Positions 1 to 64,000 of a stretch of DNA of 64,000 bases are shown here, piece after piece (the stretch's first letter is position 1; every line of letters starts with the position of its first letter). Made by a program: the position numbers and the translations under genes. Origin of the DNA: Rivularia sp. MS3. Its GTDB lineage: Bacteria; Cyanobacteriota; Cyanobacteriia; Cyanobacteriales; Nostocaceae. The notes beneath the pieces were generated by a model. That model saw only the letters and a list, made by a program, of their open reading frames with translations. It made no database searches and was not told where the DNA came from. The stretch covers positions 248,001 through 312,000 of the forward strand of contig JAHCMI010000001.1 in NCBI GenBank assembly GCA_019192545.1, written 5' to 3'.

Positions 1-213
1 GATGCCCGTCCAAAAACCAACTTGCAATGCTAAAGGCGCACTCAACAATTCGCCTACTTTTCCGCGAATACCATCGGTGCCAAATAGGGGGGATTTCGGC
101 AGTATCAGAGAATTTTGCCCAAAACCACTTGCAGAAGCCTTTTTCCATCCGCTTGCCTCTGAAGCAGATTCTTTACGAAAACTACTGCGATTACTAGTTA
201 CAAATGATACCAT
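1..213 (-). CDS. glmM: Phosphoglucosamine mutase GlmM, N-terminal fragment (cut by window edge)
   Basis: Reading the minus strand from the ATG at 213 gives 71 codons without a stop, running off the left edge. GlmM interconverts glucosamine-6-phosphate and glucosamine-1-phosphate on the way to UDP-GlcNAc for peptidoglycan and lipopolysaccharide. The recognisable part is [14 protein letters not shown] followed by [10 protein letters not shown], the highly conserved N-terminal strand of cyanobacterial GlmM. It is preceded by a serine-rich leader of about 40 residues, which is usual for cyanobacterial GlmM. The catalytic phosphoserine loop lies outside the window. The gene is divergent from ho1, across an AT-rich gap of about 0.8 kb. 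Confidence 0.9.
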
Positions 214-1041
214 AACTTTTGAACGCTCCACACACTCACACAGGAGAATAACACTTTATACTTGATAGAACAATTCCCATTGAATACGTTTTCATCAGGA
301 ATATTCGATATTACGCTTTTATTTTTCTTTCTATAAATTTATTCTAATTCGGTAACTTTTGAGCAAACATACTTATGAATACTATCAAGCAGAAATGAAG
401 ATTCAATCAAGTCGGTATTATCCCTGATTGTTTTCTAAACTTGCTTAAAGAGTTATTGAAGTTAATTTAAGGCTAACTTGAAGTTTTTAAGACAACAGCT
501 ATAAGTTTTACTCTCAATGTATTCAAAAGCTTGTTTTAGATAAAGCGAATGCATCAATGATTTATGTTATTCCTAATAGAATTAATACTTATACTTAAGT
601 ATTAATTAATACGTAAAATTATATAATTATGACAATATAAAACATCGACTATTCTCTATTTATGCAAACTTTTGAAATATTTTGAAATAAAAATTAACAT
701 AACTTTGATTAGTGTATAGTGGCGATAAGCTGCTTGTTGCGGTGTAAAAACGGACTTATCTAATTTGCTTAAGAAATTTTAATAGAAATTATCATCAATT
801 AGCTCTAATGTTACCTTTTAGTAGTTATTTCTAGTATGAACAAACGCGATCGCGTTCAAAGTCGATATAGATGCTGTAACGGTAAATTGTTACAAGTGAG
901 TTAGGATGAAGAGCGTTATGCCCGTCCGATTTCATTTGAAACTCCGAACTAGCTTATACAAGCTTTTATTCGCACGCGAAATTTCATACTTTGAAATGAC
1001 GGTATGAATAGTTAACCTTTTTTATTGTTGAGAAATTTAGC
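214..1041. other. Divergent AT-rich intergenic region between glmM and ho1
   Basis: No convincing gene in either strand; the plus-strand frame at 2-265 is only the shadow of glmM. The stretch is very AT-rich and must hold the promoters of both divergent genes. It contains a perfect 10-bp inverted repeat with a 4-nt spacer (582-605), a HIP1 octamer near 847, and a short palindrome AGCTTATACAAGCT near 951. No promoter can be fixed by eye. Confidence 0.6.
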
Positions 1042-1764
1042 ATGAGTAGCAATTTAGCAACCAAATTACGTGTAGGCACAAAAAAAGCCCACACAATGGC
1101 AGAAAATGTTGGTTTTGTTAAGTGCTTTTTAAAAGGAGTCGTTGAGAAAAATTCTTATCGTAAGTTAGTTGCTAACTTCTACTTCGCTTATACTGCGATG
1201 GAAGAAGAACTAGAAAAGCACAGCAACCACCCAGTTGTTTCTAAAATTGATTTTAAGGAACTCTATAGAAAGCATAGTTTAGAGCAAGACCTGAGCTATT
1301 ATTATGGTGCTAACTGGAGAGATCAAATAAAGCTATCACCAGCCGGTGAAGCATACGTAAATCGCATTCGTGAAGTATCTCAAAACGAACCTGAATTATT
1401 GGTAGCGCATTCCTATACTCGCTACCTAGGTGACTTATCCGGGGGACAAATTTTAAAGAACATTGCTCAAACAGCAATGAATCTGACGGATGGAGAAGGA
1501 ACAGCTTTCTACGAATTTGATGAGATTGACGACGAAAAAGCATTTAAAGCAAAATATCGTCAAGCTTTAGATGAAATGCCCATCGACGAAGCAACAGCAG
1601 ATAAAATCGTTGATGAAGCTAACGCAGCTTTTGGCATGAACATGAAAATGTTCCAAGAGTTGGAAGGTAATTTAATCAAAGCGATTGGACAGATGTTATT
1701 CAATACTCTGACTCGTCGTCGTAACCGTGGCGGTACAGAAACTGAATTAGCACCTGCTGATTAA
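1042..1764 (+). CDS. ho1: Haem oxygenase (biliverdin-producing, HO1 type)
   Basis: 240 residues, the usual length of soluble cyanobacterial haem oxygenase. The enzyme opens haem to biliverdin IX-alpha, CO and iron using ferredoxin, the first step to phycocyanobilin and phytochrome chromophores. The proximal haem ligand is seen as His17 in VGTKKAHTMAEN. The distal helix signature YLGDLSGGQIL lies near residues 129-139, with the glycine cluster that lets the helix bend over haem. The C-terminal tail is polar, with no membrane anchor. It is transcribed alone, followed by an inverted repeat that could terminate it. Family assignment is firm; whether it is the constitutive or low-oxygen paralogue is not decided by the sequence. 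Confidence 0.95.
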   Translation: MSSNLATKLRVGTKKAHTMAENVGFVKCFLKGVVEKNSYRKLVANFYFAYTAMEEELEKHSNHPVVSKIDFKELYRKHSLEQDLSYYYGANWRDQIKLSPAGEAYVNRIREVSQNEPELLVAHSYTRYLGDLSGGQILKNIAQTAMNLTDGEGTAFYEFDEIDDEKAFKAKYRQALDEMPIDEATADKIVDEANAAFGMNMKMFQELEGNLIKAIGQMLFNTLTRRRNRGGTETELAPAD

Positions 1765-1800
1765 GATTTAAATGTAATTAAGTAATCTTGAATAATTAAT

Positions 1801-1880
1801 TTTTAGGGGTGATGTCTTTGTAATTGCTGATGCAATGTATTAGGAATTATAAAGATATTGCCCCTAACTTAGTTTTTTAA
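1801..1880 (+). terminator. Possible terminator of ho1
   Basis: TTAGGGG at about 1803 can pair with CCCCTAA at about 1861, followed by TTAG and six T. The loop of about 50 nt is long for an intrinsic terminator, so this is tentative. A second hairpin follows at about 1889-1917, GTTGGGT paired with ACCCAAC, of a repeat type common in cyanobacterial gaps. Confidence 0.35.
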
Positions 1881-1988
1881 CAATCGTAGGTTGGGTGTAA
1901 GGGAGTGTAACCCAACATAATTTAAAAAGCTAAATAAAAAATTCAAAGTAATACGATATTCGACTATCTGGGGAGCAGGATGCTCCCA

Positions 1989-2540
1989 CTACGGTAAGCT
2001 ATTCGAGCGATTATAGATAGTTAAATCGCTGCTAGTGGCAATAATAAACGATTGCCCAGTATAGGAAAAACCGTATGCTCTTATAGTTGCTTGTTGCTCA
2101 ATCTTGGTAAAATTATCTGGTTGATTGCAAGTTAAACCATACAAATCAGAACCTGGCTCAACTAATAAAATCATCTCTTCTGGAAAATTAACTGTCACCG
2201 ACTCCAAGCTCCAGCCTTCATCAGTAGATACTGGTAAACCACCACCAAGTAAACCAGCCATACTAATCATTTTGCCGCTTAAGCAACCAATACCTTCAGC
2301 TTCAAGATATTGATTTTCATAGTAATCTTGGCAGTCTCTGGCGGTTTTTTCACCAGTCGCGCAATCAACTACACCTCTACCTTGATGAGATACTATTAAC
2401 AAATTTTCTGTATCTCTATCAAAACCCACAGAAGTCAATCCGCCAACAGCAATAACGCTTTTAAGCTGCCACGGTGGTGGTGGTTTTTCGATTTTTAGAC
2501 TTAATAATTTTCTTTTTAAAGGTTCTAGATGTTCGTACAT
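1989..2540 (-). CDS. Hypothetical protein, 183 aa (beta-rich, possibly WD40-like)
   Basis: An uninterrupted reading frame with an ATG start and gene-like codon use. I do not recognise the family. The sequence alternates short beta-type stretches with turns (VGFDRDTENLLIVSH, RAYGFSYTGQSFIIATSS), which is what a small propeller or repeat-barrel protein would look like. There is no signal peptide, membrane segment or catalytic motif. It lies downstream of the HAD phosphatase on the same strand, separated by about 110 bp that hold a palindromic repeat (2561-2610). No function is proposed. Confidence 0.6.
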   Translation of the reverse strand: MYEHLEPLKRKLLSLKIEKPPPPWQLKSVIAVGGLTSVGFDRDTENLLIVSHQGRGVVDCATGEKTARDCQDYYENQYLEAEGIGCLSGKMISMAGLLGGGLPVSTDEGWSLESVTVNFPEEMILLVEPGSDLYGLTCNQPDNFTKIEQQATIRAYGFSYTGQSFIIATSSDLTIYNRSNSLP

Positions 2541-2560
2541 AGTGGCTTAAATATAATCCA

Positions 2561-2610
2561 CCCAGGGTTGCAAACCCTGGGCTAATAGCGGAAGTCTTAT
2601 AAATAAGACT
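2561..2610. repeat. Family B double-hairpin repeat, copy 1
   Basis: A strong hairpin CCCAGGGTTGCAAACCCTGGG is followed by CTAATAGCGGAAGTC and a second hairpin AGTCTTAT/ATAAGACT. The same layout with the conserved core CTAATAGC-RRAAGTC recurs at 13244-13294 and, inverted, at 44928-44973. The hairpin arms differ in sequence between copies but keep pairing. Confidence 0.75.
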
Positions 2611-2653
2611 AATATTTTTTGATTTCCTAAAACAAGAAAGAACAATTAATCAA

Positions 2654-3313
2654 TTACGAATTTATAAAATTCCAAATATTGTCATCTAACTGCTCTAAAG
2701 ATTCTAAAACCATATCGGCGATCGCAAATTTTGGGTTATGCAATTCTGACATTTCTGGAATAGCGATACATTTCATTTGAGCGGCTTTTGCGGCTAATAC
2801 CCCGTTAAGAGAATCTTCCAAAGCCAAGCAATTTTGAGGAGATACGCCAAGTTTTTGGGCAGTTGTCAAATAAACACCAGGATGAGGTTTTCCTAAAGGC
2901 TCGGATTCAGCAGAATAAATTATTTCAAAGTCATCTGCTATATTTAGTTTTTGCAATGCTGCATTAATAATTTTATATGAAGAGGAAGAAGCCAAAGCAA
3001 CTTTGAGATTCTTAGCTTTGATAAAGTCAATTGCATCGTGAACACCAATTAAAGCCTTACCTTCAGTATGAATTAGCTCAATTAATTTATCTACAATTGC
3101 CTCTTCAACTTGCAGTTTAGATGATTTATCCCAAGGATATTTTTTGTACCAATAGTCTACAACTTCATCAATTCTCAATCCTTTAGTTTGCAAACACATA
3201 GAAGAAATAAGAATAATATCAACTTGCTTAAATATAGTAATTTCTGCCTGCTGCCATAATGGTTCGGAATCAATCAACAAACCATCCATATCGAAAATTA
3301 CAGCTTCAATCAT
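2654..3313 (-). CDS. hxpB: HAD-superfamily sugar phosphatase, HxpB/YniC-like
   Basis: 219 residues. It opens with the HAD nucleophile motif IFDMDGLLIDSEPLW (Asp8 nucleophile, Asp10 acid/base), with the helical cap of the beta-phosphoglucomutase branch. The cap segment LRIDEVVDYWYKKYPW closely resembles E. coli YniC/HxpB, a 2-deoxyglucose-6-phosphate and hexitol-phosphate phosphatase. Motif II is ASSSS (near 108), motif III the lysine in GKPHPGVY, and motif IV LALEDSLNG. It is probably cytosolic and removes phosphate from hexitol or deoxyhexose phosphates; substrate range in this organism is inference. No partner genes are adjacent. Confidence 0.85.
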   Translation of the reverse strand: MIEAVIFDMDGLLIDSEPLWQQAEITIFKQVDIILISSMCLQTKGLRIDEVVDYWYKKYPWDKSSKLQVEEAIVDKLIELIHTEGKALIGVHDAIDFIKAKNLKVALASSSSYKIINAALQKLNIADDFEIIYSAESEPLGKPHPGVYLTTAQKLGVSPQNCLALEDSLNGVLAAKAAQMKCIAIPEMSELHNPKFAIADMVLESLEQLDDNIWNFINS

Positions 3314-3323
3314 AATAAGATAG

Positions 3324-3354
3324 TAGGGAATAGGGAATAGGGAATAGGGAATAG
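3324..3354. repeat. STRR heptamer repeat (GGGAATA, 4 units)
   Basis: Four consecutive 7-bp units of the type that is abundant in heterocystous cyanobacteria, directly upstream of the HAD phosphatase start. Confidence 0.85.
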
Positions 3355-3432
3355 TGGGAGACGCTCGCGTAAAGATTGAAAATAAGCGGTTAATTATTTT
3401 TAAGCGTCACGCACTAAACAGTTGCAATAATA

Positions 3433-3553
3433 GGACTTACGCAACCGACACATTTTCTCGTAGGGTGCTGTGACACTTTGATTAATTTTGAACGTAGAAA
3501 TAAGTTATTCAGTGTCACGCACCAACCGGGTATTATGATAATTGCGTAAGTCC
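3433..3553. repeat. MITE-like element with GGACTTACGCAA terminal inverted repeats
   Basis: GGACTTACGCAA at 3433-3444 is exactly inverted as TTGCGTAAGTCC at 3542-3553. Inside, GGTGCTGTGACAC and GTGTCACGCACC form a second, imperfect inverted pair. About 121 bp, with no coding capacity. It looks like a non-autonomous transposable element; the parent transposase is not in the window. Confidence 0.7.
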
Positions 3554-3758
3554 GAAATAATAACAACTATAGTTAAACAATAATGATACGTATGGTGTGT
3601 GACGCTGACTTAAATGTTGATATAAAACAGTTAATTTGGTTCGAGCGTCACGCACCAAGCAACTGCGATAATAACTACTGTTGTTAACTGGCAATAAAAT
3701 ATCAAGAATAAATCAAAACAATATCTAACAACTTACCAAAAAACAACCACTATTTAAA

Positions 3759-4572
3759 TTAATGTTCTTCAGAAGGATGTTCGCCATGATAAGCGTAGAC
3801 ACTGAAGCCGTCGCGGAATTGAATAGCGGGTTCTCCTTCACCATGAAGGCGATTGTTGTTATCAAAAGATAATTTACAAGGACGATTACAGCAAATACAA
3901 ACATTCTCAAATTGAAATATAAAACCGCAATGTTGAATTAAATCTTGAATAACTTGCCATTTTTTCTTATCGTGCCCGACATTAAGCACCGAAATACAAA
4001 AATCTAATATACAGCCTAACAATGCCCATGAAGCTGTTGTTGTAATATTATTTGAAAAGTATAACATCAGCAAATTCTATTTCTGAATTAACTAAATCAT
4101 TAATCAATTGAATTGACATACATATATTAATTTCATAGGAACTGGGAAAATATGGGATTATCGGATTATCTTCAGTCCAATAATGTGGGAATTCAGGAAA
4201 GTGAATTTGATTTCGCAATTTTCTAAAAATAATTGTCTCAAATTTTTCTTCTATTCCATGCCAAATATAATGTATAACTCTTTTATGAAACTTAGTCGTA
4301 GTTTTATGTCCTAAATAACCTTTATAGTCATCAATAGCAAATATTCCCTGAATCGCTGCAAAAGGACTTTCAAAAAACAAAATCTCGGGTTCACTAAAAT
4401 CACTAACTGAATAAGCAGCTTTAATTACCGATCTAACTTTCTCTTCATCGATAGATTCGGTTGATATTGCAAACGAACGCCACTTTTGCCGATATTCAGG
4501 AAGCATTGCTTCTTGCTCCTGGGAAATTTCTGCGATCGCACGTTTTGGCATATTATTCGTTCGTCTTGGCAT
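3759..4572 (-). pseudogene. Frameshifted DUF6745-type gene
   Basis: Two overlapping minus-strand frames, 4572-4048 (174 aa) and 4073-3759 (104 aa), look like the two parts of one protein. The first carries the start ATG and LPEYRQKWRSFAISTE. The second carries FENVCICCNRPCKLSFD and GEGEPAIQFRDGFSVYAYHG, the typical C-terminal block of cyanobacterial DUF6745 proteins. The frame changes by one base near 4050-4073, and the central segment between the parts seems shorter than in intact relatives as I remember them, suggesting deletion plus frameshift. No slippery heptamer typical of programmed frameshifting is obvious. Function of the family is unknown to me. Two separately translated small proteins remain a less likely alternative. 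Confidence 0.7.
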
Positions 4573-4678
4573 TTTAAAAATTTTTGCTATCTCAGATACC
4601 CTTTCATCGTAAAATAACGAAATCGATCTTCAATACCCCAAACCCTCGAAACGTAGATACACAAAGCTTTTTATACAC

Positions 4679-5731
4679 ATGGCTGCAAAAATCCCCGTTA
4701 CCGTAATCACTGGTTTTTTAGGTAGTGGAAAAACTACTTTAATTCGTAATTTACTACAAAATAATCAAGGAAGACGCATCGCTGTTATAGTCAACGAGTT
4801 TGGCGAACTCGGTATTGATGGGGAATTATTACAATCTTGTCAAGTTTGCCCGGAAGAGGAAAGCGGCGATAATGACGATAATAATATCTACGAATTAACC
4901 AATGGTTGTCTTTGCTGTACGGTACAAGAAGAGTTTTTACCGACGATGCAGCAGTTAATTAAACGCCGAGACAGTATCGACTGCATTTTGATTGAAACTT
5001 CTGGTTTAGCTTTACCAAAACCTTTAGTAAAAGCTTTTCGCTGGCAAGAAATTCGCAATGCGGCTACGGTAGATTCTGTAATTACCGTGGTGGATAGCGA
5101 AGCGGTTGCTGCTGGTACTTTTGCTAGTGACTTAGAAGCTATAGAATCGCAACGTCAAGCAGATGATAGTTTAGAACATGAGACACCATTACAAGAATTA
5201 TTTGAAGATCAACTCGCCTGTGCCGATTTGGTGGTATTAAATAAAACCGATTTGGTGAATAAAGAAACCTTGGCTGAGGTAAAGAATTTAGTTAAAGAAG
5301 AATTACCTCGGATAGTAAAGATTGTTGAAAGTCATCAAAGTGAAGTTGATTCTTCCATACTATTGGGTTTACAAGCTGCCGTAGAAGACAATTTAGATAA
5401 ACGCCCTTCTCATCATGATACCGAAGAGGAACACGAACATGATGATGAAATAACTTCTCATCATGTAGTTTTAAACCGTACTTTTGAACCGAATAAGCTG
5501 AAGCAGCAATTGCAAAATCTAGTACAACAGCAAGAAATTTTCCGCGTTAAGGGTTTTGTTGCAGTGGCTGATAAACCGATGCGTTTAGTAATGCAAGGTG
5601 TAGGAAATCGTTTTGAACAATTTTACGATAGAGCTTGGAAACCAGAGGAAGCGAAACAAACTCGTTTGGTTTTTATTGGTAAGGATTTAAATTCTTCTGA
5701 TATTGAATCGCAATTGGTTGATTTGAATTAA
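4679..5731 (+). CDS. cobW: CobW-family GTPase / metallochaperone
   Basis: 350 residues, COG0523 family. The P-loop is GFLGSGKTTL (residues 12-21) and the signature metal-binding motif is GCLCC (NGCLCCTV, near residue 77). The GTPase specificity motif NKTDLV lies near 200. A histidine/acid-rich segment around residues 243-262 (HHDTEEEHEHDDEITSHH) and an SCQVCPEEE stretch add possible metal ligands. The C-terminal CobW_C domain is present (VKGFVAVADKPMRLVMQGVG). The family delivers metal ions (cobalt, zinc or others) to enzymes; cyanobacterial members are named after cobalamin synthesis, but the metal is not proven here. A chelatase large subunit of the ChlH/CobN family lies 53 kb away in the same window. 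Confidence 0.88.
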   Translation: MAAKIPVTVITGFLGSGKTTLIRNLLQNNQGRRIAVIVNEFGELGIDGELLQSCQVCPEEESGDNDDNNIYELTNGCLCCTVQEEFLPTMQQLIKRRDSIDCILIETSGLALPKPLVKAFRWQEIRNAATVDSVITVVDSEAVAAGTFASDLEAIESQRQADDSLEHETPLQELFEDQLACADLVVLNKTDLVNKETLAEVKNLVKEELPRIVKIVESHQSEVDSSILLGLQAAVEDNLDKRPSHHDTEEEHEHDDEITSHHVVLNRTFEPNKLKQQLQNLVQQQEIFRVKGFVAVADKPMRLVMQGVGNRFEQFYDRAWKPEEAKQTRLVFIGKDLNSSDIESQLVDLN

Positions 5732-5760
5732 CTTCTTGCATAATTCTTAATTTCGCTCAA

Positions 5761-5808
5761 AGAAACCCGGTTTCTTGTTGTGAAATCGGGAAGAAACCGG
5801 GTTTCTAG
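5761..5808. repeat. GAAACCCGGTTTCT palindromic repeat, tandem pair
   Basis: GAAACCCGGTTTCT followed after 20 bp by GAAACCGGGTTTCT. Each is a palindrome and the pair can form a long hairpin downstream of cobW. Related copies lie at 49183-49214 and, degraded, at about 25557-25590. Confidence 0.7.
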
Positions 5809-5817
5809 CAATGGCGC

Positions 5818-5955
5818 AATATAGCTATAGCGAATTTCATTCTCATGTCATACATTATTACCTCACCCCGCCCTCCGGGCACCCCCTCTCCTTATAAAGA
5901 TAGAGGGGAAAAGGTAAAGAAATCTCTGTATTACACCCAACTCAAAAGATTATAT
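5818..5955. repeat. Family A MITE-like repeat, copy 1 (inverted, diverged)
   Basis: The stretch runs from TATAGC through CCTCACCCCGCCCTCCGGGC and CCCCTCTCCTTATAAAGATAGAGGGG to ATTACACCCAACTCAAAAG. The same ordered blocks occur at 22088-22184, 22755-22885 and 45121-45210. The ends are imperfect inverted repeats of about 20 bp. Confidence 0.65.
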
Positions 5956-5992
5956 TTGAGTTTGAATTAACTTTTAAGGACTAATTTGCCAA

Positions 5993-6018
5993 ATAAAAAA
6001 AGAGGGTTTCCCCTCTTT
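5993..6018 (-). terminator. Intrinsic terminator of rpsA
   Basis: Read on the minus strand: AAAGAGGG, loop GAAA, CCCTCTTT, then a T-rich run. Perfect 8-bp stem with tetraloop and U-tract, about 60 bp past the rpsA stop codon. Confidence 0.9.
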
Positions 6019-6078
6019 AAATATTTGCAAAACTCTAAACTGTTATAAGCGTTATAAATGTCTGTAATGATAGATTCA

Positions 6079-7272
6079 TTATTCTTCGACAGTCGCTGCA
6101 ACTTCCTCTTGAGTTTCATTTTGAACTTCAGTTTCTGCTGGTGCTTCTGATTGAACTTCAGTTTCTGCTGGGGCTTCTGATTGAACTTCAGTTTCTGCTG
6201 GGGCTTCCTCTGCTTGAGCTTCAGTTTCTGCTGGTGCTTCTTGTGCTTGAGCTTCAGCTTCTGCTGGTGCTGTTTCTTCAGCTACTGGAGAAGATGCTTC
6301 CTCTGCGGTTGCTTCTTCAGTCGCTGCTGGCACTTCCTCAGCAGGTGCAGCTTCAGGAGTGATACCCTGTTCCTTGGCTAATAACTGTTCGCGGAATTTA
6401 GCAGCCATTTCCTCTGCTTTATCAAATACCGCATCACGGTTTTTAATCATATCACCAGGTTCTGGCTCAAGCTGCTTAGTAGAAAGTGAAATTCTACCTC
6501 TTTCTGCATCCAAGTCAATAATCATTACCTTCAATTCATCATTGACGTTGAATACGCTGTGGGGTGTATCGATATGTTCGTGAGAGATTTCGGAAATGTG
6601 CAGCAAACCACTGACACCACCAATATCGATGAAGGCACCGTAAGGCTTGATACCGCGAACTGTACCAATTACAACTTCGCCCACTTCCAAACGGTTCATC
6701 TTACGTTCAACCAGTGCCCGTCTGTGAGACAATACAAGCCGGTTGCGTTCTTCGTCTACTTCTAAGAATTTTAATGGTAGCTCTTCACCGACCAAATCTT
6801 CTTTTGGCTTACGAGTACTTATATGAGAACCGGGAATAAAGCCACGCAATCCTTCAATTCTTACCAATGCACCGCCACGGTTGGTTGCGAATACGCCCGA
6901 ACGCACGGTGGCATCCTCTGTTTGTAACTGGCGTACCCTTTCCCAAGCCCGCATATACTCAATACGGCGAATAGAAAGAGTTAGCTGACCTTCTTCATTC
7001 TCATCGCTAAGAATGTAAAATTCCCGCGTTTCGTTGGATTGTAATACTTCTTCCGGGTTATCCACCCGGTTAATTGACATTTCTTGTATAGGTATATATG
7101 CCGCCGTTTTAGCACCAATGTCAATCAGAGCGCCGCGCGGTTCTAAACTAAAAACTGTTCCTGGTACTATATCCCCTGGGCTGAAGTGATAATCGTACTT
7201 ATCAAGTAAAGCCGCGAAATCGTCGTGTGTAAACCCAATATCATTGGTTGGTTTCTGATTGACATTTACCAT
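6079..7272 (-). CDS. rpsA: 30S ribosomal protein S1
   Basis: 397 residues, with the cyanobacterial/chloroplast layout of three S1 RNA-binding domains (about residues 30-100, 115-185 and 195-265) instead of the six of E. coli. Diagnostic stretches are FSPGDIVPGTVFSLEPRGA, LRGFIPGSHIS, and VIGTVRGIKPYGAFIDIGG with GLLHISEIS. S1 brings mRNA to the 30S subunit. The last 95 or so residues are an acidic, low-complexity tail rich in Ala, Glu and Pro. It ends in near-identical decapeptides of the type PAETEVQSEA, coded by a tandem DNA repeat at about 6120-6210. The gene has its own terminator at 5993-6018. Confidence 0.96.
   Translation of the reverse strand: MVNVNQKPTNDIGFTHDDFAALLDKYDYHFSPGDIVPGTVFSLEPRGALIDIGAKTAAYIPIQEMSINRVDNPEEVLQSNETREFYILSDENEEGQLTLSIRRIEYMRAWERVRQLQTEDATVRSGVFATNRGGALVRIEGLRGFIPGSHISTRKPKEDLVGEELPLKFLEVDEERNRLVLSHRRALVERKMNRLEVGEVVIGTVRGIKPYGAFIDIGGVSGLLHISEISHEHIDTPHSVFNVNDELKVMIIDLDAERGRISLSTKQLEPEPGDMIKNRDAVFDKAEEMAAKFREQLLAKEQGITPEAAPAEEVPAATEEATAEEASSPVAEETAPAEAEAQAQEAPAETEAQAEEAPAETEVQSEAPAETEVQSEAPAETEVQNETQEEVAATVEE
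6120..6255 (-). repeat. In-gene tandem repeat coding the S1 C-terminal tail
   Basis: A 30-bp unit (TTGAACTTCAGTTTCTGCTG plus GKGCTTCTGA on the plus strand) is repeated nearly exactly three times and then decays into related units. It codes PAETEVQSEA-like decapeptides and preserves frame. Such a tract is prone to length change by slippage. Confidence 0.8.
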
Positions 7273-7879
7273 GCTTTATGTTTCCTGGTTTTATTCTCCG
7301 TAAAATTTTTGCCTCCTAGCGATGTATATCCAATCGCCTCGTTTTGGCAGTCCACACTTGTATGCAATATTATCCTAGCGCAGAAAAGCCGATTAAACAC
7401 ACATCAACTTTCAGATTATAGATTATATCAAATTTTAATACTTTGTGTAATCTCGACAGTAAACTAGATTTTGGAATTACTACTGTCCCATTGATGATGG
7501 GGGAGAGGGGAAAGAAAAATAATTTTTAAGTAAGCGTTCTGTAAATGGAAGGTTAAAGGTCAAAGGTTAAAGGTTAAAGGGATTAAGCCCGTTGCTACGG
7601 ATGCAACTTACACATTTTTATTAGAAGTTTTTATTAGAAATTTCAAATCTATCTCAAATCTTTTAGGAATGGTCGTAACTGAGCATATTTTTTTGCAGGG
7701 TGCTTTTGCACTGACTGCCAATTGAATGTAATAACAGTTTTAATTTTTTCCTATCTACTTTCCTCAATCAAAGTAATACATCAATAGAAATAACCGCTGC
7801 TATCTTTTAAATATCGTTAGCAACGGTCAATCAAAATCTATATTCTGCCAACAAATCTGGCATTAACCTTGATTTTATT
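7273..7879. other. Intergenic region between psbT and rpsA
   Basis: No gene seen. It contains a GGTTAAA/GGTCAAA heptamer repeat near 7550-7580. Just past psbT lies a small hairpin, TGCCA/TGGCA (7846-7862), without a T-run. It should hold the rpsA promoter near its left end. Confidence 0.5.
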
Positions 7880-7987
7880 CTACTTTTCCTCTTTATTTTC
7901 AATCCGAGGAGGTTCGCGGAAAGCGATCGCGAAAAAGATAGTACCAATCGCTAACGCTAAAACTAAAATGTATGCAACTGCTTCCAT
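7880..7987 (-). CDS. psbT: Photosystem II reaction centre protein PsbT
   Basis: A 35-residue protein from the ATG at 7987 to the TAG at 7880. It has one N-terminal membrane helix (MEAVAYILVLALAIGTIFFA) followed by the conserved FREPPRI and a short charged tail. PsbT sits at the PSII dimer interface next to CP47 and stabilises the acceptor side. The gene lies 159 bp downstream of psbB on the same strand, the arrangement usual in cyanobacteria and chloroplasts, so co-transcription is likely. A HIP1 octamer lies inside the gene. Confidence 0.95.
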   Translation of the reverse strand: MEAVAYILVLALAIGTIFFAIAFREPPRIENKEEK

Positions 7988-8146
7988 ATCCTTAAATCCT
8001 GCTGACTACTAGCCTGCAATATCAGTTTACCAAGCTACAGGAGATAATGGTCGCGCAAATAAGCTAATTATGAGTTTTAGTTTTATTTCGCGACCATTCT
8101 TAACACTTCTTTACTTAGAAGTACTTAAAATGCAATTAAAACGCAA

Positions 8147-9679
8147 TTAAGCGGTTTCTCTTGTAGTACGAGTAGATTTGTCGCCCACTTTTGCAAAACG
8201 ACCCCACTCCACTTGCTCTTCCATGTCAGCATCAACACCAGCAAATACATCTCGGTAAATTGTCCGAGAACCATGCCAAATGTGACCGAAGAAGAACAAT
8301 AGCGCGAATACAGCATGTCCGTATGTAAACCAACCTCTAGGACTGGTACGGAATACACCGTCAGAATTTAAAGTTTCGGTATCAAATTCAAACGGTTCGC
8401 CCAACTGAGCTTTACGAGCGTATTCTTTAACTTTTACTGGGTCAGTAAAGGTTTGACCGTCAAGGTCTCCACCGTAGAAGCTTACAGTTACACCAGTTTG
8501 CTCGAAACTGTATTTAGATTCTGCACGACGGAAGGGGATGTCAGCACGGACAACACCATCAGCATCAGTAAGAATCACGGGGAATGTTTCAAAGAAGTTA
8601 GGAAGACGACGCACGTCTAGAACGCGACCTTCACCATCTTTAAATACAGGGTGTCCCAACCAAGAAACGGCTATACCGTCACCTTTATCCATCTGACCGG
8701 TACGGAATAAACCACCTTTTGCGGGGCTATTACCTACATAGTCGTAGAAAGCTAGTTTTTCAGGTATTCTCGACCAAGCTTGTTCTAAATTTTCACCGTT
8801 GGCAAGACTAGCTTGGACGCGGCGGTCAATTTCTTGATGATAGTAATTTTGGTCCCATTGATAACGAGTAGGGCCAAACAATTCTACAGGAGTAGTCGCG
8901 CTACCGTACCACATGGTACCGGCAACTACGAACGCTGCAAAAAATACTGCTGCAATAGAACTTGATAGTACGGTTTCGATGTTACCCATCCGTAGGGCTT
9001 TATAAAGCCTTTCGGGAGGTCGTACAGTCAAGTGGAACAAACCAGCGATAATTCCGACAATACCAGCAGCGATGTGGTGAGCTACTACTCCGCCAGGATT
9101 GAACGGGTTAAAACCTGCCGGTCCCCATTCCGGGGCTACTGCTTCAATGTGACCCGTTAATCCATAGGGGTCAGAAATCCACATTCCTGGGCCAAATAAG
9201 CCGGTTAAGTGGAAAGCACCAAAACCGAAGCAAAGAAGACCGGATAAGAAAAGGTGGATACCAAACATTTTTGGTAAATCCAAAGCGGGTTCGCCAGTAC
9301 GGGGGTCTTGGAACAATTCCAAATCCCAATAAACCCAGTGCCATACGGCAGCTAAGAATAATAAACCAGATAGAACGATGTGAGCTGCTGCTACACCTTC
9401 AAATGACCAGAAACCAGGATCGCCGGTAGGATTGCCAGTAACACTCCAACCACCCCAAGATTCGACAACACCCAAACGTGCCATAAAGGGAAGTACAAAC
9501 ATTCCCTGCCGCCACATTGGATTTAAAACGGGGTCTGAAGGATCGAAAATAGCTAGTTCGTATAAAGCCATCGAACCAGCCCAGCCTGCTACTAAGGCTG
9601 TGTGCATTAAATGTACAGAAATAAGCCGTCCTGGATCGTTCAGAACGACTGTATGTACTCGGTACCAGGGTAGTCCCAT
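8147..9679 (-). CDS. psbB: Photosystem II chlorophyll-binding protein CP47
   Basis: 510 residues, full family length. CP47 is the inner antenna that passes excitation to the PSII reaction centre. The N terminus [19 protein letters not shown] is diagnostic. Six membrane helices carry chlorophyll-ligating histidines (for example [54 protein letters not shown]). The large lumenal loop lies between helices five and six. A strong Shine-Dalgarno GAGGAGG lies about 10 bases before the ATG at 9679. The gene is followed by psbT. The short C-terminal tail is typical. No anomalies were seen. Confidence 0.98.
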
Positions 9680-10483
9680 CGACTACGCTCCTCCTCGATG
9701 AATTATGTTTACAAACGATTTCGGAATGAGTTTTTGTTATTAGCAAATTTTGATTTTTGCATTAAGCGTATCTTAAGAAAAAAGAAACGCAGTCTTTGAA
9801 CATGGCACAACCTGAAAGTGAAACAACTTTCACTAAGGTCGAAATTGCCATGTAAAAATGAGAATGTTTTAAAAAGTGTAACTATTGATGGAACTGTTTG
9901 CAAGAGTGTTAACAGCAGCCTTGACAGCGATATGTGGTAACACCAGCTTAGAAGAGAATACTTAAAAGTAATTGTTAATATGAGTTGATACAGCCTGTAG
10001 AAGTGCTAATTTTCGTTGCATATCTCGCAAAAAAGCAAATTTTCTTTACTGCTTCGTAACTAAGTGCTATTACTTATGCGGAGTGTATTATAAATTCAAG
10101 ATAATCGGCGATCGCAAAATCTTCTGTTTAATTTCAAATTTTTTTCAGCTAGCTTGCAGCCTGAAGCGATTATTTATATAAAGTAGAATCAAGCAGAGCA
10201 TTCAAAGTGTGCAATCTAGTATTGTGATTTTGAGGGATTTTGATGCCTGTTACTTCATGCTGCACGAACCTCCACAAGGTAATTACGACTTATTAGGCCT
10301 AAGCCTTACGTGCAGGATGAAATTTTCAGGGATTTCGGATTGGAAAATCTAGATTATTGGTATCTAAAAGTTATTCGGCTTCTAAAATTAGTTTGATAGG
10401 TCTTCGTTAAATGCGAGAGGAGCAAACAACGAAGATATTGATGAGGCATCAACTAAAATTAAAAATCCACTTGAAGAACGATA
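9680..10483. other. Upstream region of psbB
   Basis: About 0.8 kb without a convincing gene; the small frame at 9709-9903 has no gene character. It contains a HIP1 octamer near 10108. A long 5' region for psbB is plausible, but no promoter could be placed. Nothing resembling a tRNA was seen. Confidence 0.5.
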
Positions 10484-10819
10484 TTACTTTACAACTGAAT
10501 GCATATCTTGCAGTTGGCATTTAGCAGAAGCATTTCCCAAACGTTCGATGACTTGTTCGGCGCTAATCAAACGCTTTAAAACCACTTGCCCTATATTTTG
10601 AGGTGGGGTTTCTCTGGCAGCAGATAATGCTGGCTGCACTTCCACGGTGACAATGGCTTCCTCTACTTGATAAAGCCACATAATTTGATTATCTTCCACC
10701 AAACAAAGATTTAATCGTTCAATTTCTGGATGCCGTCGCCATGCTGACACCTGCCAAAGCCCATCGAATGCCCATACCCTTCCAACTTTCCAACCATCGG
10801 ACAAGAAAAAATATTTCAC
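10484..10819 (-). CDS. Conserved cyanobacterial hypothetical protein, 111 aa
   Basis: The reading frame starts with GTG at 10819 (MKYFFLSDGWKVGRVW). The N-terminal half looks like a small beta-rich domain (AWRRHPEIERLNLCLVEDN, IMWLYQVEEAIVTVEV), then a proline-containing linker and a short helical segment (VVLKRLISAEQVIERLG). I recognise the general pattern from other cyanobacterial genomes, where it is annotated only as hypothetical. It has no signal peptide or membrane segment. It lies upstream of psbB on the same strand but 0.8 kb away, so an operon is unlikely. Confidence 0.65.
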   Translation of the reverse strand: MKYFFLSDGWKVGRVWAFDGLWQVSAWRRHPEIERLNLCLVEDNQIMWLYQVEEAIVTVEVQPALSAARETPPQNIGQVVLKRLISAEQVIERLGNASAKCQLQDMHSVVK

Positions 10820-11533
10820 GTTTAATATCCCGATAAAGAGTTTAATAACAGGTCAAAGGTCAAAGTTCAAAGGTTAAATAGAATTTATACCTTTGTTTCT
10901 AAGAAGCTATAGGATTACTCCGCAGATTTTTGTTAGCGCAGCGTGCCCAGAGGGCATAAAACACGTAGGGGAGGCAGATTGGGAGGACACTGCGTTGCGG
11001 AGGTTCCCGCAGTACGAGCAAGTGTCCGGGTGTGGATTTTCCTCCCCCAATACTGCCGTTGTGTTGTTTGCTGCGCGCAACGCACCATCATATATACATT
11101 TCGGTGCGCTCACGGCTGAAGCCATAACACACCCTACAAGTACTTAATTGTTTTCAATATTCAAACCGGATTCCTATAGTTTTAAGAAAGCATCTATAAA
11201 TCCATTTAGCTGACGAGACGACTTATTAACTGCTGCTCGTCAACATAATAGGAACAATTAGACCCGAGAAAAGCTTATCAAACCTCTTGTCACTAAGTTG
11301 GTAGTTTAAGATAAATTTCTTTGCTTTTAATATTTTTTATCGAAAAAATTTAATTAGGGAGATTAAGGAATCAGGAAATAAAGAGAAAAGTAAAAGAAAA
11401 ATAAATTAATAATTACTCTTCATTGCTTACTGTTTTAGTTTTTACTTTAAATAAAGTAGAGATATCGTTAAACATATAGTAAAATATCTCACCGCTTATT
11501 TTGATTTACCAAGTTTACTAACTTAATGATGCT
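10820..11533. other. Intergenic repeat-bearing region
   Basis: No gene. The frames at 10893-11147 (plus) and 10907-11125 (minus) fall in repeat sequence. It contains GGTCAAA/GGTTAAA heptamers (10853-10880). A GC-rich mosaic at about 10937-11135 includes GCGTTGCGGAGGTTCCCG, shared with 19116-19260. An inverted pair TGACGAG/CTCGTCA lies at about 11211-11240. The last 250 bp before the binding-protein gene are AT-rich. Confidence 0.6.
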
Positions 11534-13174
11534 ATGAGTCTGTTTTCCTTGTCTATAAGACGGTGGGGGCGAATTCGGCTAGTATTCTCCCTGTTGTGCA
11601 TGTGTGTATTATTGGTATCTAGTTGCGCTAGCAGTCAAATTTCAAATCCGTCTGCTTCTGCTTCTGGAAATAATCGGATTACTATCGGAACTACAGCTAA
11701 ACCGCGTACTCTCGATCCTGCGGATGCTTACGAATTGTCTTCGCTGTCGCTGGTGTACAACATGAGCGATCGCCTTTACACCTACGAACCCGGAAGTACA
11801 GAACTCAAGCCGGAACTAGCTACGGCTTTACCTACAGTTAGCGAGGATGGTTTAACTTATACTATTCCGATTCGCAAAGGTGTGGTGTATCACGATGGTG
11901 CCAAGTTTGATGCGAAGGCGATGGAATTTAGTTTGCGTCGCTTTATCGAAAATAATGGTAAACCATCTTTTTTACTTTCCGATAGCGTGGAATCGGTGAA
12001 AGCTACAGGAGATTATGAATTAACTATCAAATTAAAACAGCCTTTTGCAGCTTTTCCTTCATTGTTGGCTTTTTCTGGAGTGCCTGCGGTTTCTCCTAAA
12101 GCTTATGAAATTGGTGAAGGAAAGTTTGAGCCAAATAAATTTATTGGAACGGGACCTTATAAATTAGCCAAATATGGCACAGATTCGCTGATATTTGAAG
12201 TCTTCGATAAATATTGGGGAGAAAAACCGGCAAATAATGGTGTAACCGTACAGATTCTCAGCAGCGGAGTGAATTTGTACAATAATTTCCGCAAACAAGG
12301 TGTAGATATTGCTTATGTGAGTTTAGATCCAGACCAAATTACCAGTCTGGAGAAAATGTCCCGAGAAGGTAAATGGTTAGCAATCCCCAATGAAGGCAGC
12401 GTCGTTAGTTATTTAACGCTAAATCGCAACCAGAAACCTTTAGATAAAGTAGAAGTTAGACAAGCCATTGCTGCGATGATTGACCGCGAGTTGATTTATG
12501 ACAGAGTATTATACGGTCAAGCAGAATCAGTATATAGCATGATTCCCACAACTTTTGATGTTTACGAACCAGTATTTAAAGAAAAATACGGTAAAGGTGG
12601 TAATGCACAAAAAGCCAAAGAATTATTGAGAAAGGCAGGTTTCTCTCAAGATAATCCCGCAGTAGTAGAAGTTTGGTATCCATCGGGTTCCGCACCTCGG
12701 AGTTTAACAGCTTTGGTTTTGAAAGCTTTAGCCAAGAAAACAATGGATGGGATGTTGGTATTTGATATACATACCGTTGAATCTACATCCGCTTTCAAAA
12801 ATATTGGTAAAGGATTATATCCAGGATTTTTACTAAGTTGGTATCCCGATTATTTAGATGCAGATAACTATATTCAGCCGTTTTTATCTTGCGAAAAAGG
12901 TTCTGTAGAAAAAGGCTGTGAGGAAGGAGGAAGTCAAACCCAAGGTTCTTTCTTTTATAGTCAGAGAATGAACGAATTAATTAACCAAGAACGTAAAGAG
13001 CAAAATCCGGAGAAACGTAAAGCAATCTTTGACGAAATTCAAGAAATACTATCGGAAGAAGTTCCTTACGTTCCCTTATGGCAAAGTAAAGATTATGTAT
13101 TTGCTCAAAATGGGATTACTGGCGTGGGATTAGATGCTACTCAAAATTTGATATATCGGAATATTAAAAAATAG
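11534..13174 (+). CDS. ABC transporter substrate-binding lipoprotein, peptide/nickel (DppA/OppA) family
   Basis: 546 residues. The N terminus has basic residues, a hydrophobic core and the lipobox VSSC with the lipidated cysteine at residue 31, so it is a membrane-anchored lipoprotein. The body is SBP family 5: TIGTTAKPRTLDPADAYE at the start of the mature domain, FSLRRFIENNG, FIGTGPYKLAKY (the family's typical GTGPY motif), and a C-terminal EVPYVPLWQSKDYVF. It would present oligopeptides or a similar ligand to a permease. The matching permease gene follows at 13435 across 260 bp of repeats. No ATPase or second permease gene is adjacent, so the system must be completed from elsewhere. Confidence 0.9.
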   Translation: MSLFSLSIRRWGRIRLVFSLLCMCVLLVSSCASSQISNPSASASGNNRITIGTTAKPRTLDPADAYELSSLSLVYNMSDRLYTYEPGSTELKPELATALPTVSEDGLTYTIPIRKGVVYHDGAKFDAKAMEFSLRRFIENNGKPSFLLSDSVESVKATGDYELTIKLKQPFAAFPSLLAFSGVPAVSPKAYEIGEGKFEPNKFIGTGPYKLAKYGTDSLIFEVFDKYWGEKPANNGVTVQILSSGVNLYNNFRKQGVDIAYVSLDPDQITSLEKMSREGKWLAIPNEGSVVSYLTLNRNQKPLDKVEVRQAIAAMIDRELIYDRVLYGQAESVYSMIPTTFDVYEPVFKEKYGKGGNAQKAKELLRKAGFSQDNPAVVEVWYPSGSAPRSLTALVLKALAKKTMDGMLVFDIHTVESTSAFKNIGKGLYPGFLLSWYPDYLDADNYIQPFLSCEKGSVEKGCEEGGSQTQGSFFYSQRMNELINQERKEQNPEKRKAIFDEIQEILSEEVPYVPLWQSKDYVFAQNGITGVGLDATQNLIYRNIKK

Positions 13175-13434
13175 GGAATTGGGGATTGGGCATGGGGCAT
13201 GGGGAATAAGGAATTGTTAATCAGTAAAACTAAACCATCCCCGCCGACGGTTGTAAACCGCCGTCTAATAGCAAAAGTCCTCTAAAAGAGGACTGAATAA
13301 AGTTGAAATATGTAAATATTGTTTTTGATTAAAAGTAAATAACTAATATTTTCAAAAAAACAAATTACCAATAACCAATCCCCTATGCCCAATCCCCATT
13401 CCTAACTCCTAACTCATAACTCCTAACTAAAATT
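13175..13434. repeat. Intergenic repeats: STRRs plus family B copy 2
   Basis: GGGGATTGGGCATGGGGCAT-type heptamers are followed by a family B double hairpin. This is GACGG..CCGTC, then CTAATAGCAAAAGTCC and AGTCCTCT/AGAGGACT, 13244-13294. An AACTCCT/CCTAACT heptamer series runs up to the permease start. Confidence 0.7.
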
Positions 13435-14460
13435 ATGTCCAGATCAAAAGCTTTAGCGTATTACGTTACGACTCGTTTGTTGCTGGCTCCGCTGCAAATT
13501 CTAACTATTATTACGATTGTTTTTCTATTACTTAGAGCGACACCAGGTGACCCGGTTGATGCTATTTTGGGTGGACGTGCGCCGGAAAGTGCGAAGGAAG
13601 AATTACGCACGCAATTGGGTTTAGATTTACCTTTGTGGATGCAATATTTTAGATACTTGGGTAAGTTGTTGGTGTTTGATATGGGGGAATCTATAACCAG
13701 TCGCGGGGAGCAGGTTTGGAAGATTATTTGGGATTATTTTCCAGCTACGGCAGAATTAGCAATATTTGGAATTATATTTGCTGTGGTTATTGGTATTGGT
13801 GTGGGTGTAATTTCGGCTTCTCGTCCGGGTACTAAGCTCGATTTGGGGGGGAGATTATTCGGTACTATTACTTATGCAATGCCAATGTTTTGGGCGGGAA
13901 TGATACTACAGTTAATCTTCGCTGTTTGGTTGGGTTGGTTTCCTTTGGGAACAAGATTTCCGGCTACGATGGATGCACCGAAAACTTTGACTGGATTGTA
14001 TACGATAGATAGTCTTTTAACTTTTAATTTCGGTTCACTTTTCACAGCTTTAACATATATCATTCTACCTAGCTTTACTCTGGGATTATTGCTGAGCGGT
14101 ATTTTTGAGCGGATTGTGCGGGTAAATTTGACGCAAACAATGCAGTCGGATTATGTGGAAGCAGCAAGAGCGAGGGGAATTCAAGAAAGAAAGATTTTGA
14201 TTTCTCACGCTTTGAGAAATGCTTTAATTCCGGTGATTACAGTGTTGGGATTAACCTTTGCTTCATTGCTTGGTGGTGCGGTATTAACCGAAGTAACATT
14301 TTCCTGGCCGGGATTGGCTAATAGGTTGTTTCAAGGAATTAGCGAAAGGGATTATCCCACCGTGCAGGGAATCATGATATTTTTCGGGACAATAGTTGTT
14401 ATAGCGAGTATTTTGATTGATATTTTGAATGCTTATGTCGATCCGAGGATTCGGTATTAG
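13435..14460 (+). CDS. ABC transporter permease, DppB/OppB family
   Basis: 341 residues with six predicted membrane helices. The first is near residues 12-32 (ILTIITIVFLLLRATPGDP, a family hallmark at the end of helix one). The cytoplasmic EAA loop that docks on the ATPase is seen as EAARARGIQERKILISHALRNA, followed by LIPVITVLG. The C terminus ILIDILNAYVDPRIRY is standard for the DppB branch. It would form half of the membrane channel for the binding protein just upstream. The usual partners DppC, DppD and DppF are missing here: the next gene is on the other strand. A common cyanobacterial pattern of scattered peptide-transporter genes would explain this. Confidence 0.9.
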   Translation: MSRSKALAYYVTTRLLLAPLQILTIITIVFLLLRATPGDPVDAILGGRAPESAKEELRTQLGLDLPLWMQYFRYLGKLLVFDMGESITSRGEQVWKIIWDYFPATAELAIFGIIFAVVIGIGVGVISASRPGTKLDLGGRLFGTITYAMPMFWAGMILQLIFAVWLGWFPLGTRFPATMDAPKTLTGLYTIDSLLTFNFGSLFTALTYIILPSFTLGLLLSGIFERIVRVNLTQTMQSDYVEAARARGIQERKILISHALRNALIPVITVLGLTFASLLGGAVLTEVTFSWPGLANRLFQGISERDYPTVQGIMIFFGTIVVIASILIDILNAYVDPRIRY

Positions 14461-14479
14461 GTAATTGGTAATTGGTAAT

Positions 14480-14512
14480 CGTAGGGTGTGTTATCGCGGA
14501 GCGTAACGCACC
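14480..14512. repeat. GTAGGGTGTGTTA...TAACGCACC repeat, copy 1
   Basis: GTAGGGTGTGTTATCGCGGA then GCGTAACGCACC, an imperfect inverted repeat, downstream of the permease. The same 32 bp recur at 62192-62224, and a related inverted arrangement lies at about 62616-62655. Confidence 0.8.
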
Positions 14513-14696
14513 TTATTCCTTATTTAATATTCGACATCTTGTAAATACTGTAAAACTAAAATAAAGTAATTAAATTATGAGTGAGCAAGAAATTATGAAA
14601 AATATTGCCGTAGAAGTATGGAATATGAATATTCTAAACTGAATATAAGAATCTAGCTATTAGCTAGGGATTTTAAATATGCTGCAAGATTTTGTA

Positions 14697-15335
14697 TCAC
14701 CCCAACTCACGAATCGCTTTCAAAACCTGCAACAATTCAACTGCTCGCTGAGATTCCATCAAGTTTAATAATGGCATTATTTGATATGTCGGAGGATTTC
14801 CCTGTTGAATATACACAAATTGATATTCTCTTCCGTTTGTAGTCAAACCCCAAACCGATTCTTGATTTTTCAAACAATCATATGCATAAGTAAGCAATTG
14901 CGGTAAACCAGCCGATACAGCAATTTCACTATTTTTTGATTCAACTACCAAAACCCAAAAATATGTTTTTGCTGCGTTTAATTTTGCTTTATTAACAGCT
15001 AAAATATCCAGCCTTCCGGTAACTTTTGTATCTTCGTCTTCAATAACTATATCTTCAATACTTTCTTCTAAAGCAATTTTTATGGGAGAGCGATAAAAGC
15101 CAGCTAATCGCATTAATGGAAAGACTGTTAACGCTTTTACCAATCCTTCTAAAACTTTACTTTCTATTATGTAATTATCAAAATCCGTGCGAATTTGTAA
15201 TATTTCTTGCCGTTCAAATTCGGTTAAAGGTTGTAAAGATAACAACGATGTGAATGAATCATTGTATTGTCTTTTATAGCCGAAAAGACGGTGGATATCT
15301 CCTATTGATAGGTTTTTACTTTGGAGAATTGCCAT
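14697..15335 (-). CDS. PD-(D/E)XK-like restriction-fold protein
   Basis: 212 residues. A nuclease-type core is visible: GRLDILAVN with the catalytic-type Asp (near residue 108), then after a helix and strand VLVVESKNSE giving the E-x-K pair, then a helix-strand YAYDCLKNQESVWGLTTNGREYQF. This last part resembles the N-terminal domain of type I restriction R subunits and of many stand-alone cyanobacterial proteins. No helicase or specificity subunit is adjacent, so it is not a classical restriction system. It could be a mobile-element or defence remnant, or a domesticated nuclease-fold protein. It stands next to a HicBA module on the same strand, which fits a small accessory patch. Confidence 0.65.
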   Translation of the reverse strand: MAILQSKNLSIGDIHRLFGYKRQYNDSFTSLLSLQPLTEFERQEILQIRTDFDNYIIESKVLEGLVKALTVFPLMRLAGFYRSPIKIALEESIEDIVIEDEDTKVTGRLDILAVNKAKLNAAKTYFWVLVVESKNSEIAVSAGLPQLLTYAYDCLKNQESVWGLTTNGREYQFVYIQQGNPPTYQIMPLLNLMESQRAVELLQVLKAIRELG

Positions 15336-15399
15336 AGGTTTAATTATTTACGTGATTTGCAGCGATCGCACTTCTGTCTCTATTCTTGTAAAAAATAAT

Positions 15400-15609
15400 T
15401 TACGTCAAATCCTCTTCTGTTAAATCAGCGATTTTCATCAATGCTCTTAAAGTTCCAATTTTCAAATCTTGATTTCGATGAACGGGAATAGAAAGTATTT
15501 TGTCAAAATCAGAATTTTGGTAAATGTGATGACTACCTGTAATTCTTTGTAAAATCCAACCTCGCTCTTCAACAATTTTACACAGGCTTTTACCAGAGAT
15601 TGATTTCAT
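15400..15609 (-). CDS. hicA: HicA-family mRNA interferase toxin
   Basis: 69 residues with the dsRBD-like HicA fold. SGKSLCKIVEERGW lies at the start, and the strand ITGSHHIY supplies the catalytic histidine. IPVHRNQDLKIGTLRALMK completes the fold. HicA toxins cut mRNA and tmRNA and stop translation until HicB neutralises them. Its ATG overlaps the TGA of the upstream hicB by four bases (ATGA), showing translational coupling. The order antitoxin first, toxin second is one of the two known arrangements. Confidence 0.88.
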   Translation of the reverse strand: MKSISGKSLCKIVEERGWILQRITGSHHIYQNSDFDKILSIPVHRNQDLKIGTLRALMKIADLTEEDLT

Positions 15610-15809
15610 ACCGCAATCTCGACAATTTGAGCATTTGATTCTAGTTGATGACTGCTATTTGCAACTTCCAACCAGCCTTCTATTGCATCTTTTAAATTAA
15701 TTAATACCTCTTCCATCGTATCACCTTCAGTAATACAACCGGGGAGCGCTGGAACTTCAGCCCAATAACCACCTTCTTCTGCTGGATGAATAATTGCTTT
15801 TATTTTCAT
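15606..15809 (-). CDS. hicB: HicB-family antitoxin
   Basis: 67 residues from the ATG at 15809. A longer frame would begin at TTG 15839, but the family starts at MKIKAIIHPAEEGGYWAEVP. The partly degraded RNase H-like core is seen in GGYWAEVPALPGCITEGDT and EEVLINLKDAIEGWLEV. There is no clear DNA-binding tail after the core, so autoregulation by this protein alone is uncertain. It pairs with the overlapping hicA. A HicBA pair may stabilise a genomic patch or act in stress response. Confidence 0.88.
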   Translation of the reverse strand: MKIKAIIHPAEEGGYWAEVPALPGCITEGDTMEEVLINLKDAIEGWLEVANSSHQLESNAQIVEIAV

Positions 15810-16029
15810 CGTCGGAACGTTTTCTTTACTGATACCCAATTATGCTAACATTTGCAACAGATGAAAGGTTCAAAAGCATCACAATCCCAGATTCAAACAC
15901 CAGGTATTTTCCCCTAATATAAAATCCTACCCCCAAAAAATAATCTCCAAAAAATCCTAATCTAATATCCTTTCTTAACTTAAACCCGTTATAACAATAA
16001 TAAGAAGCTGTAGATGGGGCAACAGTTAG

Positions 16030-18492
16030 ATGGGATGGACACCATTAAGGGAACGCATTGATAAACTACCTTTGGTTCTTGCAGGACCAATTTTACGACG
16101 CACTGAACCCGATTCTGTAACTGTATGGGTGGCTTTAAAAGCAAGTCGTCATGTCACTTTAACAATATTTGATAAAAATCATAATTTCTTATTTGAAAGT
16201 ACTAGAACTACGGCAAGAATTGGCATCAATTTACACGTTGTTGCTGTTACTGCTAAGAGTACGCAAAATATACTTACAAATGATGAAGTTTATCTCTATG
16301 ATTTACATTTTGGCAATGGTGAATTACTTAGTAGTCCTGGTATATTAACTACGTCTGGTTCTCTCGAAGATATTACTTATCCTCAATATAAATTGCCTTC
16401 TTTTAGTTTACCTGCAAAGGATTTAAAAGATGCACGGATTCTTCATGGTTCTTGTCGTAAGCCCCACGGTGAAAGTTTTGATGCGCTTGCTACGGTAGAT
16501 AAAATGATAAAAGAAGCGTTACAAAAAGAACCATTAAAAAGACCAACACAATTGTTTCTAACTGGCGACCAAATTTACGCGGATGATGTCGCCGATATAT
16601 TACTTTTTATGCTGATGGATGCCAGTGAAACGCTTTTAGGGTGGTCAGAAAAATTACCAGATGTAGATAATTTAGAAGAATTAAATCCGGGGAATCGTAA
16701 TAATTTGGCTACGAATAAAGCTGGTTTTACGGCAAGTATTGGTAAGTTAAGTAAAGTTACTAACATTGCTAAAAGTCATCTGTTTACTTTTGGCGAATAT
16801 TTAGCGATGCACTTATTTGCCTGGAGTGATATTTTATGGGTTGATGCTGAATTTTTCCCCGATTTTGTTGATGTAAATTCGGAACATTGGGAAGCTAAAA
16901 ATGATGAGAAGAAGGCTTACGAAGAAGAAGTTGAACATATTAAAAGTTTTTGGTCAACTCTCAAAAGTGTAAGACGGGCTTTAGCTAATATTCCTACTTA
17001 TATGATATTCGACGACCATGAAATCACTGACGATTGGTATTTGAATATGGCTTGGTGTTCCCGCATTCTCGATAAACCTCTGGGAAGGAGAATATTGCAA
17101 AATGGAATGCTTGCTTGTGCGATTTGTCAGGCTTGGGGTAACACGCCGGAACAGTTTGAAAAAAATACAAATGGTGAAGAATTACTGAAAGCTGCTGTTG
17201 CGTGGAGCGTTGGTGGTGGTACAAATAAAATATTCGAGGAAAATATTGCTCAACGAGTTGGTTTACCCACCGTTGCAGATATTCAGCAAAATTCGCAAAA
17301 ATTGCCTCATTCCGATGCAGCGTTAACCTGGCATTATGTAGTTAATGCTCCGAGTTACGAAGTTATCGTACTTGATACTCGTACCTGGAGGGAATTCCCC
17401 GGTAAAGATTTTGATTTTCCGGCTTTGATAAGCAAAGAAGGTTACGACGCACAAATAACCGAGCAAGTCCGTAAGGATGATATTAAAGTTAGTTTTATCA
17501 TTTCTCCCGGCCCTTTTATCGGCGTACCTTATATAGAAAACCTGCAAAAAATCGCTAAAGGTATCTACGAAAAAATTGGTAATGCGGCTTGGGGTTTTGA
17601 TACAGAAGCTTGGTCATTAGATAAAACTGCTTTTGAAAGAATGCTGGCTAGATTGGCGTTAAGAGCATTACCTAATAATAAAAGTCGTGTAATATTTTTA
17701 TCGGGTGATGTTCATTACAGTTTTGGTGCGCGGTTGCAATATTGTGCAACACATCCTTTTGAAAGTACTGAAACGGTAAATTCTGAATTAGTAATTGCTC
17801 AGTTAACTAGTAGCTCGCTAAAAAATGAAGTCGGGGGAATAGGTGGCAGTCATTCGGCTCACAGACAAGGTTTTATTCCTATTCGTATCAACAGCGATTT
17901 ACCAACAGCAGAAGTTTTGGGATGGGAAAACCAACAAGGAGAAGAAGTAAATATTGGTTATACTTGTTTGCTTGTAGAAGATTTTTTTCAACGCACTCCT
18001 TTGAAAATTAAAGGAACTCCCGGAACAATTGATTTGGTGAAAGAAAGAAATAGTTTTCGCAAGTTAGGAATTACGGCACAACCTGAATGGTGGTATCGCA
18101 TTGATTTTCTTGCCTCTAAAGATGAAGGATTAGAAAAACCAAAAACTGAAAATACCGAATCTTCTCCTGTAATTGCTCCACTACCAGGTGAAAATCGTAA
18201 GGAAGCGGTAGAAAAATATTTATCTATGGCAAAAAACTACCGCGAATACCTTAGTAAAAAAGGACATGGTACGGAAATTGTTGGTTTAAACAACATTGGT
18301 GAAATAACTTTTGAAATAATAGATGGTAAGGAAACGATAGTTCAAACCTTATGGTGGAGATTAGAAAGTTGGGAAGACGGCAAAATGTTAGAACCATTTC
18401 CGCTAACTAGATGTGAAATATCTTTGGAATTTGATGACGAACAGCATCCGATAGATGATGTAGTTAAGGAAGTAATTAACAGCGAGCAGTGA
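16030..18492 (+). CDS. PhoD-like metallophosphoesterase, 820 aa
   Basis: An alkaline phosphatase D-type domain with an N-terminal beta-sandwich (AGPILRRTEPDSVTVWVAL). Metal-binding motifs follow in order: HGSCRKP, LFLTGDQIYADD, MIFDDHEITDDW and VIFLSGDVHYSFGARL. These supply the Asp, Asn/Tyr and His ligands of a Ca/Fe or two-metal centre. At 820 residues it is clearly longer than secreted PhoD (about 500-580). The N terminus MGWTPLRERIDKLPL is not a Tat or Sec signal, so the protein seems to be cytosolic. The C-terminal 150 residues form a separate region of unknown role. The substrate is probably a phosphodiester or phosphomonoester but is not predictable. It stands alone between HicBA (opposite strand) and the NACHT gene. 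Confidence 0.8.
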   Translation: MGWTPLRERIDKLPLVLAGPILRRTEPDSVTVWVALKASRHVTLTIFDKNHNFLFESTRTTARIGINLHVVAVTAKSTQNILTNDEVYLYDLHFGNGELLSSPGILTTSGSLEDITYPQYKLPSFSLPAKDLKDARILHGSCRKPHGESFDALATVDKMIKEALQKEPLKRPTQLFLTGDQIYADDVADILLFMLMDASETLLGWSEKLPDVDNLEELNPGNRNNLATNKAGFTASIGKLSKVTNIAKSHLFTFGEYLAMHLFAWSDILWVDAEFFPDFVDVNSEHWEAKNDEKKAYEEEVEHIKSFWSTLKSVRRALANIPTYMIFDDHEITDDWYLNMAWCSRILDKPLGRRILQNGMLACAICQAWGNTPEQFEKNTNGEELLKAAVAWSVGGGTNKIFEENIAQRVGLPTVADIQQNSQKLPHSDAALTWHYVVNAPSYEVIVLDTRTWREFPGKDFDFPALISKEGYDAQITEQVRKDDIKVSFIISPGPFIGVPYIENLQKIAKGIYEKIGNAAWGFDTEAWSLDKTAFERMLARLALRALPNNKSRVIFLSGDVHYSFGARLQYCATHPFESTETVNSELVIAQLTSSSLKNEVGGIGGSHSAHRQGFIPIRINSDLPTAEVLGWENQQGEEVNIGYTCLLVEDFFQRTPLKIKGTPGTIDLVKERNSFRKLGITAQPEWWYRIDFLASKDEGLEKPKTENTESSPVIAPLPGENRKEAVEKYLSMAKNYREYLSKKGHGTEIVGLNNIGEITFEIIDGKETIVQTLWWRLESWEDGKMLEPFPLTRCEISLEFDDEQHPIDDVVKEVINSEQ

Positions 18493-18686
18493 GGAGTTAT
18501 AAGTTAGGAGTTAGGAGTTGCTTGTTTGTTGTTTAAGATTATTGAAGAAAAAAACCGCAGAGAGCGCGGAGAGCGCGGAGGAAACAAGTTAAAGAGAGAT
18601 GGTTGATTTTGAAGGGGGATATGAGTGAGGAGTTAAGAGTTAGTATTTAATAACTGATAACTGTTCACTGCTCACTGATAACTGTT
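18493..18686. repeat. Intergenic repeats: STRRs and CCGCAGAG repeat
   Basis: AGTTAGGAGTTAGGAGTT heptamers are followed by AAACCGCAGAGAGCGCGGAG (18550-18580) and another heptamer series before the NACHT gene start. The CCGCAGAG element recurs at 45070, 56745, 60830 (inside a gene) and, degraded, 62530. Confidence 0.7.
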
Positions 18687-21600
18687 ATGGCAAGAGTTAG
18701 CTATGGTTTACAAGTTCAAACACGAGCAAAACGTTTGTTAAAGTCGATTTTGGCTTATGCTAACGATGAGTTCGATGTATGTAATGAAGCTGTAGTTGAT
18801 GCAATTCGTCCTCATGTTCAAGTTCGCTGGTTAACGGAAAAACGTTTGGTTATCAGAACTAAGGTTCGGTTTTTGCAAGAATTAACGGGTTTACAAGGTG
18901 ATGAAACTCGGTTGAAAGCCGAACAAATTAAAGAGGCACTTAAAAGATTTACAGATTTTCTCGAAATTCTTGAAGACAATCGCGTCAGTAAAGGTGGTTC
19001 GGAAAATTGGCATTTTACGTTAAATCTTTGGTATTCTCGCTGGGAAACAAAAGCGAATTTACAACAATTTGATAGCGAATGGGAGAAAAGGAAGGGAAGA
19101 CAAGGAAACAAGGTAAGCCACTGCGTTGCGGAGGTTCCCGAGCCATTGCGTTGCGGGGGTTCCCAAGCTACTTGCGTGCGGAGGTTCCCGACCTTGAGCA
19201 AAGTAGCGCCCCGTTGTAGCAAATGGCGTTCCGTTGTAGCAAGTGGCGCAACCCGAAGGGAGGCAAGGAGACAAGGTGACAAGGAGAATATTATTTTCCC
19301 CCCAACCCCCCATCTCCCCATCTCCCCCTCTCCCCCCTCTCTAAACTGGAACGAAATCTGTCGTCAAGCTTTAGAAGCAGATAATCACAAACGATTAACT
19401 ACGAATCCCTTAACGAGTGCAGATGGTATAACTTTTGCACTAGATGAAGTTTACGTACCTTTGGGTTTAGTGAAACGTAAGCATCGTGAAAGACGTGGCG
19501 GTGATGTTCATCCAGGAAAGGGTTCGCAGCTATATGAGTCGGAAGATGGTGATGTTAGCGAAACTTTGACTTTAGATAGATTTCTACAACAGTTGGAATC
19601 AAAGGAAAGTACCCGTATTGCAATTTTAGGCGAACCTGGTGCGGGAAAAACGACGCTTTTACAAAAAGTTGCCGCTTGGTTAGCTGATAACACTCAATAT
19701 TTACCAATTTGGGTTTCCCTAGCGGATTTACAGGGAAAGAATTTAGAGGATTATTTAATTGAAGATTGGTTAAAGGCAGCTACTCGCAAGCGGCGTATTT
19801 CAGCGGAAATGGAAGATTCTTTTTGCGAACAGTTTAACCAAGGAAGGGTATGGTTGCTGCTGGATGCGGTTGATGAAATGGCGATTGAGTCAACTTTAGC
19901 TTTAAGTAAAATTGCTGATTATCTTAAAGGCTGGGTAGCAGATGCATCTGTGATTGTTACCTGCCGTTTAAACCTTTGGGATGCTGGTAAAAATGCTTTA
20001 GAAGATTTTGATACTTTCCGCAACTTGAATTTTACTTACGGTAATGCCAACCATTCAGATTTGATGGGCAAATTTATCAATTGTTGGTTTCAGGAGAATC
20101 CAGAATTAGGCACAAATTTACAAGCAGAATTACAACAACCCGCACGTCGAAGGATTCGCGATGCTTTGAAAAATCCTTTGCGGTTAGCTTTGATGTGTCG
20201 CATTTGGGGCTTAAGACGCGGGGGATTACCTAATACTAAAGCCATGCTCTACGAAAAATTTGTAGAAGCAATTTATGAATGGAAACAAGATAGATTTCCC
20301 ACCACTTCAACCCAGAGAAGCGAGTTAAATCAAGCATTAGGGCAACTGGCATTAATGGCGATTGCCAACGAAAAAACCAAGTTTCGTCTCAGGCATCGTT
20401 TTGTATGTGAAATATTAGGTACACCAGATGAAGGCATGTTTCAATTAGCGCTTCAACTAGGCTGGTTGAATCAAGTAGGAATATCAGAAACCCAAGGAGA
20501 AAAAGTTTACGCCTTTTACCATCCCACCTTCCAAGAATATTTCGCAGCCTTAGCAATCAACGATTGGCAATTCTTTTTAAATTTGGGCATTGGGCATCAG
20601 GCATTGGATTTTTCTTCCTCTGCCTCCTCTCCCCCCATCTCCCCATCTCCCCCTCTCCCCATCCCCCCCTCTCCCAATCCCCCCATCTTCGAGTATCAAT
20701 GGAAAGAAGTAATTCTATTATGGTTTGGCAGAGATGATATACCGCAATCAAGTAAAGAAGAATTTATCAAATATCTAATCGAATTTGAAGACGGCTGTGG
20801 TGGATTTTATGGTTATCAAGCTTATTTTTTAGCAGCGGAAGGAATCGCCGAATTTGCAGATTGTTCTTTACGCGAGCAAATTTTAAAGCAATTGATTAAA
20901 TGGCGGTTTGGTTATTTTCATCCGACATACAAAAGATGGTGGAGATATCCTTCGCCGATTTCGGAAGGTGCGCGGGTTAGCTTGTTAAAAACCGATAGAA
21001 ATTGTGCAATTACGGCTTTAGAAGAATTTATCGCATCCAGTAAAAGCGATTTTGATACCTGGAATGCAGCTTATAGTTTAGGTAATTTTTTCGATCCCGG
21101 TAATAAAATCGCTGTTTCAACATTAGAAAAACTCGTTACGTCTTTTTATCACGAAAACTTTTGTTTACAAGCAGCAGATAGTTTAGGGAAAGTTCAACCA
21201 GGAAATTCTATCACGATCGCAGCTTTAATCAAAATCATTCAATCAACTAAAAAAGAATCTATCCGCAGAAAAGCGGCGTTTAGTTTAGGAAAGTGTCAAC
21301 CAGGAAATCAAATTGCTATTTCAACTTTAGAAAAAATTGTTACTTCCTCAACCAACAAACAGCAGAAACAATATGCAGCAGAAAACTTGTTAACCCTTTC
21401 TCCAGAGCATAAACTTGCTTCTATCAACGAGCGAAAAAAGCAAACTAAAAAAGAAAATAAACTTCCACGCAGAAAATTAAAAAATAAATCCAGAAATAAC
21501 GAAAAAGCGATTGCAGCTTTAATTGAAGGAATAGCAACTGCAAAAAATGACGATAGTAAAAGACGTAGGGCTTCTAGCTTAGCGAAATTGCAACCACACA

Positions 21601-21854
21601 ATCAACTTGCTTTTGATATTTTAGTAAACCTAGTTAAATCGGCAAAAAAAGATTCCGATAGAAAAAACGCCGCCGAAGATTTAAAAAAGATTATTGATAA
21701 ACAGCAAATGTTTAAATTAATTGCATCGTTGAAAGATTGCTTTTTTGAAGAAATTACAGATAACTTAAAAGAATCTAAACACTGTTATAAACTGCTGTGG
21801 TATTGTGCCGATAAAATGAATTATGGGGATTTTTATCGAGCTTGGAATGATTAA
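18687..21854 (+). CDS. NACHT-domain STAND NTPase with HEAT-like repeats (candidate immune sensor), carrying in-frame repeat insertions
   Basis: 1055 residues. Residues 1-132 form an effector-associated helical domain seen in cyanobacterial NACHT proteins (KVRFLQELTG, DFLEILEDNRVSKGGSENWH). After an insert (about 133-220), the NACHT ATPase follows with Walker A GEPGAGKTTLLQ (near 315), Walker B WLLLDAVDEM and a sensor-like VIVTCRLN. The winged-helix part ends with FYHPTFQEYFAALAI. The C-terminal third has repeated helical units with the recurring phrase SLGK.QPGN, of HEAT type, probably ligand-sensing. Bacterial NACHT proteins are known anti-phage sensors; that role here is inference. Two segments (19082-19345 and about 20578-20695) are low-complexity translations of repeat DNA but keep the frame. 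Confidence 0.82.
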   Translation: MARVSYGLQVQTRAKRLLKSILAYANDEFDVCNEAVVDAIRPHVQVRWLTEKRLVIRTKVRFLQELTGLQGDETRLKAEQIKEALKRFTDFLEILEDNRVSKGGSENWHFTLNLWYSRWETKANLQQFDSEWEKRKGRQGNKVSHCVAEVPEPLRCGGSQATCVRRFPTLSKVAPRCSKWRSVVASGATRREARRQGDKENIIFPPTPHLPISPSPPSLNWNEICRQALEADNHKRLTTNPLTSADGITFALDEVYVPLGLVKRKHRERRGGDVHPGKGSQLYESEDGDVSETLTLDRFLQQLESKESTRIAILGEPGAGKTTLLQKVAAWLADNTQYLPIWVSLADLQGKNLEDYLIEDWLKAATRKRRISAEMEDSFCEQFNQGRVWLLLDAVDEMAIESTLALSKIADYLKGWVADASVIVTCRLNLWDAGKNALEDFDTFRNLNFTYGNANHSDLMGKFINCWFQENPELGTNLQAELQQPARRRIRDALKNPLRLALMCRIWGLRRGGLPNTKAMLYEKFVEAIYEWKQDRFPTTSTQRSELNQALGQLALMAIANEKTKFRLRHRFVCEILGTPDEGMFQLALQLGWLNQVGISETQGEKVYAFYHPTFQEYFAALAINDWQFFLNLGIGHQALDFSSSASSPPISPSPPLPIPPSPNPPIFEYQWKEVILLWFGRDDIPQSSKEEFIKYLIEFEDGCGGFYGYQAYFLAAEGIAEFADCSLREQILKQLIKWRFGYFHPTYKRWWRYPSPISEGARVSLLKTDRNCAITALEEFIASSKSDFDTWNAAYSLGNFFDPGNKIAVSTLEKLVTSFYHENFCLQAADSLGKVQPGNSITIAALIKIIQSTKKESIRRKAAFSLGKCQPGNQIAISTLEKIVTSSTNKQQKQYAAENLLTLSPEHKLASINERKKQTKKENKLPRRKLKNKSRNNEKAIAALIEGIATAKNDDSKRRRASSLAKLQPHNQLAFDILVNLVKSAKKDSDRKNAAEDLKKIIDKQQMFKLIASLKDCFFEEITDNLKESKHCYKLLWYCADKMNYGDFYRAWND
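19082..19345 (+). repeat. In-frame repeat insertion in the NACHT gene
   Basis: About 264 bp made of GGAAGACAAGGAAACAAGG-type octamers, three GCGTTGCGG/GTGCGG-AGGTTCCCG units, GTAGCAAATGGCGTTCCGTT repeats and a C-rich tail (CCCCATCTCCCCATCTCCC). It codes residues of very odd composition and splits what reads as continuous domain sequence (FDSEWEKR ... NWNEICRQALE). Length is a multiple of three and has no stop codon in this frame. Confidence 0.8.
20578..20695 (+). repeat. Second in-frame low-complexity insertion in the NACHT gene
   Basis: Starts with TTGGGCATTGGGCATCAGGC heptamers and continues as CCCCCCATCTCCCCATCTCC. It codes a Ser-Pro-rich tract (SSPPISPSPPLPIPPSPNPP) between conserved NDWQFFL and FEYQWKEVILLWFGR. 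These are intergenic-type sequences found elsewhere in the window, here kept open. Confidence 0.75.
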
Positions 21855-21914
21855 AGTAAATAGTATAAGAGTTTTTTTAAGAAATAATAAATTAATCTTT
21901 TGTCCTAGCTAACA

Positions 21915-22289
21915 TTAACCAACTGCATATTCAACATACTTTCTAAGTTCAGGGGGATGAAAACCCGGAACAATATCATCTTTAGGAACTCCAGCTTTAA
22001 CTAAATCATTACCAATTCCATAAAGAATATATTGTCCTAAAGCCTCTTCTAAATCTGTTACAGGTGAAATTTTTACGAAACTTTTGATTTCAGTTGAATA
22101 GAATACACCCCTCTCCTTAATAAGGAGAGGGGAAGGGGGTGAGGTTTATGTGAGTGTATTACACTCAACCGAAAAGCGCTATAATTCTCTTAATCCCCAT
22201 TTTAGCTTTAAAGGGTCGTCAGTAATTACCCATCCTTCTTTTTCAAGAGCATTCACTACCATATCATGATAAATATCTTTGGCAGGCAT
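21915..22289 (-). pseudogene. Decayed xisH/xisI remnant interrupted by a small repeat element
   Basis: Minus strand. From the ATG at 22289, 36 codons read MPAKDIYHDMVVNALEKEGW and VITDDPLKLKWG before a TAG at 22179; this is the N terminus of XisH. A family A element (22088-22184) follows. Beyond it the frame reads STEIKSFVKISPVTDLEEAL and GQYILYG, the central core of XisH. It then passes directly into DLVKAGVPKDDIVPGFHPPE, the C terminus of XisI, ending with TAA at 21915. XisH and XisI are known as factors controlling fdxN-element excision in heterocysts and have many solitary paralogues. Here both genes are deleted, fused and split, so the locus is dead. Confidence 0.85.
22088..22184. repeat. 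Family A MITE-like repeat, copy 2 (inside the xisH remnant)
   Basis: Left end TTTCAGTTGAATAGAATACA and right end, read inverted, TTTCGGTTGAGTGTAATACA. Between them lie CCCCTCTCCTTAATAAGGAG and GGGGGTGAGGTTT. It is flanked by the two parts of xisH, which shows it was inserted into a gene. Confidence 0.8.
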
Positions 22290-22422
22290 TGAAGAGACTC
22301 CTTTGAGGAATATATATAAGTTTAAATTTTATTAACTAAAAAATTAATTATTAAGTAATTTTGGTTAGTAGTTGCGCTTTAGCGCCTTCTTTAATAAGTA
22401 CTAAAGCGCAACTAGTAACCTT

Positions 22423-22692
22423 TTAAAAAGCCTGCACCCATTCTTTTACAAAATACTCAGTCCAAATACCATTTTTCCAATAAGGGTCATTTTCAACTAA
22501 TTTGCGTACTGTTCCTTCATCTTCAGCTTCGTAAATCCCGAAAACTTTTGTAGCATCTTTTGTAGGACCTAAAGTAACTAAAACACCGTCTTCCTTTTGC
22601 TTTTTTAATCCATCTAAATGCTCTTGTCGAAATGGCGCTCTTTTTTCTAAAACGTTTTCGCAGTAGCTGCCCCACATTACGTATTTAGTCAT
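22423..22692 (-). CDS. YciI-like protein
   Basis: 89 residues from the ATG at 22692; the longer frame from TTG at 22704 is less likely, because relatives begin M-KYV-WGSYC. It is a dimeric alpha/beta barrel of the YciI family. KRAPFRQEHLDGLKKQKEDG carries the conserved His, followed by LVTLGPTKDATKVFGIYEAE and the C-terminal ENDPYWKNGIWTEYFVKEW, where the Asp-Pro and aromatic residues line the putative active site. Biochemical function is unknown for most members. It is a single gene with repeats on both sides. Confidence 0.8.
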   Translation of the reverse strand: MTKYVMWGSYCENVLEKRAPFRQEHLDGLKKQKEDGVLVTLGPTKDATKVFGIYEAEDEGTVRKLVENDPYWKNGIWTEYFVKEWVQAF

Positions 22693-22754
22693 GATTTTTT
22701 TCAATGAATAATTATCAATAGGTTAAAGGTTAAAGGTCAAAGCTTAGAGGTTAA

Positions 22755-22885
22755 TATAGCAGTTTTCAGTTGAGTAAAATACAAATAATAACTTCACCTT
22801 TTCCCCTCTCTTTTATAAGGAGAGGGGTGCCCGCAGGGCGGGGTGAGGTATCAAACTACATTGCACTCAAACGAAAAGGGCTATA
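22755..22885. repeat. Family A MITE-like repeat, copy 3 (most complete)
   Basis: TATAGCAGTTTTCAGTTGAG at the left and, inverted, TATAGCCCTTTTCGTTTGAG at the right, about 131 bp. The interior has CCCCTCTC...GAGAGGGG and GCCCGCAGGGC hairpins and GGGGTGAGGT. It is followed by AACTCCT heptamers before pheT ends. Confidence 0.8.
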
Positions 22886-22932
22886 ATTTCTAACTCCTAA
22901 CTCCTAAGTTTCAATCCAAAATCCAAAATCGT

Positions 22933-25368
22933 TTAACTTCTTAAACTTACCCCAAATTTCTCAACCAAACTATCCCTAACTTTTTGATGTACTGGCTCAA
23001 CATCAGCATCGGTAAGTGTACGTTCTTGAGAGCGATAAACTAAACGAAATGCTAGACTTCTTTGTCCTTCGGGTACGTTTTCACCGCGATATTCATCGAA
23101 TAATTCAACGGAATCTAATAAACTTTTACCGGCTTTGTTAATAGCTTTTTCAATGTCAGCTACTGTTAAATCAACGGGTGCAAAGAAAGCAATATCTCTA
23201 TCTGATGGCGGATAGGTAGAAAATGATTTGAATTTAGGTGTGAGTATATCATCTTCATCTATGGCATCCAAAAGTACTTCTAAATTTAGTTGAAATACAT
23301 AAACATCATCTGGTAAGTCTTTTTCGCTGCGAACTTGAGGATGCACTTGCCCAAATACGCCTAAACTGTTGCCTCCTACCCAAAGCGAAGCAGTACGCCC
23401 CGGATGCAGGCGATCGTCGCGTCTATCTGGCTGGTATTCTACCTGCAATCCCATGATTTTGAAGACGCTTTCTAAAATACCTTTGGCTTCAAACCAACTT
23501 ATGGGTTGTTGACTACCTCCGTTCATCCACTTACTAGAAGTGATATCACCCCCGATAATTCCTCCGACGGTGTCTGCTTCCTGGAAACCGTCTTCTTCTT
23601 GCCAGAAAATTTTGCCGATTTCAAAGCCGTTAAGCGCGCCGTTTCCTTTTTCGATGTTGTATTGAAATGCATCAATTAAACCAGATATCAAATCAGTTCG
23701 TAATGCTGAATATTCTGCGAACAAGGGGTTGCTTAATACCACCTGTCTGTCTTCTCCTGGTTTAACCAAGGAGTAATGCATTAATTCCGTCAACCCCGTA
23801 GCCCGGAATGCAGCTCTTAATTTACGAATTAATTCTTGATCTGTAGGTAGATAGCCAATTTCTGGCTTTTCTGGTAAAGTATCGCAAAGATTGTCATAAC
23901 CGTACAAACGAGCAATTTCTTCGATTAAATCAATTTCTCGCTCTAAATCGCGATAGCGATAAGCAGGCACGTTAACAGCCCAAGTACCATCACCAGAAAC
24001 AGTTAAACGACATCCTAAAGCAGTTAAAATCCGCTCAACATCTTCGCTTTTAATTTCTCCAGTTTCTTCTTCTCCTAAGTCTACAGGGCCAAGTATTTGA
24101 TTCACTCTATCTAAACGCAGTTCAATCGAACGAGTCCAACCTGAATCGGGACGAGTATCGGAGATTTCTTGAGTTTTTAAGGTGCCGCCAGCAATTTCAA
24201 CTATCAACGATAAAGCACGGTTACAAGCAACTTCTAACTCAGCGTGATTGACTCCTCGTTCGTATCTGGTGGAAGATTCGCTTCTCAAACCAACACTTCG
24301 AGATGAGCGGCGAATCGCAACATTATCAAACAAAGCCGCTTCTAAAACTAAGCTTTCGCTTCCGTCATGGACTTCGCTTTCTTCTCCACCCATGACTCCC
24401 GCTAAAGCCACGGGTTTGTCGTTAACGGTAATTAATAAATTCTGAGTTGATAAATTACGGGTTTTTCCATCTAATGTTTTCAACGATTCACCATTATTGG
24501 CAAATCGCACCCCAATACTAATATCCTCGCTACCGGCAATAGTTTGCAATCGCGTCAGGTCAAATGCGTGTAAAGGCTGTCCCCATTCCAACATTACATA
24601 GTTAGTAATATCAACTATATTGCTAATCGGTCTAACTCCCGCAGATAATAACCTTTGCTGCAACCAGTCGGGAGACGGAGCGATTTTAACTTGTTCGACA
24701 ATCGTACCAATATAAGCCGGACAAGCTTTTGTATCATCAACCTTGATACTCAAATTACCGGCATTTTGAGCAACCGAAACTGTTTCTGCCTCGGGAATAT
24801 TTAGTTTACCCCCAGTTATCGCCGCCACTTCTCGGGCAATCCCTACCATACTCAAAGCATCGGCACGATTTGCGGTAGCCGTTACATCCAAAATCACATC
24901 GTCCAAACCCAATAGCGGACGTACATCATCACCAATTTGGATGTTATCCCCAGAAAAAATATGAATTCCATTTACATCGGTAGGTAAACCCAACTCTTCT
25001 AAAGAACAAATCATTCCTTGAGAAGGTACCCCACGCAATTTAGCGGGTTTAATCTTTAAATCTTTATTTGGTAAGTAAGTACCTACTGTTGCAACTGGCA
25101 CATATATATCTGCACGAACATTACTAGCACCACAGACGATGTTTAAATTTTCGCCTTTACCGACATCAACTTGACAAACGCTTAGTTTATCAGCGTTTGG
25201 ATGCTGTTCGCGTTCGACAACTTTGCCAATTACAACCCCATCTGCCCAGGTACGACGGTCTTCAATATCTTCGACTTCAAACCCCGCCATCGTCAGTGTT
25301 TCTGCTAGTTCTTCTGGGCTTAAATGTAACTCTACAAGCTCTTGTAACCAATTTAAAGAAATACGCAT
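22933..25368 (-). CDS. pheT: Phenylalanyl-tRNA synthetase beta subunit
   Basis: 811 residues, normal for bacterial PheT. Domains in order: B1 with the EMAP/Trbp tRNA-binding fold (residues 40-150, [20 protein letters not shown]), the B3/B4 editing region (210-400, including [21 protein letters not shown] and [10 protein letters not shown]), and B5 (near 410-490). The catalytic-like core follows ([14 protein letters not shown], then [13 protein letters not shown]). The C-terminal ferredoxin-fold anticodon-binding domain ([16 protein letters not shown], ending [20 protein letters not shown]) closes the protein. With PheS it charges tRNA-Phe and edits mischarged tyrosine. pheS is not adjacent, which is common in cyanobacteria. 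Confidence 0.97.
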
Positions 25369-25845
25369 GGAATATCTATGATTATCCGATTAAAAATAGC
25401 GATTAAATAAACACGCAAAAACTATTTTAAATGGGAATGGAGTATTGGCAATGGGGAATTAGGCATTCTTGTTTTTACAGGATTGGTTCAATATATGAGT
25501 ATTGCACTCCTAATTATCCGTTATTTCTAACAATAGCCGTAGAAATTTTTACCGCGAAGAAACCCGATTTTTATAAAAAACCAGGTTGCCGATTCGCATA
25601 AATATTATGAATAAAGTTTGCTACCGATAATTAAATCAGTAAATAAAGAAACATTCTATTCAGTATCTATCGTTTAAAACTACAAATTTCAAATAAGTTA
25701 GATAAGTTTGAAAACTTATAAAAATAATAAATTTTACAGTATTAAATTATCAAAATTTAGTATTAATCTTTATTAACACAGTTGGAAAGTAATATTGAAT
25801 TTTAGGTAGATACACTATAGAATAAAATTAAGTTCGGTGAAATTA
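25369..25845. other. Intergenic region upstream of pheT
   Basis: No gene. It contains a short GGGAAT-type heptamer stretch near 25430-25465 and a degraded GAAACCCGG-type palindrome (GAAACCCGATT...AACCAGGTT, about 25557-25590). A very AT-rich stretch follows, adjacent to the response regulator stop. Confidence 0.5.
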
Positions 25846-26208
25846 TCAAATAACAACTGATTTTACAGCACCGATTAGTTGCTGTCTGGTAAACGGTTTT
25901 GTGAGATAAAGATCGGCCCCTTGCCTCATCCCCCAAATGCGGTCAATATCTTTGTTTTTAGAACTACAAAAAATAATCGGTATCTTTTTTGTATCTAAGT
26001 TACGTTTAAGCTTACGACAAAATTCAAAACCGCTCATTCCCGGCATCACAACATCTGTAATAATTGCATTTGGCTGATATAGCAGAGCTTTTTCTAAACC
26101 GTCTTTAGCATCAGTAGCCCTAATAACCTCGTACCCACCTTCTTGTAAAAAGATGTTCATCAACTCCAGTTGAGAAGGAGTATCTTCAACCACTAAAACT
26201 GTAGCCAT
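25846..26208 (-). CDS. CheY-like single-domain response regulator (PixH/HmpB type)
   Basis: 120 residues, a receiver domain only. The acidic pair is VVEDTPS, the phospho-acceptor Asp lies in AIITDVVMPGMSG (near residue 52), the Thr/Ser switch in CSSKN and the conserved Lys in LTKPFTRQQL. Cyanobacterial proteins of this type (PixH, HmpB) follow a PATAN-REC regulator and act in phototaxis or hormogonium motility signalling, as here with the gene at 26302-27732 just upstream. A kinase, CheW and methyl-accepting receptor normally follow but are absent. Confidence 0.85.
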   Translation of the reverse strand: MATVLVVEDTPSQLELMNIFLQEGGYEVIRATDAKDGLEKALLYQPNAIITDVVMPGMSGFEFCRKLKRNLDTKKIPIIFCSSKNKDIDRIWGMRQGADLYLTKPFTRQQLIGAVKSVVI

Positions 26209-26301
26209 TTTGTATCCTCACTATCTATATTCGTCTTTTGATTTACTTGCACAATACCGATGCCTTGAACAATGATTTATAGCTGATATTGCTATATTTA
26301 A

Positions 26302-27732
26302 TCAAGTCAAATGCATAAATACTATTTTGAGTAAATCTGCACGAGTAAAAGGTTTAGTCAAATAACCGCTGGCTCCCATTAATCTTGCCTTAACTTTATC
26401 TACGAATCCTTTACTTCCCGTAACCATGATAATAGGAGTGTTTTTAAATTTTGAATTGTTTCGTATTATTCGACACAATTCATAGCCGTCAATTCCTTCC
26501 ATATTTAAATCCAATAAAATTAAATCCGGCTGATGCCTAATAATCGACATTACAGCTTTCAAAGGATTATCAATAGTCACAACAGAAAAACTTTCATCTT
26601 CCAAGAAGCGACTAATTTCTTTAAGCATTACCGGGCTATCATCAACAGAAACAATTTTGTAGACTTTCTGAGGTGATACGTTTGCCCCAGGAGATATAGG
26701 CTGAATATTATTTACTTGCGGTTGTTTGTCAGCTTTCTCTATAGCTGAAGGCTTTGTTTCCTGTTTAATAGTTACTTTATTAACAGGTATTTGCTGCTTT
26801 GGAACGGCAACATTATCTTTTTGTTTGGTATTTTTTTCCGGCTTTGTCTCTGGTTTATTCTCTTGAAAATCAGTTAAAACCTTATTATCTTGGTTTATTC
26901 TTACGGGGGGACCAGATAATAAAGTATCAGTTTTAGGAAGTTTATCGAAAGGTGGATCTGGTTCGTGTAATAGAATAGCTCCACTTTGAATATGAGGGTA
27001 TAAACTTCGCGCCAATACAAGTTCATCTTGATTCATAATTACAGCAAGATGACGCAAGCTAAATCCCTTCATCCAATTGATTAAATTTGGTTGAATATCC
27101 GAAATTTTCTGTACTTGGGTTTTTGTATTAATCCACAAATAAGGGCGCTGAAATGGAGAAGTAATTTGTGGATTTAGATTATGCCAAGACTGCAACCTTT
27201 CCTGAGAAAATAATAATAACTTCTCAGCATCAAGTCGGCAAATTTTTGGAGATAAACTTAAATTCTGATGAAATTCGTAAGTGCCTTTTTTGATTAATAA
27301 AAATGATTCGATAACTTCTTTAACTAATTCTTGAATTAATATAGCTGCTTGAGTCGGATTGAGATATCTTTGAGTAACTAGCCAGCAAATAGCTTGATAA
27401 TCAGATGGCTGTTGAGTAGATATTGATTCTGAAGCATTGTCTACCGCTTCATAGGGCTTCCGCAGCGAATCAGGCTCAAACATCATGCGTAACTGTACTC
27501 TAATTTCGCTGGTTAAAGCTGGAACCTGAACCGAAAGCCGACGTAAATGACGTTCGAGTCTATCAAAAGGTTCAATTGAATGAGTTGCGTAAGCAATTTT
27601 CCCTTCTTCTAAGTAAATCCACCAGTTAACTGAATGACTTTGGACTTGCAAACAAGTATTCTCGAAACAACTAGACAGGTGTCGTAACAAACTTAAAGGA
27701 GGCAATTTTGTGAAAGTCGCAAAATTATTCAT
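26302..27732 (-). CDS. PATAN-REC response regulator (PatA/PixG/HmpA type)
   Basis: 476 residues. The N-terminal half is the PATAN (PatA N-terminal, DUF4388-like) region (LPPLSLLRHLSSCFENTCLQ, WWIYLEEGKIAYATHS, LERHLRRLS). A low-complexity Lys/Gln/Pro-rich linker spans about 270-345. The C-terminal receiver has VSVDDSPVM, phospho-acceptor in LILLDLNMEGIDG, MVTGS and LTKPFTRADL. In other cyanobacteria such proteins set the direction of pilus-based movement, and PatA affects heterocyst pattern. Gene order with the CheY-like protein (93 bp downstream) matches the start of pix/hmp operons. Which of these paralogues it is cannot be decided by eye. Confidence 0.87.
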   Translation of the reverse strand: MNNFATFTKLPPLSLLRHLSSCFENTCLQVQSHSVNWWIYLEEGKIAYATHSIEPFDRLERHLRRLSVQVPALTSEIRVQLRMMFEPDSLRKPYEAVDNASESISTQQPSDYQAICWLVTQRYLNPTQAAILIQELVKEVIESFLLIKKGTYEFHQNLSLSPKICRLDAEKLLLFSQERLQSWHNLNPQITSPFQRPYLWINTKTQVQKISDIQPNLINWMKGFSLRHLAVIMNQDELVLARSLYPHIQSGAILLHEPDPPFDKLPKTDTLLSGPPVRINQDNKVLTDFQENKPETKPEKNTKQKDNVAVPKQQIPVNKVTIKQETKPSAIEKADKQPQVNNIQPISPGANVSPQKVYKIVSVDDSPVMLKEISRFLEDESFSVVTIDNPLKAVMSIIRHQPDLILLDLNMEGIDGYELCRIIRNNSKFKNTPIIMVTGSKGFVDKVKARLMGASGYLTKPFTRADLLKIVFMHLT

Positions 27733-28340
27733 ATAGGATAGAGAATTACAGTAAATAAGACAAAATATTTGTAAACATCAATTGAATATAATTAAGTATA
27801 AAGAGTAAATATTCAGTATGAACCATTCAGTCCTCTTCTTACATGGATATATTACCAGCTAAAAATAATACATCACAGTTTGATTGTTACATTTGTTTTT
27901 ACAATATATAAAGCAAAAATATATGTGCATCAAAAATAACTTTTGATTTTTAATATCAGTTAATTAATTCTCTTTTTAATAGAGGATTAAGTTTGGGATT
28001 GTCAGTATTTCATCGAATCTAGGTTTTTTCTACATATAATCTTTAAGTTTCCACGTATGCACTTATGCCGAATTTATTGTATTCTAGGTTTATTATGTAT
28101 ATAAACCCATTAAGTTAAAGCCATTGCTAATCTAATTTCCACAGAAATGCTTATGAATTAATCAAATATAAGTAAAGATATGTCGAACTTTATAAGTAAT
28201 AATGCATTAGTAACTTACGAACTATTGTAAAAAACTCTATAGTCTGAAGTACCACAGCAATGGTTTCTTTAGGGCTTTAAACTATATACTTTGCACAGCT
28301 GAAAATAGAACCATCCGAACTTCAAGAGCCACCGAAAGTT
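27733..28340. other. Divergent intergenic region (PATAN regulator / vWA operon)
   Basis: About 0.6 kb, AT-rich, with no gene or clear repeat. It must hold promoters for both divergent operons. No recognisable binding site was found. Confidence 0.5.
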
Positions 28341-29015
28341 ATGTCAGATACCTTAAGACTAGACGAAGTAGTTGATTTCGCGGAAAATCCCGAACCTCGT
28401 TGTCCGTGCGTACTATTGTTAGATACATCTGGTTCAATGCAAGGAGCGCCAATAGAAGCTTTAAATCAAGGCTTACTTAGTTTTAAGGACGAGCTGACGA
28501 AAAACCCATTAGCCTCAAGACGAGTTGAAGTATCTATAGTTACTTTCGATAGCAATATAAACGTAGTTCAAGATTTTGTAACTGCCGATCAATTTACTCC
28601 GCCTATATTAACAGCACAGGGATTAACTACTATGGGTGCTGGTATTCATAAATCTTTAGATTTGATTCAAGAACGTAAAGGTCAATATCGCTCTAACGGT
28701 GTCGCTTACTATCGTCCTTGGATATTTATGATTACTGATGGCGAACCACAAGGAGAACCAGACGAAGCGGTAGAACAGGCATCACAGCGTTTGCAAAGTG
28801 ATGAAACAAACAAACGTGTTGCATTTTTCTCTGTTGGAGTGGAAAATGCCAATATGACACGCTTGAGTCAGTTAGCAGTACGTACACCCTTAAAACTAAA
28901 TGGATTAAATTTTGTTGAAATGTTTGTTTGGTTATCTGCTAGTATGTCAGCAGTTTCTCATTCAAAAGTAGACGAACAAGTAGCTCTACCGCCAATTGGT
29001 TGGGGTTCTGTTTAA
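28341..29015 (+). CDS. TerY-like von Willebrand factor A domain protein
   Basis: 224 residues, a single vWA domain. The metal-ion-dependent adhesion site is complete: DTSGSM (residues 29-34, DxSxS), the Thr in GLTTMGAG (near 95) and the Asp in MITDGEPQGE (near 135). Length and the N-terminal LRLDEVVDFAENPEPRCPCV match TerY-type proteins, which serve as docking platforms in phosphorylation triads. It is the first gene of an operon with a PP2C phosphatase (47-bp gap) and a kinase (71-bp gap). Its likely role is to bind the kinase or a target protein in a metal-dependent way. No signal peptide is present, so it is cytosolic. Confidence 0.88.
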   Translation: MSDTLRLDEVVDFAENPEPRCPCVLLLDTSGSMQGAPIEALNQGLLSFKDELTKNPLASRRVEVSIVTFDSNINVVQDFVTADQFTPPILTAQGLTTMGAGIHKSLDLIQERKGQYRSNGVAYYRPWIFMITDGEPQGEPDEAVEQASQRLQSDETNKRVAFFSVGVENANMTRLSQLAVRTPLKLNGLNFVEMFVWLSASMSAVSHSKVDEQVALPPIGWGSV

Positions 29016-29062
29016 TATAGTGCAAGTACAGCAGTTAAACAGCCCAGAAAATTGGTAAGTAT

Positions 29063-29842
29063 ATGAACAGTTCAATGCAAAAGCTTCATTGGCGGGTAGT
29101 AGGGGCATCAGTTTGTGGCACCAGCCATGTCAAGAATTCCCAACTTTGTCAAGATGCTCATCATTGGCAAATGTTACCGGATAATATTTTGGTAGCAGCC
29201 GCAGCAGATGGTGCAGGAAGTGCAAGTCTGGGGAAAGTTGGAGCAATGGTTGCTGTAGAAGCGGCAATTGAGAATATATCTCTCAAGCGGATTACTCAAG
29301 ATACTCTGTCTTCAGATAATTCGGCAAGGTCGTTACTAAGTGAAGCAATCTTAGCTGCAAAAACGGCGGTAGAGGAAGAAGCAATAGCTTCAAACAGACC
29401 ACCTAAAGATTTAGCGACAACTTTAATTATTGTGGTGGCTACACCAATAGTCGCCGTTGTTGCTCAAATAGGAGATGGTGTGGCAGTTGCTAAAGATAGT
29501 ATGGGTAATTTAACAGCTTTAACAGTTCCTGATAGTGGCGAATATATTAATGAAACTAGTTTTTTAACTTCACCAACTGCTTTAGATTCAGTGCAGGTAA
29601 ATGTATGGCGACAGGGTATTACTAATATTGCACTTCTTACCGATGGGCTGCAAATGTTGGCGATTAATATGTCTGTGGGTTTGCCACACAAGCCATTTTT
29701 TCTACCTTTATTTGAATTTGTCGCTAACGCTGAAGAATTGAAAGGAGCTAAGGAACAACTAGTTAAATTTCTACGTTCGGAAAAGATAACTCAACGAACA
29801 GATGACGATCTAACTTTAATAATAGCTGCATTAAGCGAATAA
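29063..29842 (+). CDS. PP2C-family protein phosphatase of the vWA/PP2C/kinase triad
   Basis: 259 residues. Metal-binding acidic motifs of PP2C are all visible: CQDAHHW (motif 1 Asp, near 30), AAADGAGSA (motif 2, near 52), QIGDGVAVA (near 140), LLTDGLQML (near 193) and TDDDLTLIIAAL at the end. It should remove phosphates placed by the kinase coded next. No regulatory domain is fused. The small gap to both neighbours implies a single transcript. Confidence 0.9.
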   Translation: MNSSMQKLHWRVVGASVCGTSHVKNSQLCQDAHHWQMLPDNILVAAAADGAGSASLGKVGAMVAVEAAIENISLKRITQDTLSSDNSARSLLSEAILAAKTAVEEEAIASNRPPKDLATTLIIVVATPIVAVVAQIGDGVAVAKDSMGNLTALTVPDSGEYINETSFLTSPTALDSVQVNVWRQGITNIALLTDGLQMLAINMSVGLPHKPFFLPLFEFVANAEELKGAKEQLVKFLRSEKITQRTDDDLTLIIAALSE

Positions 29843-29913
29843 TAAATCCATTAATCCATTAACGATACTGTTGAACCGCAGTCAAACTTAAACAATAAAA
29901 GTGTAATTTAAAA

Positions 29914-32100
29914 ATGCAGGTACTACACTGTCTTCCCAATCAAAAAATTGTGAGCATGAACCTCAACGTTAGTTTGGGGCGTGGTGGCGAAGCGTGCATC
30001 TACACAGTACCATCAGATGCTGAAACGGTAGCTAAAATTTACCATAAGCCAGACATCGAAAAGGCTCGTAAATTAGAGGTGATGGTGTCTCATCCACCTT
30101 CTAACCCAACAGCATCTTTAGGGCATATTTCCATTGCTTGGCCCTCCGAACTGATTCGTGCCGCAGACGGTAGCAATAATATTATTGGTTTTACGATGCC
30201 GCGCATTCGGGGAATGCGTCCTGTCATCGACTTTTATAACCCAAGGACTCGACGACAGCATTGTCCTTTATTTAATTATCAGTACCTGCTTCGCACTGCT
30301 CGTAATTTGGCTGCGGCTTTTGCTGCTCTACATCAAGCTGGATATTGTGTTGGTGATGTTAACGAATCAAATATTTTAGTTAGCGATACGGCTTTAGTTA
30401 CCATAGTAGATACCGATTCTTTTCAAGTTCGCGATCCAAAAACCGATATCGTATATCGTACTCCCGTAGGTAAGCCTGAATTTACACCTCCGGAACTGCA
30501 AAACAAAACATTCTCAGAGTGCGATCGCTCTACCCCTCATGACTTGTTTGGTTTAGGAGTACTAATATTTCAGCTTTTAATGGAAGGTACTCATCCATTT
30601 TCTGGGATTTACCAAAGTGTAGGCGAGCCACCACCATACGAAGCACGGATTGCTAAAGGACACTTTACTTACAGTGTAAATCGGCGCGTACCTTATTCTC
30701 CTACACCGATTGCACCATCTTGGGATATTCTTCATCCTACTTTGCAACAACTTTTTGTACGTTGTTTTGAAGACGGTCATTATAACCCTAATATTCGTCC
30801 GAACGCTCAAACGTGGCTGATGGCGTTAGCTGAAGCGGAAGATGCTCTACGTACATGTCAGAAAAATCCGCAACATCTTTACAGCAATCACCTACATAAA
30901 TGTCCTTGGTGCGAACGAAGTGCCAAATTAGGTGGGAGAGACCCCTTCCCGTCAATTCAAGATGTTGCCAATAAACAACATCTAAAACCCCGCCCCAGAC
31001 CAAAGCGCCGACGGACTACTACAGTTCCCAGAAGACGAACTGCTGCAACTGTAGGCACATCTAGATACGTTACTCCCAAGCGTCGTTCGCCACAACTTGG
31101 TAGAAAAATTTCCTACAATCCCTCAAATACGAAACCGAAATTTTACCCGGTTCTTTTGTGCTTGCTTGGCTTTTTAACATTAGGCTATTTAGATATAGTT
31201 ACAAAGTTTACAACATCTAATGTAGAAGAGAATCAATATACCCAACAAACTTTAATAAGTTCTAAACCTACAGAAAGCAAAAGTAGTTTTTCAGATTACT
31301 ACAAAGAAGGTCGTGCAGCTTATAAAGGGCAAAAATACGAAGAAGCCATTGCTAATTTTGCTCAAGCAATACAAAAGAAACCTGATAGTGCCAAGGCTTA
31401 CGTGAATCGTGGCAATTCGCACTATAACTTAAAAGAATACGAAGCAGCCCTTACAGATTACACCCATGCTCTCAAATTAAATCCAAATGCAATAAAAGCA
31501 TTTGTGAATCGTGGTAATGTTCGTTATATGCTCGCCGAATATAGCAGCGACCCCGATAAAGAGTACAAATTAGCAATTGAAGATTATAACCAGGCGCTAA
31601 GAATCGACCGCGATGAAGTAGAAGCATACATTAGACGGGGTATTGTTCGTTCTCAAATAGCTAAATTTAGCGGCGACTCCCAGAAAGATTATTTGAGAGC
31701 AATTGATGATTTTAATAAAGCATTGCAGATTAATCCTTCCAGACCAGAAGCTTTTTATCAAAGAGGATTAGTTCGCTATCAATTAGCTCAATATAGCAGT
31801 AACTTCGAGCAAGAATACAAAAAAGCTCTTACAGATTTTAATCAAGCATTGCAATTAAATACTAAATTGCCGAAAGTTTATCTGAAGCGAGGCTTAGTTC
31901 GCTACGAGTTAGCTCAGTACGGGGGAGGTAATTCTAATAGATATCGTCAGCAAGCAATAGAAGATTTACAAAAAGCAGCTAAAATATCTCTTGAAAAAGA
32001 TGACATGGATAATTATCAGCAAGCACTTAGCAGTATCTGTGTTGTTGTTGACAATAAGTGCGATACTTTATTCCAGAAAACAAGTGTCATACAGCGATAA
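29914..32100 (+). CDS. Membrane-anchored protein kinase with C-terminal TPR repeats
   Basis: 728 residues. The kinase domain is at 1-300: Gly-rich loop VSLGRGGEACIY, Lys in VAKIYHK, catalytic loop YCVGDVNESNILV (the usual HRD reads VGD), metal loop VDTDSFQV (DFG reads DTD) and activation-segment end EFTPPEL. These changes look like a known divergent kinase subfamily rather than damage, since the Asp and Asn are kept. A Cys pair CPWC near 330 may bind zinc. A basic linker with KPRPRPKRRRTT follows, then one membrane helix (FYPVLLCLLGFLTLGYLDI, about 409-427). Four to five TPR units follow outside the membrane (YKEGRAAYKGQKYEEAIANF onwards). TPRs on the far side could sense envelope partners. 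Confidence 0.88.
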   Translation: MQVLHCLPNQKIVSMNLNVSLGRGGEACIYTVPSDAETVAKIYHKPDIEKARKLEVMVSHPPSNPTASLGHISIAWPSELIRAADGSNNIIGFTMPRIRGMRPVIDFYNPRTRRQHCPLFNYQYLLRTARNLAAAFAALHQAGYCVGDVNESNILVSDTALVTIVDTDSFQVRDPKTDIVYRTPVGKPEFTPPELQNKTFSECDRSTPHDLFGLGVLIFQLLMEGTHPFSGIYQSVGEPPPYEARIAKGHFTYSVNRRVPYSPTPIAPSWDILHPTLQQLFVRCFEDGHYNPNIRPNAQTWLMALAEAEDALRTCQKNPQHLYSNHLHKCPWCERSAKLGGRDPFPSIQDVANKQHLKPRPRPKRRRTTTVPRRRTAATVGTSRYVTPKRRSPQLGRKISYNPSNTKPKFYPVLLCLLGFLTLGYLDIVTKFTTSNVEENQYTQQTLISSKPTESKSSFSDYYKEGRAAYKGQKYEEAIANFAQAIQKKPDSAKAYVNRGNSHYNLKEYEAALTDYTHALKLNPNAIKAFVNRGNVRYMLAEYSSDPDKEYKLAIEDYNQALRIDRDEVEAYIRRGIVRSQIAKFSGDSQKDYLRAIDDFNKALQINPSRPEAFYQRGLVRYQLAQYSSNFEQEYKKALTDFNQALQLNTKLPKVYLKRGLVRYELAQYGGGNSNRYRQQAIEDLQKAAKISLEKDDMDNYQQALSSICVVVDNKCDTLFQKTSVIQR

Positions 32101-32196
32101 AGATTATTTGAACTATGTCATGTTCAATGCTTTTAGAGGTGCTAATCAGATAGCAGTTTAATCATATTTTTGTATTACAATTTGCTTGGTTTGAGT

Positions 32197-32234
32197 AATA
32201 AGCGCGGGTGCAGTATACTGCATCCGCGCTTATT
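32197..32234. terminator. Near-perfect 19-bp inverted repeat after the kinase gene
   Basis: AATAAGCGCGGGTGCAGTA is followed directly by TACTGCATCCGCGCTTATT: 18 of 19 positions pair and the last can form a G-U pair in RNA. It lies about 100 bp past the kinase stop. There is no T-run, so it may be a transcript-end stabiliser, a factor-dependent terminator or a protein-binding site. Confidence 0.6.
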
Positions 32235-32699
32235 GAATATAGCTGTTTTCATTTGAGTGCAGCGTACACAAGATTGTTGTAATTCGGGCGTACAGGAATG
32301 TTTACCCGAGAAAAACGTATTTCAACGAGCGCGATCGGCTGTTGTTCAAAATGCAAAATAGCAAGGAAGAAGAAAGAAGAATTGTAGCCATTAATCAATA
32401 CCAGTCGGAATATATAGTTTAAATACGTGGCAGCTTAACCGCTATATCTATAAGATGCAGGCAAAACACAACCCTGTTGCTTTACTTTTAACGACGATAT
32501 TAAAACAAGGATGGGCATTACTTACGATTTTTCAAACTTTTCTTTGTATTAATAGAGCTTAACCACAAACTGTACGATTGACTTGTTAATCCGTTAGCGC
32601 AGTATCTTCGGAAAAAAAATATTGCTCCTACAACCAAAATCATCCATCCGAAAATCCGGCGTTACACTAAACTGAAAACCTTTACCGACGTACTCCAAA

Positions 32700-32853
32700 A
32701 AAAAGGGCAGCGGCACCCCGAAATTTTTTTCTAAAAAATTTTTGGGAACCCTGGGCAGGCTTTTTAAAAGCCCTCGTTTTCAAACCTAGGGACTCGTCCG
32801 TTGTGGGTAGTTAACAAAGCGTGTCCGCCAGGACATAAACCCACCATTTTTTT
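32700..32853 (+). ncRNA. Candidate structured small RNA with intrinsic terminator
   Basis: Three consecutive hairpins can be drawn. First, CCCCGAAATTTTTT pairs with AAAAAATTTTTGGG (32716-32746). Second, GGCTTTT pairs with AAAAGCC (32758-32772). Third, GTGGGT (32803-32808) pairs with ACCCAC (32839-32844), enclosing an inner GTCC-GCCA-GGAC hairpin, followed by seven T (32847-32853). The last element is a good intrinsic terminator for plus-strand transcription although no gene precedes it for 0.6 kb. Base composition differs from the AT-rich surroundings. I do not recognise the RNA family. A leftover of a mobile element is the main alternative. Confidence 0.45.
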
Positions 32854-33944
32854 ATAGAGGAATTGTGACAGATTGTTTATTGCCCTTCTCTTTTAATTCA
32901 GTTTGAGTGAAATAAATTCGGACAAGCATGGATGCCCCGTTAACCACATATGACGATGCGGCTCAGCTTAAGAAAAGAACATCTTCTGCCCAAGCTCTCA
33001 TCCCACAACAGTTTTAAATATAGCTTTGCTTTGCACCTTATTTAGCTGCAAAGGGCTGTATAAAGATTTTCAGGAACATAAAGTAAAAAACAAATTCTAT
33101 GTGAAAAAAGCAGATATAGGGGACTTCTTACTTTAATGAGTTTTTTTGTTTACATACAAATCGCAATATTACTGAGAAATATAAGTTAAATTAATTTACA
33201 GTATTTTTTGATTCTATATTAACTATTACCTGGTATATTACTTTTGATTGTGTTGCGATTATGAAAGAATAGTGTATTGTCTGCACTATCTTTATTGTTT
33301 GCTTCAAATGACACTAATATTGTTCTATTGAAAATACAAGTCATAAATAAAGTATCAGCGGCTAAAATTATGAAGGTGAAAAATTATGCAAGGAGATTGC
33401 TTTCCAGAAAAACGATAAATAAAGGAATACTTTAGCTGGTGTAATTATTTTTTAAACTCGGGAGTAGGTTAGAGCAGATGAATGAGATTAGCCCTAGTTT
33501 TTCTTAAAAATGGTCTGATTACAGAAAAAAACTTTGTTTTTAAATTTTTTTCAGAGAATAATACGTAATTATCCTGACTTGATATAATAACTCTTTAGAC
33601 AAACAAGACAGAAAATTTATTGTTAATTAATCGATTCTTTTTCTGTAATTTTACACATCGATATTTATTTCTATGATTAGATTTGCATTCAATTTAATTG
33701 AAGGGTATAAAGGAATTTTGTGCTTTTAATTTTGCCAAAATTAAAAGCTTTTAATTGTCTCTCTATGACATAAACAAGCTTTTTCATTTTTTTACAGATA
33801 AAACAGCTATATTTATCTAGCCTTTATAATTTCCAGTAAAAATACGGTTAGATTATATACTGAGAAAATAAAAAACATTTTTCTCAATCCGAACAATAAC
33901 AGAACTATTCAATCATCTACCTAAAAAAATTAGAGGCAGTTTTT

Positions 33945-34718
33945 ATGAAAGCAGTAATTTTGGCTGGAGGTCTGGGTACACGCTTAAGTGAGGAAACTAG
34001 CGTTAGACCGAAACCAATGGTAGAAATTGGTGGTAAGCCAATTCTTTGGCATATCATGAAAATTTATGCAGCACACGGCATTAATGATTTTATTATCTGT
34101 TGCGGTTACAAAGGCTACGTTATTAAGGAGTATTTTGCTAACTACTTCTTGCATATGTCAGACGTAACTTTTGATATGCGTTTTAATCAGATGAATGTAC
34201 ATTCAGGTTATGCCGAACCTTGGCGCGTCACTTTGGTTGATACTGGTGACAATACCTTAACTGGCGGAAGATTGAAGCGAGTTAAGGAGCATATTGGTAA
34301 TGAAACCTTTTGCTTTACCTATGGCGACGGTGTTAGCAACGTTAATATCACTAATATTATTAAATTTCATAAAGAGCAACAGACCTTAGCTACTTTAAGT
34401 GCAGTGCAGCCACCAGGACGCTTTGGCGCAATTGTTCTAGGGCAAGAGCAAACAAAAATTACTAGTTTCCGGGAAAAACCAGAAGGGGATAATGCTTGGA
34501 TAAACGGTGGATTTTTCGTTTTAGAACCGCAAGTAATTGACTTTATTGAAGATGATGCCACCGTTTGGGAAAAACAGCCGTTGGAAAAGCTAGCTGATAT
34601 GGAGCAGCTATCAGCTTATAAGCATGATGGCTTCTGGCAGCCTATGGATACTTTAAGAGATAGAAATTATTTAGAGAACCTCTGGAAGAATAACGAAGCT
34701 CCTTGGAAGGTTTGGTAA
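33945..34718 (+). CDS. rfbF: Glucose-1-phosphate cytidylyltransferase
   Basis: 257 residues. It makes CDP-glucose from CTP and glucose-1-phosphate. The nucleotidyltransferase signature is at the start ([11 protein letters not shown], then [18 protein letters not shown]), and [11 protein letters not shown] holds the metal-binding Asp. The C-terminal [20 protein letters not shown] is typical of RfbF. It is the first gene of the HEP-type island and corresponds in position to alr2825 of Anabaena PCC 7120. The usual partner RfbG (CDP-glucose 4,6-dehydratase) is not in the window. A GTTAGGA heptamer repeat follows. Confidence 0.93.
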
Positions 34719-34722
34719 ATAA

Positions 34723-34755
34723 GTTAGGAGTTAGGAGTTAGGAGTTAGGAGTTAT
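34723..34755. repeat. STRR heptamer repeat (GTTAGGA, 4 units)
   Basis: Four and a half direct 7-bp units right after rfbF, the same class as the other heptamers in the window. Confidence 0.85.
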
Positions 34756-34858
34756 TGCATTATTCTCGTAACTTTTAATTTCTAACTTGGAGGATTGTTA
34801 ATTGTTTGATTAATCTTGATTTCTTTAATTACTTAAGTTACAGGGGAGCCAATTAAAA

Positions 34859-36076
34859 ATGTATGATTTCGCTATTATAGGTGGTGGTATAGTCGGTCTT
34901 TCTACCGGCATGGCTTTGGTAAAACGCTATCCTAAAGCAAGAATTTTAGTCTTAGAAAAAGAAAACCAAGTCGCGTTTCATCAAACAGGAAATAATAGCG
35001 GTGTTATTCACTCAGGTATTTACTATAAGCCTGGTAGCTTTAAAGCGAAATTTTCCCGTGAAGGTTGTCGCTCTATGGTGGAATTTTGCAAAGAACACGG
35101 CATCGACCATGAAGTCTGCGGTAAAGTGATTGTTGCAACTTCTCCTCAAGAACTTCCTCGTTTGGAAAATCTCTATAAGCGAGGTTTAGAGAATGGTTTA
35201 GACGTAAAAAGAATCACCAGCGAAGAAGTAAAAGAAAAAGAACCCCATGTAGCTAGTGTTGCTGGGATTTGGGTATCATCAACTGGCATTGTAAATTACA
35301 AGCAAGTTTGTCAAAAATACGCAGAAATTATCCAAAAACAAGGCAGCGAAATTAAATTCAACACCAAAGTTGAAAAAATTGTTGCTAGCGGTAAAAATCA
35401 GGTTTTGGAAACCAACAACGGCAGCTTTGAAACCCGTTTCGTAATCAACTGTGCTGGTTTGTATTCTGACCGTGTAGCCAAATTAGGGAACGTTAATCCC
35501 CAGGCAAAAATTGTTCCCTTTCGTGGTGAATATTACGAATTAACGCCGGAGAAGCGCCATCTGGTAAAAGGTTTGATTTATCCGGTTCCTAACCCAGATT
35601 TTCCCTTCCTCGGCGTTCACTTTACCCGAATGATAGACGGTACGGTTCATGCAGGACCAAATGCCGTGCTTAGTCTGAAGCGGGAAGGTTATAAGAAAAC
35701 AGATTTTAATTTACGTGATTTTGCGGAAGTAATGAGTTATGCAGGCTTTTGGAAGCTCGCAGCAAAACACTCAGATGAAGGAATCAAGGAAATTATTCGT
35801 TCCTTTAGTAAGGCAGCCTTTGTAAAAAGTTTGCAGCAACTGATTCCTGAAGTTCGCTCGGAAGATGTAGTTCCTACCCATGCAGGGGTTCGCGCTCAAG
35901 CATTAATGAACAACGGGAAATTAGTAGACGACTTTTTGATTGTTAAAGGTCAAAACTCCGTTCATGTATGCAATGCTCCTTCCCCAGCGGCTACCTCCTC
36001 TATCGAAATTGGTAAAGCTGTAGCCGCAGAAATTCCAGAACTTTCACATCTCAAACCCGCAGCAGTCAACTGCTAA
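34859..36076 (+). CDS. lhgO: FAD-dependent oxidoreductase, L-2-hydroxyglutarate oxidase (LhgO) family
   Basis: 405 residues of the DAO superfamily. The dinucleotide-binding motif is FAIIGGGIVGLSTGMAL (residues 4-20). The family stretch FHQTGNNSGVIHSGIYYKPGS is close to E. coli LhgO, as are VNYKQVCQKYAEII and the C-terminal SPAATSSIEIGKAVAAEI. LhgO oxidises L-2-hydroxyglutarate to 2-oxoglutarate. Its location inside a nucleotide-sugar cluster, as in the Anabaena HEP island, suggests a different or additional role in sugar modification; this is inference. It has its own gap of 140 bp upstream and 59 bp before the next gene. Confidence 0.85.
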   Translation: MYDFAIIGGGIVGLSTGMALVKRYPKARILVLEKENQVAFHQTGNNSGVIHSGIYYKPGSFKAKFSREGCRSMVEFCKEHGIDHEVCGKVIVATSPQELPRLENLYKRGLENGLDVKRITSEEVKEKEPHVASVAGIWVSSTGIVNYKQVCQKYAEIIQKQGSEIKFNTKVEKIVASGKNQVLETNNGSFETRFVINCAGLYSDRVAKLGNVNPQAKIVPFRGEYYELTPEKRHLVKGLIYPVPNPDFPFLGVHFTRMIDGTVHAGPNAVLSLKREGYKKTDFNLRDFAEVMSYAGFWKLAAKHSDEGIKEIIRSFSKAAFVKSLQQLIPEVRSEDVVPTHAGVRAQALMNNGKLVDDFLIVKGQNSVHVCNAPSPAATSSIEIGKAVAAEIPELSHLKPAAVNC

Positions 36077-36135
36077 AAGTTTGATTTGTAAAAAATCCAA
36101 ATTAAAAAGATTAATAATTAATAGGAATCAAAACA

Positions 36136-37164
36136 ATGAAAATTCTCGTTACCGGTACAGAAGGTTATCTCGGTTGTTTGTTGGCTCCCTTGTTAATTGA
36201 GAAGGGACATGAAGTAATTGGTGTAGACACCGGTTATTACAAAGTTGGTTGGTTGTACAACGGAACCGAAACTACTGCTAAAACTTTAAACAAAGATATT
36301 CGCCATATCTCCTTAGAGGATTTACAGGGCGTAGAAGCTATAGTTCACATGGCTGAACTATCAAACGATCCTACCGGACAATTATCACCAAATATTACTT
36401 ACGATATCAATCATGCAGGTTCGGTTCGTCTTGCCAAACTAGCGAAACAAGCAGGTGTACGTCGCTTCGTATATATGTCTTCCTGTAGCGTTTATGGTGT
36501 TGCTACCGAGGGTGATGTTACCGAGGAATCCCCGGTTAACCCACAGACTGCTTATGCAGAATGTAAAACAATGGTAGAAAGAGATGTCCAACCGCTTGCT
36601 AGCGACGATTTTTCTCCTACCTTCATGCGGAATGCAACTGCTTTCGGTGCTTCCCCCAGAATGCGCTTTGATATCGTTCTGAATAACTTAGCTGGTTTAG
36701 CATGGACTACCAAAGAAATCAAAATGACCAGCGATGGTACTCCTTGGAGGCCATTAGTTCATGCTCTGGATATTTCTAAAGCTATTATCTGTGCTTTGGA
36801 AGCTCCTCGCGATATTGTCCACAATCAAATATTTAACGTTGGAGATACCGCGAATAATTATCGAGTTAAGGAAATTGCCGAATTTGTTGCTGAAGCCTTT
36901 CCTGGCTGTAAGTTAAGCTTTGGTGACAATGCTTCCGATAACCGCAGCTATCGAGTTTCTTTTGAAAAAATCAATACTCTTCTACCCGGCTTTAAGTGCG
37001 ATTGGAATGCACGTCTGGGAGCAAAACAATTGGCTGAAGTTTTCAACCAAATCGACATGACGCAGGAGATATTTTTATCTCGAGGGTTTACCCGGTTAAA
37101 GCAGTTAGAATATTTGATTCGTACTCAGCAAATTGATAAAGATTTCTTCTGGGCTACGAAGTAA
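36136..37164 (+). CDS. NAD-dependent epimerase/dehydratase (extended SDR)
   Basis: 342 residues. Rossmann motif VTGTEGYLGCLL (residues 5-16), DxxH-type region near 60, catalytic Ser in YMSSCSVYG and the YxxxK pair in TAYAECKTMVE (near 140). The C-terminal substrate domain has RPLVHALDISKAI and FNVGDTANNYRVKEIAE. It acts on a nucleotide-linked hexose as an epimerase, dehydratase or reductase; the exact reaction is open. It lies between lhgO and rfbC, so it likely works on the CDP- or dTDP-sugar made by this cluster. Confidence 0.87.
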   Translation: MKILVTGTEGYLGCLLAPLLIEKGHEVIGVDTGYYKVGWLYNGTETTAKTLNKDIRHISLEDLQGVEAIVHMAELSNDPTGQLSPNITYDINHAGSVRLAKLAKQAGVRRFVYMSSCSVYGVATEGDVTEESPVNPQTAYAECKTMVERDVQPLASDDFSPTFMRNATAFGASPRMRFDIVLNNLAGLAWTTKEIKMTSDGTPWRPLVHALDISKAIICALEAPRDIVHNQIFNVGDTANNYRVKEIAEFVAEAFPGCKLSFGDNASDNRSYRVSFEKINTLLPGFKCDWNARLGAKQLAEVFNQIDMTQEIFLSRGFTRLKQLEYLIRTQQIDKDFFWATK

Positions 37165-37262
37165 TAACTTTCTAACTTAACTATCTTGAATCGAATCGGT
37201 ACGGGTAATTTAATATCCCGTACTACCATATCCAAACATCACATTATTCCATAAGGGTTGTT

Positions 37263-37814
37263 ATGATTTTTACCGAAACCGAACTGCAAGGGGCTTACAT
37301 CATTGACTTAGAGCGAAAACCAGACCACCGTGGTTTTTTTGCTCGGACTTTCTGCGCCAAAGAACTGGAAGCTCATGGTTTGAAGCCAGTAGTTGCTCAG
37401 TGTAATTTATCTTTTAATCATAAAAAAGGTACCTTACGAGGAATGCACTATCAAACAGAACCAGCAGCAGAAACAAAAATAGTTCGCTGTACCAAAGGCG
37501 CTATTTATGACGTAATTATCGATATGCGTCCAGAATCTCCTACTTATCTACAGCATTTCGGTGTGGAATTAACCGCAGACAATCATCGTGCTTTGTACGT
37601 TCCGGAAATGTTTGCTCATGGCTACCAAGCTTTAACCGATGGCTGTGAAGTTATGTACATGGTCGGTGAATTTTATACTCCTGGATATGAAAAGGGTTTA
37701 CGCTACGACGACCCATTTTTCAACATCCAATGGCCTCTCGAAGCAACTGAGATGTCTGAAAAAGATACCAAATGGCCTCTTATGAGAATGATGACCGTTG
37801 GTGGTGCTTCGTAA
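37263..37814 (+). CDS. rfbC: dTDP-4-dehydrorhamnose 3,5-epimerase family protein
   Basis: 183 residues, the normal length of the cupin-fold RfbC. Substrate and catalytic stretches are visible: RKPDHRGFFARTFC, GTLRGMHYQTEPAAETKIVRC (with the catalytic His), DMRPESPTY, and YVPEMFAHGYQAL with DGCEVMYMV. The family epimerises C3 and C5 of 4-keto-6-deoxy sugars. In this setting it probably acts on the island's sugar nucleotide. RfbA, RfbB and RfbD are not in the window. The position agrees with alr2830 of the Anabaena HEP island. Confidence 0.92.
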   Translation: MIFTETELQGAYIIDLERKPDHRGFFARTFCAKELEAHGLKPVVAQCNLSFNHKKGTLRGMHYQTEPAAETKIVRCTKGAIYDVIIDMRPESPTYLQHFGVELTADNHRALYVPEMFAHGYQALTDGCEVMYMVGEFYTPGYEKGLRYDDPFFNIQWPLEATEMSEKDTKWPLMRMMTVGGAS

Positions 37815-37966
37815 TCGCTATTTTTAATCTATATCTGACCCCGTGCGATCGCGACGATACATAACGTAAAAAACTGATTTCCCAGGCTGAGCTTGGGAAG
37901 CATAACGGACAATTTTCCGACTTAAACCAATTACTCAAACCAGAATATCTAATAGGAGTTAAATTA

Positions 37967-39280
37967 ATGATTATCATAGATACCGCTTTACAGAAACGCG
38001 CCGAAGCCGGAAATCCAGTCAAAGTAGCAATGGTTGGTGCGGGGTTTATGGGTAGAGGAATTGCCAATCAAATTGCTAATTCAGTTCCTGGAATGGAATT
38101 AGTAGCAATTTCTAACCGTAATCTAGAAGCAGCAAAAAGAGCTTATAGCGAAGCAGGGATTGAAAACATTAAAGAAATTTCTAATGTAGGGGATTTGGAA
38201 AATACGATTAAAAAAGGTGAATACGCAGTCACTGAAGATGCAATGTTGCTGTGTCGCGCCCAAGGCATTGATGCAATTATCGAAGTAACCGGAGCAATTG
38301 AATTTGGCGCTCATGTGGTGATGGAAGCTATCAATCACCGCAAGCATATCATTATGATGAATGCCGAACTCGATGGTACTATTGGTTCTATTTTAAAACT
38401 TTATGCAGATAAAGCAGGAGTTATCCTTTCAGCTTGTGACGGCGATCAGCCTGGGGTAGAAATGAACCTTTACCGGTTTGTTAAGAGTATTGGTTTGACT
38501 CCGTTGCTGTGTGGGAATATCAAAGGTTTGCAAGACCCTTATCGCAATCCCACCACTCAAGAAGCATTTGCTAAACGTTGGGGACAAAAACCTCACATGG
38601 TAACTAGCTTTGCCGATGGCACTAAAATCTCCTTCGAGCAAGCAATTGTTGCTAACGCCACGGGAATGAAAGTTGCTCAAAGAGGAATGCTCGGCTACGA
38701 CTTCAAAGGTCATGTTGATGAAATGACATCAATGTATGATGTAGACCAGTTGAAAGAGCTAGGCGGTATAGTTGATTACGTTGTTGGTGCTAAGCCCGGT
38801 CCTGGGGTATTCGTTTTTGCAACTCATGACGATCCTAAACAACAGCACTATCTCAACCTTTATAAATTGGGGAAAGGTCCTCTTTACAGTTTCTATACTC
38901 CCTATCACCTATGCCATTTTGAAGTACCTTTATCAGTAGCTCGTGCCGTATTGTTCGGTGATGCGGTAATGGCTCCTTTGGGTGGTCCTCTGGTAGATGT
39001 AGTTACCACAGCCAAAATCGATCTCAAAGCAGGAGATACCCTCGATGGAATTGGTTACTATATGACCTACGGGCAATGCGAAAATTCCGAAATAGTTCGC
39101 GAGCAAAACTTGTTACCAATGGGATTAGCAGAAGGATGTCGTTTAAAACGAGACATCTCCAAAGACCAAGTTCTTACCTACGATGACGTAGAATTACCAC
39201 AAGGTAGACTCTGCGACAAACTGCGTGAGGAACAAAATGCTTATTTTGCTCCACCTAAAACTTTAGCAGTAGCTAGATAA
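37967..39280 (+). CDS. NAD(P)-dependent oxidoreductase with C-terminal SAF domain
   Basis: 437 residues. The N-terminal Rossmann fold has VAMVGAGFMGRGIANQIA (near residue 18) and resembles homoserine dehydrogenase. The middle carries ACDGDQPGVEMNLYRF and NIKGLQDPYRNPTTQE. The C-terminal SAF-type segment (DLKAGDTLDGIG, LLPMGLAEGCRLKRDI) is known from antifreeze-like and altronate-type enzymes. The combination is found in nucleotide-sugar and polysaccharide clusters. Reaction unknown; an oxidation or reduction of a sugar acid or keto-sugar is a fair guess. It closes the five-gene sugar-nucleotide block. Confidence 0.8.
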   Translation: MIIIDTALQKRAEAGNPVKVAMVGAGFMGRGIANQIANSVPGMELVAISNRNLEAAKRAYSEAGIENIKEISNVGDLENTIKKGEYAVTEDAMLLCRAQGIDAIIEVTGAIEFGAHVVMEAINHRKHIIMMNAELDGTIGSILKLYADKAGVILSACDGDQPGVEMNLYRFVKSIGLTPLLCGNIKGLQDPYRNPTTQEAFAKRWGQKPHMVTSFADGTKISFEQAIVANATGMKVAQRGMLGYDFKGHVDEMTSMYDVDQLKELGGIVDYVVGAKPGPGVFVFATHDDPKQQHYLNLYKLGKGPLYSFYTPYHLCHFEVPLSVARAVLFGDAVMAPLGGPLVDVVTTAKIDLKAGDTLDGIGYYMTYGQCENSEIVREQNLLPMGLAEGCRLKRDISKDQVLTYDDVELPQGRLCDKLREEQNAYFAPPKTLAVAR

Positions 39281-39453
39281 TGTTTTTGTAAAGAGATGCG
39301 TTACGTTATCATTTTACGCAAGTAGCGTAGAAGAAAAATTTGTACGTGTAGTGGAGAACTTGTTAACTAAATTTAGTCAGCAATTCTTCATTGCACAACA
39401 TAAAATTCTCTCAATTAGTCAAAACTTTATTCAGCTTTGTTTGTGGGGCATTT

Positions 39454-40662
39454 ATGAAAAACAATTTAATTAAGCGCTTAACAGATAATGTTGGTTTTGT
39501 AGCAGATAAGATACAAGGTCGTCTCGAAAGAAGGCGGATGATTTCGCTAAAACCAAATAAACCGGCAGTGGGCAGTGTACTGCTTTCATACGTTCTAAGT
39601 CCATTTAATTTGAAATCAGGTGAACCTATTCCCACTTCCCATACACAACATTGGGAATGCCTGCAAATGGCTAAAACTTTCTTAGACCTAGGCTATAACG
39701 TTGATGTGATATGGTTCTACAACGATGTATTTATTCCGAAAAAAGAATATGCATTTTTTATTGAAACACGTCACAATTTAGAAAGAAGTTTGCCATTTTT
39801 AAACAAGAATTGCATCAAAATATTTCATTCCGATGCAGCGCATATTTTATTTCATAATGCAGCAGAAGCTAATAGGTTACTAGGATTGCAGCAAAGACGC
39901 GGTTTTACTTTAGCTCCTCGAAGATTCGAGCAGCCAAATAAAGCCATCGAACATGCCGATTGCGCTACCGTTCTCGGTAACGAGTTTACGATGAATACAT
40001 TTAAATACGCAAATAAACCGCTGTATCGAATTCCTATTTCTGCTCCGACACTATACCCTTGGCCAGAAAACAAGGATTTTGCAGCCTGCCGTAAAAACTT
40101 TCTTTGGTTTGGAAGCGGCGGCTTGGTTCATAAAGGATTGGATTTACTTCTAGATGCATTTTCCCAAATGCCGGATTACCATCTATTTATTTGCGGTCCG
40201 ATTGATAGGGAAGAAGATTTTGTCGCAGCTTTTTATAAAGAACTTTATCAAATCAAGAACATTCATACAATTGGTTGGGTTGATGTTACCTCTCAAAAAT
40301 TTATAGACATAGTTAATAATTGTTTGGCAATTGCTTATCCATCTTGTTCCGAAGGTGGTGGTGGATGCGTAATCAACTGTATGCATACAGGACTGATTCC
40401 TATTGTTAGCTATGAATCCAGCGTAGATATAAAGGATGAGTATGGCGTTATTTTTAAAGAAAATTCTGTAGAAGAAATAAAGCAGACCATTCAAAATATT
40501 TCAGCTTTAGATGCATCTCAACTCGAACAAATGGCCAAGAATTCTTGGAACTATGTTAGAGAAAATCATACCAGAGAAGAATTTGCTCGGGCTTACAGAG
40601 AAACAATCGAGAAAATTATGCTGGAATACGGTATCAAATATGAGTCATTAACCTATGCCTAA
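39454..40662 (+). CDS. Glycosyltransferase (GT4-like)
   Basis: About 402 residues from the ATG at 39454, chosen over the TTG at 39391 because an ATG and a G-rich site precede a sensible start. The C-terminal half has the GT-B donor-binding region: FLWFGSGGLVHKGLDLLLDA, YHLFICGPI and YPSCSEGGGGCVINCMHTGL. In place of the usual E-x7-E pair one sees EGGGGCVINCM, so the donor site is divergent. It is the first glycosyltransferase of the island and overlaps the PIG-L gene by eight bases, implying coupling. Sugar specificity is unknown. Confidence 0.78.
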   Translation: MKNNLIKRLTDNVGFVADKIQGRLERRRMISLKPNKPAVGSVLLSYVLSPFNLKSGEPIPTSHTQHWECLQMAKTFLDLGYNVDVIWFYNDVFIPKKEYAFFIETRHNLERSLPFLNKNCIKIFHSDAAHILFHNAAEANRLLGLQQRRGFTLAPRRFEQPNKAIEHADCATVLGNEFTMNTFKYANKPLYRIPISAPTLYPWPENKDFAACRKNFLWFGSGGLVHKGLDLLLDAFSQMPDYHLFICGPIDREEDFVAAFYKELYQIKNIHTIGWVDVTSQKFIDIVNNCLAIAYPSCSEGGGGCVINCMHTGLIPIVSYESSVDIKDEYGVIFKENSVEEIKQTIQNISALDASQLEQMAKNSWNYVRENHTREEFARAYRETIEKIMLEYGIKYESLTYA

Positions 40663-41419
40663 ACTGTCTTTGAATCAATTAAGAATAACTTTAGGAGCAG
40701 TCGTTAGAGACACCAATTATAATATACTTTATAACTGGTTGCTACGTCTAAAAAGTAAACCTTTAGAGGCTAACAAAAAACCAGCGATAGTATTTTCTCC
40801 ACACCAAGATGACGAAACTATAGGTTGTGGGGGAATGATTGCTCTAAAGCGTTCGTTAGGAATACCAGTTAAAGTGGTATTTCTGACAGATGGGCGTTAC
40901 GGCAGCAAACCAGATTGGGTGCTTCAGGAGAATGTGATTCAATACCGCCAACAAGAAGCTCATAAAGCTCTCGACGCTTTAGGAGTCGAACCTTCTCAAG
41001 CGGAATTTCTGAATCAAACAGATGGTTCTTTAGCTCATTTGTCTTCGGAGAAACAAAACTTATTAATTGCTCAATTAGTTGAAATCCTTCAAACTTTTAA
41101 ACCCCAGGAAGTTTACGTTCCACATCGCCAGGATGGACATCCAGACCATGAAGCCACTTATTATTTAGTACAGAGCGCGATTGAAAAATCAAAAATGCAG
41201 ATAGAACTTTTGCAATATCCAATTTGGATGATGTGGCGAAATCCTCTATCTTCTCATCAATATTTTCATAAAAATGTTAGTGCTTACCGATTATCTATAG
41301 GTAACTTTAAACATAAAAAGCGTCAAGCAATTGCAGCTTATAAATCTCAAACGCCTAATTTACCTGCGAGCTTTAAGCAAGCAATCTATTCATCTTACGA
41401 AATGTTTTTTAAAAATTAA
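40655..41419 (+). CDS. PIG-L family deacetylase
   Basis: 254 residues. The zinc site of LmbE/PIG-L enzymes is present: FSPHQDDETIGCGG (H-x-D-D) near residue 49 and VPHRQDGHPDHEAT with the second His. Such enzymes remove acetyl groups from N-acetyl sugars or related amides. Inside an envelope polysaccharide island it may deacetylate an N-acetylhexosamine in the repeat unit or its lipid-linked precursor. I do not recall such a gene at this point in the Anabaena island, so it may be an addition of this organism. Confidence 0.88.
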   Translation: MPKLSLNQLRITLGAVVRDTNYNILYNWLLRLKSKPLEANKKPAIVFSPHQDDETIGCGGMIALKRSLGIPVKVVFLTDGRYGSKPDWVLQENVIQYRQQEAHKALDALGVEPSQAEFLNQTDGSLAHLSSEKQNLLIAQLVEILQTFKPQEVYVPHRQDGHPDHEATYYLVQSAIEKSKMQIELLQYPIWMMWRNPLSSHQYFHKNVSAYRLSIGNFKHKKRQAIAAYKSQTPNLPASFKQAIYSSYEMFFKN

Positions 41420-41521
41420 AGTTACTTGTTAAAAGTCAAATAATAATGTCAAGCATTCACATAAAAATATCGGCTATTTAAATATTGCTTACAGCCTAAC
41501 TGTAATTTAATAGGGAAAAAA

Positions 41522-42631
41522 ATGAAAATTGCCTTAGTTCATGATTATTTAACTCAACGAGGAGGCGCAGAAAGAGTATTTGAGTTACTTTGTAAACGTT
41601 TTCCTCAAGCAGATATTTTTACATCTTTGTATGATGCCCAGAAAACCATTGATTTAGGTGAAAGAATAGTCAATACCACTTATTTACAACAGGTTCCTGG
41701 CGCGGCCAAATACTTTCGGTTAATGGCTCCGTTTTATTTTCCCGCTTTTCGTGCTTTAGACTTGCAAGAATATGATTTAATTATCAGTAGTAGCACTAGT
41801 TTTGCGAAAGCTGTACGCAAAAGTCCAAAGGCACGGCATGTTTGCTTTTGTCATAATGTTACCCGCTTTCTATGGGATACTGAGACTTATCTAAGAGAAT
41901 ATGCGGATTACCAGTATTTTGCTCCATTGATTGAAAGAGTGTTTCAATTGATGAGAAATGTTGACTTAAACTACGCACAAGAGCCAGACCTGTATATTGC
42001 AAATTCTAGCGTTGTCGCCCGTCGTATAAAAAAGACTTACGGGAAAAAAGCTATAGTTATTAACTATCCAATTGATACCAGTAAGTTTATATATTCAAAT
42101 TCAAAAGACGACTATTTTCTTGCATCAGCAAGGATGATAGGTTACAAACGACTTGATATAATAGTGGAGGCTTTTAACTGGCTGGGATGGCAACTGAAAA
42201 TATCAGGTGACGGCCCAGAGAGAGAACGCCTACAATCAAAAGCTTTGAAAAATATCGAATTTGTGGGTCACGTATCCGATTTGGAACGTACTCAATTATT
42301 TGCTAAAGCAAAATCTGTAATAGTGGCAGCCTTAGAAGACTATGGGTTAGTTCCGGTAGAAGCAAACGCTAGTGGAACTCCGGTAGTCGCCTTTGGAGCA
42401 GGAGGAGTTTTGGATACTCAGGTGCCTGGAAAAACAGGAGTGTTTTTCAAGAGACAAACACCAGATTCTCTACAAACTGCCTTATTAGAAGCCAGGGAAA
42501 TCTACTGGAATTATGAAAACATCCGCAATCATGCTGTAGCGAATTTTTCGGAAGAAGCATTTTTTAGTAAGGTTGAGCAAGTCATCGACCAAACTAGTAG
42601 CTCACAGCGATCGCAGTCCCTGATTTGTTAG
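41522..42631 (+). CDS. Glycosyltransferase family 4
   Basis: 369 residues. N terminus KIALVHDYLTQRGGAERVFE is typical of mannosyltransferase-like GT4 enzymes that begin a polysaccharide chain. The donor site has EDYGLVPVEANASGTPVVAF with an E-x7-E arrangement. The linker segment FLASARMIGYKRLDIIVEAF is standard GT4. A HIP1 octamer lies near the 3' end. Its stop codon at 42631 lies 20 bp before the likely start of the Wzc-like gene. Confidence 0.88.
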   Translation: MKIALVHDYLTQRGGAERVFELLCKRFPQADIFTSLYDAQKTIDLGERIVNTTYLQQVPGAAKYFRLMAPFYFPAFRALDLQEYDLIISSSTSFAKAVRKSPKARHVCFCHNVTRFLWDTETYLREYADYQYFAPLIERVFQLMRNVDLNYAQEPDLYIANSSVVARRIKKTYGKKAIVINYPIDTSKFIYSNSKDDYFLASARMIGYKRLDIIVEAFNWLGWQLKISGDGPERERLQSKALKNIEFVGHVSDLERTQLFAKAKSVIVAALEDYGLVPVEANASGTPVVAFGAGGVLDTQVPGKTGVFFKRQTPDSLQTALLEAREIYWNYENIRNHAVANFSEEAFFSKVEQVIDQTSSSQRSQSLIC

Positions 42632-42651
42632 CTAAGGAAATTAAAAACGTG

Positions 42652-44880
42652 ATGCAAACCAGTCTAAGTCCCCATGTCAATCCAGCTGCTGATTCAGAAC
42701 CGGGTTACGGGCAGCTGTTTGCGGTATTAATTCGGCGATTTCCTTGGTTCTTGATAGTGTTTTTGGCTTCAGTAGGTGCGGGTTACTATGTCTATCGAAA
42801 AACTCCGCCTACTTTTAAAAGTTCAATGGAACTGTTGGTAGAACCAAATTATCAAGGAAAAGCACAAGGAACGGGACTAGAAAATCAGTTTACTGAGACT
42901 AACGTGGAGATAGATACCGCAACCCAATTGAACTTAATGGGTAGCTCTTCACTTATAAAACAAGCTGTTGAAAAACTTAAGCCCGAATACCCGCAAATTA
43001 CTGTAAAAGAGATAAAAGGCGCTTTGTCCTTAAAGCAATTAAGGTCAAAAGATGATAACGTTGCAACTAAAATCTTTCAAGTAGAGTATACAGATACAGA
43101 CCCTTTGAAGACTCAAAGAGTATTGGAATCTATACGCGAAGTTTATCTCGACTATAACAAAGAGCAGCAGAAGAAACGTTTAAGAAACGGTCTTAGAGTC
43201 ATTAGGGAACAGAAAAAAAAGGTTACCGAAGATTTAAACCAAGCTGAAGCACAGTTATTGAGGTTTCGTAAATCTCAGAATTTGACAGACCCCCAAACAC
43301 AAGCTCAAGCTTATGAAACTGCTTTAAATAACATTCAACAGGAACGACGCACAACTCACAATCAATATAAAGAAGCTCAAGCACGTCTAGATTCATTACA
43401 AAAGCAATTAAAACGTACTCCTCAAAAAGCACTCGTTTCTTCTCGCTTGAGTCAGTCAAGTCGCTACCAATCCTTGCTCAATGAAATTCAAAAAACTGAA
43501 TTAGCGATTGCTCAAGCAAATTTACGTTTTACAGCAAACCACCCCGACGTTTTAAAACTAAAAGAACAGCTAGCAGAACAAAAGCAGTTGCTAAAACAAG
43601 AAGTAGGAAGGGCTTTGGGAGGAAGTAACATCGATGCAAGTAGCGTCAATACTGGCGAATTGCTCAGTCAAGGACAGCTTTCTCAAACAGACCTCAACCT
43701 TGCTAGTAACTTAGTCGAAACCCAAACAAATCTGTTTGCTTTAGCTGCACGAGACCAAAGTTTGGCACAGAAAGAACAGCAGCTACGGGAAGACTTGAAA
43801 AAATTTCCTACTTTGTTAGCTCAGTACAGTCGGTTGCAGCCCCAGGTACAGCGCAGCCGCGATCGCTTGCAGGAACTCCTAAAAGCAGAGCAAGAATTAG
43901 AGCAAGAACTAGACAAAGGCGGATTTAACTGGGAAGTAGTCGAAGAACCCCAAGAAGGAGATCGTTTAGGTCCTAACTTGCAACAAAACCTGATGTTAGG
44001 TGGAGTAGTTGGTTTAATGTTGGGAGGAATAGCGGCTTTTGCTCGGGAAGCAGGGGATGATGCAGTTCGCACTACCGCTGAATTAGAAAAACAAGTTGCC
44101 ATCCCACTCTTGGGAACCACTCCTAAATTACCCACTGCAAAATCTAAAGATTCGGTATTTAAACTACCTTTTGGAAAACCAGAAGTTCTTGCTCCTTGGA
44201 CGATTCAGGTTTTACAATCGCCACCGCGCTGGGAATCTCTTGACCTAATTTACAAAAATATAGAATTACTCAATTCTGTTTCAGCCTTTAAATCTTTAAT
44301 GATAACTTCGGCATTGCCCGATGAAGGTAAATCAGCTTTGGCTTTAGGTTTAGCCATGAGTGCTGCGAGATTACATAAAAAGGTACTACTAATTGATGCG
44401 AATTTACGCGACCCCAGCGTACACAAGCATCTCAATCTTCCTAACGATCAAGGACTTTCAACTCTGCTAACGAGCGACGTAGCTTTACCGAACCAGATAA
44501 CCCTTCAATCCTCTGGGTCATCTTATATAGATATTTTGACAGCAGGGCCAGTTCCAGAAGATCCTGCAAATCTATTAAGCTCGCCTCGAATGGAAGAATT
44601 AATGAGCGCATTTGAAGAAAACTACGATTTGGTTATTCTAGATGCTTCAGCAGTTCTGGGCTTGGTAGACGCTTTGCTTACCGCATCAAATTGTCGTGGT
44701 GTAATCATGGTGGCAAGTATTGGAGGAGTAACTCGCACCCAACTAGCACAAGCTACAGCGATGCTGGGTAAATTAAATTTACTTGGGGTTGTTGCAAATG
44801 GAGTCTCAAAAACTGGCTATAGCTATGTTCCCAATGTCAAGCAACAGCAATTAGCTTTGAAAGGAGCGGTAGAAGAATAG
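42652..44880 (+). CDS. Wzc-like polysaccharide co-polymerase / BY-kinase
   Basis: About 742 residues from the ATG at 42652, preceded by AAGGA; TTG 42625 is an upstream alternative. Wzz domain at the N terminus with the first membrane helix (FPWFLIVFLASVGAGYYVY), a long periplasmic coiled coil (about 180-420), and a second helix with LMLGGVVGLMLGGIAAFA. The cytoplasmic ATPase then has Walker A SALPDEGKSALAL, Walker A' VLLIDANLRDPS and Walker B LVILDASAVLG. The C-terminal tail holds few tyrosines (GYSYVP), so autophosphorylation may be limited. It would set chain length and link to export. It corresponds in position to alr2833, just before hepC. Confidence 0.88.
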   Translation: MQTSLSPHVNPAADSEPGYGQLFAVLIRRFPWFLIVFLASVGAGYYVYRKTPPTFKSSMELLVEPNYQGKAQGTGLENQFTETNVEIDTATQLNLMGSSSLIKQAVEKLKPEYPQITVKEIKGALSLKQLRSKDDNVATKIFQVEYTDTDPLKTQRVLESIREVYLDYNKEQQKKRLRNGLRVIREQKKKVTEDLNQAEAQLLRFRKSQNLTDPQTQAQAYETALNNIQQERRTTHNQYKEAQARLDSLQKQLKRTPQKALVSSRLSQSSRYQSLLNEIQKTELAIAQANLRFTANHPDVLKLKEQLAEQKQLLKQEVGRALGGSNIDASSVNTGELLSQGQLSQTDLNLASNLVETQTNLFALAARDQSLAQKEQQLREDLKKFPTLLAQYSRLQPQVQRSRDRLQELLKAEQELEQELDKGGFNWEVVEEPQEGDRLGPNLQQNLMLGGVVGLMLGGIAAFAREAGDDAVRTTAELEKQVAIPLLGTTPKLPTAKSKDSVFKLPFGKPEVLAPWTIQVLQSPPRWESLDLIYKNIELLNSVSAFKSLMITSALPDEGKSALALGLAMSAARLHKKVLLIDANLRDPSVHKHLNLPNDQGLSTLLTSDVALPNQITLQSSGSSYIDILTAGPVPEDPANLLSSPRMEELMSAFEENYDLVILDASAVLGLVDALLTASNCRGVIMVASIGGVTRTQLAQATAMLGKLNLLGVVANGVSKTGYSYVPNVKQQQLALKGAVEE

Positions 44881-44927
44881 ATATTCAATTAATTTAAATC
44901 TAGTACTTCACCACCGTTCTTTAATTC

Positions 44928-44973
44928 TATAAATAGGACTTCTGCTATTAGCTCGGGGTTTTACCCCGAGCTG
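44928..44973. repeat. Family B hairpin repeat, copy 3 (inverted)
   Basis: GGACTTCTGCTATTAG then CTCGGGGTTTTACCCCGAG, the inverted form of the copies at 2561 and 13244. Confidence 0.7.
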
Positions 44974-45120
44974 CTGTGCGTTAAACAAGGCTTACCAAAA
45001 TATCGTGGAAGGATGAAAGCCCTTTTCCCTTTTATGCGAATCTTGATAGGTTAAAAAGTTCTGTAAAAAAACCGCAGGGGGCGCAGAGGGTACACAGAAA
45101 GAGAATATACAGAATTAGTC

Positions 45121-45210
45121 CTTTTCCCCTCTCCTTCAGCCAGGAGAGGGGTGCGCGTCAGCGCGGGGTGAGGTTTCGGGTGTATTACACTCAACCGAAA
45201 ACTGCGATAG
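45121..45210. repeat. Family A MITE-like repeat, copy 4 (left end truncated)
   Basis: CCCCTCTCCTTCAGCCAGGA, GCGCGGGGTGAGGTTTCGGG and the right end TGTATTACACTCAACCGAAA are shared with the copies at 22088 and 22755. No left terminal repeat is seen. Confidence 0.7.
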
Positions 45211-46125
45211 CAGTCTGTCCCGTTAGTTTTGAACCGTTTTCACCTCCGTATGCCATCTATTGGCGAGTCACCGCCCAAATATGAACGATTAGGAAAACTT
45301 TTGACATTCTCACATCTGGAAGACGCGAAAACATACAGTCTTTCCGTTGTGGAGAAATTAGATTTTTATATTAATAAACCCTTTCCAAGACTTTGGAGAA
45401 GGTTCTTTTAAAAGATTCTACGGAAATACACGGATAAACTTTCAAATGTTCTGCTGTTAGTGCCGAAACATCGATCGGGGAACGCCACATGCCGCAGGCT
45501 CCGTCATTTCACGGTGGAGTAACGGTGACTTTACTAAGTTTTGCTAAGAAATCTATCGAGCTTTTATTTATAGTTTTATTAAACCTAAACGATGTTTCAA
45601 GAGATATATATAAAGTTTACGTAAATTCCCATGTATATTTAGTTTTTTAGTTAAAAAAAATCTGATAAATATAAAAGTTGATTAAATCCTCAAAAAAAAT
45701 TATGTTACAATCACTTAGAATTCCATAGGAATCTACTTATTAAGTATTACGCAAATATAATTCATCGTACCTTAATAATTAGTAGAATAAAGCAGTTAAT
45801 ATTTGAAGAATAAATAAAGAATTCATTTTAGCTTACGTTATTTCTAGCGTTTCCTATATCCTATTTATTGAATACCGTTGCAAAAAGAAAAAGCAATAGT
45901 GAAGTAAGGGAGATTTATCTACAGTCTCGCGTCTTCTCTCAACATACATCTTCAAAAATATAAATGAAAAGTATGCAATTGCCGTGACGGGGCTTTCCTA
46001 AGAGAATTATTTGCCTACATTAGTTCCCATTATTGGAAATCAAGCCAAAAATTACGGATATCATAGGTATTTTTCCACGTTCTATATAAGACAAGCTGTC
46101 TACCACTCTATTAGCTGAAATTAAT

Positions 46126-46890
46126 ATGAAAACCTCAATAGTTCCTACTTTAAACGATAGCTGTAGTGTAGCCGAACCTAATAGCTCTACTTACTGCACC
46201 CTTCAATGGCGACGCAATCAATTATTAGTAAAAGCTGTAGGTACGGTAAAACAGCCTCATATGCCCTTATTAGATAATTATGAAACTTTAAGGGAGTGCT
46301 TAGAGCATTCTTCTGTAAAGCTAGTTCGTATAGATCCGAAGTTAGGAGAAGAAAAAGTAAAGCTGTGGGCAAACGCTGCCACAAGTGCTTCTAAAGCGAT
46401 TTATTTACGTATCGGCGCAGTTAGCAAATCAAAATACAGTAGCGATTCGTTATGGTGGCTCAAGCGTGCAAGTGAGTGGGCGATCGCCAATGTGATTTTG
46501 CTTTCAATCAGCCCGCTAATGCTACTATTAGCAATATTAATGAAAATTGAGACTCAAGCATCATTGTTTGAACGTTCTTGGTATGTTGGCGAAAGAGGTA
46601 GGTTATTTCAATTAATCAAATTTCGTACAACTGTAAAGGCAACCGAACAAAAAACTACACAGCTTGGAAATTGGATGTTGAAGTACGGTTTAAACAATTT
46701 GCCGCAGTTATTAAATGTAATTCGTGGCGAAATGGGTTTGTTTGGTTCCCGCTGCTGGACTTTAGAAGATGCTGTTAAGTTAACTCCAGAAACACAGAAA
46801 CAATTAAGTAATTTACCGGGAATGATGAATTCTTGGGAAGTAGAAACAGAAGAATCAAATATATTACATTTAGATAGTCAAATATCGTAG
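46126..46890 (+). CDS. hepC: HepC-like sugar transferase (heterocyst envelope polysaccharide)
   Basis: 254 residues, related to polyprenyl-phosphate sugar-1-phosphate transferases. Residues 1-95 are a variable N-terminal part. The membrane segment WAIANVILLSISPLMLLLAI is followed by the typical ERSWYVGERGRLFQLIKFRT. The region that in active enzymes reads SLDELPQ reads GLNNLPQ here, and GPRP reads GSRC, so the Asp-Glu catalytic dyad is missing. Gene order (Wzc-like, this gene, hepA) matches alr2833-hepC-hepA of Anabaena. hepC and hepA are required there for the heterocyst polysaccharide layer. Activity in the canonical reaction is doubtful. Confidence 0.82.
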   Translation: MKTSIVPTLNDSCSVAEPNSSTYCTLQWRRNQLLVKAVGTVKQPHMPLLDNYETLRECLEHSSVKLVRIDPKLGEEKVKLWANAATSASKAIYLRIGAVSKSKYSSDSLWWLKRASEWAIANVILLSISPLMLLLAILMKIETQASLFERSWYVGERGRLFQLIKFRTTVKATEQKTTQLGNWMLKYGLNNLPQLLNVIRGEMGLFGSRCWTLEDAVKLTPETQKQLSNLPGMMNSWEVETEESNILHLDSQIS

Positions 46891-47124
46891 TTAATGTGCT
46901 GCGCTCCTGCTTTCAAGATAAAAACTAATAATTTGAACTGCCAGCACTTTTAAGAGCTATATTTACCTCTCGTGTTGGCACTACCCTCACATTAGTTTGA
47001 TGACAAAACAATTGTTATTGGAATTTTTAGCTATATCTGGGCAATTTATAAAATAAGCAAGAATTAATTATTAGCCAAAATTAACGTTTAATTTTCTCTG
47101 ACTCAAATAATTAAAAAAATATAT

Positions 47125-48966
47125 ATGCATTCAAAAATATATCAGCCACTAGGCAATTTGTTCAAAGCTACCAAATTTTGGCAAAATAACTATTTGGTAC
47201 TGCGAGAATTTAAGTATTTTCGGAAAATTACCGTATTTGCTTTGGTTTTTTCGATATTAGCAGCCGCTTTTGAAGGATTCAGCATTGGTTTTCTGCTAAC
47301 TTTTTTACAAAGTATGACAGCTGGAGCCGACGCAGAACCGATACAGACTGGTGTGGCTTGGTTTGACATCTGGATATTAGGAATTAAAACTTCTGCAACA
47401 AGTCGCTTATATAGAATATCAATACTAATTTTATTAAGTACTTGGTTGCGTTCTGCATTCAATTACTTTAGTTCAATCTATACAGAATCGGCACAGTTGC
47501 ATCTAGCGGATCGTTTGCGTAAACGGATGTTTGAACATTTACAAGCATTACCGCTGAGCTATTTTGTTAAAACTCGTTCTGGGGAACTGATAAATACAAT
47601 TACCACCGAAATTGAAAGATTGAAGCAAGGGTTCGGTGGTGCTGCCTTCGTAATCACTAGAGGTATGGCAGTTACGGTTTATTTTCTCTCGATGTTTGTC
47701 ATATCTTGGGAACTTTCATTGATTTCTGTATTGTTGTTTATACTGCTCGGTGTTGGGCTTTCAACGCTTAATGCTCGCGTTCGAGAATCAAGCTTTGGAA
47801 TTTCTAACGCCAACGGACTTTTTCATTCAACAGCAACGGAGTTTATTAATGGTATTCGGACAGTTCATGCATCGGGTACGCAAGATTTTGAGCGCCAGCG
47901 TTTTTATAAAGTTAGCAGCAATTTACTTAATGCTTCGGTAAAAGTTGCCAGAGCTTGGACTTTGGTTAAACCAATAGCTGAAGCTATTGCAACTACCGTT
48001 CTTATCGGTTTAATTATTCTTTCGTTTGCTAAATTTACTTTACCAGTAGCATCTCTATTAACATTTTTCTTTGTTCTGATTCGTGTTGTACCAGCAATTC
48101 AGGATATCAATGGCACAATAGCCTTTCTCAGTACTTTGAACGGTTCTTTGGATAATGTCAAGAATTTATTAGAAAGTAATCATCAAGCTTACTTTCAAAA
48201 TGGTTCCGTCGAATTTAAGCAGTTGCAGCGCTCTATTGACATAGTATCTGTTGATTTCGGATACGAACCAACCGATTTAGTGTTGCATAACATTACTCTT
48301 ACTATTGAGAAAGGAAAAACAACAGCTTTAGTGGGGGCATCAGGGGCAGGAAAAACAACTTTAGCAGATTTGATTCCTCGATTTTACGATCCAACACAAG
48401 GACATATTTATGTCGATGGAGTCGATTTGAAAGAGCTTGACATTTATTCGCTGCGAAAAAACATGGCCGTAGTCAGTCAAGATACCTTTATCTTTAATAC
48501 TTCAGTTTGGAATAACATTGCTTACGGTACTCTCAATGCAACTGAAGCAGAAATTAGAGAAGCTGCTCGACTTGCTAATGCTTTAGATTTCATCGAAGAT
48601 ATGCCTCAAGGCTTTGACACTCAACTTGGCGATCGCGGAGTTCGATTATCTGGGGGGCAGAGGCAGCGAATAGCTATAGCCCGTGCATTACTTCGCGATC
48701 CTCAAATTTTGATTCTGGATGAAGCGACAAGTGCTTTGGATTCTGTATCCGAACGTTTGATTCAAGAATCATTAGAAAAACTTTCTGTAGGTAGAACAGT
48801 AATTGCTATAGCTCATAGACTTTCTACAATTGCTAAAGCCGATAAAGTAGTTGTGTTGGAGGGAGGATATATTGTAGAGCAAGGGAAATATCAAGACTTA
48901 CTGCAACAACGAGGTAAGTTATGGAAATATCATCAAATGCAGAATGAAGTTGGACAAGCAAGTTAG
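47125..48966 (+). CDS. hepA: HepA-like ABC exporter
   Basis: 613 residues, a half-size ABC exporter. Membrane domain at 1-330 with six helices; PLSYFVKTRSGELINTI is a typical coupling segment. The ATPase at 360-600 has Walker A VGASGAGKTTLADLIPRFYD, Q-loop VVSQDTFIFN, ABC signature RLSGGQRQRIAIARALL, Walker B ILILDEATSALD and switch His in AIAHRLST. HepA of Anabaena is essential for depositing the heterocyst envelope polysaccharide and is induced late in differentiation. Size and position after hepC agree. It probably flips a lipid-linked oligosaccharide. The 234-bp gap to hepC is AT-rich. Confidence 0.9.
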   Translation: MHSKIYQPLGNLFKATKFWQNNYLVLREFKYFRKITVFALVFSILAAAFEGFSIGFLLTFLQSMTAGADAEPIQTGVAWFDIWILGIKTSATSRLYRISILILLSTWLRSAFNYFSSIYTESAQLHLADRLRKRMFEHLQALPLSYFVKTRSGELINTITTEIERLKQGFGGAAFVITRGMAVTVYFLSMFVISWELSLISVLLFILLGVGLSTLNARVRESSFGISNANGLFHSTATEFINGIRTVHASGTQDFERQRFYKVSSNLLNASVKVARAWTLVKPIAEAIATTVLIGLIILSFAKFTLPVASLLTFFFVLIRVVPAIQDINGTIAFLSTLNGSLDNVKNLLESNHQAYFQNGSVEFKQLQRSIDIVSVDFGYEPTDLVLHNITLTIEKGKTTALVGASGAGKTTLADLIPRFYDPTQGHIYVDGVDLKELDIYSLRKNMAVVSQDTFIFNTSVWNNIAYGTLNATEAEIREAARLANALDFIEDMPQGFDTQLGDRGVRLSGGQRQRIAIARALLRDPQILILDEATSALDSVSERLIQESLEKLSVGRTVIAIAHRLSTIAKADKVVVLEGGYIVEQGKYQDLLQQRGKLWKYHQMQNEVGQAS

Positions 48967-49937
48967 TAAGTGCATCACTGAACTATAAGTATGATTTTTT
49001 GGGCTTGTCAACGGCAAGCCTTATTTTTTATTTACAAAATTGTCTGCGTTCTTTAACAAAAAACTATATGATGCTCGGTACAATTTTATAGTTTCTATGG
49101 AGATTGATAGTAGGTAATAAGCAATTGATAATACCGCAATAACAAAATTATCCTGTGTGTGGGTTATATATAGCAATCCTAATAAACCCGGTTTGTCTGA
49201 AAAACCGGGTTTCTCAAATCTCGTAAGTGGTTTGGGGATACTGTGGTGGACGCTTGCCGCACTTGAGATTAATGGTTGAGATGAATTTTTAATTACTACA
49301 GTCAAATTTAGATTACACAAAAGTGTATTGTCGCCACTTAAGCTGACTGTGTATAATCTTGATTGCTTTATTACAATAATTACTTCACGCCTATATTTAG
49401 CTACTTCACTGAGAAAAATTAAGAAGTAGCTATTTATAGTTTTTTTAAATTTATATTAATAATGACATTGCCAATATCATTAGCTTGAAAAATATATTGT
49501 GATTTTATGACTTAATTAAATGTCAACTATAATTCTGTATTCCTTTTATTTGGGGCATATATTTGTAATTACCGAACCGTTTTTTGAAGCTTTCATAAAG
49601 AAGATTATCTATAAGATTTTAATTCCAAAAAATCACGCAAAACCTCTCGCCTAATATATATATATTTTGATATAACCTATTGAAAAGATACACACAGCAG
49701 TTATCCACAAATAACTTTCTTAGCATCTACGAGTATGAGTATTAAATACTACTCGTAAGCAACAAATTACTTAGCTTAGCTGAAAATATAGTTATTCATA
49801 TTTTTAGATTTCTATTGCCATAGATAATCTTTATTAAGAACGAACTAATTACAGTTATAACTAGCTAAACATAAACAAAATCTAGAAAATATAATACCTG
49901 CTTCCGATAGAAAGATATCATTTACAACGTAGGAGCT
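48967..49937. other. 1 kb gap between hepA and the second glycosyltransferase block
   Basis: No gene; the minus-strand frame at 49021-49320 overlaps repeats. A palindromic AAACCCGGTTTG...AAACCGGGTTTCT unit lies at 49183-49214. A GGCTTGTCA/TGACAAGCC-type pair just past hepA may act as terminator (GGGCTTGTCAACGGCAAGCC at 49001). The rest is AT-rich, probably promoter DNA for the genes that follow. Confidence 0.55.
49183..49214. repeat. GAAACCCGGTTTCT-family palindrome, copy 2
   Basis: AAACCCGGTTTGTCTGAAAA followed by ACCGGGTTTCT, the inverted-repeat type also seen at 5761-5808. Confidence 0.75.
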
Positions 49938-50969
49938 ATGAATCATTTACATCCTTATCGCCCAAGTATTTTACCGATTCAGCAAGACGTAGAGCGTCCA
50001 CTGTGGTCTGTAATGATTCCTACCTATAATTGCGCTGAATATTTACGGTATACACTGAAGAGTGTCTTGGCGCAAGATCCAGGTCCACAGAAGATGCAAA
50101 TTGTAGTTATTGATAATAACTCTACAGAAGACGATCCAAAGGCGGTTGTAGAAGAATTAGGCGCTGGTCGTGTAGAATTTTACCAGCAGCTAAGTAATGT
50201 AGGCTTAATGAATAATTTTCAAACCTGCTTTGAATTATCGCGGGGAAAGTTAATTCATCTACTTTGTAGTGACGATTGTGTTAGAGAGGGGTTTTATGAA
50301 AAAATGGCGCAACCTTTCGAGGAACATCCAGAAGTTGGCGCTGCTTTTTGTCGCAGTATCTTGATTGACGATCGCAATCAGTGGAAAGGTTTATCGGATT
50401 TTGAAATGCCTCATAGCGGTATTTTACCTAAAAGCTGGCTGCACAGAATTGCCGAACTTTGCTGTATTTCCGTACCTTCGGTGGCAGTAGTGCGACGTGA
50501 AGTTTATGAAAATTTGGGAGGATTCGATAGACGCTGCGGTATCAGTGCGGATTGGGAGATGTGGGTGAGAATATTTGCCCATTATCCAATGTGGTTTGAA
50601 GCTGAACCTTTAGCGATGTGGCGAGTGCATTTACAATCTGCTAACAACGTTAACGTTAAAAGTGATGTTTTTATTCAGGAAAATTATAATACGGTAGAAA
50701 CTATTTTGAAGTCTTATATTCCTGAAACAGAAGCAAATAAACTTGCTCAAACCACAAAACAAAATTGTGCATTTCTGGCTTTAGAATCGGCAGATACTTT
50801 AATCAAAAAAGGCGATATACCGAAAGGGATGCTGCAAATAAAAACAGCGTTAAGTTACAGCAAATCTCCAAAAGTAGTTAAGTCGGCAAGTCGGATAATT
50901 TTGTGGAATAGAACGATTAGTATTTTGAAAAAAATGGTAAAATCTGGCGAATATAGAAAAACTCTCTAA
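49938..50969 (+). CDS. Glycosyltransferase family 2
   Basis: 343 residues. The GT-A fold starts with SVMIPTYNCAEYLRYTLKSV, followed by VVIDNNSTED. The metal-binding acidic motif is LCSDDC (near residue 114), and the later RCGISADWEMWVRIF carries the acceptor-side acid. The C-terminal 80 residues are helical and of unknown role. The start codon is preceded by TAGGAGCT. It is the first of five consecutive glycosyltransferases after hepA and lies 10 bp before the next, so they are likely co-transcribed. Specificity is unknown. Confidence 0.88.
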   Translation: MNHLHPYRPSILPIQQDVERPLWSVMIPTYNCAEYLRYTLKSVLAQDPGPQKMQIVVIDNNSTEDDPKAVVEELGAGRVEFYQQLSNVGLMNNFQTCFELSRGKLIHLLCSDDCVREGFYEKMAQPFEEHPEVGAAFCRSILIDDRNQWKGLSDFEMPHSGILPKSWLHRIAELCCISVPSVAVVRREVYENLGGFDRRCGISADWEMWVRIFAHYPMWFEAEPLAMWRVHLQSANNVNVKSDVFIQENYNTVETILKSYIPETEANKLAQTTKQNCAFLALESADTLIKKGDIPKGMLQIKTALSYSKSPKVVKSASRIILWNRTISILKKMVKSGEYRKTL

Positions 50970-50979
50970 ATATGAATAT

Positions 50980-51954
50980 ATGGCAATAACTAATCAAATA
51001 AATCAACCTTTAGTTAGTATTATAACTCCTACTTACAATCGTCCTGAATATTTAAAAGTAGCGCTGTCAAGTGCCGTTAGGCAAACATATCAGAATATCG
51101 AAATTATTGTTTCTGATAATTGCAGTCCTCAGAATCCCGAGTCAATCATCGAGTCTTTTGAAGATTCGAGAATTCGCTTTTTTCGCAATCAAAGCAATCT
51201 AGGAATGTTTGCGAATACAATGAATGCTTTCAAAAAGGCGCGTGGTAAATATGTTGCTTGCCTGCTTGATGATGATATATGGGAAGAAGACTTTTTAGCT
51301 AAACTCGTACCTGCATTGGAAGAAAATGCCGATTTAGCTTTGGCTTTTTGCGACCATTATGTTGTGAAAGCAGACGGTACGATTAATGTGGCTGCGACTC
51401 AGAAATGTTCGGATTTTTATAAACGTACAAATTTAAAAGAAGGTACTTATCAACCTTTTTATAAATTGAGCTTGGTAGATAGGGCTGTTTCTAGTGCGAC
51501 TGCGGCTTTAATTCGTAAAGAAATTATCGATTGGGATAGCATTCCTCAAGAAGTCGGAGGCTCTTGGGATATCTATTTGAATTATTTGTGTTGTCGTTCT
51601 GGTTTGGGAGCATATTATTATCCTGCAAAATTAACTCGATATCGAGAACACGAACAAACAGAAACCATGCAAAGTGGTAGACGTAATTTCCAAGCGAAAA
51701 TTCGTAAAGCCAAAGCTGACTTGTTTTGCTACGAGCAATTCATGCAAGACGAGCAACTAAAAGAACTTTATCCTTACTTTCAAAAAAAATGGGGTGAGGT
51801 AAGCACGAATTTAGGAATCGGCTTGATGCGGGGTGAAAATTTAAGGGAAGCTCGTATTCGCTTTTGGGATTCATTAAAGAAACACTTTAGTTTGCGGACA
51901 ATTGCCGCACTCATATTGAGCTTTACTCCACCTAAAATTGCAGCCAAATTCTAG
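50980..51954 (+). CDS. Glycosyltransferase family 2
   Basis: 324 residues of the GT-A fold, SIITPTYNRPEYLKVALSSA at the N terminus, IIVSDNCSPQN and the DxD-like CLLDDDIWEEDFL near 95. The acceptor-side part has EVGGSWDIYLNYLCC. It is similar in layout to the preceding gene, possibly an old duplicate with divergent specificity. There is a 73-bp gap to the next gene. Confidence 0.88.
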   Translation: MAITNQINQPLVSIITPTYNRPEYLKVALSSAVRQTYQNIEIIVSDNCSPQNPESIIESFEDSRIRFFRNQSNLGMFANTMNAFKKARGKYVACLLDDDIWEEDFLAKLVPALEENADLALAFCDHYVVKADGTINVAATQKCSDFYKRTNLKEGTYQPFYKLSLVDRAVSSATAALIRKEIIDWDSIPQEVGGSWDIYLNYLCCRSGLGAYYYPAKLTRYREHEQTETMQSGRRNFQAKIRKAKADLFCYEQFMQDEQLKELYPYFQKKWGEVSTNLGIGLMRGENLREARIRFWDSLKKHFSLRTIAALILSFTPPKIAAKF

Positions 51955-52027
51955 CTGTCATCTACAAAAAATATGTTTTGTAATCAATTTATTCTCGTTC
52001 TTTCAAGATTAAACAAGGTATTATCAT

Positions 52028-52939
52028 ATGCGAATCGCTGCTTGTATTACAACTAGAAATCGTTCCCAGCAACTCGATGATTGTTTAAAAGCTTTGTGGA
52101 ATTCTACAGTTAAACCGTATTCTGTGGTTGTTTCTGATGATTCGCAGGATATTGAAGTACAGCAAGCCAATCAAGAAGTTGTTAAAAAATATCCAGGAAC
52201 AACTTATATTACTGGTCCTAAACGCGGTGTTTGCGCCAATCGCAATAATGCAGTCAATGCAACTTCGGCTTTAGAAACGGATTTTGTTGCTTTTGTTGAT
52301 GATGATATTTGTGTCGAACCTGATTTTATTGCAAATGCTGTAAATAGATATTCTCAAGTCCCAAGCGAACAAAGAAAACATACTATTCTTACCGGTGCTA
52401 GTACTAGTACTCAAGGAGAAAGACTGCTACCTTCTAAACTTTCTTTCCGAGGATATTTCTGCGCTACCGAAGGTACCCCGGAAACCGTAGTAATTCATGC
52501 TGCATTATTTCCCAGACAGTTTTTCTCTCAAGAACAATGGGATGAAGACATCTTTTTTGGTTATGAAGATGCCGAACTGTGTTTGCGAGCGATTAAGCAC
52601 GGTTACAAAATCGTATCTTGCCCCGAGTTGCAGGTAAATGTAAAAAGCACCGAGAGCGTGCTTGATGCACCTGGTATCGGCGGAGTCAGTAATTATGAAC
52701 TGCATATAGAAGCAGCTAGACTATATATCGGTATTAAAAGATATAAAGACTTATTTCCTAATCCGATTAAACTGCTGATATTTTTAACTATATATTTCGT
52801 TCATATGAGCGGATATTTATTAAAGCGAGGAGCTATCCAAGCTTGGCCGGAAATTATTCGCCGCTCTCGGATTAATCTATTGTGGCAGCAGAAAAATATT
52901 GCTCCCACCGAAGCAGTTTCTTCTGCGATTGTTTCTTAA
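52028..52939 (+). CDS. Glycosyltransferase family 2
   Basis: 303 residues. N-terminal ACITTRNRSQQLDDCLKAL, DxD-type FVDDDICVEPDF (near 93), and FFGYEDAELCLRAIKHGYKI with the E-D pair typical of rhamnosyl- or galactosyl-type GT2 enzymes. A hydrophobic stretch near 245-262 (LLIFLTIYFVHMSGYLL) may attach it to the membrane. Likely adds one sugar to the lipid-linked repeat unit. Confidence 0.87.
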   Translation: MRIAACITTRNRSQQLDDCLKALWNSTVKPYSVVVSDDSQDIEVQQANQEVVKKYPGTTYITGPKRGVCANRNNAVNATSALETDFVAFVDDDICVEPDFIANAVNRYSQVPSEQRKHTILTGASTSTQGERLLPSKLSFRGYFCATEGTPETVVIHAALFPRQFFSQEQWDEDIFFGYEDAELCLRAIKHGYKIVSCPELQVNVKSTESVLDAPGIGGVSNYELHIEAARLYIGIKRYKDLFPNPIKLLIFLTIYFVHMSGYLLKRGAIQAWPEIIRRSRINLLWQQKNIAPTEAVSSAIVS

Positions 52940-52982
52940 TTGTATTTTTTTATATACCTTTTGATAGCAGGCTGATAGTATC

Positions 52983-54131
52983 GTGAAGCTTTGCATTGTT
53001 AGTCACAGTTTGGTTAAAGGTGATGGTCAGGGAAGGGTTAACTATGAAGTTGCTTGCGAAGCAATTCGTCGCGGGCATCATGTAACCGTATTAGCAAGCG
53101 AACTTGCTCCAGATTTAGAAAAACATCATCACATTCATTGGGTTCCTATTTCTGTAAAAGGTTTATCCACAGAATTAATCCGGAACATTATGTTTGCTTT
53201 TAAAAGCACTAATTGGCTGAAAAAACATCACAATCAATGCGATTTAATTAAAGCAAATGGTGCTATCACCTGGGCAAATTCAGATGTAAATGCAGTACAT
53301 TTTGTTCACAATTCTTGGTTAAAGTTTTCGACCTTAGAAGCTAGCCCTTCTGCAAATAAAACTACTTTTAATCCGCGTCTTTATTTATATAAATTTTATC
53401 AGTGGCTGTATACCAAGCTCAACGCACGTTGGGAAAAACAAGCTTTCGATAATACCAAAAAAGTAGTTGCAGTTTCCGAAAAAGTAGCTGAAGATTTGCG
53501 AGAAATCGGCGTACCCGAACAGGCAATTCAAGTCATTAGTAATGGGGTAGATATCGAAGAATTTTCGCCCCTAAATGCAGGCGATCGCCAGACATGGAAT
53601 TTACCTAACGGTGTTCCCTTAGCAATGTTTGCTGGAGACATCAGAATAGCTCGCAAAAATTTAGATACGGTGCTACACGCATTACTAGAAGTTCCGAATT
53701 TGCATTTAGCGGTGGTAGGTGTAACTGATGGTAGTCCCTACCCGCAATTAGCGAAATCTTTGGGATTAAGCGACAGAGTGCATTTTTTGGGATTTCGACG
53801 AGATATTCCGGCTTTAATGAAAGTTGTCGATTTCTTTGTATTTCCTTCACGCTACGAGCCTTTCGGTTTGGTAGTTATAGAAGCAATGGCAACGGGGCTA
53901 CCTGTAATTACCGCAAGCTGTACCGGTTCTGCTCCCTTGATTACTCCAGAAGCTGGGATAGTCTTGCCAGATCCAGACGATAGAAGCGCTTTAGCACAAG
54001 CAATGCAAAAATTAAGCGAAAACCCAGATTTAAGAACCAAAATGGGCCGCAATGCTAGAGAAATCGCTCTACAACATACCTGGAAGGATATGGCACAAAA
54101 ATATGTCGATTTATTTGAGGAGATGAAGTAA
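52983..54131 (+). CDS. Glycosyltransferase family 4
   Basis: 382 residues with a GTG start. GT-B fold: N-terminal LCIVSHSLVKGDGQGRVNYE, donor domain MFAGDIRIARKNLDTVLHAL, and the E-x7-E motif in SRYEPFGLVVIEAMATGLPV. Its stop overlaps the start of the next gene by one base (TAATG), so translation is coupled. Confidence 0.9.
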   Translation: MKLCIVSHSLVKGDGQGRVNYEVACEAIRRGHHVTVLASELAPDLEKHHHIHWVPISVKGLSTELIRNIMFAFKSTNWLKKHHNQCDLIKANGAITWANSDVNAVHFVHNSWLKFSTLEASPSANKTTFNPRLYLYKFYQWLYTKLNARWEKQAFDNTKKVVAVSEKVAEDLREIGVPEQAIQVISNGVDIEEFSPLNAGDRQTWNLPNGVPLAMFAGDIRIARKNLDTVLHALLEVPNLHLAVVGVTDGSPYPQLAKSLGLSDRVHFLGFRRDIPALMKVVDFFVFPSRYEPFGLVVIEAMATGLPVITASCTGSAPLITPEAGIVLPDPDDRSALAQAMQKLSENPDLRTKMGRNAREIALQHTWKDMAQKYVDLFEEMK

Positions 54132-55057
54132 TGTCTATCGCGGTTATTATACCAACTTACCGACGCAGCCAGGACTTGGCTCGCTGCTTAAAAGCGTTGC
54201 AAAATCAAACTCGACTGGCGGATGAGGTGATAGTGGTAGTCCGCGATACGGATACTGAAACTTGGTCATTTCTTCAAGCCTTTGACTCTAAAAATTTACC
54301 ATTACGTACTGCCACAGTAACTATAACCGGAGTGGTTGCAGCCATGAATGCTGGGCTTAATGCTGCTGATTCAGATATTGTTGCTTTTACAGATGATGAT
54401 GCGGCAGCTCATCCCGATTGGTTGGCACGTTTGGGAAGTCATTATCTGGCAGACGAACTTGTCGGTGGAGTTGGTGGACGGGATTGGGTTTATCACGGTA
54501 CGAATTTAGAAGATGGGAATTCGGGAACAGTCGGACAAGTTAGCTGGTTTGGTAGAGTCATCGGCAACCATCATATAGGTGCTGGTGATGCGCGGGAAGT
54601 TGACGTACTCAAAGGAGTAAACATGAGCTTTCGCCGCGCTGCCATCCAAGGCTGGCACTTTGACGAACGAATGAAAGGTACTGGCGCTCAAGTTCATTTT
54701 GAATTAGCTTTTTCTTTAAAATTAAAGCGGGCTGGTTGGAAGTTAATTTACGATCCGCAAGTAGCGGTTAACCATTATCCGGCAAAGCGTTTTGATGAAG
54801 ATCGACGCAACAGTTTTAATCAAACTGCCTTTGCGAATGCCGTACACAACGAAACTGTAGCTTTATTAGAATACTTTTCACCATTGCAAAAATTAGCATT
54901 TTTATTTTGGGCTATGGCAGTGGGAACCCGTGAAGCAATGGGTTTAATCCAATGGCTAAGATTTATTCCCTCAGAAGGTTTATTAGCCAGTAAAAAGCTA
55001 CTAGCGTCTTGGTACGGACGTTGGCAAGGGTTGCAAACAGTTATCAGTGAGCAGTGA
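54131..55057 (+). CDS. Glycosyltransferase family 2
   Basis: 308 residues. SIAVIIPTYRRSQDLARCLK at the start, DxD-type VAFTDDDAAAHPDWLARL near 96, and NMSFRRAAIQGWHFDERMKG on the acceptor side. A hydrophobic segment near 255 (LAFLFWAMAVG) may touch the membrane. It is translationally coupled to the preceding GT4 gene. Followed by heptamer repeats. Confidence 0.88.
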   Translation: MSIAVIIPTYRRSQDLARCLKALQNQTRLADEVIVVVRDTDTETWSFLQAFDSKNLPLRTATVTITGVVAAMNAGLNAADSDIVAFTDDDAAAHPDWLARLGSHYLADELVGGVGGRDWVYHGTNLEDGNSGTVGQVSWFGRVIGNHHIGAGDAREVDVLKGVNMSFRRAAIQGWHFDERMKGTGAQVHFELAFSLKLKRAGWKLIYDPQVAVNHYPAKRFDEDRRNSFNQTAFANAVHNETVALLEYFSPLQKLAFLFWAMAVGTREAMGLIQWLRFIPSEGLLASKKLLASWYGRWQGLQTVISEQ

Positions 55058-55090
55058 GCAGTTATCAACAAATATGGTGAGATAACGAGA

Positions 55091-55130
55091 TTACCAATTC
55101 CCAATTACCAATTACCAATTACCAATCCCC
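55091..55130. repeat. STRR heptamer repeat (ATTACCA)
   Basis: About five direct 7-bp units between the last glycosyltransferase and the Wzy-like gene. Confidence 0.85.
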
Positions 55131-55145
55131 TAACTTAAAAAAGCA

Positions 55146-56570
55146 GTGAACCATAGTTTAAACACAACTGGAAAAAAAAGATTCTCTTTTGGTTTAGAGC
55201 CTCCCTTGGGTTGGACGGCGATTCTGGCATTCGTATTTTTTACGGCAGTATGTATATTTGGGGGTGCTACGGCTATCCTGCGAAATGGTTACATTGCTGT
55301 TTCTTTTGCGGTGGGTGCTTTTCTCTACTTTAAATATCCTATTCTATACATTGGTTTTACGTGGTGGCTGTGGTTTCTTACGCCATTTGTGACTCGTATA
55401 GTTGACTGGAAAAGTGGTTTTGACCCCAGCCGTTTGATGCTTGTATCGCAATACGTAGTAACTTTGTTAACTTTGCATACGGCGTTAATATATATTCCTA
55501 AATCCTTAAAGCAAGGTGGTTTACCTTTTGTGATGGCATTTTTGGGGGTTTTCTATGGTGGGTTAATCGGACTGATTAAAACTTCACCGTTTACTGCGGC
55601 TAGGGGACTTTTTGACTGGCTACCTCCGATTGCTTTTGCTTTCTTTTTGTTTATCAAATGGCGAGAATATCCTCAGTACCGACAGGTGCTTCAGCGCACT
55701 TTCATTTGGGGTGTGTTAGTAATGGGGGCTTATGGTATTTGGCAGTTTATAGTAGCTCCTGAATGGGATGTATTCTGGCTGGTAGAAACCGAACTTAAAA
55801 GTATGGGCGATCCAGAGCCTTTAGGATTGCGCGTCTGGAGTACAATGGCTTCTCCCGCTCCTTTCGCGGGTGTAATGCTAGCGGGTTTGTTGCTTTTACT
55901 TACTCACACTCACTATTTAAATATTCCTGCGACTGCTGCGGGTTATTTGTCATTTTTGCTGACATCAGTACGTACTTTGTGGGGTGCTTGGTTGGTAGGA
56001 TTGGTAACTTTGTTTGGTTCCCTTAAAGCACGCTCTCAAATGCGGTTGATGGTGGTTGTTTTTATGATGGTGCTTTGTATTGCTCCTTTAACAACTATTG
56101 AGCCATTTTCGGAAACGATTACGAATCGCTTTGAAACTTTTACCGAATTGGATAAAGACGATAGCGCTCAGGTTAGGCAAAAAATTTATGAGGAAGGTTT
56201 AAATAAAGCTCTTACCAATGGTTTGGGAAATGGGGTAGGAAATACATTTACTGTTAACGAACAAGGAGTTTTAGAGCCGATTGTAATTGACAGTGGATTT
56301 CTCGATACTTTTTTTACATTAGGTTGGTTTGGAGCAGTATTTTATTTAGGTGGAATGCTGCTGCTGGTTTATCAGGTATTTCAATTTACTGAATCTCGTT
56401 TTGATTCTTTTATGGCTGCTTCGCGGGGTATTGGTATCGCGATGATTTCGACTTTGGCTGGTAATAGCGGCATGTTGGGAGTTGCTGGTATGGTGCTGTG
56501 GGGTTTCTTAGCTATGGCTTTAGCTGGACATAATTATCACGTACACGAGCAGAATCGGTTTAAGGGTTAG
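55146..56570 (+). CDS. O-antigen ligase/polymerase-like membrane protein (Wzy/WaaL family)
   Basis: 474 residues from the GTG at 55146. Roughly ten to twelve membrane helices. The large periplasmic loop expected of the family lies after about residue 320 (FSETITNRFETFTELDKDDS, then GLGNGVGNTFTVNEQGVLEP, ending VIDSGFLDTFFTLGWFGAVF). The conserved pattern of TSVRTLWGAWLVGL with basic residues facing the periplasm is typical. It would polymerise HEP repeat units or attach them to a carrier. It closes the island. Confidence 0.82.
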   Translation: MNHSLNTTGKKRFSFGLEPPLGWTAILAFVFFTAVCIFGGATAILRNGYIAVSFAVGAFLYFKYPILYIGFTWWLWFLTPFVTRIVDWKSGFDPSRLMLVSQYVVTLLTLHTALIYIPKSLKQGGLPFVMAFLGVFYGGLIGLIKTSPFTAARGLFDWLPPIAFAFFLFIKWREYPQYRQVLQRTFIWGVLVMGAYGIWQFIVAPEWDVFWLVETELKSMGDPEPLGLRVWSTMASPAPFAGVMLAGLLLLLTHTHYLNIPATAAGYLSFLLTSVRTLWGAWLVGLVTLFGSLKARSQMRLMVVVFMMVLCIAPLTTIEPFSETITNRFETFTELDKDDSAQVRQKIYEEGLNKALTNGLGNGVGNTFTVNEQGVLEPIVIDSGFLDTFFTLGWFGAVFYLGGMLLLVYQVFQFTESRFDSFMAASRGIGIAMISTLAGNSGMLGVAGMVLWGFLAMALAGHNYHVHEQNRFKG

Positions 56571-57022
56571 GAGTTGTAATTGTAGGTTGGGTTAAAGGCG
56601 CAGGTACCATTTATGGTTTACGAAAAGTGTTTTTGTGCCGTAACCCAACATCAGTTTAGAAGTTAGGAGTTAGGAATTTAAATTTTTAACTAATCGTGCT
56701 TATTACTTTTTTATAAGCAGAAAATTAAGGAATTAAAAAACCCTTATAGAGCGCGGAGGGCGCAGAGAAAAGAGGTTTTGAGAGATAGTAGGTTGGGTTA
56801 AAGGCGCAGGTACCATTTATGGTTTATGATAACTGTTTTTGCGTATAGTTATTTATTGTTGATTGATAATTCATAATAGGTAATAGGGAACAGAAAAAGC
56901 AATATATCCAAAAATATATAAAAACCAAGATTAATTTTAACTAAACTAATAAAAACATTTTTAAATCATACTTGTAATTTCTAACTACTAATTTCTAACT
57001 ACTAACTCCTAACTATTTAAAA
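56571..57022. repeat. Intergenic repeats after the island
   Basis: Two direct copies of a block of about 39 bp beginning GTAGGTTGGGTTAAAGGCGC and ending TACCATTTATGGTTTA (56582 and 56788). Between and around them are AGTTAGGA heptamers and a GAGCGCGGAGGGCGCAGAG repeat (about 56745-56770). AACTACTAACTCC heptamers follow before the amidase stop. No gene. Confidence 0.7.
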
Positions 57023-57964
57023 CTACCCGATAAATTTCCGCCAGGTTAAATTACCTACAATACCATCGGCATACAAACCATTTGCTCTTTGAAACTGTTG
57101 AATTGCAGCTTCTGTAAATAATCCATAGATACCGTCAGCTTCTGCACCTACACGGTATTGTAAATATTTCGTCACTATACCACCAGCATGATTTTTTCTA
57201 ATTACTGGTTTTGCTAATACTTGATTGATTGCTCCCCATGTAGTATCCCCACCAATACCGGTTTGTTGAATACCAACTATTTCCTGAAACTTCTTGATTG
57301 CGGATATTGTTGCCGGTCCGATTTCGTTATCTTCATCTAAAGGTTTACCGCTGTAATCTGTCATTCTTAAACGGTTCAAAGCTTTTTGCAATCTGATTAC
57401 AGAAACATCGGGGTTTGATGTTTCATCGGGTACGGAGATAACAGGAGAAGAGGGTAATTTACCAGTTAATCCTTTAACAATAGCGTTTGCCATTGATTCA
57501 GACTTAAATAGCTTCATGTCTTTTGCTGAATCAAGAAAGCAGCATTCAACCAAAATTGCAGGCATATTTGTATTTTTCAGAACAAATAAGTGGGAACCAT
57601 TTTTAACACCGCGATTAAAAAATCCCATTTTCAGAATTTCATCTAATACCGGTTTAGCAATTTTCTTACCAGTGTCGCTGGCTGCAAATATTTCTGTTCC
57701 GTTCGCAAATCCGTTAAAGGCGTTAAAATGTACGGAAACAAAAATGTCAACTTTGCTGCTATTTGCTTTTGCACATCTTTGACGCAATGAGTCGCCAACA
57801 GAATTAGATTTTGCTGGTTTACAATTTACAACTTGATGCCCTAAATCTTTTAGTTTACCGATTACTCTATTTCCGACATCAAAAGTTAAATTATCTTCGT
57901 ATTTAATCCCGTTTGCTCCGGTGTCGGGAGGAGAGTTATGTCCAATATCTATACCAAATCTCAT
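57023..57964 (-). CDS. N-acetylmuramoyl-L-alanine amidase (Amidase_3) with two peptidoglycan-binding repeats
   Basis: 313 residues from the ATG at 57964, preceded by AGGT at good spacing and matching the family start MRFGIDIGHNSPPDTGA; the frame extends upstream to 58021 without homologous character. Zinc ligands: His in DIGHN, Glu near AILVECCFLDS, and His in VSVHFNAF. Then come two PG_binding_1-type domains, one partial (VIRLQKALNRL...GPATISAIKKFQ) and one at the end (LQYRVGAEADGIYGLFTEAA, IQQFQRANGL, ADGIVGNLTWRKFIG). There is no signal peptide, so export needs another route, or it acts after lysis like a phage lysin. Confidence 0.88.
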   Translation of the reverse strand: MRFGIDIGHNSPPDTGANGIKYEDNLTFDVGNRVIGKLKDLGHQVVNCKPAKSNSVGDSLRQRCAKANSSKVDIFVSVHFNAFNGFANGTEIFAASDTGKKIAKPVLDEILKMGFFNRGVKNGSHLFVLKNTNMPAILVECCFLDSAKDMKLFKSESMANAIVKGLTGKLPSSPVISVPDETSNPDVSVIRLQKALNRLRMTDYSGKPLDEDNEIGPATISAIKKFQEIVGIQQTGIGGDTTWGAINQVLAKPVIRKNHAGGIVTKYLQYRVGAEADGIYGLFTEAAIQQFQRANGLYADGIVGNLTWRKFIG

Positions 57965-58021
57965 ATAGTTACCTGAAATATTAAACATTACTTTTAAAAC
58001 ATTGAATATAGTAGTTGTCAA

Positions 58022-58369
58022 GATAATTAGATTACATGGTTTTTTTTCTTTAAGTTAAAATATTGTTTTTTAAAAATGTATTTATGTAGTTATTAAAAAT
58101 ACTATTAACCGATTTTAATTCCAAAATTTTAATTATATTCAAATAACAACGAAGTATAATTGCTTTCTGTAAATTTATTCTTATACTTCTCATGAGAAAA
58201 TTCAGCTATCTTCAAATTTTTATTTAATTTTTTGAAAAGAAGAAATCGCTCTGTTAAGAGGTAATTTTATAGAAGTTACTAGACTAGCCAGATTTTTTCA
58301 TATTTTCATCAGTCGATAGTGCCTAACTTCGCTAAAGTTGTAGAATAAAGCATTTTGTAGTTTTCGGAT
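58022..58369. other. Divergent gap between the amidase and the chelatase gene
   Basis: Very AT-rich, no gene in either strand. It should carry both promoters; none can be fixed by eye. Confidence 0.5.
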
Positions 58370-61300
58370 ATGAAGCGCATCGTCTTGATTGCAGGGTTTG
58401 AGTCTTTTAACGCTGGTTTGTATCGCCAAGCCGCCAATATTGCTGTATCTCGCTGTAGTGATTTGGATATTCGGGTATTTAGCGATCGCGATATTAATAG
58501 CAAACAAGCTGAGGTGGAAACTGCACTTCAAGACGCTGATGTGTTTTTTGGTAGTTTGCTATTCGACTACGATCAAGTTTTATGGTTAAGGGAACGTGTG
58601 AGTGATATTCCCATTCGGTTGGTGTTTGAATCGGCTTTGGAGTTGATGAGTTGCAACAAAATTGGGGATTTTGCAATTGGCGATAAGCCCAAAGGAATGC
58701 CCAAGCCTGTAAAATTTATTTTAGATAAGTTCGGCAACGGACGCGAAGAAGATAAACTTGCTGGCTATATTAGCTTTTTAAAAATTGGTCCCAAACTATT
58801 AAAATTCGTACCGGTACAGAAGGTTCAAGATTTACGCAACTGGCTAATTATTTACGGTTATTGGAATGCTGGTGGTTCCGAAAATGTCGCTTCTTTATTT
58901 TGGACGCTAGCAGAAAAATACTTAGATTTAAAAGTCGGCGATATTCCCGCACCTTTAGAAACTCCAAATATGGGATTGCTTCATCCCGATTATCAGGGTT
59001 ATTTTGAATCTCCAAAGGAATATTTGGAATGGTATGAGAAACGGAAGATCCCCCCTAGCCCCCCTTATGAAAGGGGGGAACAAAGCCCCGATGGTTTAGA
59101 AGTTACTGCTTATAAACAAGAGCAAGAAAGCCCCCCTTCTCAAGGGGGGTTGGGGGGATCTAAAACCCGAAATGTAATAATCGGAATTCTTTTATATAGA
59201 AAACACGTCATCACCAAACAACCATACATTCCTCAGTTAATTAAACGCTTTGAAGAAGCTGGTTTAATCCCTTTACCGATATTCATAAATGGTGTAGAAG
59301 GACACGTCGCCGTCCGCGATTGGATGACTACGGATTACGAAGCTCAGCAACGCGAACAAGGTAATAAGGCAACTGTTTCTCTTTCCCTGGAAGCCGTAGA
59401 AGTCGATGCAATTGTTTCTACTATCGGGTTTCCTTTGGTGGGTGGCCCCGCAGGCTCTATGGAAGCGGGAAGACAAGTAGATATTGCCAAGGGAATTCTG
59501 GCAGCTAAAAATGTACCTTATATTGTTGCCGCACCTTTGTTAATTCAAGATATTTATTCCTGGACTCGTCAGGGTATTGGCGGATTACAGAGCGTCGTTT
59601 TATACGCACTGCCGGAACTTGATGGAGCAATTGACACGGTTGCTTTGGGTGGTTTGGTAGGGGAAGATATTTATTTGGTTCCGGAAAGGGTAGAAAGGTT
59701 AATTGGTAGGGTAAAAAGTTGGGTTAATCTCCGACAAAAACCTGCTTCGGAGCGTAAAATTGCCGTTATTCTCTACGGTTTTCCACCGGGATACGGTGCA
59801 ACGGGTACTGCTGCTTTGTTAAATGTACCGCGCAGTCTGCTGAATTTTTTGCAAGGTTTGAAAGAACAAGGTTACGACGTTGGGAAATTACCGGAAGATG
59901 GGGAAGAGTTGATTAGTTTGGTGAAGGAAGCGGATGAATCCTACCCCGAAAACAATGTAGAGATGTTGAATTCAACGTCTCAAAATACTGTAGATGTTAG
60001 AAAGTTGGAAAAATGGTTGGGATATCTTCAAACCAGCCGTGTCGAAAAACAGTGGAAATCGCTGACAAGTTCGGGTATAAAAACCTATGGTGATGAGTTT
60101 CACATTGGTGGTGTTCAATTAGGTAATGTTTGGATCGGTGTCCAGCCACCTTTGGGAATTCAAGGTGACCCGATGCGGTTGATGTTTGAACGAGATTTAA
60201 CGCCGCATCCCCAGTATGCTGCTTATTACAAGTGGTTGCAGAATGATTTTGCAGCCGATGCTTTGGTTCATTTTGGAATGCATGGAACGGTGGAATGGTT
60301 GCCCGGTTCGCCTTTAGGAAATACTGGCTACTCTTGGTCTGATATTTTACTGGGAGATTTGCCCAATCTATATATTTATGCTGCGAATAATCCTTCGGAA
60401 TCAATTTTGGCGAAGCGTCGCGGTTATGGGACATTAATTTCTCATAATGTACCGCCTTACGGACGTGCTGGTTTGTACAAAGAGTTGATGGCTCTGCGGG
60501 ATTTAATCGCGGAATATCGGGAAGATCCACAAAAGAATTATGCACTCAAGGAAGGGATTTGTAAAAAGATTATTGATAGTGGTTTGGATGCCGATTGTCC
60601 GTTTACGGAAGCGAAGAAGTTGGGAATTGAGTTTACACCGGAAAATATTGGCATGTTTAGCGCTAATGTTTTTAATGATTACTTGGTAAAGCTGTACGAG
60701 TATTTGCAGGTTTTGGAAAATCGGTTGTTTTCTTCTGGGTTACATGTTTTGGGAGAAGCTCCGAATCAGGAAGAGATGAAGTCTTATTTGGATGCTTATT
60801 TTGAAGAAGAGAAGCAAGAAGAAAATAAACCGCAGAGTCACAGAGTACGCAGAGGAGAAGAAGAAGAGAGAATAAAAGATTTATTAATGCAGAGTACGGA
60901 TGAGTTAAAGAATTTGTTACGGGGTTTGAATGGGGAATATATTCCACCGGCACCGGGGGGAGATTTGTTACGGGATGGTGCTGGCGTGTTACCGACGGGA
61001 AGAAATATTCATGCTTTAGATCCCTATAGAATGCCTTCTCCTGCTGCTTATGAAAGAGGTAGGGAAGTTGCAAGAAAGATTATTCAGCAGCATTTGCAAG
61101 ACAATAAGAGCTATCCGGAGACTGTCGCTGTGATGTTGTGGGGGTTGGATGCTATCAAGACTAAGGGCGAATCTTTAGGAATTTTATTAGAATTGGTAGG
61201 AGCCGAACCCGTCAAGGAAGGTACGGGAAGGATTGTTCGTTACAAGTTAAAACCTTTATTAGAAGTTGGGCATCCCCGGATTGATGTTTTAGGAAATCTT

Positions 61301-62170
61301 TCGGGAATTTTCCGCGATAGTTTTGTGAATATTATTGAGTTGTTGGATGATTTGTTTCAACGGGCTGCTGATGTAGATGAACCTGTAGATAAAAATTTTA
61401 TTCGTAAGCACGCTTTGGAATTAAAGCAAAAAGGTGTAGAAAATACTTCTGCAAGATTATTTTCTAACCCTGCGGGTGATTTTGGTTCTTTAGTAAATGA
61501 TAGAGTTGTTGATAGTAATTGGGAATCGGGGGATGAGTTAGCCGATACCTGGCAAAGTCGCAATGTTTTTAGTTACGGCAGACAAGATAAAGGGCAAGCA
61601 CGCCCGGAAGTGTTAAATCAACTTTTAGGAAGTACCAGTCAAATTGTCCAAGAAATTGATTCGGTGGAATACGGTTTAACCGATATTCAAGAATATTATG
61701 GAAATACTGGTGGTTTGAAGAAAGCTGCTGAAAAACAAGCTGGGAAGAAAGTTAAAGCTAGCTTTGTGGAAAGTTTTTCTAAGGATACTACCCCCCGCGA
61801 TTTGGATGATTTATTACGGATGGAATATCGTACCAAGTTGCTAAACCCCAAATGGGCGGAAGCAATGGTAAATCAAGGTAGCGGTGGTGCCTTTGAAGTA
61901 TCGCAACGCATGACAGCTTTGATTGGCTGGGGTGGTACTGCGGATTTTACTGATGAGTGGGTATACGAGCAAGCAGCAGATACTTATGCTTTGGATGCCG
62001 AAATGGCGGAAAAGCTAAGGAAAGCAAATCCAGAAGCGTTTAAAAATATTGTAGGAAGAATGTTAGAAGCCCACGGAAGAGGTTTTTGGGATGCTAGCGA
62101 TGAGAAGTTGCAGAAGTTGCGAGAGTTATATGAGTTGACGGATGAGGAATTAGAAGGAGTTACGGTTTAA
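58370..62170 (+). CDS. ChlH/BchH/CobN-family chelatase large subunit (magnesium chelatase H homologue)
   Basis: 1266 residues. The large subunit of Mg- or Co-chelatases binds the tetrapyrrole and inserts metal with ATPase helper subunits. Family stretches: YGFPPGYGATGTAALLNVPR (near 470), HFGMHGTVEWLPG, YAANNPSESILAKRRGYGTL, and NKSYPETVAVMLWGLDAIKT near the C terminus. The N terminus (IVLIAGFESFNAGLYRQAAN) lacks the leader I associate with the chlorophyll-synthesis ChlH, so this is probably the second cyanobacterial paralogue, often named CobN or BchH. Mg versus Co is undecided. Two low-complexity inserts (59046-59163, 60827-60872) come from intergenic-type repeats but keep the frame. Confidence 0.85.
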   Translation: MKRIVLIAGFESFNAGLYRQAANIAVSRCSDLDIRVFSDRDINSKQAEVETALQDADVFFGSLLFDYDQVLWLRERVSDIPIRLVFESALELMSCNKIGDFAIGDKPKGMPKPVKFILDKFGNGREEDKLAGYISFLKIGPKLLKFVPVQKVQDLRNWLIIYGYWNAGGSENVASLFWTLAEKYLDLKVGDIPAPLETPNMGLLHPDYQGYFESPKEYLEWYEKRKIPPSPPYERGEQSPDGLEVTAYKQEQESPPSQGGLGGSKTRNVIIGILLYRKHVITKQPYIPQLIKRFEEAGLIPLPIFINGVEGHVAVRDWMTTDYEAQQREQGNKATVSLSLEAVEVDAIVSTIGFPLVGGPAGSMEAGRQVDIAKGILAAKNVPYIVAAPLLIQDIYSWTRQGIGGLQSVVLYALPELDGAIDTVALGGLVGEDIYLVPERVERLIGRVKSWVNLRQKPASERKIAVILYGFPPGYGATGTAALLNVPRSLLNFLQGLKEQGYDVGKLPEDGEELISLVKEADESYPENNVEMLNSTSQNTVDVRKLEKWLGYLQTSRVEKQWKSLTSSGIKTYGDEFHIGGVQLGNVWIGVQPPLGIQGDPMRLMFERDLTPHPQYAAYYKWLQNDFAADALVHFGMHGTVEWLPGSPLGNTGYSWSDILLGDLPNLYIYAANNPSESILAKRRGYGTLISHNVPPYGRAGLYKELMALRDLIAEYREDPQKNYALKEGICKKIIDSGLDADCPFTEAKKLGIEFTPENIGMFSANVFNDYLVKLYEYLQVLENRLFSSGLHVLGEAPNQEEMKSYLDAYFEEEKQEENKPQSHRVRRGEEEERIKDLLMQSTDELKNLLRGLNGEYIPPAPGGDLLRDGAGVLPTGRNIHALDPYRMPSPAAYERGREVARKIIQQHLQDNKSYPETVAVMLWGLDAIKTKGESLGILLELVGAEPVKEGTGRIVRYKLKPLLEVGHPRIDVLGNLSGIFRDSFVNIIELLDDLFQRAADVDEPVDKNFIRKHALELKQKGVENTSARLFSNPAGDFGSLVNDRVVDSNWESGDELADTWQSRNVFSYGRQDKGQARPEVLNQLLGSTSQIVQEIDSVEYGLTDIQEYYGNTGGLKKAAEKQAGKKVKASFVESFSKDTTPRDLDDLLRMEYRTKLLNPKWAEAMVNQGSGGAFEVSQRMTALIGWGGTADFTDEWVYEQAADTYALDAEMAEKLRKANPEAFKNIVGRMLEAHGRGFWDASDEKLQKLRELYELTDEELEGVTV
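59046..59163 (+). repeat. In-frame repeat insertion in the chelatase gene (1)
   Basis: CCCCCCTAGCCCCCCTTATG and AAAGGGGGGAAC, then a spacer and CCCCCCTTCTCAAGGGGGGT. It is a pair of inverted GGGGGG/CCCCCC modules as found in cyanobacterial gaps. It codes a Pro/Gly-rich tract (PPSPPYERGEQSPDG, then ESPPSQGGLGGSKT) between conserved EYLEWYEKR and RNVIIGILLYR. Confidence 0.8.
60827..60872 (+). repeat. In-frame CCGCAGAG repeat in the chelatase gene (2)
   Basis: AAACCGCAGAGTCACAGAGT followed by ACGCAGAGGAGAAG, the same element as at 18550, 45070 and 56745. It codes NKPQSHRVRRGEEEERI inside a charged loop. Confidence 0.75.
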
Positions 62171-62669
62171 TTGTTTTCCATATCTAAAAATTGTAGGGTG
62201 TGTTATCGCGGAGCGTAACGCACCATTCATATCAATTCCGGTTGCACCGGAATGATAAAAAAAACCGCAGCGGCCTTCGGAGCGTGACCGCTAGGTCATA
62301 AAGTGTTCGTCTTGGGGAGCCACTCTCGTGCGCGGTGAGACAAGGAAAGGGGGTGTCGGTTTCCGTCCCCCAAACTAGCGAACCCGTTCACGCAGAGCGT
62401 GCGGCTCAGGGGTTCCCCGCGTTGAGAGAAGTGGCGTGGTTTCCCCCTGAAGTTTGGGGGAAGAATATCTTCCCCCCAACTTCTCTCCATGTAAGCGGAG
62501 CTTTCTCGCAGAGTACAACTTTTCAAGAGAGAGACGCAGAGGACATAGAGAAAAGAGGAAGAAGAGGGAATTTAAATAATTCCGATGTAAACGGAAAAGA
62601 TATCACCTGATGACGCGGTGCGTTAAAACGTTCCGTTTATAACGCACCCTACGAAGAAAGACATTATAT
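62171..62669. repeat. Intergenic repeat mosaic downstream of the chelatase gene
   Basis: GTAGGGTGTGTTATCGCGGA...AACGCACC (62192-62224) is identical in type to 14480-14512. A GC-rich mosaic follows (AAACCGCAGCGG, TTCACGCAGAGCGTGCGG, GGTTCCCCGCGTTGAG), related to the blocks near 10985 and 19116. Then come GAGAGACGCAGAGGACATAG and an inverted GGTGCGTTA...TAACGCACC pair (62616-62648). The frames 62335-62610 (plus) and 62296-62526 (minus) are not genes. Confidence 0.7.
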
Positions 62670-63905
62670 TTAACCACTTTCGCTTTCTTCGCTTTTCTTA
62701 TTTCTGTCATTATGCGAGAATGCCTCACCAAGACTAGAAAATGCTTTAATTAAGGCAGTTAATCCGGTGATTGCTAAAGTTATTTTTCCGAGAATTTCCA
62801 AAATTTGATCGAATCGCGAATCTTTATCTTTATTTTTCTCAGATTCCTGTTTAAGTGAACTTTCTGGAATTGGTGCAATTACTTTAGATGGTATAGATTC
62901 AATCTCTTTACCATTCTCGTATTCTTTAATATATTGTTTGGCTTGATTCAAACTGGGATTATCAAGAACTCTATCAACTGTTTTTCTCAGCCATCTAAAG
63001 TACGGTGTTTTATTTTTAATGACGATGCCGTATTGTTGTTGCTCTAGATTGGGTAAATACATGCCCGGTTTTTGGGGATATATAACGTAATTGTGATTTT
63101 TCAACGGTTGTCTGCTTTTTCTATATCCCGGCTCTCCTTCGACTCCCTCCTCTAAAAGAGTTCGCAATATAATCGCATCGCTAGCAAATGCTTTGACTTT
63201 TCCTGCTTCTAAATCATCTAAAGCTAAATCTCTAACGTCTAATTTTTGGTTTATTTGTTTTTTTCTGGGATAGGTAACGAAACTTTTATAGCTATCTTTG
63301 TTAATTCTAAGCTGCTTGAAAGTCGTTGTATCTCTAATTGCAGCTATTGATAACGCAGAAAGCTTATCTTGTAACTGGTTTGGAGACGTGTTTTCTAATT
63401 CTTCTGCGGTTTCTTTCTTCAAAAGTAATTTAATACCAGTAGTATGAAAACTATTTCTTGAAAATCGTATCTTACTTCTGAAGGGTTTTTTATCTCGACT
63501 ATCTCTTAATCTTAGGGAAGACTTAGAATTAGGGCCGCATTCAATTTCAACTTTATTTGCGATTAATCCATCATATCTAGGATACTCTCTGCCGCGATAC
63601 TGATTAGCTATATCTTGGGCGATAACTGGAATTTTCTGATTTTGCCTGGTTACTTCCTGCTGCAATGTTTTCAAAAATTCTCCGCAGAAGCCGCCATAAG
63701 TACCATCCTCATTTTTACTTCCAATAGCAGAGGAAGCAGTCCGAATTCCCACACGAATCTGTTGTGGATAAATCGTTTTAGTTCGATTATTCGCTTGAGA
63801 ATTAGCTTGAGAAACAGCGCGATCGCAAAAAATACAGATTAAGGATACGAGGAAAGTTACTATTATAAATTTAAATGATTTTTTCTTGAAATGGAGAACA
63901 GCCAT
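62670..63905 (-). CDS. Membrane-anchored amino-acid-type substrate-binding protein (SBP family 3-like)
   Basis: 411 residues from the ATG at 63905, preceded by AAGGAAG; the frame extends to a TTG at 63959 but the signal peptide starts naturally at MAVLHFKKKSFKFIIVTFLV. The mature part begins QIRVGIRTASSAIGSKNEDG and reads FCGEFLKTLQQEV, as in periplasmic binding proteins of the glutamine/glutamate type. YDGLIANKVEIECGPNS matches the region where ligand contacts fall. After the domain come a charged linker (KQESEKNKDKDSRF) and a hydrophobic helix (ILGKITLAITGLTALIKAF). No transporter genes are adjacent, so it may be a sensor-like rather than a transport protein. Confidence 0.75.
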   Translation of the reverse strand: MAVLHFKKKSFKFIIVTFLVSLICIFCDRAVSQANSQANNRTKTIYPQQIRVGIRTASSAIGSKNEDGTYGGFCGEFLKTLQQEVTRQNQKIPVIAQDIANQYRGREYPRYDGLIANKVEIECGPNSKSSLRLRDSRDKKPFRSKIRFSRNSFHTTGIKLLLKKETAEELENTSPNQLQDKLSALSIAAIRDTTTFKQLRINKDSYKSFVTYPRKKQINQKLDVRDLALDDLEAGKVKAFASDAIILRTLLEEGVEGEPGYRKSRQPLKNHNYVIYPQKPGMYLPNLEQQQYGIVIKNKTPYFRWLRKTVDRVLDNPSLNQAKQYIKEYENGKEIESIPSKVIAPIPESSLKQESEKNKDKDSRFDQILEILGKITLAITGLTALIKAFSSLGEAFSHNDRNKKSEESESG

Positions 63906-64000
63906 TGGGTAGAACTTCCTTATCAAAAATAATTTCACGGGAGCATCCCAAATTCGCAAAAAGCCCGCAGGCTAGAAGTCTGGAGCTAATATTACAAAGC
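63906..64000. other. Window end
   Basis: Fewer than 100 bases beyond the start codon of the binding-protein gene. Nothing supportable was seen. Confidence 0.5.

Follow-up and report, generated by a model that had tools for sequence, protein, structure and literature searches.

A vWA protein, a PP2C phosphatase and a YegI-like kinase with a predicted membrane helix and TPRs are encoded next to each other in Rivularia sp. MS3, and we read the triad as a receptor-type reversible phosphorylation switch (probability roughly 0.6). The computed support comes from gene order, co-occurrence, family membership, intact catalytic and metal residues, and conservation. The kinase would be anchored in the inner membrane by a single spanning helix. 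Its catalytic domain would face the cytoplasm together with a C-H-C-C element that probably binds zinc, and the TPR superhelix, capped by two paired cysteines, would project into the periplasm. In the presumed order of action, a partner or a component of the envelope would bind the TPRs and thereby alter the kinase; the neighbouring PP2C would remove the phosphates again; and the vWA metal site would hold a peptide of the kinase, the phosphatase or a target. Such a switch would be one kept in single copy under strong selection in almost all genomes examined of Nostocaceae, a large filamentous family. With a version that is single-copy and carries an apparent sensor domain, in a group that includes laboratory strains, it would become possible to test what the YegI family does and what part its vWA partner plays.

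Three adjacent genes

The genes lie on contig JAHCMI010000001.1, all on the plus strand, within the window (the whole 64,000-nucleotide stretch analysed), and their coordinates and lengths agree with a preliminary description of this DNA (Table 1). That description had named vWA, PP2C and TPR-kinase neighbours, a complete MIDAS, a full set of PP2C acidic motifs and a kinase fused to a membrane helix and TPRs, and each of these points is borne out: by exact ORF coordinates, by Pfam (VWA, 5.8e-12; PP2C_2, 6.6e-56; many TPR models in the kinase ORF), by a single helix predicted from hydropathy and the structural model, and by conserved residues. The MIDAS residues D28xS30xS32, T96 and D133 do not vary among 64 vWA proteins, nor do D31, D49-G50, D138, D194 and D248-D249 among 64 phosphatases, both counts covering sequences above a length and bit cut-off and leaving out split PP2C genes. 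Gaps of 47 bases (vWA/PP2C) and 71 bases (PP2C/kinase) separate the genes, which are presumably co-transcribed. The order vWA-PP2C-kinase is kept in 80 of 81 named loci (the window plus the best 80 of 345 relatives, a sample therefore biased toward near kin), so the arrangement is more than chance; the start of the single exception (L146) is near a contig end.

Table 1. Features of the triad and its surroundings (positions within the window; named loci are from the best 80 of 345 relatives).
Feature	Positions	Strand	Basis
Single-domain response regulator adjoining PatA-like gene	25846..26208	-	Pfam; 25/70 named loci
PatA-like response regulator (DUF4388 + REC), divergent, candidate fourth gene	26302..27732	-	Pfam; 65/70 named loci
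Conserved upstream block TTCTACAnnnAATCTTTAAA	28027..28048	+	Alignment of 77 loci
Conserved upstream block around TTATTGTATTCTA	28075..28088	+	Alignment of 77 loci
Conserved upstream block AAnTATATACTTTGA, near vWA gene start	28279..28302	+	Alignment of 77 loci
vWA protein, YegL-like, complete MIDAS	28341..29015	+	224 aa; Pfam; 242 bits to E. coli YegL
PphC-like PP2C phosphatase with all acidic motifs	29063..29842	+	259 aa; Pfam; 123 bits to E. coli PphC
YegI-like kinase; predicted membrane helix, TPR domain at the C-terminus	29914..32100	+	728 aa; Pfam; 189 bits to E. coli YegI (kinase part)
Kinase domain, residues 1-335 (K41, D148, N153, D166, D168, E194)	29914..30918	+	AlphaFold2, Foldseek, conservation
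Probable zinc site C315-x5-H321-x8-C330-x2-C333, behind C-lobe	30856..30912	+	Alignment of family kinases
Predicted transmembrane helix, ~residues 410-429, after strongly basic linker	31141..31200	+	Hydropathy, charge; model helix 411-433
TPR domain, residues 459-694, predicted outside inner membrane	31288..31995	+	Model block pLDDT mostly >90; Pfam TPR
C709-x6-C716 pair, only post-helix cysteines in window protein	32038..32061	+	Comparison of 81 loci

The kinase and its predicted topology

Pfam matches the kinase weakly (Pkinase, 1.5e-9 over residues 122-235). A first full-length model was poor in the kinase part and good in the TPR part, and a domain-only AlphaFold2 model of residues 1-350 (pLDDT 87.3, pTM 0.88) was used for the kinase; its Foldseek matches are kinases. 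With K41 taken as the beta-3 lysine from its position in strand 35-43 of this model, the fold carries the Hanks-type set of beta-3 lysine, catalytic aspartate and metal aspartate. K41, D148, D166, D168, S169, Q171 and E194 are invariant in 77 of 77 kinases from the named loci (best 80 of 345), and G147 and N153 are present in 76, YegI having a serine at 153. This count includes YegI, adds the copy in viral contig L197 and omits L108-L112; it draws on a list of 81 sequences from ORFs of more than 250 residues, from which a short piece in L107 is therefore absent. The preliminary description was right that VGDVNESN and DTD stand where HRD and DFG would be expected, but these are the family norm (GD....N and DxDSxQ) and keep D148, N153 and D166; judged by alignment, GDVNESN and DTD are not decay, since all 77 relatives (best 80 of 345) retain the catalytic and metal-binding aspartates. 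The active site is nonetheless not canonical, because helix 48-59 contains no conserved alpha-C glutamate and position 55 is variable in the same 77 kinases; E26 or D168 may pair with K41 instead. The C-H-C-C residues behind the C-lobe, whose use as a family criterion was defined in this analysis, are shared by all 77 family kinases, YegI included (best 80 of 345), and form a probable zinc site. The preliminary description mentions neither this site nor the predicted outward topology with its cysteine pair nor the near-universal occurrence in Nostocaceae. By analogy with E. coli YegI, the window protein would be an active kinase. A table in one review lists as a pseudokinase one member, with other motifs and without the beta-3 lysine, of a family named there Yegi1 (PMC12599244).

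The predicted helix is borderline: its mean hydropathy is about 1.8 and an invariant aspartate, D427, lies near its end. The 40 residues before it carry a net charge of +11 in the window protein and +4 to +8 in 27 other family rows; behind it, the charge over 40 residues is close to neutral in the same rows (-2 to +4) and not negative. All 81 loci (window and best 80 of 345) have the C-x6-C pair, and one of them (L087) has a third tail cysteine. Because the basic linker precedes the helix and the pair lies behind it, the sequence suggests that the TPRs are outside the inner membrane, where the two cysteines would form a disulfide. The TPR domain has a dN/dS of 0.04-0.09. An arginine ladder in its groove was considered and dropped, as RG is common in cyanobacterial TPRs. 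An outside sensor is not a rule of the family, since some clade-B relatives (L046, L051, L052) have WD40 tails and no membrane helix was found in them.

The same features could be read as a scaffold, with a kinase that has little or no activity and TPRs that serve as a docking platform on the cytoplasmic side. The missing alpha-C glutamate, the weak Pfam kinase match, the borderline helix and the near-neutral charge behind it fit that picture, but it is doubtful given that the catalytic and metal residues are invariant, that the more deviant YegI is reported in PMC13232886 to be active, and that the cysteine pair and basic linker fit an outward TPR domain.

Distribution, neighbours and function

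The vWA, PP2C and kinase genes occur in an identical 59 of 244 cyanobacterial genomes, a co-occurrence that is inflated by shared descent. Of 73 genomes with a kinase match, this set excludes 14 whose match is weak (5e-17 or higher in E; the weakest match retained is 1e-35). Among 118 Nostocaceae genomes, 117 have a single copy of the window-type (clade-A) kinase (E 1e-120), whereas TerD is present in 16 and absent from 102; it is also absent from the genome of Rivularia sp. MS3. The triad is therefore core equipment in this family and not a Ter island. dN/dS is low in every part (0.01-0.09 in folded domains, with dS near saturation in places). Adjacency across cyanobacteria, on which the preliminary description had staked its view of the three genes as a unit, holds in most named loci (80/81, best 80 of 345), but scattered relatives do exist. 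Six genomes with one family kinase (G005, G157, G213, G135, G045, G033) have all three genes, yet not all together. Six further tested genomes have two kinases each, some second copies being without a vWA/PP2C set of their own; second-copy kinases without these neighbours include L042, L043 and L104.

Regulation of tellurite or metal stress, as in Ter-linked TerY-P triads, is very improbable. Those triads have the same three enzyme types and, like the window kinase, a metal-binding element behind the kinase, and the genome is not free of the TerC family, since one such gene lies on another contig. The preliminary description had already seen no TerC or TerD in the window; TerD is absent from the whole genome, as from most of the family, TelA is likewise absent from the genome, and the window kinase is far from TerY-P-type kinases in the tree. 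The Ter/tellurite linkage was rejected on the absence of TerD and TelA. Neither a Ter nor a defence association was seen among the neighbours examined, which are response regulators, pheT and sugar genes.

A stand-alone anti-phage module, with TPRs sensing infection, also seems quite unlikely. TerY-P-like triads are reported in defence, TerY-P against T7-like phages (PMC7699616, PMC11090510). Kinase relatives occur on 58 of 72,556 plasmid records (both inspected records carry the whole triad), a complete triad lies in viral contig L197 between a major head gene and a head-closure match, and 2 of 50,697 records in an annotated phage collection match weakly. Viral scans with a clade-B kinase and with YegI as queries yielded no relative and one piece truncated at a contig end. 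The clade-A kinase, however, does not have the patchy distribution of a defence gene: it is nearly universal and single-copy in Nostocaceae, with conserved synteny in the named loci. PADLOC has no family for the window vWA or PP2C at E 0.01, its TerY model included (a TerY-P-type vWA, L109, matches that model weakly, 2.4e-5); the kinase matches only models of other defence kinases, and weakly. Its tail does not form a CxxC...CxxC ribbon, and Pfam finds no OB fold in it.

As a core function in Nostocaceae, the switch is more likely to have a role in ordinary growth or in the physiology of the envelope than in resistance or defence. The best functional lead is synteny with the PatA-like response regulator, the candidate answer to which fourth gene accompanies the triad, and with a surface-sugar cluster; an RfbF-like neighbour is also syntenic. 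A bolder version, which we hold only tentatively and consider unlikely, is an envelope-sensing receptor kinase that nearly all heterocyst-forming cyanobacteria would share: periplasmic disulfide-capped TPRs would read the state of the surface or septum, and the triad and the PatA-like regulator would control type IV pili or surface polysaccharide. Upstream, 79 of 81 loci (window and best 80 of 345) have the anchor motif and 77 have 420 bases of room. NtcA was rejected as the common regulator: of 79 loci, 11 have GTAN8TAC, an NtcA-type site, in the 700 bases upstream, at no fixed position. Rfam models gave no hit above the gathering score between 25000 and 36000; promoter-like sites number 11 (20.1 expected from shuffles) and terminator-like sites 7 (4.4 expected), counts that are uninformative. 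The literature searched contained no experiments on any cyanobacterial member, and searches for vWA, PP2C and kinase in cyanobacteria (one returning mostly unrelated texts) gave nothing on this locus.

Comparison with known systems

The preliminary description called the set TerY-P-like. The conserved kinase, PP2C and vWA neighbours without a Ter link stand, but by sequence similarity the nearest characterised kin are E. coli YegL-PphC-YegI and not the Ter-linked TerY-P triads: all three proteins are homologous (242, 123 and 189 bits), order and strand are equal, and the kinase tree agrees (82 sequences given, 81 kept, L108 left out; a Hanks outgroup did not align). YegI is reported to be a membrane kinase whose activity is reversed by its cognate PP2C (PMC13232886). 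It shares the GD and DxDSxQ motifs and the C-H-C-C site, and differs in having the serine for N153, no TPR domain, no C-x6-C pair and another tail, with several hydrophobic segments and a weak helix-hairpin-helix match below Pfam's cut-off. YegI deviates more than the window kinase. In E. coli K-12, yegJ is inserted in the yegL-pphC-yegI stretch. Of 5426 E. coli genomes, 5366 contain a match to this stretch, and in 5342 the match covers 80% or more of it.

TerY-P triads (Ter-, CoCoNuT- or defence-linked) likewise combine vWA, PP2C and a kinase with a metal-binding element behind the C-lobe, but the TerY-P-type kinases compared here score 42-62 bits to the window kinase domain versus 189 for YegI, and the TerY-P-type triads L109, L110 and L112 are much more distant than YegL-PphC-YegI. 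According to PMC11090510, the TerY-P kinase tail is a zinc ribbon or OB fold, and the triads accompany genes of the Ter, restriction or helicase kind. Two CxxC pairs stand behind the C-lobe in L109 and L110; the window kinase has C-x5-H...C-x2-C, then the helix and TPRs, with no OB-fold model found by Pfam, and its C-H-C-C site may be a changed ribbon. PknG of Mycobacterium tuberculosis (Foldseek match 2pzi) also has kinase and TPRs in one chain; it has a metal centre, its parts are in another order than in the window kinase, and it has no membrane helix. Receptor kinases of the PrkC/PknB type have a cytoplasmic kinase, one membrane helix, an outside sensor and a cognate PP2C; unlike the window triad, they have a canonical Hanks kinase with PASTA sensors and no vWA partner.

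Conservation and likely activity of the switch

The triad encodes a kinase, phosphatase and vWA switch that is real and conserved, its genes separated by 47 bases (vWA to PP2C) and 71 bases (PP2C to kinase). The preliminary description had credited the vWA protein with a complete MIDAS and the phosphatase with all its acidic motifs, and both claims hold well beyond the window: the MIDAS residues (D28, S30, S32, T96 and D133) and the acidic residues of the PP2C (D31, D49, D138, D194, D248 and D249) are each identical across an alignment of 64 relatives, one alignment per protein and both including E. coli. Comparison with four near relatives gave dN/dS values, rough because dS ran from 0.58 to 2.5, of 0.01-0.03 for the vWA and 0.03-0.08 for the PP2C; within the kinase protein they were 0.06-0.08 for the kinase domain, 0.15-0.24 for the linker, 0.03-0.14 for the helix and the stretch after it, 0.04-0.09 for the TPRs and 0.02-0.09 for the C-terminus.

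Coordinates, in the window, of the triad and of the non-coding blocks upstream of it
Feature	Position	Strand	Remarks
Three short non-coding blocks	28027-28302		Upstream of the vWA gene; conserved (77-locus alignment); near-constant distances from the vWA gene in Nostocales
vWA gene	28341-29015	+	Pfam VWA
PP2C gene	29063-29842	+	Pfam PP2C_2
Kinase gene	29914-32100	+	Pfam Pkinase and TPRs

The kinase had been called divergent, and had been noted to read VGDVNESN and DTD where most kinases read HRD and DFG. The motifs are present, but they are the norm of the family: K41, D148, D166, D168, S169, Q171 and E194 are invariant among 77 aligned family kinases, as are G25, E26 and K53. The catalytic and metal aspartates are thus kept in all 77, and GDVNESN and DTD are what stands in this family for HRD and DFG. 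Position 153 is Asn in 76 of the 77 and Ser in YegI of E. coli. No conserved alpha-C glutamate was found in this alignment (position 55 is A, Q, R, K or E). The 50 best PDB entries listed by Foldseek for an AlphaFold2 model of the kinase domain (75 sequences, pLDDT 87.3, pTM 0.88) are kinases or kinase complexes. On this analysis the switch is probably active, with a kinase predicted to be transmembrane. Counting against easy confidence, a paper on bacterial kinase families (PMC12599244) classes as a pseudokinase one member of a family that it calls Yegi1; the motifs given there for that member (HSDLSYKN and DVD, with no beta-3 lysine) are closer to those of L112, a distant relative, than to those of the window kinase. 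Behind the C-lobe, C315, H321, C330 and C333 are likewise invariant (77/77), and we read this C-H-C-C as a putative zinc site. It may be a ribbon in which His has replaced the second ligand in the YegI branch.

Distribution, adjacency and mobility

The kinase was matched in 73 of 244 cyanobacterial genomes (E 1e-8), 14 of them weakly (E 5e-17 or worse); with these set aside, the vWA (E 1e-30) and the PP2C (E 1e-20) were each found in exactly the 59 genomes that hold the kinase, the lists coming from what their handles indicate is the same draw. Shared descent inflates such co-occurrence, yet the 59 genomes span the same family, order, class and phylum. The question of the preliminary description, whether the genes stay adjacent, has a mixed answer. 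Around 81 kinase ORFs, some at loci cut by contig ends, clustering recovered the kinase at 77 loci, PP2C at 65 and vWA at 64, the latter two always upstream and on the same strand. Twelve genomes were picked for a kinase lacking the full neighbouring set; the vWA was present in all 12 and the PP2C in 9 of 9 searched. Six of them (G005, G157, G213, G135, G045 and G033) have one kinase each and dispersed triad genes, and the other six have two kinases each, with some of the second copies (L042, L043 and L104) standing alone.

In Nostocaceae the triad is core: 117 of 118 genomes have the kinase, one each (E 1e-120), and the sole exception is 88% complete. TerD occurs in 16 genomes of the matching 118-genome draw, all with the kinase. 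Some Nostocaceae carry an extra kinase copy of the second cyanobacterial clade (clade B), which a search of the window's genome did not find. One clade-B-type triad (L107:6364-10182) has whole vWA and PP2C genes and a kinase in two pieces.

The 28 Nostocaceae kinases of the kinase tree, window included, form one clade (support 100/100), so the window's branch looks vertical. The wider family can travel, since relatives occur in 58 of 72,556 plasmid records (with the entire triad in both records opened), as weak matches in 2 of 50,697 phage records, and as an entire triad on one viral contig. Trichormus variabilis plasmid A (L199), typed as conjugative, bears a vWA-PP2C-kinase triad whose kinase is annotated with WD40, so relatives of the core Nostocaceae triad travel too. 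On the viral contig (L197:551-9054, 16 kb) the triad is flanked by a major head protein on one side and a head-closure match on the other, and its neighbours are a DuOB gene and two DUF488 genes.

Neighbouring genes and the C-terminal sensor

The candidate for the fourth gene that the preliminary description had asked about is a PatA-like response regulator. Among 80 named loci, taken as the best of 345 relatives and counted where flank sufficed, it is divergent and upstream of the triad in 65 of 70. An RfbF-like sugar-nucleotide gene lies downstream in 74 of 75; other neighbours are LhgO-like (69/75), PheT (44/70) and REC (25/70). Across the phylum sample, where some loci are short, the PatA-like gene is present at 25 of 27 Nostocaceae loci and at L033, at none of the remaining 17 loci in the window's clade (clade A) and at none of 25 in clade B; RfbF is present at 24 of the 27 and at no other locus. 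L033, which alone among the clade-A loci other than the Nostocaceae ones combines TPRs with the cysteine pair, has its PatA-like gene in a row with REC, CheW-, MCP- and CheA-like genes (named from sequence inspection and phmmer rather than Pfam), partners that are not beside the Nostocaceae loci. L033 is sister to these in the kinase tree, so common descent explains the shared PatA-like gene as well as function does. Of the clues to function, this synteny is still the strongest, and it points to pili, taxis or surface polysaccharide. Two loci (L036:4602-6838 and L037:4590-7402) have additional genes between PP2C and kinase, that of L037 (5636-7402) with ribonuclease III domains and a NACHT-associated helical domain.

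The linker of the kinase is basic, with a net charge over 40 residues of +11 for the window protein and of +4 to +8 for 27 other family members. It precedes a single hydrophobic helix, after which 40 residues are near neutral (-2 to +4) and a TPR domain follows (model blocks mostly at pLDDT > 90). With the kinase in the cytoplasm and one predicted membrane helix, the TPRs would lie outside the inner membrane. All 81 loci have a tail that closes with C-x6-C; across the phylum sample this pair occurs in 27 family members, the window and L033, with a third tail cysteine in L087 alone. Conservation of two cysteines where there is hardly any other would fit a periplasmic disulfide. Behind the same kinase and C-H-C-C other loci carry WD40, 19 TPR matches, several hydrophobic segments, GUN4 or, on the viral contig, an FGE-sulfatase domain. 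Two clade-A kinases without adjoining vWA or PP2C (L042:6040-8721 and L043:7224-9632) have GUN4-like tail matches, that of L043 below Pfam's cut-off. Two features make the window's switch stand out, its core status in Nostocaceae and a TPR sensor that probably lies outside.

Comparison with YegL-PphC-YegI and TerY-P

Among open-licence publications, none on this cyanobacterial vWA-PP2C-kinase triad was found. PMC13232886 treats YegI/PphC, PMC7699616 and PMC11090510 treat TerY-P, PMC7159879 describes actinobacterial conflict systems with kinase, PP2C and vWA neighbours, and PMC1262709 (2005) notes TPR kinases in Nostoc, not necessarily the window's.

The triad is assigned to YegL-PphC-YegI rather than TerY-P because of phmmer scores, gene order, the kinase tree and comparison with three distant loci. 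The window proteins match E. coli K-12 yegL (242 bits), pphC (123) and yegI (189), whose gene order is the same; a 4090-base query over that stretch is matched in 5366 of 5426 E. coli genomes, with at least 80% of its length covered in 5342. In a maximum-likelihood tree of 81 kinases, the window falls in a clade of 47 (46 cyanobacterial and one from the viral contig; support 98/95), beside clade B (n=25, 100/99) and a clade that holds YegI (n=5, 99/100). The kinases of L109, L110 and L112, which neighbour vWA and/or PP2C, fall far away, in a place the tree program's warning of meeting long branches leaves unsure. TerY-P-type L109 and L110 differ in having two CxxC pairs behind the kinase, and L112 has one. 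L109 (1-9757) is a TerY-P-type triad adjoining a gene of 1132 residues with AAA_11/AAA_12 (UPF1-like) helicase domains, as in the CoCoNuT-linked TerY-P triads of PMC11090510; with a coiled-coil-looking gene further along, the locus resembles the CoCoNuT systems there. By sequence, then, the window locus groups with YegL-PphC-YegI; it is not a TerY-P system, though its general mode of action may be similar.
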